Assembly (NCBI GenBank): GCA_014384025.1
Contig: JACNGQ010000164.1
Span: 1 to 35,157, forward strand
Source of the DNA: Planctomycetota bacterium
GTDB taxonomy: Bacteria; Planctomycetota; Phycisphaerae; Sedimentisphaerales; Anaerobacaceae
Direction of reading: 5' to 3'
DNA: 35,157 nt
Below the pieces are notes generated by a model that was given only the letters and a program-made list of their open reading frames with translations, was not told the origin of the DNA and made no database searches. The translations under genes and the position numbers were made by a program. This document shows positions 1-35,157 of the stretch, one piece after another (the first letter of the stretch is position 1; every line of letters begins with the position of its first letter).

Positions 1-36
1 CTCGTTCTCATCTGCAGCTACTTCCACACAAATAGA

Positions 37-309
37 TTAACCTCTAACTACACACGTAAGACGTCCATCTTGAGTCGCAGCGTTATTCTCCCACTGAAGA
101 GGACGGAGGTTAGAGAGAGCATCTGAACCTCCACAGGAAACTGGTGTTATGTGATCGACTTCCCATCCATACTGTGAATTACGATTCCCATAATAATTTC
201 TACCAATCCATGCACCGCATCGGTCTTTTCGCCAGACTCCAGCATCATATCCGCGCACGATTGTGCCTTTTTCCCATACTTGTTTAATAGTACTTTCTGA
301 AAAACTCAT
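37..309 (-). CDS. small HNH endonuclease-like protein
   Basis: Ninety-residue protein that is almost entirely an HNH module. Seen: a WRKD-C-GAW segment, a YGNRNSQYGWEVDHI segment containing the DH pair, then GG-D, NLRPL and WENN. This order (Asp-His, Gly-Gly, Asn-Leu, Asn) is the usual beta-beta-alpha metal nuclease core. Start chosen at 309 because GGAG sits 8 nt upstream; a frame opening at 354 adds 15 residues with no ribosome site. The protein is far shorter than homing or restriction HNH enzymes, so it is either a compact free-standing nuclease or one needing a partner. It is divergent from the sigma/ImmA cassette across a 187-bp control region. DNA cleavage is inferred from the family; the target is unknown. 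Confidence 0.8.
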   Translation of the reverse strand: MSFSESTIKQVWEKGTIVRGYDAGVWRKDRCGAWIGRNYYGNRNSQYGWEVDHITPVSCGGSDALSNLRPLQWENNAATQDGRLTCVVRG

Positions 310-344
310 TGCAATTATCTCCATAAAACACACAACATATATTT

Positions 345-366
345 TGGCTATCATCCGAAATAGCCA
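345..366. promoter_or_regulatory. inverted repeat in the divergent HNH/sigma control region
   Basis: TGGCTAT and ATAGCCA form perfect 7-bp arms around an 8-nt centre, about 36 bp upstream of the HNH start and 130 bp upstream of the sigma-like gene. The placement suits an operator for the leftward gene. Chance occurrence in AT-rich DNA is possible. Confidence 0.35.
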
Positions 367-390
367 TTCCTATTTTTATATGCTAAGAAA

Positions 391-420
391 TTGGAGTTTT
401 TTGCCGCATACATGGATAAT
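391..420 (+). promoter_or_regulatory. possible sigma-70 promoter of the sigma/ImmA cassette
   Basis: TTGGAG, an 18-nt spacer and GATAAT point rightward, about 75 bp before the first gene of the cassette. The match to TTGACA/TATAAT is moderate and the surrounding sequence is AT-rich, so this is only a candidate. Confidence 0.3.
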
Positions 421-469
421 TATCTGTTTTTTCCAGCATAAATAAATAGAATGGATTACTTCTTCTATC

Positions 470-487
470 TTTTCGTTGAAACGAAAA
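470..487 (+). promoter_or_regulatory. perfect palindrome just before the sigma-like gene
   Basis: TTTTCGTTGAAACGAAAA has 8-bp perfect arms around a 2-nt centre and ends 9 nt before the ATG of the sigma-like gene. It occupies the place where a Shine-Dalgarno site would lie, and no GGAG-like site is visible there. It could be a protein operator for autoregulation. A 2-nt loop makes an RNA hairpin less likely unless some inner pairs open. Confidence 0.45.
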
Positions 488-496
488 TGCACTTAA

Positions 497-1102
497 ATGA
501 CTGATATATCACAAATTACAGAAGAGGAATTGAAACAATACATCAAACGACTCACTTTATACGCGCAAAAGAAATTCTTTAAGCTCGGCTGGGTAAGAAA
601 AGGTTCCTATAGAATAGATCCTCAAGGTATGGGGCCTCAAGATGTTGTTGCTGAGGCAATCATAAGAGTAATCGAAGGGAAACGAAAATATAACAAGCAA
701 GCTTATCCTGTTTATATGGACTTTCTACGCTCAGTAGTAGACAGTATTATTTGGAATATGTTGAACTTGGTTAAACATAAAAAAGTACAGCCATTGCCAA
801 GTATAACCAATAACTATGATCAAAAAAAAGTTTTTGAGATAGAAGATAAAAAACTTTCTCCCGTTCAAAATTTGATCAACAAAGAGATGGCAGATAATGT
901 CAAAGCTATTTTAATTAGTACTTTTTCAAATGATGATGTCGTATGCGGTATTCTGGAATGTTTTAAAGCAGGTATTATCAAACGCTCAGAAATAGCAGAA
1001 TATTTAGAGGTAAAGACTAAAGATGTTGACAATGCGAAAAAAAGGTTACGGAGAGCGATTGAGACGAAGTTACAGGAATACAAGTTGGAGGATCAAAAAT
1101 GA
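497..1102 (+). CDS. sigma-70-family (ECF-like) factor
   Basis: Protein of 201 residues with the layout of a two-domain sigma factor. Residues about 20-95 resemble region 2: an acidic DVVAEAIIRVIEGKRKYN segment followed by an FLRSVVDSIIWNML helix. Residues about 150-195 resemble the region 4 helix-turn-helix: IIKRSEIAEYLEVKTKDVDNA, then KKRLRRAIE. The first gene of a rightward three-gene cassette, its stop overlaps the next start by ATGA, which implies translational coupling. No obvious Shine-Dalgarno site precedes it, while a perfect palindrome does, suggesting autoregulation. The low G+C resembles accessory DNA. The sigma role is inferred from the domain pattern; a phage-type or atypical DNA-binding regulator is the alternative. 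Confidence 0.75.
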   Translation: MTDISQITEEELKQYIKRLTLYAQKKFFKLGWVRKGSYRIDPQGMGPQDVVAEAIIRVIEGKRKYNKQAYPVYMDFLRSVVDSIIWNMLNLVKHKKVQPLPSITNNYDQKKVFEIEDKKLSPVQNLINKEMADNVKAILISTFSNDDVVCGILECFKAGIIKRSEIAEYLEVKTKDVDNAKKRLRRAIETKLQEYKLEDQK

Positions 1103-1542
1103 CAAAAGGTTTTGAAGATTTCAATAATGATCTATGTGATAAACTTTTTGATTTCATTTATCCTGATGAGAGTAACTTGTCAGATAAAGAAGTAGATGCA
1201 GAAATCCAAAGGCTTGGAATAGATGTAAGGCCTGCTTGGGATAAAATCCAGATGGCTCTTCACCATCACAAAGAAACGGAAAACGCCAGAACAAAACTTA
1301 AGTATGCAACAAAGAAAAGACGCTCTATTCTTGCTAAACTCAAAAATGTTCAGTCTCCTTATCTTCCGCGTAATCGAGAAGAAATCCTTAAGTTTATTCA
1401 AAAAAGATTTATGCAACCAGAGCAAGCAATATATTGTAGAAAATTAGAAACTGCCGCAAGTGATGAAGATCTCAAGTCTATACTTGAAGACATATTGCGC
1501 TTAGATGAACTCTCTAAGGATTCGGACGATGTTAAGACGTGA
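1099..1542 (+). CDS. unknown 147-residue protein, possible sigma partner
   Basis: I do not recognise this family. It is a soluble, charged, probably helical protein with no membrane segment. Residues about 25-60 carry an acidic stretch with EVDAEIQRLGI, followed by a very basic stretch around residues 64-82 (KLKYATKKRRSILAKLK), and an acidic C-terminus. It starts inside the stop of the sigma-like gene (ATGA) and overlaps the ImmA/IrrE gene by 14 bp, so all three are almost certainly made together. By analogy with ImmR/ImmA, it could be the protein that holds the sigma factor inactive and is cut by the peptidase. That role is inference from gene order only. Confidence 0.7.
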   Translation: MTKGFEDFNNDLCDKLFDFIYPDESNLSDKEVDAEIQRLGIDVRPAWDKIQMALHHHKETENARTKLKYATKKRRSILAKLKNVQSPYLPRNREEILKFIQKRFMQPEQAIYCRKLETAASDEDLKSILEDILRLDELSKDSDDVKT

Positions 1543-2314
1543 TTTTAGAATGACAATCGCTCGTGGGGAGCCTGAAAGATGGTGGAAGTTATATGGCTTC
1601 TCCGAACCCAAGGATCTTATCTTGGAAGACCTGGCACTTGTGCGGGGAGTATTGGTAACTGAAGGCCCTATGGAAAAAATGGAAGCTCGATTGATAAGAA
1701 GTGGAGACAAAGGACTAATCCGTGTGCGTCAAAATATTCCTGAGCTTGGGCGTAAGAGATTTGCTATTGCCCACGAACTTGGTCATTGGGAACTACATAA
1801 AGATATTTCTCAATTATTTGCATGTACAAGTGATGATATGATTGCATCGTATAAAAGCAGTGAACCAGAAGGCGAGGCCAACATTTTTGCTTCGGGCTTG
1901 TTAATGCCATCTAACCTATTTCAAAAACAAATCGAAAGCACTGTTTTATCATTACCTAAAGTAAGAGAACTATCTAGCTATTTTTTAACTTCTCTAACCG
2001 CAACTACTATACGCTATGTATCTTTGAGCCAAGATTATTGTGCGATGGTTATCTCAGAGAATGGGAAAATAAGATGGTGGTATGCTAGTAATTCTTTCAA
2101 GCAGCTATTTTACCTTTCTGTCGGAACAGACTTGTCACCCAACACAATTGCGGGTAGTTTTTTCTTAAAAGGTGAAAAGCCAATGGGGCCAGAAGAGATT
2201 GATATAGAAGCATGGACTCAGAGTAGCTCAAGCTCTGATTTAAGCATTTTCATTGAAGAATCAATTTATATGCAGCGTTATAATAAAATGCTTACGCTCT
2301 TAAGATTACCTTAG
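1529..2314 (+). CDS. ImmA/IrrE-family metallopeptidase
   Basis: Zinc peptidase of the ImmA/IrrE (DUF955) group. Seen: HELGH at residues 82-86 (two His ligands and the catalytic Glu) and a downstream EGEANIFASGLLMPS segment whose Glu116 is the expected third ligand. The remainder, about 120 residues, is a C-terminal extension that may sense a signal or bind substrate. Start taken at 1529 because AAGGA lies 8 nt upstream; a longer frame from 1505 has no such site. It overlaps the preceding gene by 14 bp. Family members such as ImmA and IrrE cleave a repressor to switch on mobile-element or stress genes. Here the likely substrate is one of the two upstream products (inference). Confidence 0.88.
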   Translation: MLRRDFRMTIARGEPERWWKLYGFSEPKDLILEDLALVRGVLVTEGPMEKMEARLIRSGDKGLIRVRQNIPELGRKRFAIAHELGHWELHKDISQLFACTSDDMIASYKSSEPEGEANIFASGLLMPSNLFQKQIESTVLSLPKVRELSSYFLTSLTATTIRYVSLSQDYCAMVISENGKIRWWYASNSFKQLFYLSVGTDLSPNTIAGSFFLKGEKPMGPEEIDIEAWTQSSSSSDLSIFIEESIYMQRYNKMLTLLRLP

Positions 2315-2356
2315 TCTCAACCGTGAGTGCAAGCAAGTAGCACACACTAATCGACA

Positions 2357-3637
2357 TCAAATCAACTTAATAATAGCGGTAATCAGTGCGCCTAATACTC
2401 CACACCCATTGGCCAATTGGTTCAAGACCTTTTCATCATTAACGGTAATAGCATCGAGGTGGCGGTTGATAAATTGCTGGAGTCGTTTGGGTGTTGCTTT
2501 TGCAATTATAGCAGCGGCCATGGCGAGCAGATGGGCGAGAGAGGGAAGGGCCGATGAACATACCAGGATAAAGACGAAGCTGGAATTTCGTGATGAAGGC
2601 AGAAGTTCGTAAAACTTTCCAAATAAGGGACAATAACGGATTAAGAGCAAAATCGCACTCGAAAGTGAAATCAAAAGACCTATTATAATGCCATATTTTA
2701 AAACAGAATCTACCTTATCTTGCGGGTGCCATTTGAAGATTCTAAGCGACCAAAATATTATTATAGGTATAAGAAAAACGAATGTTAAGGAAAAAAAAGG
2801 GCCAGACCAGGTAGCAGTTTTAAGAGAAGGATAGAGTAAACCTATAATAAACATAATGAGAAAAGCACAAGAAGGTAAAGACAGAATATAAAATAATGTC
2901 AAAAATGGATTCTGAAAGAATTCTTTTCGAGGATTAGGATGTCCTGCATGCCTGAATGCAAAATATGACGCCCAAATCATCAAACCCACAAACAAGCTGA
3001 TGAGAAACGAACCACAATGGCCCATCGAGAAGTTTGTGAGAAGCCAAAAATATAGAAGAGAGAAAATAAGTACGAGGAACAAGAGTACAATGGATATGTC
3101 GGTCATCAGCTCAATCAGGAACAGGCCAATACTACGGCTGCGGCAGGCTACCCAGATGATGCCCATTGTGAACAGAAAAGAAGAAAGGTCAAGCAGAGTA
3201 AGCTGAAATACAGAGGCCACCGCCATTGCCGGGTGCATGGCAGAGCCCATCGTATCTATGGTAAGCTGTTTATCAGGAGGAACCAGCTCGTTCAAACTCG
3301 TGGTCAGGGCCTTTAACTCTGCCAGGTCTATGCCAAAAAAGTATTTTCCCAGGCAGAGTGAGGCCGCATTTAACAACAAAAAGAAGAGGAAAAGATAAAG
3401 GAATCGTATCTTTTTTTGAAATATGCCGGCGAGGCGGTCATACAATCTTTGAAGTGCAGCCCGAGCTACCTCAAAATAGGTATGTTGCGAGAGATAATCC
3501 CAGGTGAGACGGACACCGTCCCTTAAGGGTTTATCCTTATCATGATATAACCAGGCAAGGTATTTGAATATACACTTAATAACAATGAAAACGCCGGCTA
3601 TCCATGCCCATGTAGAGATTTTAAGAAAGGCTGTCAT
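2357..3637 (-). CDS. multi-span membrane protein of unknown function
   Basis: Protein of 426 residues with roughly nine to ten hydrophobic stretches, for example near residues 8-25, 77-97, 150-170, 175-200, 208-228, 250-270, 280-300, 315-335, 350-375 and the C-terminus. A basic, soluble stretch at residues 30-75 follows the first span. I recognise no transporter, protease or transferase motif. It converges with the ImmA/IrrE gene (42 bp between stops). Its upstream region, 3638-3947, carries one copy of a 30-bp repeat. No strong ribosome site is visible at the ATG, so the exact start is uncertain. Function unknown. Confidence 0.7.
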   Translation of the reverse strand: MTAFLKISTWAWIAGVFIVIKCIFKYLAWLYHDKDKPLRDGVRLTWDYLSQHTYFEVARAALQRLYDRLAGIFQKKIRFLYLFLFFLLLNAASLCLGKYFFGIDLAELKALTTSLNELVPPDKQLTIDTMGSAMHPAMAVASVFQLTLLDLSSFLFTMGIIWVACRSRSIGLFLIELMTDISIVLLFLVLIFSLLYFWLLTNFSMGHCGSFLISLFVGLMIWASYFAFRHAGHPNPRKEFFQNPFLTLFYILSLPSCAFLIMFIIGLLYPSLKTATWSGPFFSLTFVFLIPIIIFWSLRIFKWHPQDKVDSVLKYGIIIGLLISLSSAILLLIRYCPLFGKFYELLPSSRNSSFVFILVCSSALPSLAHLLAMAAAIIAKATPKRLQQFINRHLDAITVNDEKVLNQLANGCGVLGALITAIIKLI

Positions 3638-3726
3638 ATCTCATATTTAGTCGATAGTCATAAGTATTTCGTGTTTAGTGGGGCGAGGCCGAAAAGCCGG
3701 CATTTTTTAAGAGAAATCCGCAGTTG

Positions 3727-3756
3727 TGAATCACGCCTTTAGGAGTAGAGAATAAC
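3727..3756. repeat. 30-bp imperfect direct repeat, copy A
   Basis: Matches copy B at 6945-6974 at 27 of 30 positions, same orientation. The first 15 bases (TGAATCACGCCTTTA) are identical. It lies 90 bp upstream of the leftward membrane protein gene. The following 20 or so bases (A-rich, with a TCAAA) are also weakly alike. Confidence 0.7.
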
Positions 3757-3806
3757 GGAAAGGGGTTAAAAATTCAAAGGAATTTTTTGAGGATTTGTTA
3801 ATTTAG

Positions 3807-3834
3807 CCCTTCGTCTGAAGCTCAGGATGAAGGG
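3807..3834. repeat. REP-like intergenic hairpin
   Basis: Arms CCCTTCGTC and GATGAAGGG pair over 9 positions with one G-T. An inner TGA/TCA pair closes a 3-nt loop after a single bulge. Similar CCTTCG/GAAGG palindromes are common intergenic repeats in many bacteria. A resembling half-element (TTTGTCTAAGGCTCAGG) occurs at about 6771-6787. Confidence 0.5.
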
Positions 3835-3947
3835 GGAGATAGCATTTCTACCCCCCGGCCCCCTGTTATATGCCAAGGGAGTTTTTCTCGGGGGTAAACT
3901 CAAAAGCAAATACGGGCTTTACAATGCCGTACAATATAGAATTATTC

Positions 3948-6593
3948 TCAGCGGCTACGCAGGCGCCGACCGGGCGGTCTTCGATATATGAGCCGAGGAG
4001 AATCCTGTCGGCGTATTTTATCACCTAAGGGAATATTTTCCGGAGAGGACAACCATCCTTCTTCATAGATCTTAGTTAAGACGCGGGGAATATTGAGGCC
4101 GGCAGCCAAAATCCTGTGGTTCTCATCGGTTAATATCGTCCATGGAAGAGACCTGAGACCCCATTCCCGCCTTAAGGTATTCATGATTTCCGGGGCCTGT
4201 TTCAATATCAGGGGATTGTTTTTGCCGTTCAATTCCGGCTGTCCGGGCAAGATATAAACAGGAAAGGATATTTTGTTTTCCTTTTTCCATGCAGCGAAAT
4301 CTCCTTCATCAACCGGTGCAACCTGAATGCAAACGACTTCTACATTACTGCGTCTAAGATCGCGTTGTCCTCTTTTCAATGAATCAAAGGCAATTTGTGA
4401 CGGGCGCTCGGTATAATCCACAAAGACGACCAGGATTTTCTTGTTTTTAATGCTGTTGTAATCAAAACCCATTTCTAAAAGCCTTAAATCCGGAAGCTGA
4501 CTGCCTACTAATGAAATCGGAGGGAAGTAGTTCTTAAAATGATTCCCAAGTTTTATCGGCACATTGTCCCGGCTATGGGCGTAGATATAGGCGGCGTCAG
4601 GACCCTGGCCAAAACCCGACTGGAGAGTTACAGGACCTTCAGGTATCCTTTTAAATTTAAACCTTCCCAGCTCATCTGTGGTAGTTCCTTTACCAATATG
4701 TGCTCCTCCACTATCACTGCCAACAAAAACAGGTTGGCGGGCTACAGGATTATCGTTTTCATCCAGAACAACACCTGAAATAAAGGCATCCAGGTTAATC
4801 AGTTTCATATCGGGAATCGTAACCTCTTCACCGGGCAACATGGGTTCTTCTAATGTATATCTTGTGGGTGCAAATTCCGATGCATCAAAACTAAGGTGAT
4901 AGTGAAAGCTGCTGGTAAGAGGCATGACCGTCTCCAGGTGATAGTACCCTTCAGAATCCGTGCGAGTTCCAGCCGTATCCAAATGGGCTGTTCCAAGCAT
5001 ATTTCTTTTTCCCGAACGCTTCATACAGTTCATTGAAATTTTCACGTTTGCTCCTGCGATTCCCCTGCCCATATCATCAGTCAGGCGGCCCTTAATTGAA
5101 CCACCTGGTTTTAAGACAACTCGAAGTTCACGCATGGCATTATAGAAAAATTCGGCTCCGGCAAGGTTATTCTTTTTGTCCCGTGCAACAACCAAATGAG
5201 ATGGATAGAGAGGGTTTTGCATGCCTTCGAACCAGCCATTACTGTCGGTTAAAACTCTCTGGCCAATTCCTACAGTTATATATACATTTTCTGCCGGTTG
5301 ACCTTGAGTATCCACAACAGTTCCTCGAACAAGATGTAAACGCGGCTTAACAAGGATTTCCACCGAAGCCGGTCGCGAACCGGTAATATTCACTTCTGTG
5401 CCTTTAAAATTCATTCTCGTCTCATAGTTCCCTCCCCAGGCATGAACCCCGTAACGTCCCTGAGGAACCATAAGATGTGCTATACCATTTGCATCCGCTC
5501 TGGTCTCACGAATAAAAATATCTTCCTGCTCGTAATTCCAACGTTCATCAAAAACTTGTACCTTCATACGGGGTAACGCTTTGCCGGTAGTAGGATCTTT
5601 AACAATCACTTCTAACGGCACTCCTTTTTCGACTAAAATCTTTGTTCTTACATTCTCGTCTCCTCTATTCACAGTAATGGGAACATTCTTACCAGCCCAT
5701 TCATTAGGACCGGTCTTAGATGAAATGAAACGAAGAATATGTTTGCCGGGAGGAACGCCTTTAAACTCAAACTCCCCGTTTGTAATAGTGGATCGTACAC
5801 AGGAACGGAAACGCCATTCGGTTTCAGCCCCTTCGCTCGTGAAAATAAGTAAACGCATATCCTTCAGCCCCTGACCTGTGCCTTTATCTATCACCCGGCC
5901 CCGGACTGTAGTTGCCGGAGGTAATGTCAGCTCTAAGTCCTCCCAATCCACATGATATCCACCACAGGCATTACCTTCCATTCCTCGAGGGGGGTAAATA
6001 TAGGCAATATCCCTATTGGGTACTTCAATAAAAAACTTCACCATTAAATCGAGGGGAAGGTCATCAAAAACAAATCGGCCCTTACTATCTGTCTTGACAG
6101 AGAACCAATCTTTTGGTTCATACATAATTTCCCCGCTACCTCCACGCGTATAGACCTGAACATTCGCACCTGCAACTAATTTGCCTTCGGAATCCACAAG
6201 TTTTCCTGCTAATGTAAATGGTTTAGGCAAGACAATATCGATAAAATTATCATCCGGCTTAGCCTCGTAGATGCGCTTTTTGTAGATATAATCCCATCCT
6301 AAAGCCAGGCCCTCTTTTCTGGCAACAACATAGATATCATGACGGGGCGTTGCCGTAACATTAAAAACAAATCGTCCCTGGTGGTCGGTCTTTTTGATTT
6401 TATCCAGTAATTTTGCCGTCGCTGGAGAATAAATATCATCTCGATGTATCTCGAATATCGCAATGTCTGCTCCTTCGACCATGCGGGCTTGATAATCCCG
6501 GACCTGGCCTGTGATTTCCACACTTTCACCGATTTGGCCGGCGGTCAGGCCGGTCAACATGAAGACAAGAGCGAGGCCCATTTGTTTACTCAT
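3948..6593 (-). CDS. secreted protein with carboxypeptidase-regulatory-like repeats and thioredoxin-like C-terminus
   Basis: Large exported protein (881 residues from this start). Residues 1-20 form a signal peptide (MSKQMGLALVFMLTGLTAG). Up to about residue 700 there are repeated beta-sandwich units of the carboxypeptidase-regulatory/CnaB type, recognisable by recurring G-x-V-x-D, G-A-x-V and D-x-x-G-x-F motifs. Residues about 714-860 look like a thioredoxin/AhpC-type fold (KILVVFVDY near the start, then LPWTILTDENHRI), but the CxxC redox site is absent. Two starts are possible: 6593 has AAGGA 7 nt upstream and gives the signal peptide; 6701 has GGAGG 7 nt upstream but adds 36 residues before it. 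Planctomycetes carry many such proteins; substrate and partner are unknown. Confidence 0.82.
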   Translation of the reverse strand: MSKQMGLALVFMLTGLTAGQIGESVEITGQVRDYQARMVEGADIAIFEIHRDDIYSPATAKLLDKIKKTDHQGRFVFNVTATPRHDIYVVARKEGLALGWDYIYKKRIYEAKPDDNFIDIVLPKPFTLAGKLVDSEGKLVAGANVQVYTRGGSGEIMYEPKDWFSVKTDSKGRFVFDDLPLDLMVKFFIEVPNRDIAYIYPPRGMEGNACGGYHVDWEDLELTLPPATTVRGRVIDKGTGQGLKDMRLLIFTSEGAETEWRFRSCVRSTITNGEFEFKGVPPGKHILRFISSKTGPNEWAGKNVPITVNRGDENVRTKILVEKGVPLEVIVKDPTTGKALPRMKVQVFDERWNYEQEDIFIRETRADANGIAHLMVPQGRYGVHAWGGNYETRMNFKGTEVNITGSRPASVEILVKPRLHLVRGTVVDTQGQPAENVYITVGIGQRVLTDSNGWFEGMQNPLYPSHLVVARDKKNNLAGAEFFYNAMRELRVVLKPGGSIKGRLTDDMGRGIAGANVKISMNCMKRSGKRNMLGTAHLDTAGTRTDSEGYYHLETVMPLTSSFHYHLSFDASEFAPTRYTLEEPMLPGEEVTIPDMKLINLDAFISGVVLDENDNPVARQPVFVGSDSGGAHIGKGTTTDELGRFKFKRIPEGPVTLQSGFGQGPDAAYIYAHSRDNVPIKLGNHFKNYFPPISLVGSQLPDLRLLEMGFDYNSIKNKKILVVFVDYTERPSQIAFDSLKRGQRDLRRSNVEVVCIQVAPVDEGDFAAWKKENKISFPVYILPGQPELNGKNNPLILKQAPEIMNTLRREWGLRSLPWTILTDENHRILAAGLNIPRVLTKIYEEGWLSSPENIPLGDKIRRQDSPRLIYRRPPGRRLRSR

Positions 6594-6944
6594 GGCTCTG
6601 TCCTTAGCAAAAATACCGCATAGCAGGACTATACGCCAGATCTGGATATAAACCGGGATTTCCCATATTTCCGCCAACACAAGAATTGTTTTCCGTCTCA
6701 TTTCGGCACCTCCAGATAAAAGTTAACATTTCTAAGGTTCACGAAAAAAGAAAATCGCTGCATGATAGTTTTTGTCTAAGGCTCAGGTTCGGTTTCCGCA
6801 CAGACCTGCCATTAGCTTCGAATATGATTATATCATCCTGAATGCTGCCAAGCAAGGAAAAAAGAGGTGAGAGTTAAAGAAGTGTGGAATATCGCACCCT
6901 CTATTGAAGCGTATCTCTTATCTCGTGTTGATTTTACTCCCAGA

Positions 6945-6974
6945 TGAATCACGCCTTTAATAGTAGGGAATAAC
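6945..6974. repeat. 30-bp imperfect direct repeat, copy B
   Basis: Partner of copy A at 3727-3756 (27 of 30 identical, same orientation). It lies between the response-regulator gene and the secreted protein gene, 62 bp beyond the regulator's stop. The two copies bracket the secreted protein gene. Confidence 0.7.
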
Positions 6975-7018
6975 ATAAAAGAAATAAAAAAATCAAAATG
7001 CAAATAGTAAATCCCGGC

Positions 7019-7036
7019 GAGCACTTGGGGTTGCTC
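7019..7036 (-). terminator. weak hairpin directly after the response-regulator stop
   Basis: GAGCA and TGCTC arms with an 8-nt loop begin at the base after the stop codon. The stem is only 5 bp, and the T-rich tract on this strand begins about 20 nt later, so intrinsic termination is doubtful. Confidence 0.25.
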
Positions 7037-8407
7037 CTACAGGTTGTATTCTTTGATTTTTCTATAGAGAGTTCTTTCTCCGATGCCGAGGATTTTTGCG
7101 GCTTGTTCGCGGTTGCCTTTTGTTTTTGATAATGTGTCAATAATGGCCTGCTTTTCAAGTTCGTTCAGGGGCAAACCTGCCAAGCCGGCTGCCGTGCTGC
7201 CGGAGGCCAATTGCGGTCTCTGTGCTATTTCAGGGGGAATGTCGGCCGCATCGAGTTTGTCGTGGTCGCACATGACAACCATCGTCCTGATAGTGTTTCG
7301 CAGTTGGCGAATGTTGCCGGGCCATTCATAGTGTGTAAGGATTGTCTGTGCGGCGTCGGTTATGCCTGTAACTTTGGAGCCGACCTCTGTGACGGCCTCT
7401 TTGATGAAATAGTCGATAAACTCCGGTATGTCCTGTGCTCTGTCTCGCAGGGCCGGAAGAGAAATGTTTACGCCCTTGATTCTAAAGTACAAATCCTGTC
7501 TGAAATCTTTTGTTTCAATAAGATCGTTTAAGTTCTGGTTGGTTGCGCTGATGATACGGACATCCACGACTGTTTGTTTATTCGAGCCGACCGGTATGAC
7601 GATACCATCCTCGAGGACACGCAAAAGCTTGGCCTGGGAACTCGGCGCCATATCCCCGATTTCGTCCAGGAATAAAGTACCTTTATCCGCCGCTTCGAAT
7701 AATCCTTTTCTGTCATTGGCGGCACCGGTAAAGGCGCCTTTAACATGGCCGAACAGCTCGCTCTCCAAAAGCGTCTCGGGCAGACCTGCGCAGTTTATCG
7801 GCATAAAGGGCTTGTCCCATCGCAGTGAATTGTGGTGAATCGCTCTTGCCAGCAGCTCCTTGCCCGTTCCGGAGTGGCCTTCGATCAGGACAGAGATATT
7901 AGTCGGAGCCACCCGCCGCAGGACCTCGAATATACCCTCTATTGCAGGGTCTTTACCCCGGACGCCGGGGAACTTGAATTGTCCTTTGTCTGTTTTATCT
8001 TTTTGAGTTTGTCGGGAATGTGCGGCCATGACTTTGTTGCCGGCCTGGGTTACAAGTGTGCGGAGCTGGCCAATGTCAATCGGCTTGGTGAGATAATCGT
8101 ATGCCCCCCTTTTGATGGCTTCCTTACAAGTGTCGATGGTGGCGTAGGCGGTTATTAAAATTACTTCCGTTTTGTCATTTTGCTTTCTGACTTCTTCGAG
8201 TATGGTAAGACCGTTTATATCTTCGTCTTCGAATTTCAAATCGGTAACGACAACATCGACCTGCTGGCTTCGCACGATTTCCAGAGCGTCTTTACCGGTA
8301 TAAACAGCTATTGCCCTTGTACATAATTTTTCAAGAGATTCGGCGATTCCATCGGCATGGTCCCGCTCGTCGTCAACAACCAGAATTATATTTACCTTTT
8401 GCTTCAA
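7037..8407 (-). CDS. NtrC-family sigma-54 response regulator
   Basis: Complete three-domain activator of 456 residues. The receiver (1-120) has the acid pocket Asp12/Asp13, phospho-acceptor Asp56, Thr86 and Lys108. The AAA+ domain (about 150-385) shows Walker A GHSGTGKE, the sigma-54 contact loop GAFTGA, and Walker B LFLDEIGDM. The C-terminal Fis-type helix-turn-helix ends with NREQAAKILGIGERTLYRKI. The start is TTG, supported by GAGG 7 nt upstream. It lies 12 bp behind its probable kinase, so the two form an operon. It should activate RpoN-dependent promoters on phosphorylation. Targets cannot be read from the sequence, and I found no clear -24/-12 site in the window. Confidence 0.93.
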   Translation of the reverse strand: MKQKVNIILVVDDERDHADGIAESLEKLCTRAIAVYTGKDALEIVRSQQVDVVVTDLKFEDEDINGLTILEEVRKQNDKTEVILITAYATIDTCKEAIKRGAYDYLTKPIDIGQLRTLVTQAGNKVMAAHSRQTQKDKTDKGQFKFPGVRGKDPAIEGIFEVLRRVAPTNISVLIEGHSGTGKELLARAIHHNSLRWDKPFMPINCAGLPETLLESELFGHVKGAFTGAANDRKGLFEAADKGTLFLDEIGDMAPSSQAKLLRVLEDGIVIPVGSNKQTVVDVRIISATNQNLNDLIETKDFRQDLYFRIKGVNISLPALRDRAQDIPEFIDYFIKEAVTEVGSKVTGITDAAQTILTHYEWPGNIRQLRNTIRTMVVMCDHDKLDAADIPPEIAQRPQLASGSTAAGLAGLPLNELEKQAIIDTLSKTKGNREQAAKILGIGERTLYRKIKEYNL

Positions 8408-8419
8408 ATTGGCACCTCA

Positions 8420-9238
8420 TCAGGCATAGATGGGTAACTTAATAGTAAATGATGTACCTTTTTGGGGCTCACTGTCAACTGTTATTGTACCGTTATGTGC
8501 AGTAATAATCTTCTGTGCAGAGGCCAGTCCCAAGCCACTGCCCTGCGGCCGGGATGAATAGTAAGCATTGAAGATATGCGGCAATTTGTCCGGGGTAATG
8601 CCGCTGCCAGTATCATTAATCTGAATAACTGCATCTTTTTGTTGCGGGAAAGTCCTTACCATCAATTCTCCACCTTTGCCCATAGCCTGCTGAGCGTTAA
8701 TAAACAGGTTCAATATTACCTGTTTTAACATATCTGTATCGACCTTGCAAATAAGCGGCTGATTATGCAGTCCCTGCCGCATAGTTATCGAATGGCTGTG
8801 TGCCTGTGGAGAATAAAAATCAATCATATCGCTGACAAGCTCATTAATATCAGCACTTGCCAAATGTAATTCGGTTTTGTCAACGTATCGCAGGAAGCCG
8901 TCGAGTATCTGCTCGAGTCTGTCCGTTTCTTTTTGAATAACGGCTATTTTCCTCCTCGCCCTTGTTAGACTACGATTATCTTTTTCTGTACCGATTTTGC
9001 CGGATTCGGCAGAAGCTGAATCTTTCAAATCTTCACTGACAAGCTCCAAATTAATTTTGATTGTGGAGAGAGGATTTTTTATTTCATGGGCAAGCTCGCC
9101 GGTGAGCTTTCCTAATTCTTCAAGTAGATGCCCGTTCTTGTTTTTTTGAGTTTTGGTGAATTTTTTATGCAGAAATAACCCAACAGCCGGAACAACTGCT
9201 AATAAAGCAACAACAAAACCACATATAAAATGCAGCAC
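8420..9238 (-). CDS. membrane-anchored sensor histidine kinase without a sensor domain
   Basis: Short kinase of 272 residues. One N-terminal span (about residues 4-24) is followed almost at once by the dimerisation helix with the H-box LAHEIKNPLSTIKINL. The ATPase domain has N-box NLFINAQQAM, G1 DTGSGI, F-box IFNAYYSSRP and G2 GSGLGLASAQKII, so it should be active. No periplasmic, PAS, GAF or HAMP domain fits in the space, hence signal input must come from the span or another protein. The start is GTG with GAGG 8 nt upstream. It is followed by the sigma-54 response regulator, its likely partner (NtrB/NtrC-like arrangement). Confidence 0.9.
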   Translation of the reverse strand: MLHFICGFVVALLAVVPAVGLFLHKKFTKTQKNKNGHLLEELGKLTGELAHEIKNPLSTIKINLELVSEDLKDSASAESGKIGTEKDNRSLTRARRKIAVIQKETDRLEQILDGFLRYVDKTELHLASADINELVSDMIDFYSPQAHSHSITMRQGLHNQPLICKVDTDMLKQVILNLFINAQQAMGKGGELMVRTFPQQKDAVIQINDTGSGITPDKLPHIFNAYYSSRPQGSGLGLASAQKIITAHNGTITVDSEPQKGTSFTIKLPIYA

Positions 9239-9310
9239 TTATCTTCCCTCTGCCTTTTGACCTTAGTAGATTGGAGTAAGGTTCCGTAAAGACTGAAAAA
9301 CCAAAACACA

Positions 9311-9351
9311 ACAAAAATCGATTAGGGACAAATTTTCAACTATCCCCAATC
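9311..9351 (-). terminator. probable terminator after pnp
   Basis: On the minus strand GATTGGGGA and TCCCTAATC pair over 9 positions (one G-T) around a 14-nt loop, followed by a short T-rich tract (ATTTTTGT). It begins 16 nt after the pnp stop and would separate rpsO-pnp from the two-component pair. The long loop makes it moderate. Confidence 0.5.
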
Positions 9352-9367
9352 AATGTTGCAATTTTTT

Positions 9368-11608
9368 TTAGTCGTCTTGCTTTTCTTCAACTTTTTCCGC
9401 TTCTGACACTTTTTCCGCTTTATCTATTTCAGCAAGAGCAGCTTTACGGGAAAGTTTAAGTCTGCCCTGGTCATCGATCGAAATTAATTTTACAGGTATC
9501 AAATCACCCATTTTGCAAACTTCATCGACTTTTTTGATATAGCCATCACTAAGCTCGCTAATGTGACAGAGGCCTTCGACACCAGGAGTGATTTCAACAA
9601 AAGCTCCAAAATCCTTTACAGAGACCACTTTTGCCGGATTATAAATTCGGCCGACTTTCGGCGGCTGAGTAATCATCTCGATAATATCTTTAGCCTTGAG
9701 GTGACCATCTCCACCGAGACAGCTAATGAAAATAGTCCCGTCTTCTTCGATCTCAATTGTTGTATCGGTTTGCTCCTGAATACCTTTTATAACTTTACCA
9801 CCCGGCCCGATTACTTTGCCGATAAATTCAGGGTCAATTTGGATACTAATCAGTTTCGGGGCATATTTGCTTAATTCAGGCTTTGGCTCACTAATAGTTT
9901 GGCTCATAATCTTGAGGATTTCCAGCCGTGCCGTTTTAGCTCGTTCCAACGCCTCGACCATAATATTATGTGCCAGACCATCAGCTTTAATGTCGAGTTG
10001 TATAGCCGTGATACCGTCAACCGTCCCGGCAACCTTGAAATCCATTTCACCGTAGTGGTCTTCCTCGCCAGCTATATCGGTGAGCAGTTCGTATCTGCCC
10101 TCTTCGGCGCTAATCAAGCCGATTGATATACCGGCGACTGGCTTTGTAATCGGCACGCCGGCGTCCATTAGAGCTAATGCTCCCCCGCAGACCGAAGCCA
10201 TAGAGCTGGAGCCGTTCGATTCGGTGATATCAGAAATAATCCTGATAGTATAAGCGAATTTATCGGTCGGGGGTTTTACCTGCTCCAGAGCCTTTTCTGC
10301 GAGAGCTCCGTGTCCGATTTCTCTTCGGCCGGGACCTCGCATCGGCCGTACCTCACCGACGGAAAACGGTGGGAAGTTGTAGTGCAGAGTGAAGTTTTGA
10401 GCGTATTCATCCAATAAGCCGTCTATAATCTGTGCATCTCTGACAGTGCCGAGAGTCACAGTTACTATGGACTGCGTTTCTCCTCGGGTAAATAATGCTG
10501 AGCCGTGGGTCCTGGGTAAAATTCCTACTTCGCAAGAAATATGACGTATGTCATTGTAACCTCTGCCATCGGACCTTTTACCGCTTAAGAGCAGTTTCTT
10601 TATGACCTCGCCCTCTATTTTATCAAGCATTCGTTTGACCATTGCCTTGTTATATATGCTGTCAGAGTCAATCTGCGATTGCGGATGATCCTCATCTGGG
10701 CTATCCTGATCTCCCGATGGATCCTCATCAGGGTCAATCTGCGATGGCGGATTATCCTCATCAGTACAGTATTGGGTTATAACCTGCTCAAAAAGCTCTC
10801 TTTTTGCTGTTTTACGCTCCTGCTTATTTGTTATCTGCTGAAGCTCGTATAGTTTATCTGATATCTGTGAACGAATGTCTGAAAGCAGCTGATCGTTATT
10901 TTCGGCAAGCGGGATTTGCTTTTCGACGCCAGCCTTCTCGCGGAGCTCTTCGATCATTTCACAAACCTGAGTGACTGTTTTTTGAGCGGTTTCGACAGCA
11001 TCAGCGATAACATTTTCCGGTAGCTGCTTGGCACTGATTTCAATCATATTCATCGCATCTTTGTGTCCGCCAAGGAGTAAATTCAAGTCTCCTTCGGCAA
11101 GCTGCTTATGCGTGGGATTTACCACGAACTGCCCGTTTACTCTTCCTAATCTGCAGGCCCCAATCGGCCCTAAGAAAGGGATCTTGCTAATTGTAAGAGC
11201 AGCACTGGCGCCTATCATTGCCAGAACATCCGGGTCATTTTCCTGGTCGGCACTTAAGACATTGGCTGAGATTTGCACTTCCTGGAAGTAGCCCTCTGGA
11301 AACAGTGGCCTAATAGGTCTGTCAATCTGCCTTGCCGTCAGGATTTCTTTTGTGCTCGGCCTACCCTCACGTTTAATAAAGCCGCCCGGAAATTTACCTG
11401 CGGCGCTATGTTTCTCGCGATAATCAACACTTAATGGGAAAAAATCAATATCATCGAATCTTGGGGGCGCAGTTACTGCTGCGACAAGAACGATTGTATC
11501 ACCATATTGGACTAAAACTGCACCATCGGCCTGTTTGGCAATTTTGCCGGTTTCGATGGAAAGTGCTCTACCGCCTATTTGTCTTTCTACTCTACATACA
11601 TCAAACAT
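9368..11608 (-). CDS. pnp: polyribonucleotide nucleotidyltransferase (PNPase)
   Basis: Phosphorolytic 3'-5' RNA exonuclease, 746 residues, trimeric cytoplasmic degradosome-type enzyme. In order: first RNase PH domain (residues 1-150), helical domain, second RNase PH domain (about 340-570) with GSALFTRGETQSIV and the catalytic DHYGEMDFK segment, KH domain (about 585-640, VIGPGGKVIKGI) and S1 domain (about 655-725, VKDFGAFVEITPGVEGLCH). The N-terminus aligns residue for residue in length with E. coli Pnp, supporting the ATG at 11608 with GAGG 6 nt upstream. Unusual: residues about 283-314 are an acidic D/E/S/P/Q-rich insertion made of a repeated unit, and the start codon lies in a tandem repeat. 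It lies downstream of rpsO, the classic order. Confidence 0.98.
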   Translation of the reverse strand: MFDVCRVERQIGGRALSIETGKIAKQADGAVLVQYGDTIVLVAAVTAPPRFDDIDFFPLSVDYREKHSAAGKFPGGFIKREGRPSTKEILTARQIDRPIRPLFPEGYFQEVQISANVLSADQENDPDVLAMIGASAALTISKIPFLGPIGACRLGRVNGQFVVNPTHKQLAEGDLNLLLGGHKDAMNMIEISAKQLPENVIADAVETAQKTVTQVCEMIEELREKAGVEKQIPLAENNDQLLSDIRSQISDKLYELQQITNKQERKTAKRELFEQVITQYCTDEDNPPSQIDPDEDPSGDQDSPDEDHPQSQIDSDSIYNKAMVKRMLDKIEGEVIKKLLLSGKRSDGRGYNDIRHISCEVGILPRTHGSALFTRGETQSIVTVTLGTVRDAQIIDGLLDEYAQNFTLHYNFPPFSVGEVRPMRGPGRREIGHGALAEKALEQVKPPTDKFAYTIRIISDITESNGSSSMASVCGGALALMDAGVPITKPVAGISIGLISAEEGRYELLTDIAGEEDHYGEMDFKVAGTVDGITAIQLDIKADGLAHNIMVEALERAKTARLEILKIMSQTISEPKPELSKYAPKLISIQIDPEFIGKVIGPGGKVIKGIQEQTDTTIEIEEDGTIFISCLGGDGHLKAKDIIEMITQPPKVGRIYNPAKVVSVKDFGAFVEITPGVEGLCHISELSDGYIKKVDEVCKMGDLIPVKLISIDDQGRLKLSRKAALAEIDKAEKVSEAEKVEEKQDD
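10667..10762 (-). repeat. in-frame DNA repeat coding for the acidic Pnp insertion
   Basis: Two 30-bp blocks, 10667-10696 and 10733-10762, differ at only two positions and are 66 bp (22 codons) apart. They encode the repeated segments DEDHPQSQID and DEDNPPSQID. The unit length preserves frame, so expansion by duplication is likely. Confidence 0.75.
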
Positions 11609-11640
11609 ACACTACCTCTTTCTACATACATTAAACTCAT
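11587..11640 (-). CDS. possible upstream ORF 2 overlapping the pnp start
   Basis: Seventeen codons in a different frame from pnp, starting in tandem-repeat copy 2 and ending 22 nt inside pnp. Its ATG overlaps the stop of upstream ORF 1 as ATGA. Ribosomes using it would run over the pnp start. No independent evidence for translation; a weak GAGA-type site precedes it. Confidence 0.25.
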   Translation of the reverse strand: MSLMYVERGSVCLMYVE

Positions 11641-11681
11641 ACTATCTCATTCCTGCATACATCAAACATATACTACTTCAC
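11591..11681 (-). repeat. threefold tandem 30-bp repeat containing the pnp start
   Basis: Copies at 11591-11620, 11621-11650 and 11651-11681. Copy 1 matches copy 2 at 24 of 30 positions and copy 3 at about 25 of 30 after removing one base. Each copy carries a purine-rich stretch and an ATG in the same relative place. Copy 1 holds the true pnp ATG with the best ribosome site (AGAGG). Confidence 0.75.
11637..11669 (-). CDS. possible upstream ORF 1 mimicking the Pnp N-terminus
   Basis: Ten codons, MFDVCRNEIV, then TGA. The first six residues equal those of Pnp because the frame lies in repeat copy 3. Its stop overlaps the ATG of upstream ORF 2 (ATGA). Either a decoy initiation site or a by-product of repeat expansion. 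Confidence 0.25.
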   Translation of the reverse strand: MFDVCRNEIV

Positions 11682-11702
11682 TGGCATGTTAATAAGTGGA
11701 TT

Positions 11703-11720
11703 CCGCTCTTAAATGAGCGG
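11703..11720 (-). promoter_or_regulatory. rpsO-pnp intergenic hairpin
   Basis: CCGCTC and GAGCGG form a perfect 6-bp stem with a 6-nt loop, 23 nt after the rpsO stop. No T-tract follows, so it is more likely a processing or stabilising hairpin than a full terminator. In E. coli the same spacer holds an RNase III site and a leaky terminator that control pnp. Confidence 0.5.
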
Positions 11721-11743
11721 GTTACTTGTGTGCTAATGCTCAT

Positions 11744-12010
11744 CTATTTTCGCAAGCCGAGCCGGGATATAATTTTCTGATAGCGTTTTACGTCTTTATT
11801 TTTCACGTATTTTAGCAATGCCGACCTGGTCCCGACCATTTTCAATAAACCTCGTCTTGAAGCATGGTCTTTGCGGTGAATCTGGAAATGTTCTGTCAGC
11901 TCGTTAATTCTTTTCGTTAAAATAGCAATCTGCACTTCAGGTGAGCCGGTATCCCCCTCGTGCGCCTCAAAATCGCCAATAATTTCCTGTTTTTTCTGCT
12001 TTGTTAACAT
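11744..12010 (-). CDS. rpsO: 30S ribosomal protein S15
   Basis: Full-length S15 of 88 residues, which binds the central domain of 16S rRNA during small-subunit assembly. The family core is intact: [17 protein letters not shown], then [18 protein letters not shown] and the C-terminal [17 protein letters not shown]. It is the first gene of the rpsO-pnp unit, 135 bp ahead of pnp. A candidate promoter lies at 12077-12105. The best ribosome-site match (AAGGA) is 13 nt from the ATG, longer than usual. S15 often regulates its own mRNA through leader structure, but no such fold was worked out here. Confidence 0.98.
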
Positions 12011-12076
12011 CTTTTAGGTAAATCCTTTCTATCGCGTCTTTTACACAACCTTTCAATATATTATTTCAAACTCAAC

Positions 12077-12105
12077 ATTTTAATCGGCGATTATAATATT
12101 TGCAA
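12077..12105 (-). promoter_or_regulatory. candidate sigma-70 promoter of rpsO-pnp
   Basis: TTGCAA, 17-nt spacer, TAAAAT on the minus strand, giving a leader of about 60 nt before rpsO. Spacing is ideal and both boxes match at four or five of six positions. Confidence 0.45.
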
Positions 12106-12249
12106 GCCTTTTCTACGACGGTATAAAAAAGATTTGTCGAGGCCGAAACAGGGGTGTTTATGCGGTATTTGTCCTAATGAGGATTATTTTGAGTATTTGG
12201 TAATTCCTCTTTCCGTCACAATTGCAAGAATCGAGGCATTACTTTGGGC

Positions 12250-12278
12250 TTGACGCGTCCGGAGAGTGGGGGTATACT
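12250..12278 (+). promoter_or_regulatory. strong sigma-70 promoter of the PQQ-propeller gene
   Basis: TTGACG, exact 17-nt spacer, TATACT, directed at the only rightward gene in this half of the window. It is the clearest -35/-10 pair seen here. Confidence 0.62.
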
Positions 12279-12434
12279 AGTGAGACGATATGCGTTCTCG
12301 TTAGGGTGTTGATTCCCGTTGTAAATCATTTTGTAAAGTCGGCTGCATAATATCGTGACTGGAGTAGCCATTCTTAGTACCTTGTCCTTACTGTGACGCT
12401 TTGCGGCAGTCTGTCAGGCATTCGGAGTAACCTC

Positions 12435-13685
12435 ATGAATAGAAATGTTGTCTTAACTATGCTGTTGGGCGGCCTGCTTGCCGCTGCTACCTCCACGGCC
12501 CAAGCCGAAAACTGGGCCGGCTGGCGTGGCCCACGCGGTGACGGCACGTGTATAGAGAAAAACGTTCCCATCAAATGGGACCCAGCAGGTGCGCTCTGGA
12601 AGACAGAACTTCCCGGTAAAGGGCATGCGTCCCCAATCGTCTGGGGTAATCGCGTCTTTACTGTTACCGGCCTGCCTGCAACAAAGGAACGGGTGCTTCT
12701 CTGCCTTGACCGCAACACCGGAAGAATCCTCTGGCAAAGGACCGTTGTGCAGGGGCCACTGGAGAAGCTTCATAAAGAGAACAGTTATGCCTCAGGTACG
12801 CCGGCCACCGATGGGGAGCGGGTTTACGTTACCTTCCGCGTCGGCGACGACATCGTTGTGGCCGCACATGACTTCGCCAACGGAAAGCAACTGTGGCTGG
12901 TCCGAGCGGGGACACATGAAGGCGGATGGGGATTCAGCAATGAGCCCGTGTTATTCAAGGACAAGGTCATTGTCGATGGCGACAGCAAAGGCGATTCCTT
13001 CCTGATCGCTCTTGACCGCAAAGACGGCAAGACACACTGGCGCAAGAACCGTGTTAATAAGGGAATCAGCTACAGTGCTCCATTGATCCGTGAGTTAGGC
13101 GGTCGCACTCAGTTGATCCAGTGCGGCAACCGGTGCGTGGCCAGTTTCGATCCGGACACCGGTGAGCAGCTCTGGAAGGTTGACGGTCCCTCGGAGGAAT
13201 TTGTCGCCACGCCGATTTACAGCGAAGAGGCCGGGCTGGTTTTCATCAGCAGCAGTTGGCCCAAGCAGGTTTTGCTGGCTATCCGGCCCGACGGCATGGG
13301 TGACGTCACGAAAACTCATGTTGCCTGGTCCGACAGTAAGGGAGCCCCTTATGTCCCCTCTATGATTGTTGCGGGAGAATTTTTGCTCAGCGTCAACAGA
13401 GGCGGCACGGCTTTCTGCTACGAGGCCGCCAGCGGTAAGGTACTCTGGCAGGAGAAGCTCGGACGACACCACGCCTCTCCCGTCCTTGTGGAAGGACTGG
13501 TTTTCTTCATTAACGACAACGGCCAAGTGAACGTAATCAAACCGGGTATGGAGTTCAAGTGCATTGCAACATATGAGTTAGGTGAGTTATGCTACGCCTC
13601 ACCGGCTATCAGCGACGGCCAGGTCTTTTTGCGCGGCTTCGGGCACCTCTTCTGCATTGGTGAGCGAAAAGCCGGAAAAGACTAA
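12435..13685 (+). CDS. secreted PQQ-like beta-propeller repeat protein
   Basis: Exported protein of 416 residues. A signal peptide (about residues 1-24, ending AQA) is followed by WAGWRGPRGDG, a usual opening of planctomycete PQQ-like/BamB-like propellers. Repeated blades show A-x-D-x-x-G-K-x-x-W or W-x-x-x-L patterns (DRNTGRILW, DFANGKQLW, DRKDGKTHW, DPDTGEQLW, EAASGKVLW). Start 12435 has GGAG 7 nt upstream; a longer frame from 12393 lacks a site. No catalytic motif of a true quinoprotein dehydrogenase is evident, so a scaffold or binding role is as likely. It is the only rightward gene after 2314, and is GC-richer (36 of 60 in one sampled line), hinting at separate origin. Confidence 0.88.
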   Translation: MNRNVVLTMLLGGLLAAATSTAQAENWAGWRGPRGDGTCIEKNVPIKWDPAGALWKTELPGKGHASPIVWGNRVFTVTGLPATKERVLLCLDRNTGRILWQRTVVQGPLEKLHKENSYASGTPATDGERVYVTFRVGDDIVVAAHDFANGKQLWLVRAGTHEGGWGFSNEPVLFKDKVIVDGDSKGDSFLIALDRKDGKTHWRKNRVNKGISYSAPLIRELGGRTQLIQCGNRCVASFDPDTGEQLWKVDGPSEEFVATPIYSEEAGLVFISSSWPKQVLLAIRPDGMGDVTKTHVAWSDSKGAPYVPSMIVAGEFLLSVNRGGTAFCYEAASGKVLWQEKLGRHHASPVLVEGLVFFINDNGQVNVIKPGMEFKCIATYELGELCYASPAISDGQVFLRGFGHLFCIGERKAGKD

Positions 13686-13775
13686 AGAGCGGCGGGTCAA
13701 ACTTCTGATTATTAACTGTCTAAGTAAAGCAGCAATGCTGTGCTGTGTGTTCTTTCGGCGTTCTGTTGTCACCCA

Positions 13776-14213
13776 CTACATGGGTAATCCGGGTCCATTG
13801 GATTTCCGGTGTGTTGTTTGTTGGAGGAAAGAGGCCAGGATTTCTGCTGCGGCGACGGCGTCGAGGCGTTTTTTCTTTTTTTTTCGAGTATAATTTGCCG
13901 GAATGAGCTTTTCCTCGGCACCGAAACTGCTGAGGCGTTCATCCTGCAAGAGGACAGGAATCTTGAGGCAGTTTTGTAACTGCTTGCCGAACTTCAAAAC
14001 AAGTTTGGTTTGGGCGCCTTCTGAGCCATCCATATTTAAGGGAAGCCCTAACACGACAGCATCGACATTTTCTGTCTCGATGACTTCGGCAATCTTTTTT
14101 AACAGTTCCTTTTGTCCCTGGATTACCATTAGGGGCGAGGCAATAGTCTCAGCCTGGTCACAGATTGCCAAACCTGTGCGTTTAGTGCCATAATCTATTG
14201 CGAGATATCTCAT
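13776..14213 (-). CDS. ruvX: RuvX/YqgF-family Holliday junction resolvase homologue
   Basis: RNase H-fold protein of 145 residues. Family motifs are present: the N-terminal DYGTKRTGLAI with the first catalytic Asp, VVLGLPLNMDGSEG, LQDERLSS and KRLDAVAAAEIL containing the last Asp. Homologues (YqgF/RuvX) act in pre-16S rRNA 5' maturation or junction resolution. A long T-run at 13870-13884 encodes the lysine-rich segment before the last motif; it is in frame and is expected for a loop there. It is last in the leftward series behind the manC-like gene, 37 bp away, and convergent with the PQQ gene. No ribosome site is evident at the ATG. Confidence 0.93.
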   Translation of the reverse strand: MRYLAIDYGTKRTGLAICDQAETIASPLMVIQGQKELLKKIAEVIETENVDAVVLGLPLNMDGSEGAQTKLVLKFGKQLQNCLKIPVLLQDERLSSFGAEEKLIPANYTRKKKKKRLDAVAAAEILASFLQQTTHRKSNGPGLPM

Positions 14214-14250
14214 TTTTTTACGTGTAATGGCGTTTTAGCCGGCCATTAAG

Positions 14251-15339
14251 CTATAGAAACTTTTCACCGCCGTGCTGATTTATTAATTCGAGCAAATCTT
14301 TTAGTTTGTCGGCCTGGTCAATGCGACATACAAGTGTGGCATCGGGACTGTGGACTACTATCATATTCTCTGCGCCGATAGCGGCAATTAGATGTCCCTT
14401 GTCTTCGGTAACAATAATGCTGTTTTTGCAGTCGAGCAGCTCGTTTGTGTCGGATATGACGATGTTATTGTCGGAGTCGGGGCTGATAATATCAGCCAGT
14501 GCCGGGAAAGAGCCCAAATCAAGCCAGCGGCAATCCAGCTTTATAGCATGGACGTTGTCGGCCTTTTCCATTACGGCGAAGTCGATGCTGATTTTGGGTA
14601 GTTTTACGAACCACTCTTTGAGTGTTTGCTGTTGATTCGGAGAGCCCCAATCGGCCTGGATTCTTGCTAAGGGCTCGGTGACCTCGGGCAGAAACTTGTG
14701 CAAATAATCCAAGATTGTTCTGGCTTTCCATACGAACATACCGGAATTCCAGAAGTATTGGCCGGTGTTGATATATTCTTTTGCGGTTTGTTCATCGGGT
14801 TTTTCTTTGAACGCTTCGACGGAATAAATCTTATTTTTACAGCCGGAATACTCGCGGGCGTTATTACAGTTTATGTAACCGAGTCCGGTGCTTGCAAAGG
14901 TCGGCTGGATGCCGAAAGTAATCATATTGGCCGGATTATTATTGACAAAGACAAGAGCATCTTTGATGGCCTGCCGTAGTACATCGGGGGGTTTTATAAT
15001 CTGGTCGGCGGTGACTACAGCAATTGTGGCTTGCGGGTCGTGTTTTGTCAAAACAGTTGAGATAAGCCCGATTGCGCTGGATGTATCGCGGACGGCAGGT
15101 TCAGCTATGACGTTGTCAGGAGGCAATTCCGGAAGGTTTTCATGCACCACATCCACGTAGCCGGCGTTTGTAAGAACGATTATGTTTTTCACATCGAATA
15201 TCGGCGTGAGACGCTCGTAACAACAGCGAAGAAGTGTCTGCCCGTCGATGAGTTTCAAGACCTGTTTGGGACGTTTTTGTCGGCTGAGCGGCCATAGTCT
15301 CTTGCCTGTCCCCCCTGCCATTATCACTGCGTAGTCCAT
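14251..15339 (-). CDS. manC: mannose-1-phosphate guanylyltransferase
   Basis: Nucleotidyltransferase of 362 residues making GDP-mannose from Man-1-P and GTP in the cytoplasm. Seen: the nucleotide loop MAGGTGKRLWPLSRQKRPKQ at the N-terminus, VTADQII, a sugar-site FKEKPD and WNSGMFVW, and IDFAVMEKA, then WLDLGSF. This is the short ManC form without a fused isomerase cupin domain. ATG at 15339 with GAGG 8 nt upstream. It is 37 bp behind pgi, and the pair fits the route Glc-6-P to Fru-6-P to mannose to GDP-mannose; the mannose-6-P isomerase and phosphomannomutase are not in the window. Confidence 0.93.
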   Translation of the reverse strand: MDYAVIMAGGTGKRLWPLSRQKRPKQVLKLIDGQTLLRCCYERLTPIFDVKNIIVLTNAGYVDVVHENLPELPPDNVIAEPAVRDTSSAIGLISTVLTKHDPQATIAVVTADQIIKPPDVLRQAIKDALVFVNNNPANMITFGIQPTFASTGLGYINCNNAREYSGCKNKIYSVEAFKEKPDEQTAKEYINTGQYFWNSGMFVWKARTILDYLHKFLPEVTEPLARIQADWGSPNQQQTLKEWFVKLPKISIDFAVMEKADNVHAIKLDCRWLDLGSFPALADIISPDSDNNIVISDTNELLDCKNSIIVTEDKGHLIAAIGAENMIVVHSPDATLVCRIDQADKLKDLLELINQHGGEKFL

Positions 15340-15376
15340 TGTTAAATCCTCTAATCCATCAAATAATCGTAGAGCA

Positions 15377-16807
15377 TCAGATCAAAAACATCTCATCGAT
15401 TTCAGTCAAAGAATGAATTTTCTTAGCAAATTCTTGATAAGTATAACCGGCTTCATAATCACCCGGCTTGTCCATAAGGGCAAAAGTGGCTTCTTTGCCC
15501 AGCTCAACGGCGGGCTGATCGTAGGGATTGATATTGAACAAGGCGCCGACGAAAGAAGTTGTTACCTCAAATAAGTAAATAAACTGACCGATTGTATAAG
15601 CATTTACTTTATCGAAAATAACCGTCAGGCAGGGACGTTTGTCCGTCAAAAGGGCATACTCAGTCGCCTTCTTTTCGTTGTTGAGCAGTACACTTAAATT
15701 TTTCCCGGCAAGAAAGCCCAGCTCTTCGGCACAATCGGGAGCCGGGCCTGTTTTGATGTCTTTCTCGAAATTGTTGACCTGAAGAAAAGTAAACAGTTTA
15801 TCGTTTGGCCCTTCGCGATATAACTGCACCTGGCTGTGCTGGTCGGTGGCGCCCAGGGCCTTAACCGGTGTGGGGCCTATGTGGACATCATTACCGGCTA
15901 AATCTTTAACTTTGCCGAGACTTTCGGCCCAGAGCTGCCTGTACCAGTCGGACAAGTCTTTCAGGGCATAGCTGTATGGCATCATTACAGATATTTTTTT
16001 GCCGTGATTGTAGAAGTGGTAATTTATGGCGGCATTGATAGCAGCAGGATTTTTGTAAAAATCTTCACATTTGACCCTGGTATCCATATCGCGGGCACCT
16101 TCTAAGAGCAAGTCTATATCAATTCTACACATGGCGGCACTGAATAAGCCGACTGCGCTGAGGACTGTGAATCTTCCACCTACTCCGTCGGGGACTTCGA
16201 GGCATCGCAAATCAGCATCATCGGCAATCTTGCGAAGAGTTCCCTGGCTGGAGTCGGTGGTTGCGACAACCTGGTCTTTCAGACCATCGGGACCAAGCTT
16301 GTCGAGAAGCAGTTGTCGAATAATCATAAACTGAGCTGCGGTTTCAGAGGTCCGGCCGGATTTGCTGATTACATTGAAGATAGTTTTATCGAGCTTGTCT
16401 TGGAGCCAGTCCAGAAACGACACTAATTGAGCAGGATCAACATTATCAAAGACAAATAGACGCGGGCCGGTCCGTTGTTTTTCGTCAAGATTGTACATAT
16501 ATGGATTAAGGGCTGTTTGTAATGCGATGTTGCCAAGAGCTGAGCCGCCAATGCCTAAAACAACGAGATTTTCACATCGAGGCGCTAATTCCTTAACCAG
16601 TTTTTTGACCTGTTGAGAGATATCCGATTTATATGGCAGGTCCCGGTAAGGAGTAGCCCCCCCCTGCCTTTCTATGTTCAACAGCGGAATTAAGGGAGAA
16701 GTTTTTTCTGCGAGGTCTTTTAGCTGCTCAGGTGTGATGCCGTGCTCGCTGCCTATGACGTCAGCCATAACATTGTTGTAGTAGAGTTTAATTTCCCGTT
16801 TCGGCAC
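15377..16807 (-). CDS. pgi: glucose-6-phosphate isomerase
   Basis: SIS-fold isomerase of 476 residues, interconverting glucose-6-P and fructose-6-P. Motifs: VVLGIGGSALGNIAL, NVISKSGRTSETAAQF (phosphate-binding Ser/Thr), GVGGRFTVLSAVGLF, and GATDQHSQVQLYREG with the active-site His. Length fits the shorter bacterial (Firmicutes-like) class, not the 550-residue form. Start is GTG at 16807, with AAGGA about 8 nt upstream. It heads a leftward pgi-manC-ruvX group, 75 bp after the sulfatase gene, so read-through from the glycan cluster is possible; no clear terminator separates them. Confidence 0.95.
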   Translation of the reverse strand: MPKREIKLYYNNVMADVIGSEHGITPEQLKDLAEKTSPLIPLLNIERQGGATPYRDLPYKSDISQQVKKLVKELAPRCENLVVLGIGGSALGNIALQTALNPYMYNLDEKQRTGPRLFVFDNVDPAQLVSFLDWLQDKLDKTIFNVISKSGRTSETAAQFMIIRQLLLDKLGPDGLKDQVVATTDSSQGTLRKIADDADLRCLEVPDGVGGRFTVLSAVGLFSAAMCRIDIDLLLEGARDMDTRVKCEDFYKNPAAINAAINYHFYNHGKKISVMMPYSYALKDLSDWYRQLWAESLGKVKDLAGNDVHIGPTPVKALGATDQHSQVQLYREGPNDKLFTFLQVNNFEKDIKTGPAPDCAEELGFLAGKNLSVLLNNEKKATEYALLTDKRPCLTVIFDKVNAYTIGQFIYLFEVTTSFVGALFNINPYDQPAVELGKEATFALMDKPGDYEAGYTYQEFAKKIHSLTEIDEMFLI

Positions 16808-16882
16808 TGATGTTTTCCTTCCTAAATCGTTTTATGGTTTTCGCGTAAATATATTTTCTTTAAATTTTCAGTTGTTCATTTA

Positions 16883-18289
16883 TTATTTGAATTCATGTCC
16901 TTTGAAAGCTTTGCTTTTATCGATCCAGCCGCCCGGAACGTTCTCGGAGTGGGCCTGCTTCGCGTAGGTTTGCATCTTTGCTAAGATATCCTGGTGCTCG
17001 TCTGCTATATTGTTCTGCTCTGAGATATCTTTTTTTAGGTCGTATAATTCGAATGGTTTGTTTTTGGCAGGCTGAATTGCTTTCCAGTGGCCCATTCGCA
17101 CGGCGGTCTGTTTTCCATATTCCCAGTAGAGGTATTTGTGATTTTCCTGCCTGCGGCCGGCGGCACGCTCGCCCAACAAGGTCGGAATAATTGATATCCC
17201 ATCGATGTTGTCCGGCGGCTCGGTTCCGGCGAGTTCAGCCAGGGTCGGCATTACATCCGGGAAATACCACAAAAGGTCACTTACAACACCGGCTTTAATT
17301 CTGCCCGGCCAACGCACAATCATTGGGATTCGCAGGCCTCCTTCATATAGGTTTCCCTTTTGTCCACGAAAATGCCCGTTGGAATCGAAGAAGTGGTTGA
17401 AGTAGCGTGCACCACCATTGTCGCCGCAGACGAATACAATCGTGTTATCATCAATTTCGAGTTCTTTAAGTAAACCGAAAATCTGTCCGATTTCGCGGTC
17501 AACCATTGCTACCATGGCCGCATATACCTTTGCATCCTCGGGTCTTTTTTGCCCTGTGTTCCAAGGTTTGTCTTTGAATTCAAGCCATGACGGATCATCT
17601 TCAGGGATTCCCCAGCGACCGTGCGGCGGCGTCCATGCACAGTAGCAGAAGAAAGGCCTGTTCTTATTTTCACGAATGAACTTTATGGATTCGTCGAATA
17701 TCAGATATTGCGAGAATTGTTTTCCAGTGTAGAAGTCCCCTGTATTGCCTTCAAGAGGTACTTTTTCACCGCTTCGTATAAGGTAGTTGGGGAAAAATGA
17801 GTGGGCGTGGACCTGGTCATAGTACCCGAAGAAGATATCGAAGCCGTGTTTTTCAGGAACGCCGGTAGTCCCCCGGTCGCCACATCCCCACTTGCCGAAT
17901 CCGCCGGTGGCATAGCCGGCTTTTTTGAGAACCTCGCCAACAGTAACATCCTCGGCTCGCAGCGGCACGCCGCCGGGATTGGTGCGTACAGTCGTATGTC
18001 CTGTATGCTGGCCTGTCATCAATACGCTGCGGGTCGGCGCACATACAGGGGCGCCCGCCAGGGCCTGAGTGAAACGCATACCTTCTGTTGTCATTCGGTC
18101 GATGTTGGGGGTTTTGAGGTATTTATTGCCCATACAGGACAACTCAAAGTAGCCAAGCTCATCCACCATTATATAAATTATATTAGGCTTTTTGTTTTTT
18201 GCGAAGCGCTGTTGTGTCCGGGCGCATCGAGGTGTTGCAAGTGCTGCTGCACCCAAGCCTACAACCTTCAAAAAATCACGACGTTTCAT
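16883..18289 (-). CDS. Tat-exported sulfatase (type I, formylglycine-dependent)
   Basis: Alkaline-phosphatase-fold sulfatase of 468 residues. A twin-arginine leader (MKRRDFLKVVGLGAAAL) directs folded export. The metal site MVDELGYFE follows, and the signature CAPTRSVLMTG places the formylglycine precursor at Cys83. Downstream are GKWGCGD, a TPPHG segment, CGDNGG with the second metal ligands, and GGLRIPMIVRWPG. Start at 18289 has AAGGA 7 nt upstream; the longer frame from 18319 does not. The activating enzyme is not in the window. It is last in the glycan cluster, 52 bp behind the GH2 gene. The substrate is a sulfated sugar, probably on a xylan-like chain (inference). Confidence 0.95.
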   Translation of the reverse strand: MKRRDFLKVVGLGAAALATPRCARTQQRFAKNKKPNIIYIMVDELGYFELSCMGNKYLKTPNIDRMTTEGMRFTQALAGAPVCAPTRSVLMTGQHTGHTTVRTNPGGVPLRAEDVTVGEVLKKAGYATGGFGKWGCGDRGTTGVPEKHGFDIFFGYYDQVHAHSFFPNYLIRSGEKVPLEGNTGDFYTGKQFSQYLIFDESIKFIRENKNRPFFCYCAWTPPHGRWGIPEDDPSWLEFKDKPWNTGQKRPEDAKVYAAMVAMVDREIGQIFGLLKELEIDDNTIVFVCGDNGGARYFNHFFDSNGHFRGQKGNLYEGGLRIPMIVRWPGRIKAGVVSDLLWYFPDVMPTLAELAGTEPPDNIDGISIIPTLLGERAAGRRQENHKYLYWEYGKQTAVRMGHWKAIQPAKNKPFELYDLKKDISEQNNIADEHQDILAKMQTYAKQAHSENVPGGWIDKSKAFKGHEFK

Positions 18290-18341
18290 GGAATTTTCCT
18301 TTACAAAAAAAGCAACCAAAAGTCAACATTCCTGAGAGTAA

Positions 18342-20225
18342 TTAGTCTTCACTTTTTTCTATTGCCGCCGGTGCACCGAAAAACTTTTTCAGACGTTCGG
18401 TATTGAATTTAAGCTCTCGTTCATAGTTATAAATGCCGTTCACCTCCTGCTCTACGTCGGTAAGCTGTGTATAGCAATAGCCGGCAATCATGGGATGGTC
18501 GGTAAGGATGAGAGTCAGCTTGCCAATCAGCTCTTCAACCTCCTCAGCGCTTTTGCCGAATCCCCACATGTTTCTGCTGTTACCGGCTGGTTCCATAGCG
18601 GCATGTTCTTTCGTCCAGAAGGTTCCGCCGTATTCATCCACCGAGTACGGCTGTCCCTCATAAGGAACGGATATCTCAGGGAAGCGAACAAAGACGTTTT
18701 TTCCATCGGGTGCGACTGAAGCATATCGCTCACGGAACGTTTCAGGATTCTGGTCGTAGTCGTGCACGGTGAATATGTCTGTTTCAACATGAACGTATCC
18801 ACTGGCTTCGTTGATTGGACGCGTCGGGTCTAATGCGCGGGTCAGGTCAACTGTTTCTTTTACTGCCCGGCGATGAACCTCCCAACGGGACCTTGCCGCT
18901 CCTGCTGTTTCATTGAAAGGTGTCCAGGCCACGATTGAAGGGTGGTTTAAGTCACGCATGACCACTTCTCGCCATTCTCTCTGGTGGTTGTGAACTCCCT
19001 GCGGGTTGGCGAAGGAATGTGAGCCGCCCCAGTCACAGAACTCGCCCCAGGTTATATATCCGAGACGGTCGGCCCAGTAATGGAACCGTTCCTCGAAAAC
19101 TTTTTGATGGAGACGTGCACCATTAAAGCCTACAGCCAATGAAAGTTCAATATCGGCCTTGAGGGCTTTATCGCTGGGCGCGGTCCAGATGCCGTCGGGA
19201 TAAAATCCCTGGTCGAGAACATGCCGCAAGAAGATGGGCTTGTTATTTAGGTAAAACTTGTTTCCTTCAATGTGGAATTTTCGAAGGCCGGCATAGCTGT
19301 TTACTGTGTCCACGATACGGTTATCCTGAAGAAGCTCGAATCGGAGTTTATAAAGATACGGGTCGTCCGGCCCCCATGGCCTTGGCTTTTCTATATTAAG
19401 AATCACGGAAATGCCGCTGGCTGATTGTGAGCGAACCGAGGTGAGCTTTTTGCCGGTGGCGGAAAGGAGAATGGCTTGAAATTCCATACCGCGGCGGTAG
19501 TTATTAATGACAGGAGTCAGTACAAATCGGCTATTGTCGAGATCGGGTACAATACGAACGGATTCAATGAAACTTTGCGGCCGGGCCTCCAGCCAGACAG
19601 TCTGCCATATCCCTGTAGTTCGCGTATAGACAACGCCGTGCGATTCGAGTCTTCTGCTTTGTTTGCCTGCGGGCTGAACGTCGGAGCGCACATCATCAAG
19701 GGCGCAGACGAAAAGGTCGTTCTCGCCGTTTCGCAGCGCATCGGTAATCTCAAAACAAAATGACGAGCTGCCGCCATAGTGACGACCAACGCCGGTTCCA
19801 TTGACCCAGGCACGGCAGTCATAATCGACCGCACCAAAATGTAAAAAAACTCGTTTGCCGGCCCATTTTTCCGGAACAGTAAATGTGCGATGGTAACAAA
19901 CTTCGTTCATGAAGTTTGTATATCCGATGCCCGATAGCTTGCTCTCCGGGCAGAAAGGAACGATGATTTTTTTATCCAGCCTTGCAGCGTCCTTCGGCCA
20001 GTCTTTCTCATTGCCGGAGAAGCCAAGGTCGATACCGAAATTCCAATGGCCGTTTAGATTAAGCCATGTTTCCCGGTGGAATTGTGGTTTGGGATGTTCG
20101 GGGCGTGGAATTTCTTTCTGTGATTGAGCTGCGACGTTCACCGCTGAAACTGTCAGAAGTGTTAACAGAATTGGCGTTAAGCGAGATGTTTTAACCTTGA
20201 TCTTAAGCACACCTGTACCTTTCAT
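18342..20225 (-). CDS. secreted GH2 glycoside hydrolase
   Basis: Retaining exo-beta-glycosidase of 627 residues. A Sec signal peptide (about residues 1-34) is followed by the GH2 jelly-roll sugar-binding domain (WLNLNGHWNFGID, then RTFTVPEKWAGKRVFLHFGAVDY), an Ig-like domain and the TIM barrel. Candidate acid/base is Glu439 in WTPFNET and the nucleophile Glu531 in VDEYGG. Short for a LacZ enzyme, it is closer to beta-glucuronidase/beta-galactosidase-like family members; specificity cannot be told. Start at 20225 is supported by GGAG 5 nt upstream. It has its own good promoter at 20285-20312 and is followed by the sulfatase, so these two probably form a unit. Confidence 0.93.
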   Translation of the reverse strand: MKGTGVLKIKVKTSRLTPILLTLLTVSAVNVAAQSQKEIPRPEHPKPQFHRETWLNLNGHWNFGIDLGFSGNEKDWPKDAARLDKKIIVPFCPESKLSGIGYTNFMNEVCYHRTFTVPEKWAGKRVFLHFGAVDYDCRAWVNGTGVGRHYGGSSSFCFEITDALRNGENDLFVCALDDVRSDVQPAGKQSRRLESHGVVYTRTTGIWQTVWLEARPQSFIESVRIVPDLDNSRFVLTPVINNYRRGMEFQAILLSATGKKLTSVRSQSASGISVILNIEKPRPWGPDDPYLYKLRFELLQDNRIVDTVNSYAGLRKFHIEGNKFYLNNKPIFLRHVLDQGFYPDGIWTAPSDKALKADIELSLAVGFNGARLHQKVFEERFHYWADRLGYITWGEFCDWGGSHSFANPQGVHNHQREWREVVMRDLNHPSIVAWTPFNETAGAARSRWEVHRRAVKETVDLTRALDPTRPINEASGYVHVETDIFTVHDYDQNPETFRERYASVAPDGKNVFVRFPEISVPYEGQPYSVDEYGGTFWTKEHAAMEPAGNSRNMWGFGKSAEEVEELIGKLTLILTDHPMIAGYCYTQLTDVEQEVNGIYNYERELKFNTERLKKFFGAPAAIEKSED

Positions 20226-20284
20226 AATCTCTCCATTCATCAACCATTCACAAATCTTATATGGAATAAACCGGCTCTGGTGAG

Positions 20285-20312
20285 ATTATAACGTGCTGTA
20301 ATCGATGTGCAA
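20285..20312 (-). promoter_or_regulatory. promoter of the GH2-sulfatase unit
   Basis: TTGCAC, 16-nt spacer, perfect TATAAT on the minus strand, about 60 bp before the GH2 start. An inverted repeat lies just upstream at 20323-20340. Confidence 0.55.
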
Positions 20313-20322
20313 TTAGTTTCCT

Positions 20323-20340
20323 GTTTTGCGTTCAAAACGC
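20323..20340. promoter_or_regulatory. inverted repeat upstream of the GH2 promoter
   Basis: GTTTTG-N4-CAAAAC (20323-20338) overlaps GCGTT-N3-AACGC (20328-20340), giving two alternative palindromes about 10 bp upstream of the -35 box. This is the place for an activator site; it lacks a T-tract, so it is not a good GH10 terminator. Confidence 0.35.
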
Positions 20341-20387
20341 GGCACTTATAAAGTTAACCTGCTCGATTTTTCCTTGATAAGCTTTAA

Positions 20388-21734
20388 TCAAGTCAATCGG
20401 ACGTCTATAGTTTGTATTGCGGTTTTATCGAGCTGGAAGGTGCCGGTTAGTTTTTGGCCGCCGATTTGAGCGGCAACTTCGTATTGCCCATAAAAGCCGC
20501 GGAAATTTGCATTACCTGCTGCTTTGGTTGTTGTTTCGAGCCGGGTCCACCATTTTCCTTTGATGAGCTTTTTTAATTCATTGTAAGCAGGCTTAGGTGT
20601 CATATCGTCTCGAACAAGACCGGCCGGGGCTCGCTGCCAGGCATCCTGGTCGGTGAAGTCCCACCAGGTAATCGCCTCAACGGCAGGATGTGAAAAGAGG
20701 ACACGATAAAACTCAGCAACCTGCTTAGCCTGTCTTTGTTCGCCTTCCGGTGTACTGATCCAACGGAAATTGGGGTCTTTGCGTTCCTTTTGGAGTTCCC
20801 AGCCCTGTGTGCCTGAGACAAGAGTCGTTTCGGTGTAATGAAGCGGTTTTCCAAATTTTGCAAACCGTTCGCAGGTATCCCAAGCTTTCTGCGGGCCCCA
20901 GTAGCCGCTGTGCATATGTGATTGTATGCCCACGACGTCGTAAAGCGGTTGTCCACTGTCATCTACCAATTTTGAAATTACCTTGTCGGCGTAAGATTGG
21001 TCGGTTCGATAGTCGTTGATGAGTAGTGTGGCTTTGGGATTGCCGCTGCGTGCTCTCTTGAATGCCTCAAGAACATAAGCCTCGACACCCATTTTGGTGA
21101 TAGCTTCGGTCAATATCGGGGCTCGCTCCTTACAGCCGGGGCGGTCGTAATGTGTTGCCTCGTTAACTACATCCCAGATGTCGATTTCGTTTTTGAATCG
21201 TTTGGTGCAGCGCTCAATCCGGTTCATCTGCAGCCGCATTGCCTCCTCAGGGTCCTTAGGGAGCCAGCGCGATTGGGCGTAATTCCAGGCCAGCGGATGT
21301 CCCTTGGTTATTATATTTTGGGTCTTGCACCAGCGGACAACTTCCTCGGTCCGTTCATCGTCCGGTTTGCCGCGTTGTCGCTCGTAATTCCACCAGTAGA
21401 AAGGCAATGTAGCAAAATTCAACAACTCAGCGAAATGCTCTGCGTAGGCGGAGTTGTCCTGGGGTGTTCTGCATCTGTTGAGCTTGAATATATTGCAGCC
21501 GAACAAAAACTTGTGCCGAGTTTGTTTTATGCTTATTGATAATCCTGTCTTAAGCGATGTTCCATCAGGGGCAAGAAGTTTCAGGGATGCACTACCCATA
21601 CGATATTTCTCGATGCGCGTATCGGCCTGGTTGAGAATGTGGTCGTTTTGTTCTTCTACCGCGAGTATTGATGCGGGCAAAACCATCGAAGCTGCACTGA
21701 ATCCCGTAGCTTTGAGAAAAGTCCGCCGATTCAT
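20388..21734 (-). CDS. Tat-exported GH10 endo-beta-1,4-xylanase-like enzyme
   Basis: Protein of 448 residues with a twin-arginine leader (MNRRTFLKATGFSAASMVLP). Residues about 40-90 form a small beta-sandwich-like N-terminal part (RIEKYRMG to TRHKFLFGCNIF), seen in many planctomycete GH10 proteins. The GH10 barrel shows HPLAWN, the acid/base Glu192 in WDVVNEATH, HMHSGYWG, the nucleophile Glu302 in HYTETTL, and the closing AITWWDFTD and MTPKPAYNEL. About 60 C-terminal residues form a further beta-rich tail. Start at 21734 with GGGAG 4 nt upstream. It is behind the isomerase-like gene by 75 bp. Endo-cleavage of xylan is the family role; activity on other beta-1,4-glycans is possible. Confidence 0.94.
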   Translation of the reverse strand: MNRRTFLKATGFSAASMVLPASILAVEEQNDHILNQADTRIEKYRMGSASLKLLAPDGTSLKTGLSISIKQTRHKFLFGCNIFKLNRCRTPQDNSAYAEHFAELLNFATLPFYWWNYERQRGKPDDERTEEVVRWCKTQNIITKGHPLAWNYAQSRWLPKDPEEAMRLQMNRIERCTKRFKNEIDIWDVVNEATHYDRPGCKERAPILTEAITKMGVEAYVLEAFKRARSGNPKATLLINDYRTDQSYADKVISKLVDDSGQPLYDVVGIQSHMHSGYWGPQKAWDTCERFAKFGKPLHYTETTLVSGTQGWELQKERKDPNFRWISTPEGEQRQAKQVAEFYRVLFSHPAVEAITWWDFTDQDAWQRAPAGLVRDDMTPKPAYNELKKLIKGKWWTRLETTTKAAGNANFRGFYGQYEVAAQIGGQKLTGTFQLDKTAIQTIDVRLT

Positions 21735-21809
21735 AAATCTCCCTTTCAAAAGAATGTTAACACTTTGCCGCCGAGTATAGAAAATCTTGTGTACCCGTGT
21801 CCCGGTTGC

Positions 21810-23249
21810 TTATACGGCCTCGTTGACCATTTCAATTTCCTTGAATTTGCAGAAGGATCCAAGCTCTTTTGTTATATCTCCATAACAAGTCTGACGATGT
21901 AATCCGTTTGACCAGTTTTTCCATAATTTTTCAGTATCACCATCAACCTTAACCGTAATCTTGGTACGACAACCTCTGTCTATGTCCGGAGCTTCTATGA
22001 TTTGGCCCGTGAAGTAGAGTAAATTGTCAGTACCCACCAGTAATGCCTGAGTAACTTTTTGCCCGATTCGCATAAATACCTGCGGAACGACCCCTTCTGT
22101 TCGCTCCATAACCGTTCGTATTTTGTACGGTTCTGCCATGCCGTTGGGACCATCCATTTTCGTTGTACCGAGACAGTGGGCCAGTATTATGCTGTTTTTG
22201 GATTCATCTACAGTCGGGTCACTTATAAAACCAGGCTTTCCTGTCAGTCCCTGTAATATTATGTGGGTCATAGCACACCGTAAATCCGATTCACAGATAC
22301 CGCCGAATCCTATGTTATTGAGCCTGGTAAAACCAAGACAGGGATAAGCCGGCAGTTTAATGGTTTTGTCCCACATTGTGCCGTAACAATCAATTGTCAT
22401 CACGGTCGCATCTTCTTTATCCAGTATATCTTCAAAAGCCAATGCCAGTTTACAGGATTTGAATATCTCCGCTCTCGAGGGTTCCACAATTTCGGAGGCC
22501 CCGTTTATCCATTGGGCGGTTTCGGTTTTTGTCCTGCTGTCGCTTACGGCGTTATAGGCATCTACGACCTGCTCAAGTCCGATTTGTTTAATCTCTGTGC
22601 CGAATTTGCTTTTCATAGATTCGGCATAGCTCGTAAATGAACGGGTCGTGAGGTTAAGAATCTTAGCTTCTTTTAAATGATGAATAGCACGGAAAGGTCT
22701 TATAGCAACCGCCAACTGACTGTAATCACTTGTGAGCATGCACTCCAGCTTAGCCCCCTGCGGCTGCTTTTGCAGAGAACCGAATCCGGTCCAGCCATGC
22801 CCGGAATACGGAACGGCAAAGAGAACCGTGGGTTTACCTACACTCAGAATTTCGTCTAAAATAGGTCTTACTCCGATATTGAAATGAATCAAGAGGATAC
22901 CGTCCATTTCTTTTAATATGCTCTTGAGAGGCCCAACCTGTTCTGCAGAGGTTATCAGCCTGTCTATAGCAAATTCCACATCGGACAGCTCATCTTTGAG
23001 TTTTTCAAATTCTGATTCGTAGAATCTGATTTCATTCCTGAAATCCAGCCTTGGCTTTGGCCAGAGGCCGTGTGAGGTTCCCATGTAAATCCGTGCAACT
23101 TTGACTTTTGTTCCTCTGCAGCCCGGGCTTATAAGTCTGGAACCTCTTTGGTTTGCACCGAATGCCAAAATCCCCGAACCACCGAGGCAAAGAGAACTTC
23201 CGGCTGCCGCTATTTGCAAAAATGTTCTTCGATTAATTTCATTGTCCAT
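21810..23249 (-). CDS. Tat-exported L-fucose/L-arabinose isomerase-fold protein
   Basis: Protein of 479 residues with a twin-arginine leader (NRRTFLQIAAAGSSLCLGG). The body resembles the FucI/AraA superfamily: an N-terminal Rossmann-like part (KVARIYMGTS, then DGILLIHFN, KPTVLFAVPYSG) and a C-terminal part with CLGFTRLNNIGFGGICESDL and SIILAHCLG. Candidate metal ligands are Glu320, Asp344 and His358; the 24-residue Glu-Asp spacing equals that I recall for E. coli FucI. Start at 23249 has AAGGAGG 5 nt upstream; the longer frame lacks one. A sugar isomerase outside the cytoplasm is odd, so it may bind or modify oligosaccharides instead. Between the DUF5107 and GH10 genes; cotranscription is likely. 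Confidence 0.72.
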   Translation of the reverse strand: MDNEINRRTFLQIAAAGSSLCLGGSGILAFGANQRGSRLISPGCRGTKVKVARIYMGTSHGLWPKPRLDFRNEIRFYESEFEKLKDELSDVEFAIDRLITSAEQVGPLKSILKEMDGILLIHFNIGVRPILDEILSVGKPTVLFAVPYSGHGWTGFGSLQKQPQGAKLECMLTSDYSQLAVAIRPFRAIHHLKEAKILNLTTRSFTSYAESMKSKFGTEIKQIGLEQVVDAYNAVSDSRTKTETAQWINGASEIVEPSRAEIFKSCKLALAFEDILDKEDATVMTIDCYGTMWDKTIKLPAYPCLGFTRLNNIGFGGICESDLRCAMTHIILQGLTGKPGFISDPTVDESKNSIILAHCLGTTKMDGPNGMAEPYKIRTVMERTEGVVPQVFMRIGQKVTQALLVGTDNLLYFTGQIIEAPDIDRGCRTKITVKVDGDTEKLWKNWSNGLHRQTCYGDITKELGSFCKFKEIEMVNEAV

Positions 23250-23282
23250 TGCAACCTCCTTTTTCATAGTTCAGGGCCGTGC

Positions 23283-26200
23283 TTAAAGTTCGGATAAATG
23301 CGCTCTGGCCCACAGGTGATTTATGTTTAACTCGATAGCTTTCTCAAACTGGGCCTTTGCCTCTGTTTGCAAGCCTTTACCTAAGTATCCTAATCCCAGC
23401 AGATAGTGTGTATTTGCCGTTTTGATATTATGGGCTTGTTTTTCTCCGAATTTCGCAAAGAATTCCACAGCAGGACCGGGCTTTGCCGACTCTATTAATT
23501 CGTCGAATATTTTCCCGGCCTTATCTTCCTGCCCGAGTTTCTGAAGGGACAATCCCTTGTAATAGCTAAATTCAGATCGTCGAACCTCAACCGATGCTGA
23601 TTTTTCAAAATACTCATCGGCTTTTTGATTATCACCCAAAGCTTCGTGGGCTTTTCCAATGAAGAAGTAGGTTTGGCAGGTTCTACTGTCTCGTTTCGGC
23701 CTTCCTACGTTTAGGTTTTCAGGATATTCGAGTGCCGCTTCAAAATCATTGAGTGCCTGGCGATATTGTTTGCTGTCGAACTTCTTTTGACCTCTGAGCA
23801 GATGAGCATCGACGTAAACGCTGTGAATCTGGCCTCCACCCTCCCACGTATTGAAGATCCGGCCGGCAAGTAATTCAATCGCCTTATCATATTGCTGTAA
23901 GAGTACAAAAAGAGCGATTTCCCGAGACAGGGCATCATCACGTTTTGTTATCGTAGTATGATTATCTTCAAGAAGCTTGAGTCTTTTCTCGGGCGATACG
24001 CCTCCCGTCTCATAAAGCTGGTCCAGTTCATAATAGACTCTTGGGTCCATTTTGTCACAGGCTATTGCTTTTTCCAGACTGTCAATGGCTTTAGGGAGAT
24101 TATCCTCCATCCTTGCATAGGACAAACCGAGATTTCGATGGACTGTTGAAAAATTATCATCCAACTCCTGTGATTTTTCCCATTCTTTTATGGCTCTTTC
24201 AGGCTGATGGTCGTAAAGAAGATTTCCCAGATAATAAGGAACGAGGGCGTCCGAAGGATTATTATTCATAGCACTACTGAGCACCTCTATTGTCTCCAAG
24301 CGAAATGGAAAACAGTAATCGGGGGGCATTTTGCCTGCTATACGATAGTATGTGGATGCTTTCTGAGTATTTCCCTTTTTCTGGTACAGAAATCCAAGAT
24401 AATAATTGACCATCGGGTGCAGGTGCGCCTGGTTATTTGAATCTAATAATACAGACAGGCACTCAATTGCTTCGTTCCATAAGCCGCAATTGCTGTAATC
24501 AACCGCCATTTCAAGATAGGATTGTACTTCTCCCCTGCTCTTTACCTTTAATGTTTCCAAAGATTCATTTGATTCTTTTCTAAGCCCCGCCGCTTTTTTT
24601 GCGAGGTAAAGCTCATATCCGGCCCAAAAGTCAAGTGTATCAAAGTCCAGAGCATTTAATGCAATTTGAGCTGCGTCTTCAAACTGTCCTAATTGCCTTA
24701 GCACCGCAGATTTCAGATTCAAGGCCTTTGTGTTCCAGGCATTTGTGGCAATTGAGCGGTCTATATGTTTCAAGGCCACATCAAAATCTTGCCTGAGGCA
24801 ATCTATTTCTGCCAGATGGTAATACGCGGCCGTATGAAGTTCATAACTCCATGTTGCTTTATAAAAGGCGTCGTATGCGTCGTCGTACTTTCCCTGAAAC
24901 TTCAAAGCAAGTCCCAGATAGTAGTAGGGCTGACCGCTTTTCGGGCTGGTATAATTTTTTGCTACCCGCTTGACGGCTTGATTTAGCTTTTCCTCTGCCT
25001 GGTTAAACATTCCCCGCTTGAGGTAAAGAATTCCAAGCTCCGTATTGACCCGTGAATCCCCGGGGTCTCTTTTTAACGCTTCTTCGTAATAGGGATATGG
25101 CTCAAGAGCCGCACTGTGAAATTGATCCAGACGCTGGCCTGTTAAGTAAAGCTCTTCGACCGTTTTAATGTCTTCGGGCTTCGAGGGAGGCTTAACCGGC
25201 TTTGGCATCGGAGCGTCTTCCTTTTCTACCGGCTTGTAGGCTATGAGTTCTTCGCCGGTTGAGGACATCAGCGAAACTCGCAAATCTTTCTCACTTACGC
25301 CGGCGTCAAGAGCAACTTCTTTACTGAATGGTTTATCCGGTCCAATATCAATCCGCCGCCTGAAAACCACCTTATCATCAGCGGTTAGTATCACCCTTGC
25401 ATTTTTGTATGCTGATGTGGCATTAAAACCTATTTTTGCTGTGTTTTCCTCAGTAACCTCCAGATTTACAGCGGCCTTAAGGTTGGCGTTCTTTACACTT
25501 GTTATTTGCCGAATCGGATACCAGTATTCCTTAATAATTTTCACTTCATATGGTTGTATCCAGCTATAATCGGGTTGATTGTCTGAATAGGCTCCGGCCA
25601 TAATCTCTATATAAGGGCCGTCGGTTTCGGTGAGCATTTTGTCCCACATTTGGCCGCTCGGACCGGGACCCCATTCCCACAACTTTTTACCCGGAGCGAT
25701 ATGATGATTGGCCACGAAAGCGGTACCTGCTTGTTTGCCGTGGTCATAGCCTGCAAAAAAGTCGTCTTGATAATTCCAGGCAAAAAATGATATCGGTGAT
25801 GGATGATTCTTCCACAAACTGAGGTCCACTCCCTGTGTGTAATCTGTCCCGGAGTAAGACTCGTGCGAAATTGGCCAACGTGCAAACTGGTTCTTGCCGT
25901 GGTAAGTAGCATATTCGGTACTTGGAGGGAAAATAACCTGATAGTCCTGATTTGCATGGACAGCAACATTTGCCCAGCACAGAATAGAGTTGACTAACGG
26001 CGTCCGATTGATAATCTTGATAGTTGCTTCCATATAGGATTTATCAGGATAAACGCTTATACCTATCAACCATTTCATTCTATGCCTAAGCTCTATCTCC
26101 CCAAACCATACGGTCTTGCTGCCATCAGGATTCTCCTGCAGTGTGTAGTCAACCGGCATAAAGGTTGTCGCCCTGTGATGGTGAGGGATGCACCATTCGA

Positions 26201-26624
26201 TGCCCCCGGATATCCATGCACCGAGCATTCCAATAAGGGCCGGCTTTATCACGTGCTGGCGATAAAGAAAGTCGTAGTTGTTGGTTTTGTCTAATGCGGA
26301 AAAAACACGACCTCCGATTTCCGGAAGAACACAAACCTTTACATATTCATTTTCAAGGTAAACCGCCTTGTAAGTTTTATCCTTGCGGCTATCGGTCAAT
26401 ACGTCCTGCATCGGATAAGGATATACCCGTCCTTGTGCCCCCTGGTATGTCCTGCCGGTATAGAACCTTGGATTTGGGTCTGGTTTGCCCACCTCGTAAG
26501 TAGGAATCACGAGCGGCTCTTCATATATCTTTACAGTTGAATCTGCCTGAGCCGGTGTGATAAAGAAAGTGATTAATGTGATTAATAAGATAACCACTCT
26601 GGTAAAATATTTGTTGCCAGCCAT
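23283..26624 (-). CDS. secreted DUF5107 and tetratricopeptide-repeat protein
   Basis: Protein of 1113 residues. A Sec signal peptide (about 1-27, ending AQA) is followed by a DUF5107 beta-sandwich (about 35-375) related to aldose-epimerase folds, with PEIGGRVFSALD, GGIEWCIPHHHRA and a WEWGPGPSG segment. Residues about 495-1113 are roughly a dozen TPR units (A/G-Y/L-x-x-L-G-x-x-Y patterns, for example ELGILYLKRGMFNQAEEKL and YYLGLALKFQGKYDDAY). Start at 26624 with AGGAGG 6 nt upstream. DUF5107-TPR proteins recur in glycan-use loci of Bacteroidetes and Planctomycetes, where a carbohydrate-binding or hydrolytic role is suspected. It is first in the glycan cluster, 19 bp behind the helicase gene. 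Confidence 0.85.
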   Translation of the reverse strand: MAGNKYFTRVVILLITLITFFITPAQADSTVKIYEEPLVIPTYEVGKPDPNPRFYTGRTYQGAQGRVYPYPMQDVLTDSRKDKTYKAVYLENEYVKVCVLPEIGGRVFSALDKTNNYDFLYRQHVIKPALIGMLGAWISGGIEWCIPHHHRATTFMPVDYTLQENPDGSKTVWFGEIELRHRMKWLIGISVYPDKSYMEATIKIINRTPLVNSILCWANVAVHANQDYQVIFPPSTEYATYHGKNQFARWPISHESYSGTDYTQGVDLSLWKNHPSPISFFAWNYQDDFFAGYDHGKQAGTAFVANHHIAPGKKLWEWGPGPSGQMWDKMLTETDGPYIEIMAGAYSDNQPDYSWIQPYEVKIIKEYWYPIRQITSVKNANLKAAVNLEVTEENTAKIGFNATSAYKNARVILTADDKVVFRRRIDIGPDKPFSKEVALDAGVSEKDLRVSLMSSTGEELIAYKPVEKEDAPMPKPVKPPSKPEDIKTVEELYLTGQRLDQFHSAALEPYPYYEEALKRDPGDSRVNTELGILYLKRGMFNQAEEKLNQAVKRVAKNYTSPKSGQPYYYLGLALKFQGKYDDAYDAFYKATWSYELHTAAYYHLAEIDCLRQDFDVALKHIDRSIATNAWNTKALNLKSAVLRQLGQFEDAAQIALNALDFDTLDFWAGYELYLAKKAAGLRKESNESLETLKVKSRGEVQSYLEMAVDYSNCGLWNEAIECLSVLLDSNNQAHLHPMVNYYLGFLYQKKGNTQKASTYYRIAGKMPPDYCFPFRLETIEVLSSAMNNNPSDALVPYYLGNLLYDHQPERAIKEWEKSQELDDNFSTVHRNLGLSYARMEDNLPKAIDSLEKAIACDKMDPRVYYELDQLYETGGVSPEKRLKLLEDNHTTITKRDDALSREIALFVLLQQYDKAIELLAGRIFNTWEGGGQIHSVYVDAHLLRGQKKFDSKQYRQALNDFEAALEYPENLNVGRPKRDSRTCQTYFFIGKAHEALGDNQKADEYFEKSASVEVRRSEFSYYKGLSLQKLGQEDKAGKIFDELIESAKPGPAVEFFAKFGEKQAHNIKTANTHYLLGLGYLGKGLQTEAKAQFEKAIELNINHLWARAHLSEL

Positions 26625-26643
26625 ATGAATCCTCCTGAAGTTT

Positions 26644-28767
26644 TCATATCTTTAAAAGGTTGGCATATTTTACCATCAGCGATTTTGTTTGTCCCGAATT
26701 AAATTGAACTACGACGATACTATTTTCGCCCATTTCAATGAACTCTTTAACCCTGCCGAGGCCAAAAGAATTATGCTTAACCAACTGGTTTGTCTTAAAC
26801 TGAGGTGTCATTTGGCTGATATGGTCATGGTCATCATAACTTTCATCTTCTTCAGTTTGTTCAAATATTTCCCGGCCAAGTTCAAAAATAAACTGCGACG
26901 GTATTGACCGCAGCGTCTGGCCTCGTACTGTCCGGTATCGGGCGTAACTAATATGCAGGCCGGTTTTAGCACGGGTTATTCCGACGAAAAAGAGCCGGCG
27001 TTCCTCTTCCAGCTCGTCCTGGTCTTCTCGGGAATTAGACCGTTCGTGGGGTAATATCCCTTCTTCAACACCAACGATAAAGACATTTTCAAATTCGAGC
27101 CCCTTTGCGGCGTGAAGGGTCATCAGTGCCACATGGTCACTGGATGTATCGTATGCATCGGTGTCGCTGAAGAGAGATATCTGTTGAAGATAATCTACAA
27201 GTGAGGGCTGCTCCGCCTGTTTGTCGTAAGCGGCGGCGGCGCTTATCAATTCGTTAGCATTTTCCAGTGAGCTTTCGCCCTCGGGCCCGGCGGCGAGGAA
27301 AGAGTCGGCTAATCCGGATTCATTTAGAACACGTTCGGCAAGAGGTGCGATCGGGCCGTCAATGTCCTTCTTGAACTGTTCGAGCATATTAACAAATACA
27401 GCGAGCTTTGCCTTTGCCCCTTTGGATAGAGAGTCGATATGCCCGGACTTCTTCATCCCTTCCAAAAGATTGATTCCGTTTTGGGTGGCGTAGATACGAA
27501 CTCTATCTGTCGTTACTTTTCCTATACCACGAGCGGGCGTATTTACAATTCGCAATAAAGCAATTTCATCATCAGGATTGACAAGGACTTTCAGATAGGC
27601 GAGCAGGTCACGGATTTCTTTTCTCCTGTAGAACTCCACCCCCCGGACAATCTGATAGGGTATCTTATTCTGAATAAATGTCTCTTCGAAAGCACGGCTC
27701 ATAGCATTAACACGATAGAATACGGCCATATCTTTTAGGTTGCCGCCCTTTTTAGTCAGCTCTTTTATCTGCTGGGCGACAGCCTCGGCCTCCTGGGCCT
27801 CATCCTCGAAAACATCTATTATTGCATCCGTACCAGAAGGTTTGGTTGGGATAAGCTTTTTATCTTTTCGATTTTGGTTAAATGCAATTAAGCTGTCGGC
27901 CATTGCAAGGATGTTCGGAGTGCTGCGAAAATTCTCTTCGAGTTTGATTATTACTGCATTGGGCCAATCTTTTTCAAAGGCCAAAATATTTCGTATGTCA
28001 GCCCCCCGCCAACGGTAGATTGACTGGTCCGGGTCGCCGGTTGCGCAAATATTGTTATGCTGTGAAGCAAGGGCGGTGGCAATTCGATACTGGGCGTGAT
28101 TTGTATCCTGATATTCATCGATAAGCAGGAATTTGAAACGTTCGCCAAGCTCGCGACAAACATCGGGACAGTCCTGCAGCAAAAAAGCCGTTTTCATTAG
28201 TAAGTCATCAAAATCCAGGCCGTTTCGCTCACTCAGGATACGCTGATAGCACAGATATATTTCGGATAATGTGTTAGAAAAAAAATCGTTGGCATCATTT
28301 CTGAAGGATTCGGCGTCTATCAGCTTGTTTTTCAAAGTGGAAATCACGTCGAGCATTCGGGCGGGGGAAAAGTTGCTCGTATCAAGTTCGCAATCTTTGA
28401 CCGCCTGCTTGATACACCTGGCCTGGTCGGAGGAGTCATAGACGCTGAAGTTGGATTTGATACCGGCTTTGTCTGCATATTTGCGAAGAATTCTGACGCA
28501 TAAAGAGTGAAAGGTGCTGATATGTGCCCCGGCACAGGCGCCAAGGGTGAATGCTCTTTGGCGCATCTCCTCGGCGGCTTTGTTCGTAAAAGTTATTGCA
28601 CAAATATTATACGGATGGACACCTGAGTCAATAAGAGCCGCGATGCGATATGTGATTACGCGGGTTTTGCCGCTGCCCGGCCCGGCAAGAACGAGCAAAG
28701 GCCCTTCAACGTGAAGGACAGCTTTTTTCTGAGAAGGAGTTAATTGTTGCACAAGTGTATCGTCCAT
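26644..28767 (-). CDS. pcrA: PcrA/UvrD-type superfamily 1A DNA helicase
   Basis: ATP-dependent 3'-5' helicase of 707 residues for nucleotide-excision and mismatch repair or replication restart. Motifs in order: Q-motif LTPSQKKAV, Walker A AGPGSGKTRV, AITFTNKAAEEM, Walker B LLIDEYQDT, GDPDQSIYRWRGAD, LEENFRS, LMTLHAAKGLEF and ITRAKTGLHISYARYR. The C-terminal 60 residues match the PcrA-type Tudor-like module (VKHNSFGLGRV). Start 28767 is chosen because it aligns with the family N-terminus; a GTG at 28788 is possible, and neither has a clear ribosome site. Its place between the exporter and the glycan cluster looks incidental. Confidence 0.94.
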   Translation of the reverse strand: MDDTLVQQLTPSQKKAVLHVEGPLLVLAGPGSGKTRVITYRIAALIDSGVHPYNICAITFTNKAAEEMRQRAFTLGACAGAHISTFHSLCVRILRKYADKAGIKSNFSVYDSSDQARCIKQAVKDCELDTSNFSPARMLDVISTLKNKLIDAESFRNDANDFFSNTLSEIYLCYQRILSERNGLDFDDLLMKTAFLLQDCPDVCRELGERFKFLLIDEYQDTNHAQYRIATALASQHNNICATGDPDQSIYRWRGADIRNILAFEKDWPNAVIIKLEENFRSTPNILAMADSLIAFNQNRKDKKLIPTKPSGTDAIIDVFEDEAQEAEAVAQQIKELTKKGGNLKDMAVFYRVNAMSRAFEETFIQNKIPYQIVRGVEFYRRKEIRDLLAYLKVLVNPDDEIALLRIVNTPARGIGKVTTDRVRIYATQNGINLLEGMKKSGHIDSLSKGAKAKLAVFVNMLEQFKKDIDGPIAPLAERVLNESGLADSFLAAGPEGESSLENANELISAAAAYDKQAEQPSLVDYLQQISLFSDTDAYDTSSDHVALMTLHAAKGLEFENVFIVGVEEGILPHERSNSREDQDELEEERRLFFVGITRAKTGLHISYARYRTVRGQTLRSIPSQFIFELGREIFEQTEEDESYDDHDHISQMTPQFKTNQLVKHNSFGLGRVKEFIEMGENSIVVVQFNSGQTKSLMVKYANLLKI

Positions 28768-28825
28768 ATCTGAAACCGGCTGCACCACACCGGTCAGATG
28801 TGTATTAAGCCCAATGGGTGCAGGG

Positions 28826-30613
28826 TCATTTTACTTGTTCTGATTGTTTCCTGAGTTTTTCTACTTCGGCTTCTAATTGCTTGAAAAGCTCCGGTTTTTC
28901 GATTCTTATCCGGCCAAGCAGAGTCTGTCTTAAGTAAGGTGGATATAGCTGGTCATTCAGGAAATCACGCAGCGCAAAAGATCTAAACTGTGGAAGTGTC
29001 GGCAGGTTAATCCTAAATTCAGGGTCATCATGTTTTACCTGGTAATAGTTCCAGACTTGTTCTGCCATTTTTTCACTATTGAATGAACCATCGTCATCTC
29101 GAATTGCATATAAGTAATAACTGTCCCTCAACATCATAGTAATCATTTCTTTTGCGTCATTTATTCCTATAGCATCGAGTTCCTCTTTGAAGCGTTCCTT
29201 CACATATTCATCGACTATAGGATTTTTAAATTCATCCAGGGGGTACAGTTGTCTTAGTTGAGTATAAATTTTTTGTGCCTGGCGTTTGTGCCCGGCATAA
29301 TAGAAGGAATTTACGGCATTCTTTAGCATATTACGATGACCGTTCTGAAGGGATACATAACGGCCCTCGTCTCCGTCATCTTTGTATTTTTCGAGAGTTG
29401 TAAGCACAGATGTGTTGTACGGCTCGAACATCCTCAAATCCGGCCGTAAAAACACTTCTTTAAGTATCCGCTCCTGAGGTTGCTCTGGAGAATCCGGCGA
29501 AGTTGGAGGAAGCTGTAATTCGTAGATGAATATTGTGCCGTTACGGAAGAGATCCTGCAAGCTGTGAAATACGATTCGATCCGCGTTTGTTTCAGTAGAA
29601 TCGATTTCCCTGTCCTGCTCTTGTGCAAGTATTTTTAAACCTTTGACGGCCCAGTAGATTGCGTGACTATCGGGATGCCGCCAATCCAGAGGAAGATGTG
29701 TATTCGGGTCGCTGAAATCAATAGGGCCGCAGCTTCTGTTTACCTCTCGCATTAACACGGGGTCAAGTTTCCATACTTTACGCAACTGCCAGGCTTTGGC
29801 AAAGATGTCAAACTTATTGAGGGCTTCTGAGCCTCTGAAATTGTCTATTGTCTGACCGGCGGCGGGATCAAACCTTTGGGAGTTTTGCCTTAATGACAGA
29901 TAATTGCTCACGAACTCATTATCGTCTAAAAATGCTTTATCGGCTGATTTTAACGCGGTGATTAACGAGGTCATATTCGGATCATTGGTAATTTCCGACC
30001 AGAAGAGAGGTGCTTCGGCGAGTGCATCGAAATACGGATTATCCGCGGAGCCAAGAAGCGGCTCCATTGCCAGGGCCAATTGCAATTTGTAGTATTTATG
30101 TGCATCATCTGATACGCCGCCTATTTTGTGCTGGAATATCCTGCCAAGTTCACGGAAAAGGGTGATGTTTTTGAGTTTATATTTGTCGATAGCCTGGTCA
30201 CGGAGCAGCTCATAACCGTTTCTGACCCATTGCCATCTTTGATCCGGCCGTGTCTCTGGTATGGCGACCGAGATGTTATAAGCCATATTCCATGCGTGGA
30301 ACTCCCATACCGATGCGAATCGAGGCTGCAAGATGGTTATCCATTCTGCAAGCTGTCTGGCGTCGAAGAACTGGCCTTCCTCTTTAAGTTTATCCGCCCG
30401 CATCCATAAGATATCCACGATCAGACCGCGAAAGGCTCCAGTTGCAATGGTTGCGAATGCCAGTGAAGGAGGAATGTTTTCTGGGGTGTCGATTATCAAA
30501 TTCATATCCTGACGCTGGCGATTTATGGAGTCGAGCTGTATGCCGGCGCCGATGAATAGACCAACCGCAAGAACTATACAAACAAAACAGATTATTTTGT
30601 CTCGTAAACGCAT
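28826..30613 (-). CDS. membrane-anchored partner of the ABC exporter (unknown family)
   Basis: Protein of 595 residues with one N-terminal span (about 8-28), the rest probably outside the membrane on one side. The sequence is helical and TPR-like near residues 70-160 (FDARQLAEWITILQPRFASVWEFHAWNMAYNI), with repeated aromatic and Arg/Asp positions. No enzyme motif seen. It begins 18 bp after the permease gene ends, and I recall similar proteins following an ABC ATPase-permease pair in planctomycetes. A scaffold or lid for the exporter is the most likely role (inference). No strong ribosome site is visible, so translation may be coupled. Confidence 0.72.
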   Translation of the reverse strand: MRLRDKIICFVCIVLAVGLFIGAGIQLDSINRQRQDMNLIIDTPENIPPSLAFATIATGAFRGLIVDILWMRADKLKEEGQFFDARQLAEWITILQPRFASVWEFHAWNMAYNISVAIPETRPDQRWQWVRNGYELLRDQAIDKYKLKNITLFRELGRIFQHKIGGVSDDAHKYYKLQLALAMEPLLGSADNPYFDALAEAPLFWSEITNDPNMTSLITALKSADKAFLDDNEFVSNYLSLRQNSQRFDPAAGQTIDNFRGSEALNKFDIFAKAWQLRKVWKLDPVLMREVNRSCGPIDFSDPNTHLPLDWRHPDSHAIYWAVKGLKILAQEQDREIDSTETNADRIVFHSLQDLFRNGTIFIYELQLPPTSPDSPEQPQERILKEVFLRPDLRMFEPYNTSVLTTLEKYKDDGDEGRYVSLQNGHRNMLKNAVNSFYYAGHKRQAQKIYTQLRQLYPLDEFKNPIVDEYVKERFKEELDAIGINDAKEMITMMLRDSYYLYAIRDDDGSFNSEKMAEQVWNYYQVKHDDPEFRINLPTLPQFRSFALRDFLNDQLYPPYLRQTLLGRIRIEKPELFKQLEAEVEKLRKQSEQVK

Positions 30614-30631
30614 AAAAACCGTAAAGAAGAA

Positions 30632-31987
30632 CTACACGATAATTTTAGCAATTTCCCGATAGCTGAAAATAATTAAGGCAAGAACCAACAATAAAAGTGA
30701 TTTAATACAAACCATGACAACGGCGCATCTGGCTAATACCGTCCAGCTCAATAATAGCCCGGGAACCATAAACCTGGTAGGATTGTATTTGTCAAATTGC
30801 GGTAAAAGGCTGACCATCCACTTGATAGTGTAAGTGTAGATTACGCCAACATTTTGACTTAGAAAGCCGAATGATTCCATAACAAAGCCGCTGAAGCACG
30901 ATGTTGAAAAAAGTACAAGGCAGAGCAGTATAGCCACAGGAAAAGACAAAAAAGTCGAGGCTAATATGCCCAGGCATGCCAGAAAAATCAAACGAAACAG
31001 TATTAGAAAAATAACCCTTATAAAGTTGCCTGTGAAAGTATCCGCCTTATAAAGCACTTCTATTCCGTCAGGGGGAAAGAATATAACCGTGCTGTTTAGT
31101 GGATAGTTCTGGAATGCGACAGCCAGACGGCCATGTTCAGGTATAACATTGGCAGGGATTACTATTTCGTGGAAATCCCGAACTGAGTTTTTGTGGACCT
31201 GGTCATAAATGGGAGTTTCGCTTTCAGTGCCATACTTGATATATTGGTAGTCGCCTGCAACCCATCTGCCTAAGACCTGCATATCGGGGGGATTAACCGC
31301 AACGTCGTATTTGAATCTTACAAAGAAATGTTGGGCAAGAGACTTAACGTTGTCGAATTCCCATGTCAGTACCTGACCGACATCGGCAGCTCGATTCGCA
31401 AGCTGTTTTTGCATGGTGATCTGGGCGATCATTTCCTCATATGATACATTTTCAGGTAATCCATTACTTCTTTCAAGTTTCTTGTAAGTATCCTCGACCT
31501 CTTGCGAAACATCGATTGCCGGGACAGTCAGGGATGCTCTTGCAGTAAAAAACTCGTAGTTGGCCTGCATCCGTTCAAGCTCAGGTGCCTTGGTGAATTT
31601 CGGCATGTAGATAGTAATTGTGTATATTATCGCTGCAAATAAACTGAGCAAAACCATATCTAATAATATTACTCCGAGCAGTTTGCCCAGAAGAAACTCA
31701 AATCGTCGGATGGGTTTTGTGATAACTGTATATATCTGTCTTTGCTCAATGTCGCTGGTTACTGTGTAAATAGAGATTATTATCGTTAGTAAACTGAGCA
31801 AAATGCTGGTCAGTGAAAGGCCGTAGCTTACGAAGGTTTGCAGTCTGCCTTTTAAGGTCCCATCGCCTGTGGAAGAAAAACCCAAAGCGGAAAGAAGGAC
31901 AAGCAGCAGGATTAGAAAAACAGCGGCAACCTTCATCCGCAAAGCCTGCTTTATAGTATTTGTGGCGACAGCCCAGATACTACGCAT
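30632..31987 (-). CDS. ABC-2-type permease with large outer domain
   Basis: Membrane subunit of 451 residues. Spans are visible near residues 20-37, 52-78 and 102-130, then a long hydrophilic part (about 131-320) lies between the third and the later spans, followed by four more near 325-350, 355-375, 390-405 and 415-445. This matches the ABC-2/NosY-like family with an enlarged extracytoplasmic domain. The start has AGGAG 9 nt upstream and overlaps the ATPase gene by 8 bp, so the two are coupled. The substrate is unknown: lipid, polysaccharide or protein export are all possible. Confidence 0.85.
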   Translation of the reverse strand: MRSIWAVATNTIKQALRMKVAAVFLILLLVLLSALGFSSTGDGTLKGRLQTFVSYGLSLTSILLSLLTIIISIYTVTSDIEQRQIYTVITKPIRRFEFLLGKLLGVILLDMVLLSLFAAIIYTITIYMPKFTKAPELERMQANYEFFTARASLTVPAIDVSQEVEDTYKKLERSNGLPENVSYEEMIAQITMQKQLANRAADVGQVLTWEFDNVKSLAQHFFVRFKYDVAVNPPDMQVLGRWVAGDYQYIKYGTESETPIYDQVHKNSVRDFHEIVIPANVIPEHGRLAVAFQNYPLNSTVIFFPPDGIEVLYKADTFTGNFIRVIFLILFRLIFLACLGILASTFLSFPVAILLCLVLFSTSCFSGFVMESFGFLSQNVGVIYTYTIKWMVSLLPQFDKYNPTRFMVPGLLLSWTVLARCAVVMVCIKSLLLLVLALIIFSYREIAKIIV

Positions 31988-33239
31988 CGCCTATGTCTCC
32001 TGCCTGTGATTTATCAGATGGCTCTTTGTCCTGGCCCTGGGTGGATTGCTTGCCTGTTAGCTGGTCCAAAATGCTTTTGTTGACTTGCTCGGGCCCAGGG
32101 GCCTGGGATTCGACCGGTTGCGTTGTAATTTGCTCGCTTCTGACAGAGGCATCGGGCTCGGTCTGCTCGGTCGAGCCGGTCAGTTTACTTAACAGTTGTT
32201 CAGCAGGTTCGGGATCGGAACTTTCGACAGGAATCACCTTTTCTGTTGCCGGAGGTTCCGCCTGGCCGTCCTGTGATACCGGTGCAGAGACAAGTTTATC
32301 GAGTATATCTTCCGTAACGGTTTGCTTTGTAAGGAAATCGCCGATTTTTGTAGTGCTGACCGCACCGCTTGTGGTCTGTGCCTGTTTTTGAGCGGCCGCC
32401 ACCGTTCTGATAAAAAATGTTTCGAGTTTATCCATCGGAGAGGTTACCACACACTCGGCATTTTCTTGATGAATTAGCTGCTTTATCTTCTCAATGGTGG
32501 CATCGCTTATGGCATCGGCGGTAATTTGCCTTTTATTTGTCTGCTGTAAGAGGTCACTGACCTGGCCCTGGATCTGGATTTTACCGCCGTAAAGAATTGC
32601 AATTCTGTCGCATACATCTTCGACGTCTGCAAGCAGATGGCTGCAAAGTAAAATTGTCTTGCCGCGTTCGGCAAGCTTCAGGATTAAGTCCTTTATCTGT
32701 CTTGTTCCGATGGGATCAAGCCCGGTTGTCGGTTCATCCAGTATAAGTAAGTCGGGATCGTTTATCAGTGCTTGTGCAAGGCCGATTCTGCGGGCCATAC
32801 CTTTTGAAAACGTTCCGACCGGTCTGTTGGCGACGGCCATTAATCCGACCATATCGAGCAGAGCTTCGATACGCATTTTCCGCACTTTGGCCGGCAGGCC
32901 GAATAATCTGCCGTAAAAATCCAGAGTTTCACGAGCATTCAGATACCTGTATAGATAAGATTCCTCTGGTAAAAAACCGATTCTGGAATTGATTTGAGAG
33001 TCTGTTCCATCACCGCCGAGAATTAATGACTTCCCCTTCGTCGGGTGAAGCAGTCCTAAGAGCATTTTTATCGTTGTTGTTTTCCCCGAGCCGTTGGGGC
33101 CTAAAAGACCGAAAACTTCATTATAACGAACCTGTAAATCCAGGTTGTCCACAGCATAAACCCTGGCCCGCCCCCACCAGTCGGAAAAAATCTTGGTCAG
33201 AGAGAAGGTTTCGACAGCATATTCCATATTTTTTATCAT
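31980..33239 (-). CDS. ABC exporter ATPase with disordered C-terminal tail
   Basis: ATP-binding subunit, 419 residues from this start. Walker A LLGPNGSGKTTTIKMLLGLL, Q-loop GFLPEE, signature TFSKGMARR (a degenerate LSGGQ, as in ABC-2 exporters), Walker B LLILDEPTTGLDP and H-loop LLCSH are intact. From about residue 275 onward lies an E/P/Q/S/T-rich, low-complexity tail with three copies of a short hydrophobic motif (ILDKLVS, LLSKLTG, ILDQLTG). Start 33239 is favoured over a GTG at 33311 that would overlap the P-type ATPase by 47 bp; 33227 is also possible. It overlaps the permease gene by 8 bp, giving a three-gene exporter unit. Confidence 0.88.
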   Translation of the reverse strand: MIKNMEYAVETFSLTKIFSDWWGRARVYAVDNLDLQVRYNEVFGLLGPNGSGKTTTIKMLLGLLHPTKGKSLILGGDGTDSQINSRIGFLPEESYLYRYLNARETLDFYGRLFGLPAKVRKMRIEALLDMVGLMAVANRPVGTFSKGMARRIGLAQALINDPDLLILDEPTTGLDPIGTRQIKDLILKLAERGKTILLCSHLLADVEDVCDRIAILYGGKIQIQGQVSDLLQQTNKRQITADAISDATIEKIKQLIHQENAECVVTSPMDKLETFFIRTVAAAQKQAQTTSGAVSTTKIGDFLTKQTVTEDILDKLVSAPVSQDGQAEPPATEKVIPVESSDPEPAEQLLSKLTGSTEQTEPDASVRSEQITTQPVESQAPGPEQVNKSILDQLTGKQSTQGQDKEPSDKSQAGDIGDA

Positions 33240-33264
33240 GTTGCTTATTACCGGATTTTTGCCA

Positions 33265-35157
33265 TTATATTTCGTGGTCAAGGTCCTCACCGTAGCGGAC
33301 AAGTCGAGCACTGTTAAAGACTACAATCAGTGAGCCGGCAAAATGCAAAGCCGCTGCATAGACAGCCGGCAGCCACCCGGCTGCTCCCGCCGTATCGCCA
33401 AGAATGACAAATAATATTCCAAAACCAAGATTCTGAGTAATAACTTTTCTTGTTTTTCTGGAAAGCCGAACGAGGAAAGGCAGCCGCTTCAAATCATTGC
33501 TCATCAGGGCAATTGAAGCGGAATTAATAGCTACGTCGCTGCCTGCCGCCCCCATAGCAATACCCAGGTCACCTGCCGCCAAAGCAGGTGCATCGTTTAT
33601 GCCGTCTCCGACAACGACAACAGTATGGCCGTCCTTTTTAATCTGCTCGACAATCGCTAATTTGTCATGAGGTAAACAATGCGCTTTGAAATCGGTACAA
33701 CTCAGTTCGGCGGCAACACGGCTGGCTACTTCATTCCGGTCGCCGGTAAGCATGGTTACTCTTTTTATGCCCAGATCGATCAGTTCCTTAATGGCTTGCC
33801 TGGCTTCGGGTCTGGTTTTGTCCTGCAAGCCAATCCAGCCGATGCACTTAGAATTTTTTGCTACATAAAGGGTGCTAAAACCCTGCTCCTCGTGCAGGGC
33901 CGGGTCGGAAACATTACTTACATCAATGTTGTTTTCCTTGAGGAATGTATCTCTTCCGACATAAATTGTGGATGAATCGATAAGTGCAGTTACGCCTTTA
34001 CCCGGTGTCTCCTTGAAATTGTTCGTTTCTGGTAAAGACAGGTTTGCTTCCTTTGCCACTTCCCTGAGCGCCCTTGCAGCCGGGTGTTTACTCATCTGCT
34101 CGGCAGAAGCAGCAGCAGCTAATAATTCAGCCGGCTCAACACCCTCAGAAGGTGTTAGTTTTGTTACATATAAACGGCCGGTAGTTACCGTTCCTGTTTT
34201 GTCGAACACCATTGCCGTCATCTTGCCGGCAATCTCGAGGTCGGCGACATTCTTTATCAGAATACCAAGGCGTGCAGAAGCGGAAATAGCCGCCACCATT
34301 GCCGTCGGCGTAGCCAGAATCAATGCGCAGGGACACGAGACAACAAGTATCGTAATGGCCCTGTCTATATCACGGGTGAAGAACAGAACTATACCGGCAA
34401 TCATTAAGATTGTAGGTGTGTACCATTTAACATTTTGGTCAATTATCCGCATAATCGGTATCTTCGTTTGTTCAGCCTGTATAATAAGGGACTGAACCTT
34501 ACCGAGAGTTGTGTCTTTACCGGCTTTGGTTACTGTAATATCGAGCACGCCTGTAAGGTTGTTCGTACCGGCGAAAACCTGCATCCCCGGGACCTTATCG
34601 ACGGGCAGAGATTCACCTGTTATCGTTGCCTCGTTAACGGAGCTAAGGCCTTTTATAACTTCGCCATCGGCCGGAATATTGTCGCCGGGGCGGGTACGGA
34701 TGCAATCGCCGGTTTTTAAGCTGCTTACTTTAACTTCTCTTTCAGAACCGTCACTGTCGATGATGTTTGCTTTTGTAGGTGTAAGCTTTATCAGAGATTC
34801 GATTGAGGCGCGTGCCCCGAGGGCGGTACGTGTTTCAATAAGCTCGCTGAGGAGCATAAAGAACGCGACGATACCTGCCGTGATGTAGTCCTGCGTTGCA
34901 AAGGCTGCTATTATGGCCAGTGCAACCAGCTCATCCATATGTGCATGTCCCTGAACGAGGCTTTTTATCGCATGATAGACGATGGGAGCACCGAGCAGTA
35001 TAGCACCGGCCATTGCAAAAAACTCAGCGTTGAAGCTGCTGCCGCCCCAAATGAGCTTCGCGATGCCGCTGTTTATCAGCAGCATTCCGCCGGCTAACGT
35101 TCCTAACAGTGCAATACTAACGCGAATCTTCTTGTCGTGAGTGAGCTCTGCGGCGAC
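33265..35157 (-). CDS. heavy-metal P1B-type ATPase, 5' end cut by window
   Basis: Metal-pumping P-type ATPase; the frame stays open to 35157 so the N-terminus, including any metal-binding domain, is missing. Seen: actuator TGES, metal-site VVSCPCALILATPTAM, phosphorylation DKTGT, hinge MLTGDRN and VVVGDGINDAPALAAGD. CPC plus ARLGILIKN resembles Zn/Cd or Cu pumps. The last-helix segment, where Zn pumps have an Asp-Thr-Gly and Co pumps His-Glu-Gly-Gly, reads LHFAGSLIVVFNSARL, so the metal is unclear. It is followed 25 bp later by the ABC ATPase gene. No metal regulator is visible in the window. Confidence 0.92.
   Translation of the reverse strand, partial: VAAELTHDKKIRVSIALLGTLAGGMLLINSGIAKLIWGGSSFNAEFFAMAGAILLGAPIVYHAIKSLVQGHAHMDELVALAIIAAFATQDYITAGIVAFFMLLSELIETRTALGARASIESLIKLTPTKANIIDSDGSEREVKVSSLKTGDCIRTRPGDNIPADGEVIKGLSSVNEATITGESLPVDKVPGMQVFAGTNNLTGVLDITVTKAGKDTTLGKVQSLIIQAEQTKIPIMRIIDQNVKWYTPTILMIAGIVLFFTRDIDRAITILVVSCPCALILATPTAMVAAISASARLGILIKNVADLEIAGKMTAMVFDKTGTVTTGRLYVTKLTPSEGVEPAELLAAAASAEQMSKHPAARALREVAKEANLSLPETNNFKETPGKGVTALIDSSTIYVGRDTFLKENNIDVSNVSDPALHEEQGFSTLYVAKNSKCIGWIGLQDKTRPEARQAIKELIDLGIKRVTMLTGDRNEVASRVAAELSCTDFKAHCLPHDKLAIVEQIKKDGHTVVVVGDGINDAPALAAGDLGIAMGAAGSDVAINSASIALMSNDLKRLPFLVRLSRKTRKVITQNLGFGILFVILGDTAGAAGWLPAVYAAALHFAGSLIVVFNSARLVRYGEDLDHEI

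Follow-up and report, generated by a model that had tools for sequence, protein, structure and literature searches.

A recurrent sigma factor, X protein and CapP-type peptidase cassette, most likely an on-switch for immunity

Three overlapping genes, encoding a divergent sigma factor, a small protein termed X and a peptidase of the CapP family, form a cassette that is most likely a previously undescribed on-switch for immunity. We consider it likely that the trio acts as a sigma/anti-sigma/CapP-peptidase immune controller, in which the peptidase would free the sigma factor by cleaving X. This reading builds on the gene order, the family assignments, the recurrence of the trio, its immune neighbours and the paired promoters of its homologues, all of which were observed. 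With moderate confidence we also favour the broader view that the trio represents an undescribed and widespread class, in which a CapP-type and probably ssDNA-sensing peptidase cuts an anti-sigma factor and so releases a dedicated sigma factor, which in turn activates back-to-back promoters, one for its own cassette and one for a CBASS, Pycsar or multiubiquitin ('Bub') operon, as a CRISPR-independent parallel to Calp and Craspase. No description of a sigma factor together with CBASS or ImmA, or of an ECF factor together with COG2856, was found in the literature searched, in line with the remark of the initial annotation that no characterised system has this exact order; priority is not certain because that literature leaves out most subscription papers.

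Three overlapping genes and their products

The window, i.e. the whole stretch of DNA analysed here, is one entire contig (C40, 35,157 bp) and belongs to a genome of 6.69 Mb. On its plus strand, the gene of the ECF/SigH-like sigma factor (ORF1, positions 497–1102, 201 amino acids) is followed by that of X (ORF2, 1099–1542, 147 amino acids) and that of an ImmA/IrrE (M78) zinc metallopeptidase of the CapP family (ORF3, 1529–2314, 261 amino acids). ORF1 and ORF2 overlap by exactly 4 bp, and ORF2 and ORF3 by 14 bp if ORF3 starts at the ATG at position 1529. The first in-frame ATG of ORF3, at 1505, would give an overlap of 38 bp, but the start at 1529 is preferred because it fits the alignment of homologues. 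Three rightward genes overlapping by 4 and 14 bp and made together had been noticed before; the open reading frames were confirmed, with the second overlap depending on the chosen start, and co-transcription is counted as supported. The AT-rich setting noted at the same time is likewise seen in a GC content of 36–39% over positions 1–3000 versus 40–51% over positions 3001–12000.

The PADLOC capP model aligns with almost all of ORF3 (E 2.6e-58), and the best PDB match of its family profile is CapP (7t5t, 4e-26), ahead of IrrE. The initial annotation had recognised an ImmA/IrrE peptidase with an intact HELGH and a downstream Glu, which agrees with a match to Pfam Peptidase_M78 (E 2.4e-12) and with the invariance of HELGH and Glu114 across the family. 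Thus, full-length homology to CapP, the HExxH motif and the third Glu ligand are all present in ORF3, whereas the HTH repressor CapH, the partner of CapP in the CapH+CapP system, is replaced in the window by the sigma-like gene and X. A relative of CapP was sought in phages and not found.

The sigma factor is more divergent. ORF1 matches the sigma70-ECF model TIGR02937 with an E value of 6e-7, at a score below the curated cut-off, and a Pfam search with ORF1 alone gave no match. A profile of its 14-member family matches solved ECF/SigH sigma factors (6in7/8z6g) at about 1e-4 over regions 2 to 4, members of the family carry a sigma-70 annotation in RefSeq, and most of them retain the core-binding motif of region 2 (QEAxxR type). 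The NCBIfam III-E sigma model matches ORF1 weakly (E 0.0027). The AlphaFold model of ORF1, for which only three sequences were usable, has a pLDDT of 47 and is poor outside region 4; the top chains aligned to this low-confidence model by VIA-align are SigH-type proteins (Z 7.9 and 7.6), which proves little alone, and its Foldseek matches are mainly sigma factors but all with E values above 0.1. Judged by sequence, above all by the TIGR02937 and family profile matches, ORF1 is a divergent sigma factor of ECF/SigH type, as had been suspected, and binding to core polymerase is predicted.

X keeps a constant position and a similar size at all trio loci, and its gene usually overlaps both flanking genes. 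The X protein of the window reaches the cut-off of no family in Pfam or NCBIfam, and tblastn against plasmids gave no match. Matches such as Tad5 (0.051) and MinE (0.071), obtained in searches of Pfam, NCBIfam and PDB sequences, were dismissed as chance helical similarities. Its AlphaFold model, again with only three usable sequences, has a pLDDT of 60 and retrieved only generic helical bundles in Foldseek. The X proteins have no TM-like stretch and few Cys or His residues, and no Pfam anti-sigma domain or membrane anchor was found when known anti-sigma families (ZAS, RseA, FecR and others) were looked for. The homologues are soluble and few of them are rich in Cys or His, so that X looks unlike both membrane-bound and zinc-type anti-sigma factors. 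We propose that X, a soluble helical protein, may be an anti-sigma factor and the substrate of CapP.

The motif [MLIV][AV][AF]R occurs within the last 48 residues of 18 of the 23 X proteins, compared with an average of 0.28 for shuffled tails, an excess that is inflated by the relatedness of these proteins, in which conservation partly reflects descent. In the X protein of the window the motif is degenerate (AIYCRK). PprI cuts DdrO in a loop containing ELRG (PMC10904395), which makes cleavage of X near the C-terminal MAAR segment, as a candidate site for CapP, a reasonable guess at most. Eight of 14 X proteins weakly match the PADLOC capH model (best 5.8e-8), and some sigma-X-CapP loci may therefore sit unrecognised in lists of capH/capP pairs. 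These matches include the X proteins of L022, L015 and L024, and an HTH is not evident in such proteins; automatic annotation may thus label their loci CapH-CapP. For the X protein of the window, which matches neither capH nor an HTH, identity with CapH was rejected.

Recurrence beside immune operons and paired promoters

A search for conserved gene order across genomes, the check proposed in the initial annotation, found the order sigma-X-CapP at 23 loci besides the window, so that the trio is not peculiar to it. Twenty of these loci lie on plasmids, two on IMG/VR contigs (L096, L097) and one in another planctomycete (L029/L277), and together they span three phyla (Bacteroidota, Alpha- and Betaproteobacteria, Planctomycetota). 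A sigma factor of 173–232 amino acids and an X protein of 99–189 amino acids are followed by CapP, mostly with short overlaps. This recurrence puts the trio far beyond chance. Most loci found by similarity to the sigma factor have X and CapP adjacent to it; the peptidase is absent at L021, L025 and L093. At L093 (Mesorhizobium, 4956–7462), the sigma gene and an X-like gene face a multiubiquitin operon, and the place of the peptidase is taken by a protein of 478 amino acids without a Pfam match, the N-terminus of which appears Ntn-hydrolase-like by eye; it is possibly a swapped protease.

The neighbour of the cassette is usually an operon of the other strand, and 12 of the 23 trio loci adjoin genes of CBASS, Pycsar, multiubiquitin, E1/JAB or 'beta' type. 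PADLOC and Pfam identified, opposite the trio, CBASS cyclases at L015 (2.6e-201), L019 and L024, a Pycsar cyclase with its effector at L091 (2e-116), multiubiquitin genes at L008 and L097, an E1/JAB protein at L022 and a beta protein at L092; multiubiquitin operons at L009, L018, L023 and L090 were recognised by annotation. CRISPR genes were absent from the annotated trio neighbourhoods. Of the mobile or defence role suggested earlier, these 12 homologous loci support the defence setting. Six other trio loci have nothing but small genes opposite them (DUF3892, DUF2188 or 92-aa), and one of the six is interrupted by an IS. The 92-aa protein is conserved, and on four rhodobacterial plasmids its gene lies opposite the trio (L015, 4555–4833; L016, 4544–4822; L017, 4552–4830; L026, 4550–4828); the copy at L015 has no Pfam match, and at one of the four loci the gene stands between the trio and CBASS.

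Most proteobacterial trios carry two mirrored TGTCCGA-N16/17-GCATAG sites in the shared intergenic region, one pointing to the cassette and one to the operon opposite. Spacer length generally agrees between the two directions, locus-specific variants of the boxes often match both ways (e.g. TGTCCGC/GCCTAA at L092), and the -10 end mostly lies 13–28 bp from the start codon of the sigma gene. The 3.8 kb of intergenic DNA hold 24 strong matches, against 5 in the other 181 kb of the same loci, a density about 230-fold higher, although this enrichment is descriptive and no independent test because the consensus was derived from the loci counted. Such a promoter was not found between the genes of two-gene HTH-CapP control loci. 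The consensus was not seen in the intergenic regions of the Bacteroidota trios, and both there and in the window the promoter pair is either weak or deviates. A loose version of the mirrored pattern occurred at 80 loci in viral contigs, none of them with the trio, and is thus too weak when used alone. The paired promoters fit a sigma factor that drives its own cassette and an immune operon, which is probably its role in the proteobacterial homologues.

In the window, the intergenic region at 310–496 contains mirrored AGCATA elements at 435–440 on the plus strand and 379–384 on the minus strand. Its mirrored identity of 20 in 30 positions was equalled by 2 of 100 dinucleotide shuffles, and a stricter two-block test was not significant (p 0.42); as a paired promoter, these elements are suggestive only. 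A perfect 18-bp palindrome, TTTTCGTTGAAACGAAAA, is located at 470–487, in the sigma gene leader just ahead of the gene. The divergent side is occupied by a small HNH nuclease gene at 37–309 on the minus strand (Pfam HNH, E 1.2e-4), in agreement with the earlier mention of a neighbouring HNH nuclease. It is the only gene visible there, as no more than 36 bp separate it from the contig end, and it may be a regulated gene or the first gene of a truncated operon. Its start is probably at 309 because an orphan paralogue of the same genome aligns from MSF. This paralogue (L274, contig C90 of G000, about 5050–5320) is 69% identical; no CapP-type peptidase was matched on its contig, and its upstream region has no motif in common with that of the window.

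A proposed switch and related controllers

The initial annotation suggested a proteolysis-controlled sigma switch with X as an inhibitor or anti-sigma factor that the peptidase removes, an idea that is partly supported by the present analysis. In the proposed mechanism, the sigma factor would be kept inactive by X in the resting state. The trigger would most likely be ssDNA, arising through DNA damage or while phages replicate, as CapP and PprI/IrrE suggest by analogy; the CapP-type peptidase would then cleave X, probably near the MAAR(N/K) segment. Once freed, the sigma factor would bring RNA polymerase to both of the back-to-back promoters, so that expression of its own cassette rises by positive feedback and the divergent immune operon is turned on.

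By analogy, we regard the trio as a counterpart of the CapH+CapP controller that uses a sigma and an anti-sigma factor and would work like the Calp and Craspase switches. Craspase, of type III-E systems, comprises Csx29, Csx30 and CASP-sigma, with a guide-RNA-activated caspase-like protease. Like Craspase, the trio combines a protease, a proposed anti-sigma substrate and a sigma factor, that of Craspase being RpoE-like; unlike in Craspase, the protease is not caspase-like, and the common part is the sigma fold only. In CalpL-CalpT-CalpS of type III CRISPR, a protease cuts an anti-sigma factor and thereby frees a sigma factor in immunity (PMC12751052), which is the logic proposed for the trio. 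However, CalpL is a cA4-activated Lon-SAVED protease within a CRISPR locus, whereas the trio has an M78 zinc peptidase and no CRISPR genes were seen nearby; the trio therefore does not belong to the Calp and Craspase type, in which the protease is Lon-SAVED or caspase-like and accompanied by type III CRISPR genes.

Three DNA-damage-responsive controller families of immune operons have been described, CapW, CapH+CapP and CapK+CapS, all of which act by de-repression (PMC13373217); a sigma-based controller is not one of them. CapH+CapP consists of a CBASS-associated repressor and an ssDNA-activated peptidase (PMC13373217; PDB 7t5t). The trio shares with it the peptidase family and, at homologous loci, the divergent position beside CBASS, Bub and other immune operons, and two-gene HTH-CapP pairs are found in comparable positions; in contrast to CapH+CapP, the trio has a sigma factor and X instead of the DNA-binding CapH, a sigma-type promoter pair and a predicted activation. 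CapK+CapS, a kinase and a STAS-wHTH repressor controlling Bub and other immune operons (PMC13373217), similarly borrows parts of sigma regulation, but contains neither a sigma factor nor a peptidase. IrrE/PprI-DdrO has an M78 peptidase in common with the trio; in IrrE/PprI-DdrO the peptidase is stimulated by ssDNA and cuts a transcription regulator (PMC10904395), but its substrate is a DNA-binding repressor, PprI carries a GAF-like sensor domain, and no sigma factor is involved. If our reading is true, the sigma-based controller would activate its targets and reinforce itself by positive feedback, as opposed to the families acting by de-repression, and the protease/anti-sigma/sigma logic of type III CRISPR would also exist with a metallopeptidase as the protease, serving CBASS, Pycsar and Bub. 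Their paired promoters could help to locate further regulated immune genes.

An unlikely alternative is that the sigma-like protein and X repress at the mirrored sites like CapH, with CapP cleaving either of them to release expression. The derepression exerted by CapH+CapP (PMC13373217), the weak capH matches of X proteins and a sigma factor in the window too divergent for Pfam would agree with this. However, unlike, asymmetric boxes 16–17 bp apart near start codons resemble -35/-10 elements and not a palindromic operator, most family members retain the QEAxxR-type motif, and members of a second subclass carry canonical Sigma70_r2 or r4 domains. It is still less probable that X serves the peptidase, as its adaptor or its inhibitor, and that the target of CapP is either the sigma factor, which would thereby be switched off, or some other protein of the host. 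The location of the X gene between the other two, usually overlapping both, would suit such a role, but the characterised relatives cut a transcription regulator to turn genes on (CapH, PMC13373217; DdrO, PMC10904395), and loss of an activator would shut down the immune operon and not induce it.

A second subclass in Planctomycetota

A survey of 392 Planctomycetota genomes yielded 18 CapP-like loci at an E value of 1e-20 or better. Reading of the upstream open reading frames revealed a sigma-like gene at 13 of them, mostly with an X-like gene in between, and an HTH gene at the other five. This second sigma-X-CapP subclass, the X proteins of which differ from the window type, is hence the commonest CapP arrangement in the sample. 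The excess of sigma over HTH partners of CapP-like peptidases was noted with L278–L282, L284, L287, L288, L291 and L292; of ten upstream genes scanned, eight passed a Pfam sigma cut-off, one fell below it and L278 had no match.

The position of this subclass also bears on the very improbable view that the trio is an ImmR/ImmA-like regulator of transfer or addiction in mobile elements, with the immune neighbours reflecting shared plasmid residence: most trios are plasmid-borne, but the annotated search was made on plasmids, and although six loci face only the small genes mentioned above, the specific divergent placement by CBASS, Pycsar and Bub operons, into several of which the paired promoter reads, and the planctomycete copies adjoining Bub and SAVED/JAB genes argue against it. 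Among these copies, L299 stands opposite a full multiubiquitin/E2/E1/DUF6527 operon; L297 comes after JAB and SAVED genes. The genome of the window itself harbours a copy of the second subclass (L275, contig C311 of G000, 647–2463; Sigma70_r2, 2e-6; capP, 6e-50). Contig C311 begins shortly upstream of this cassette, cutting off its divergent side; its X is unrelated to that of the window, and an open reading frame that appears nuclease-like by eye lies downstream.
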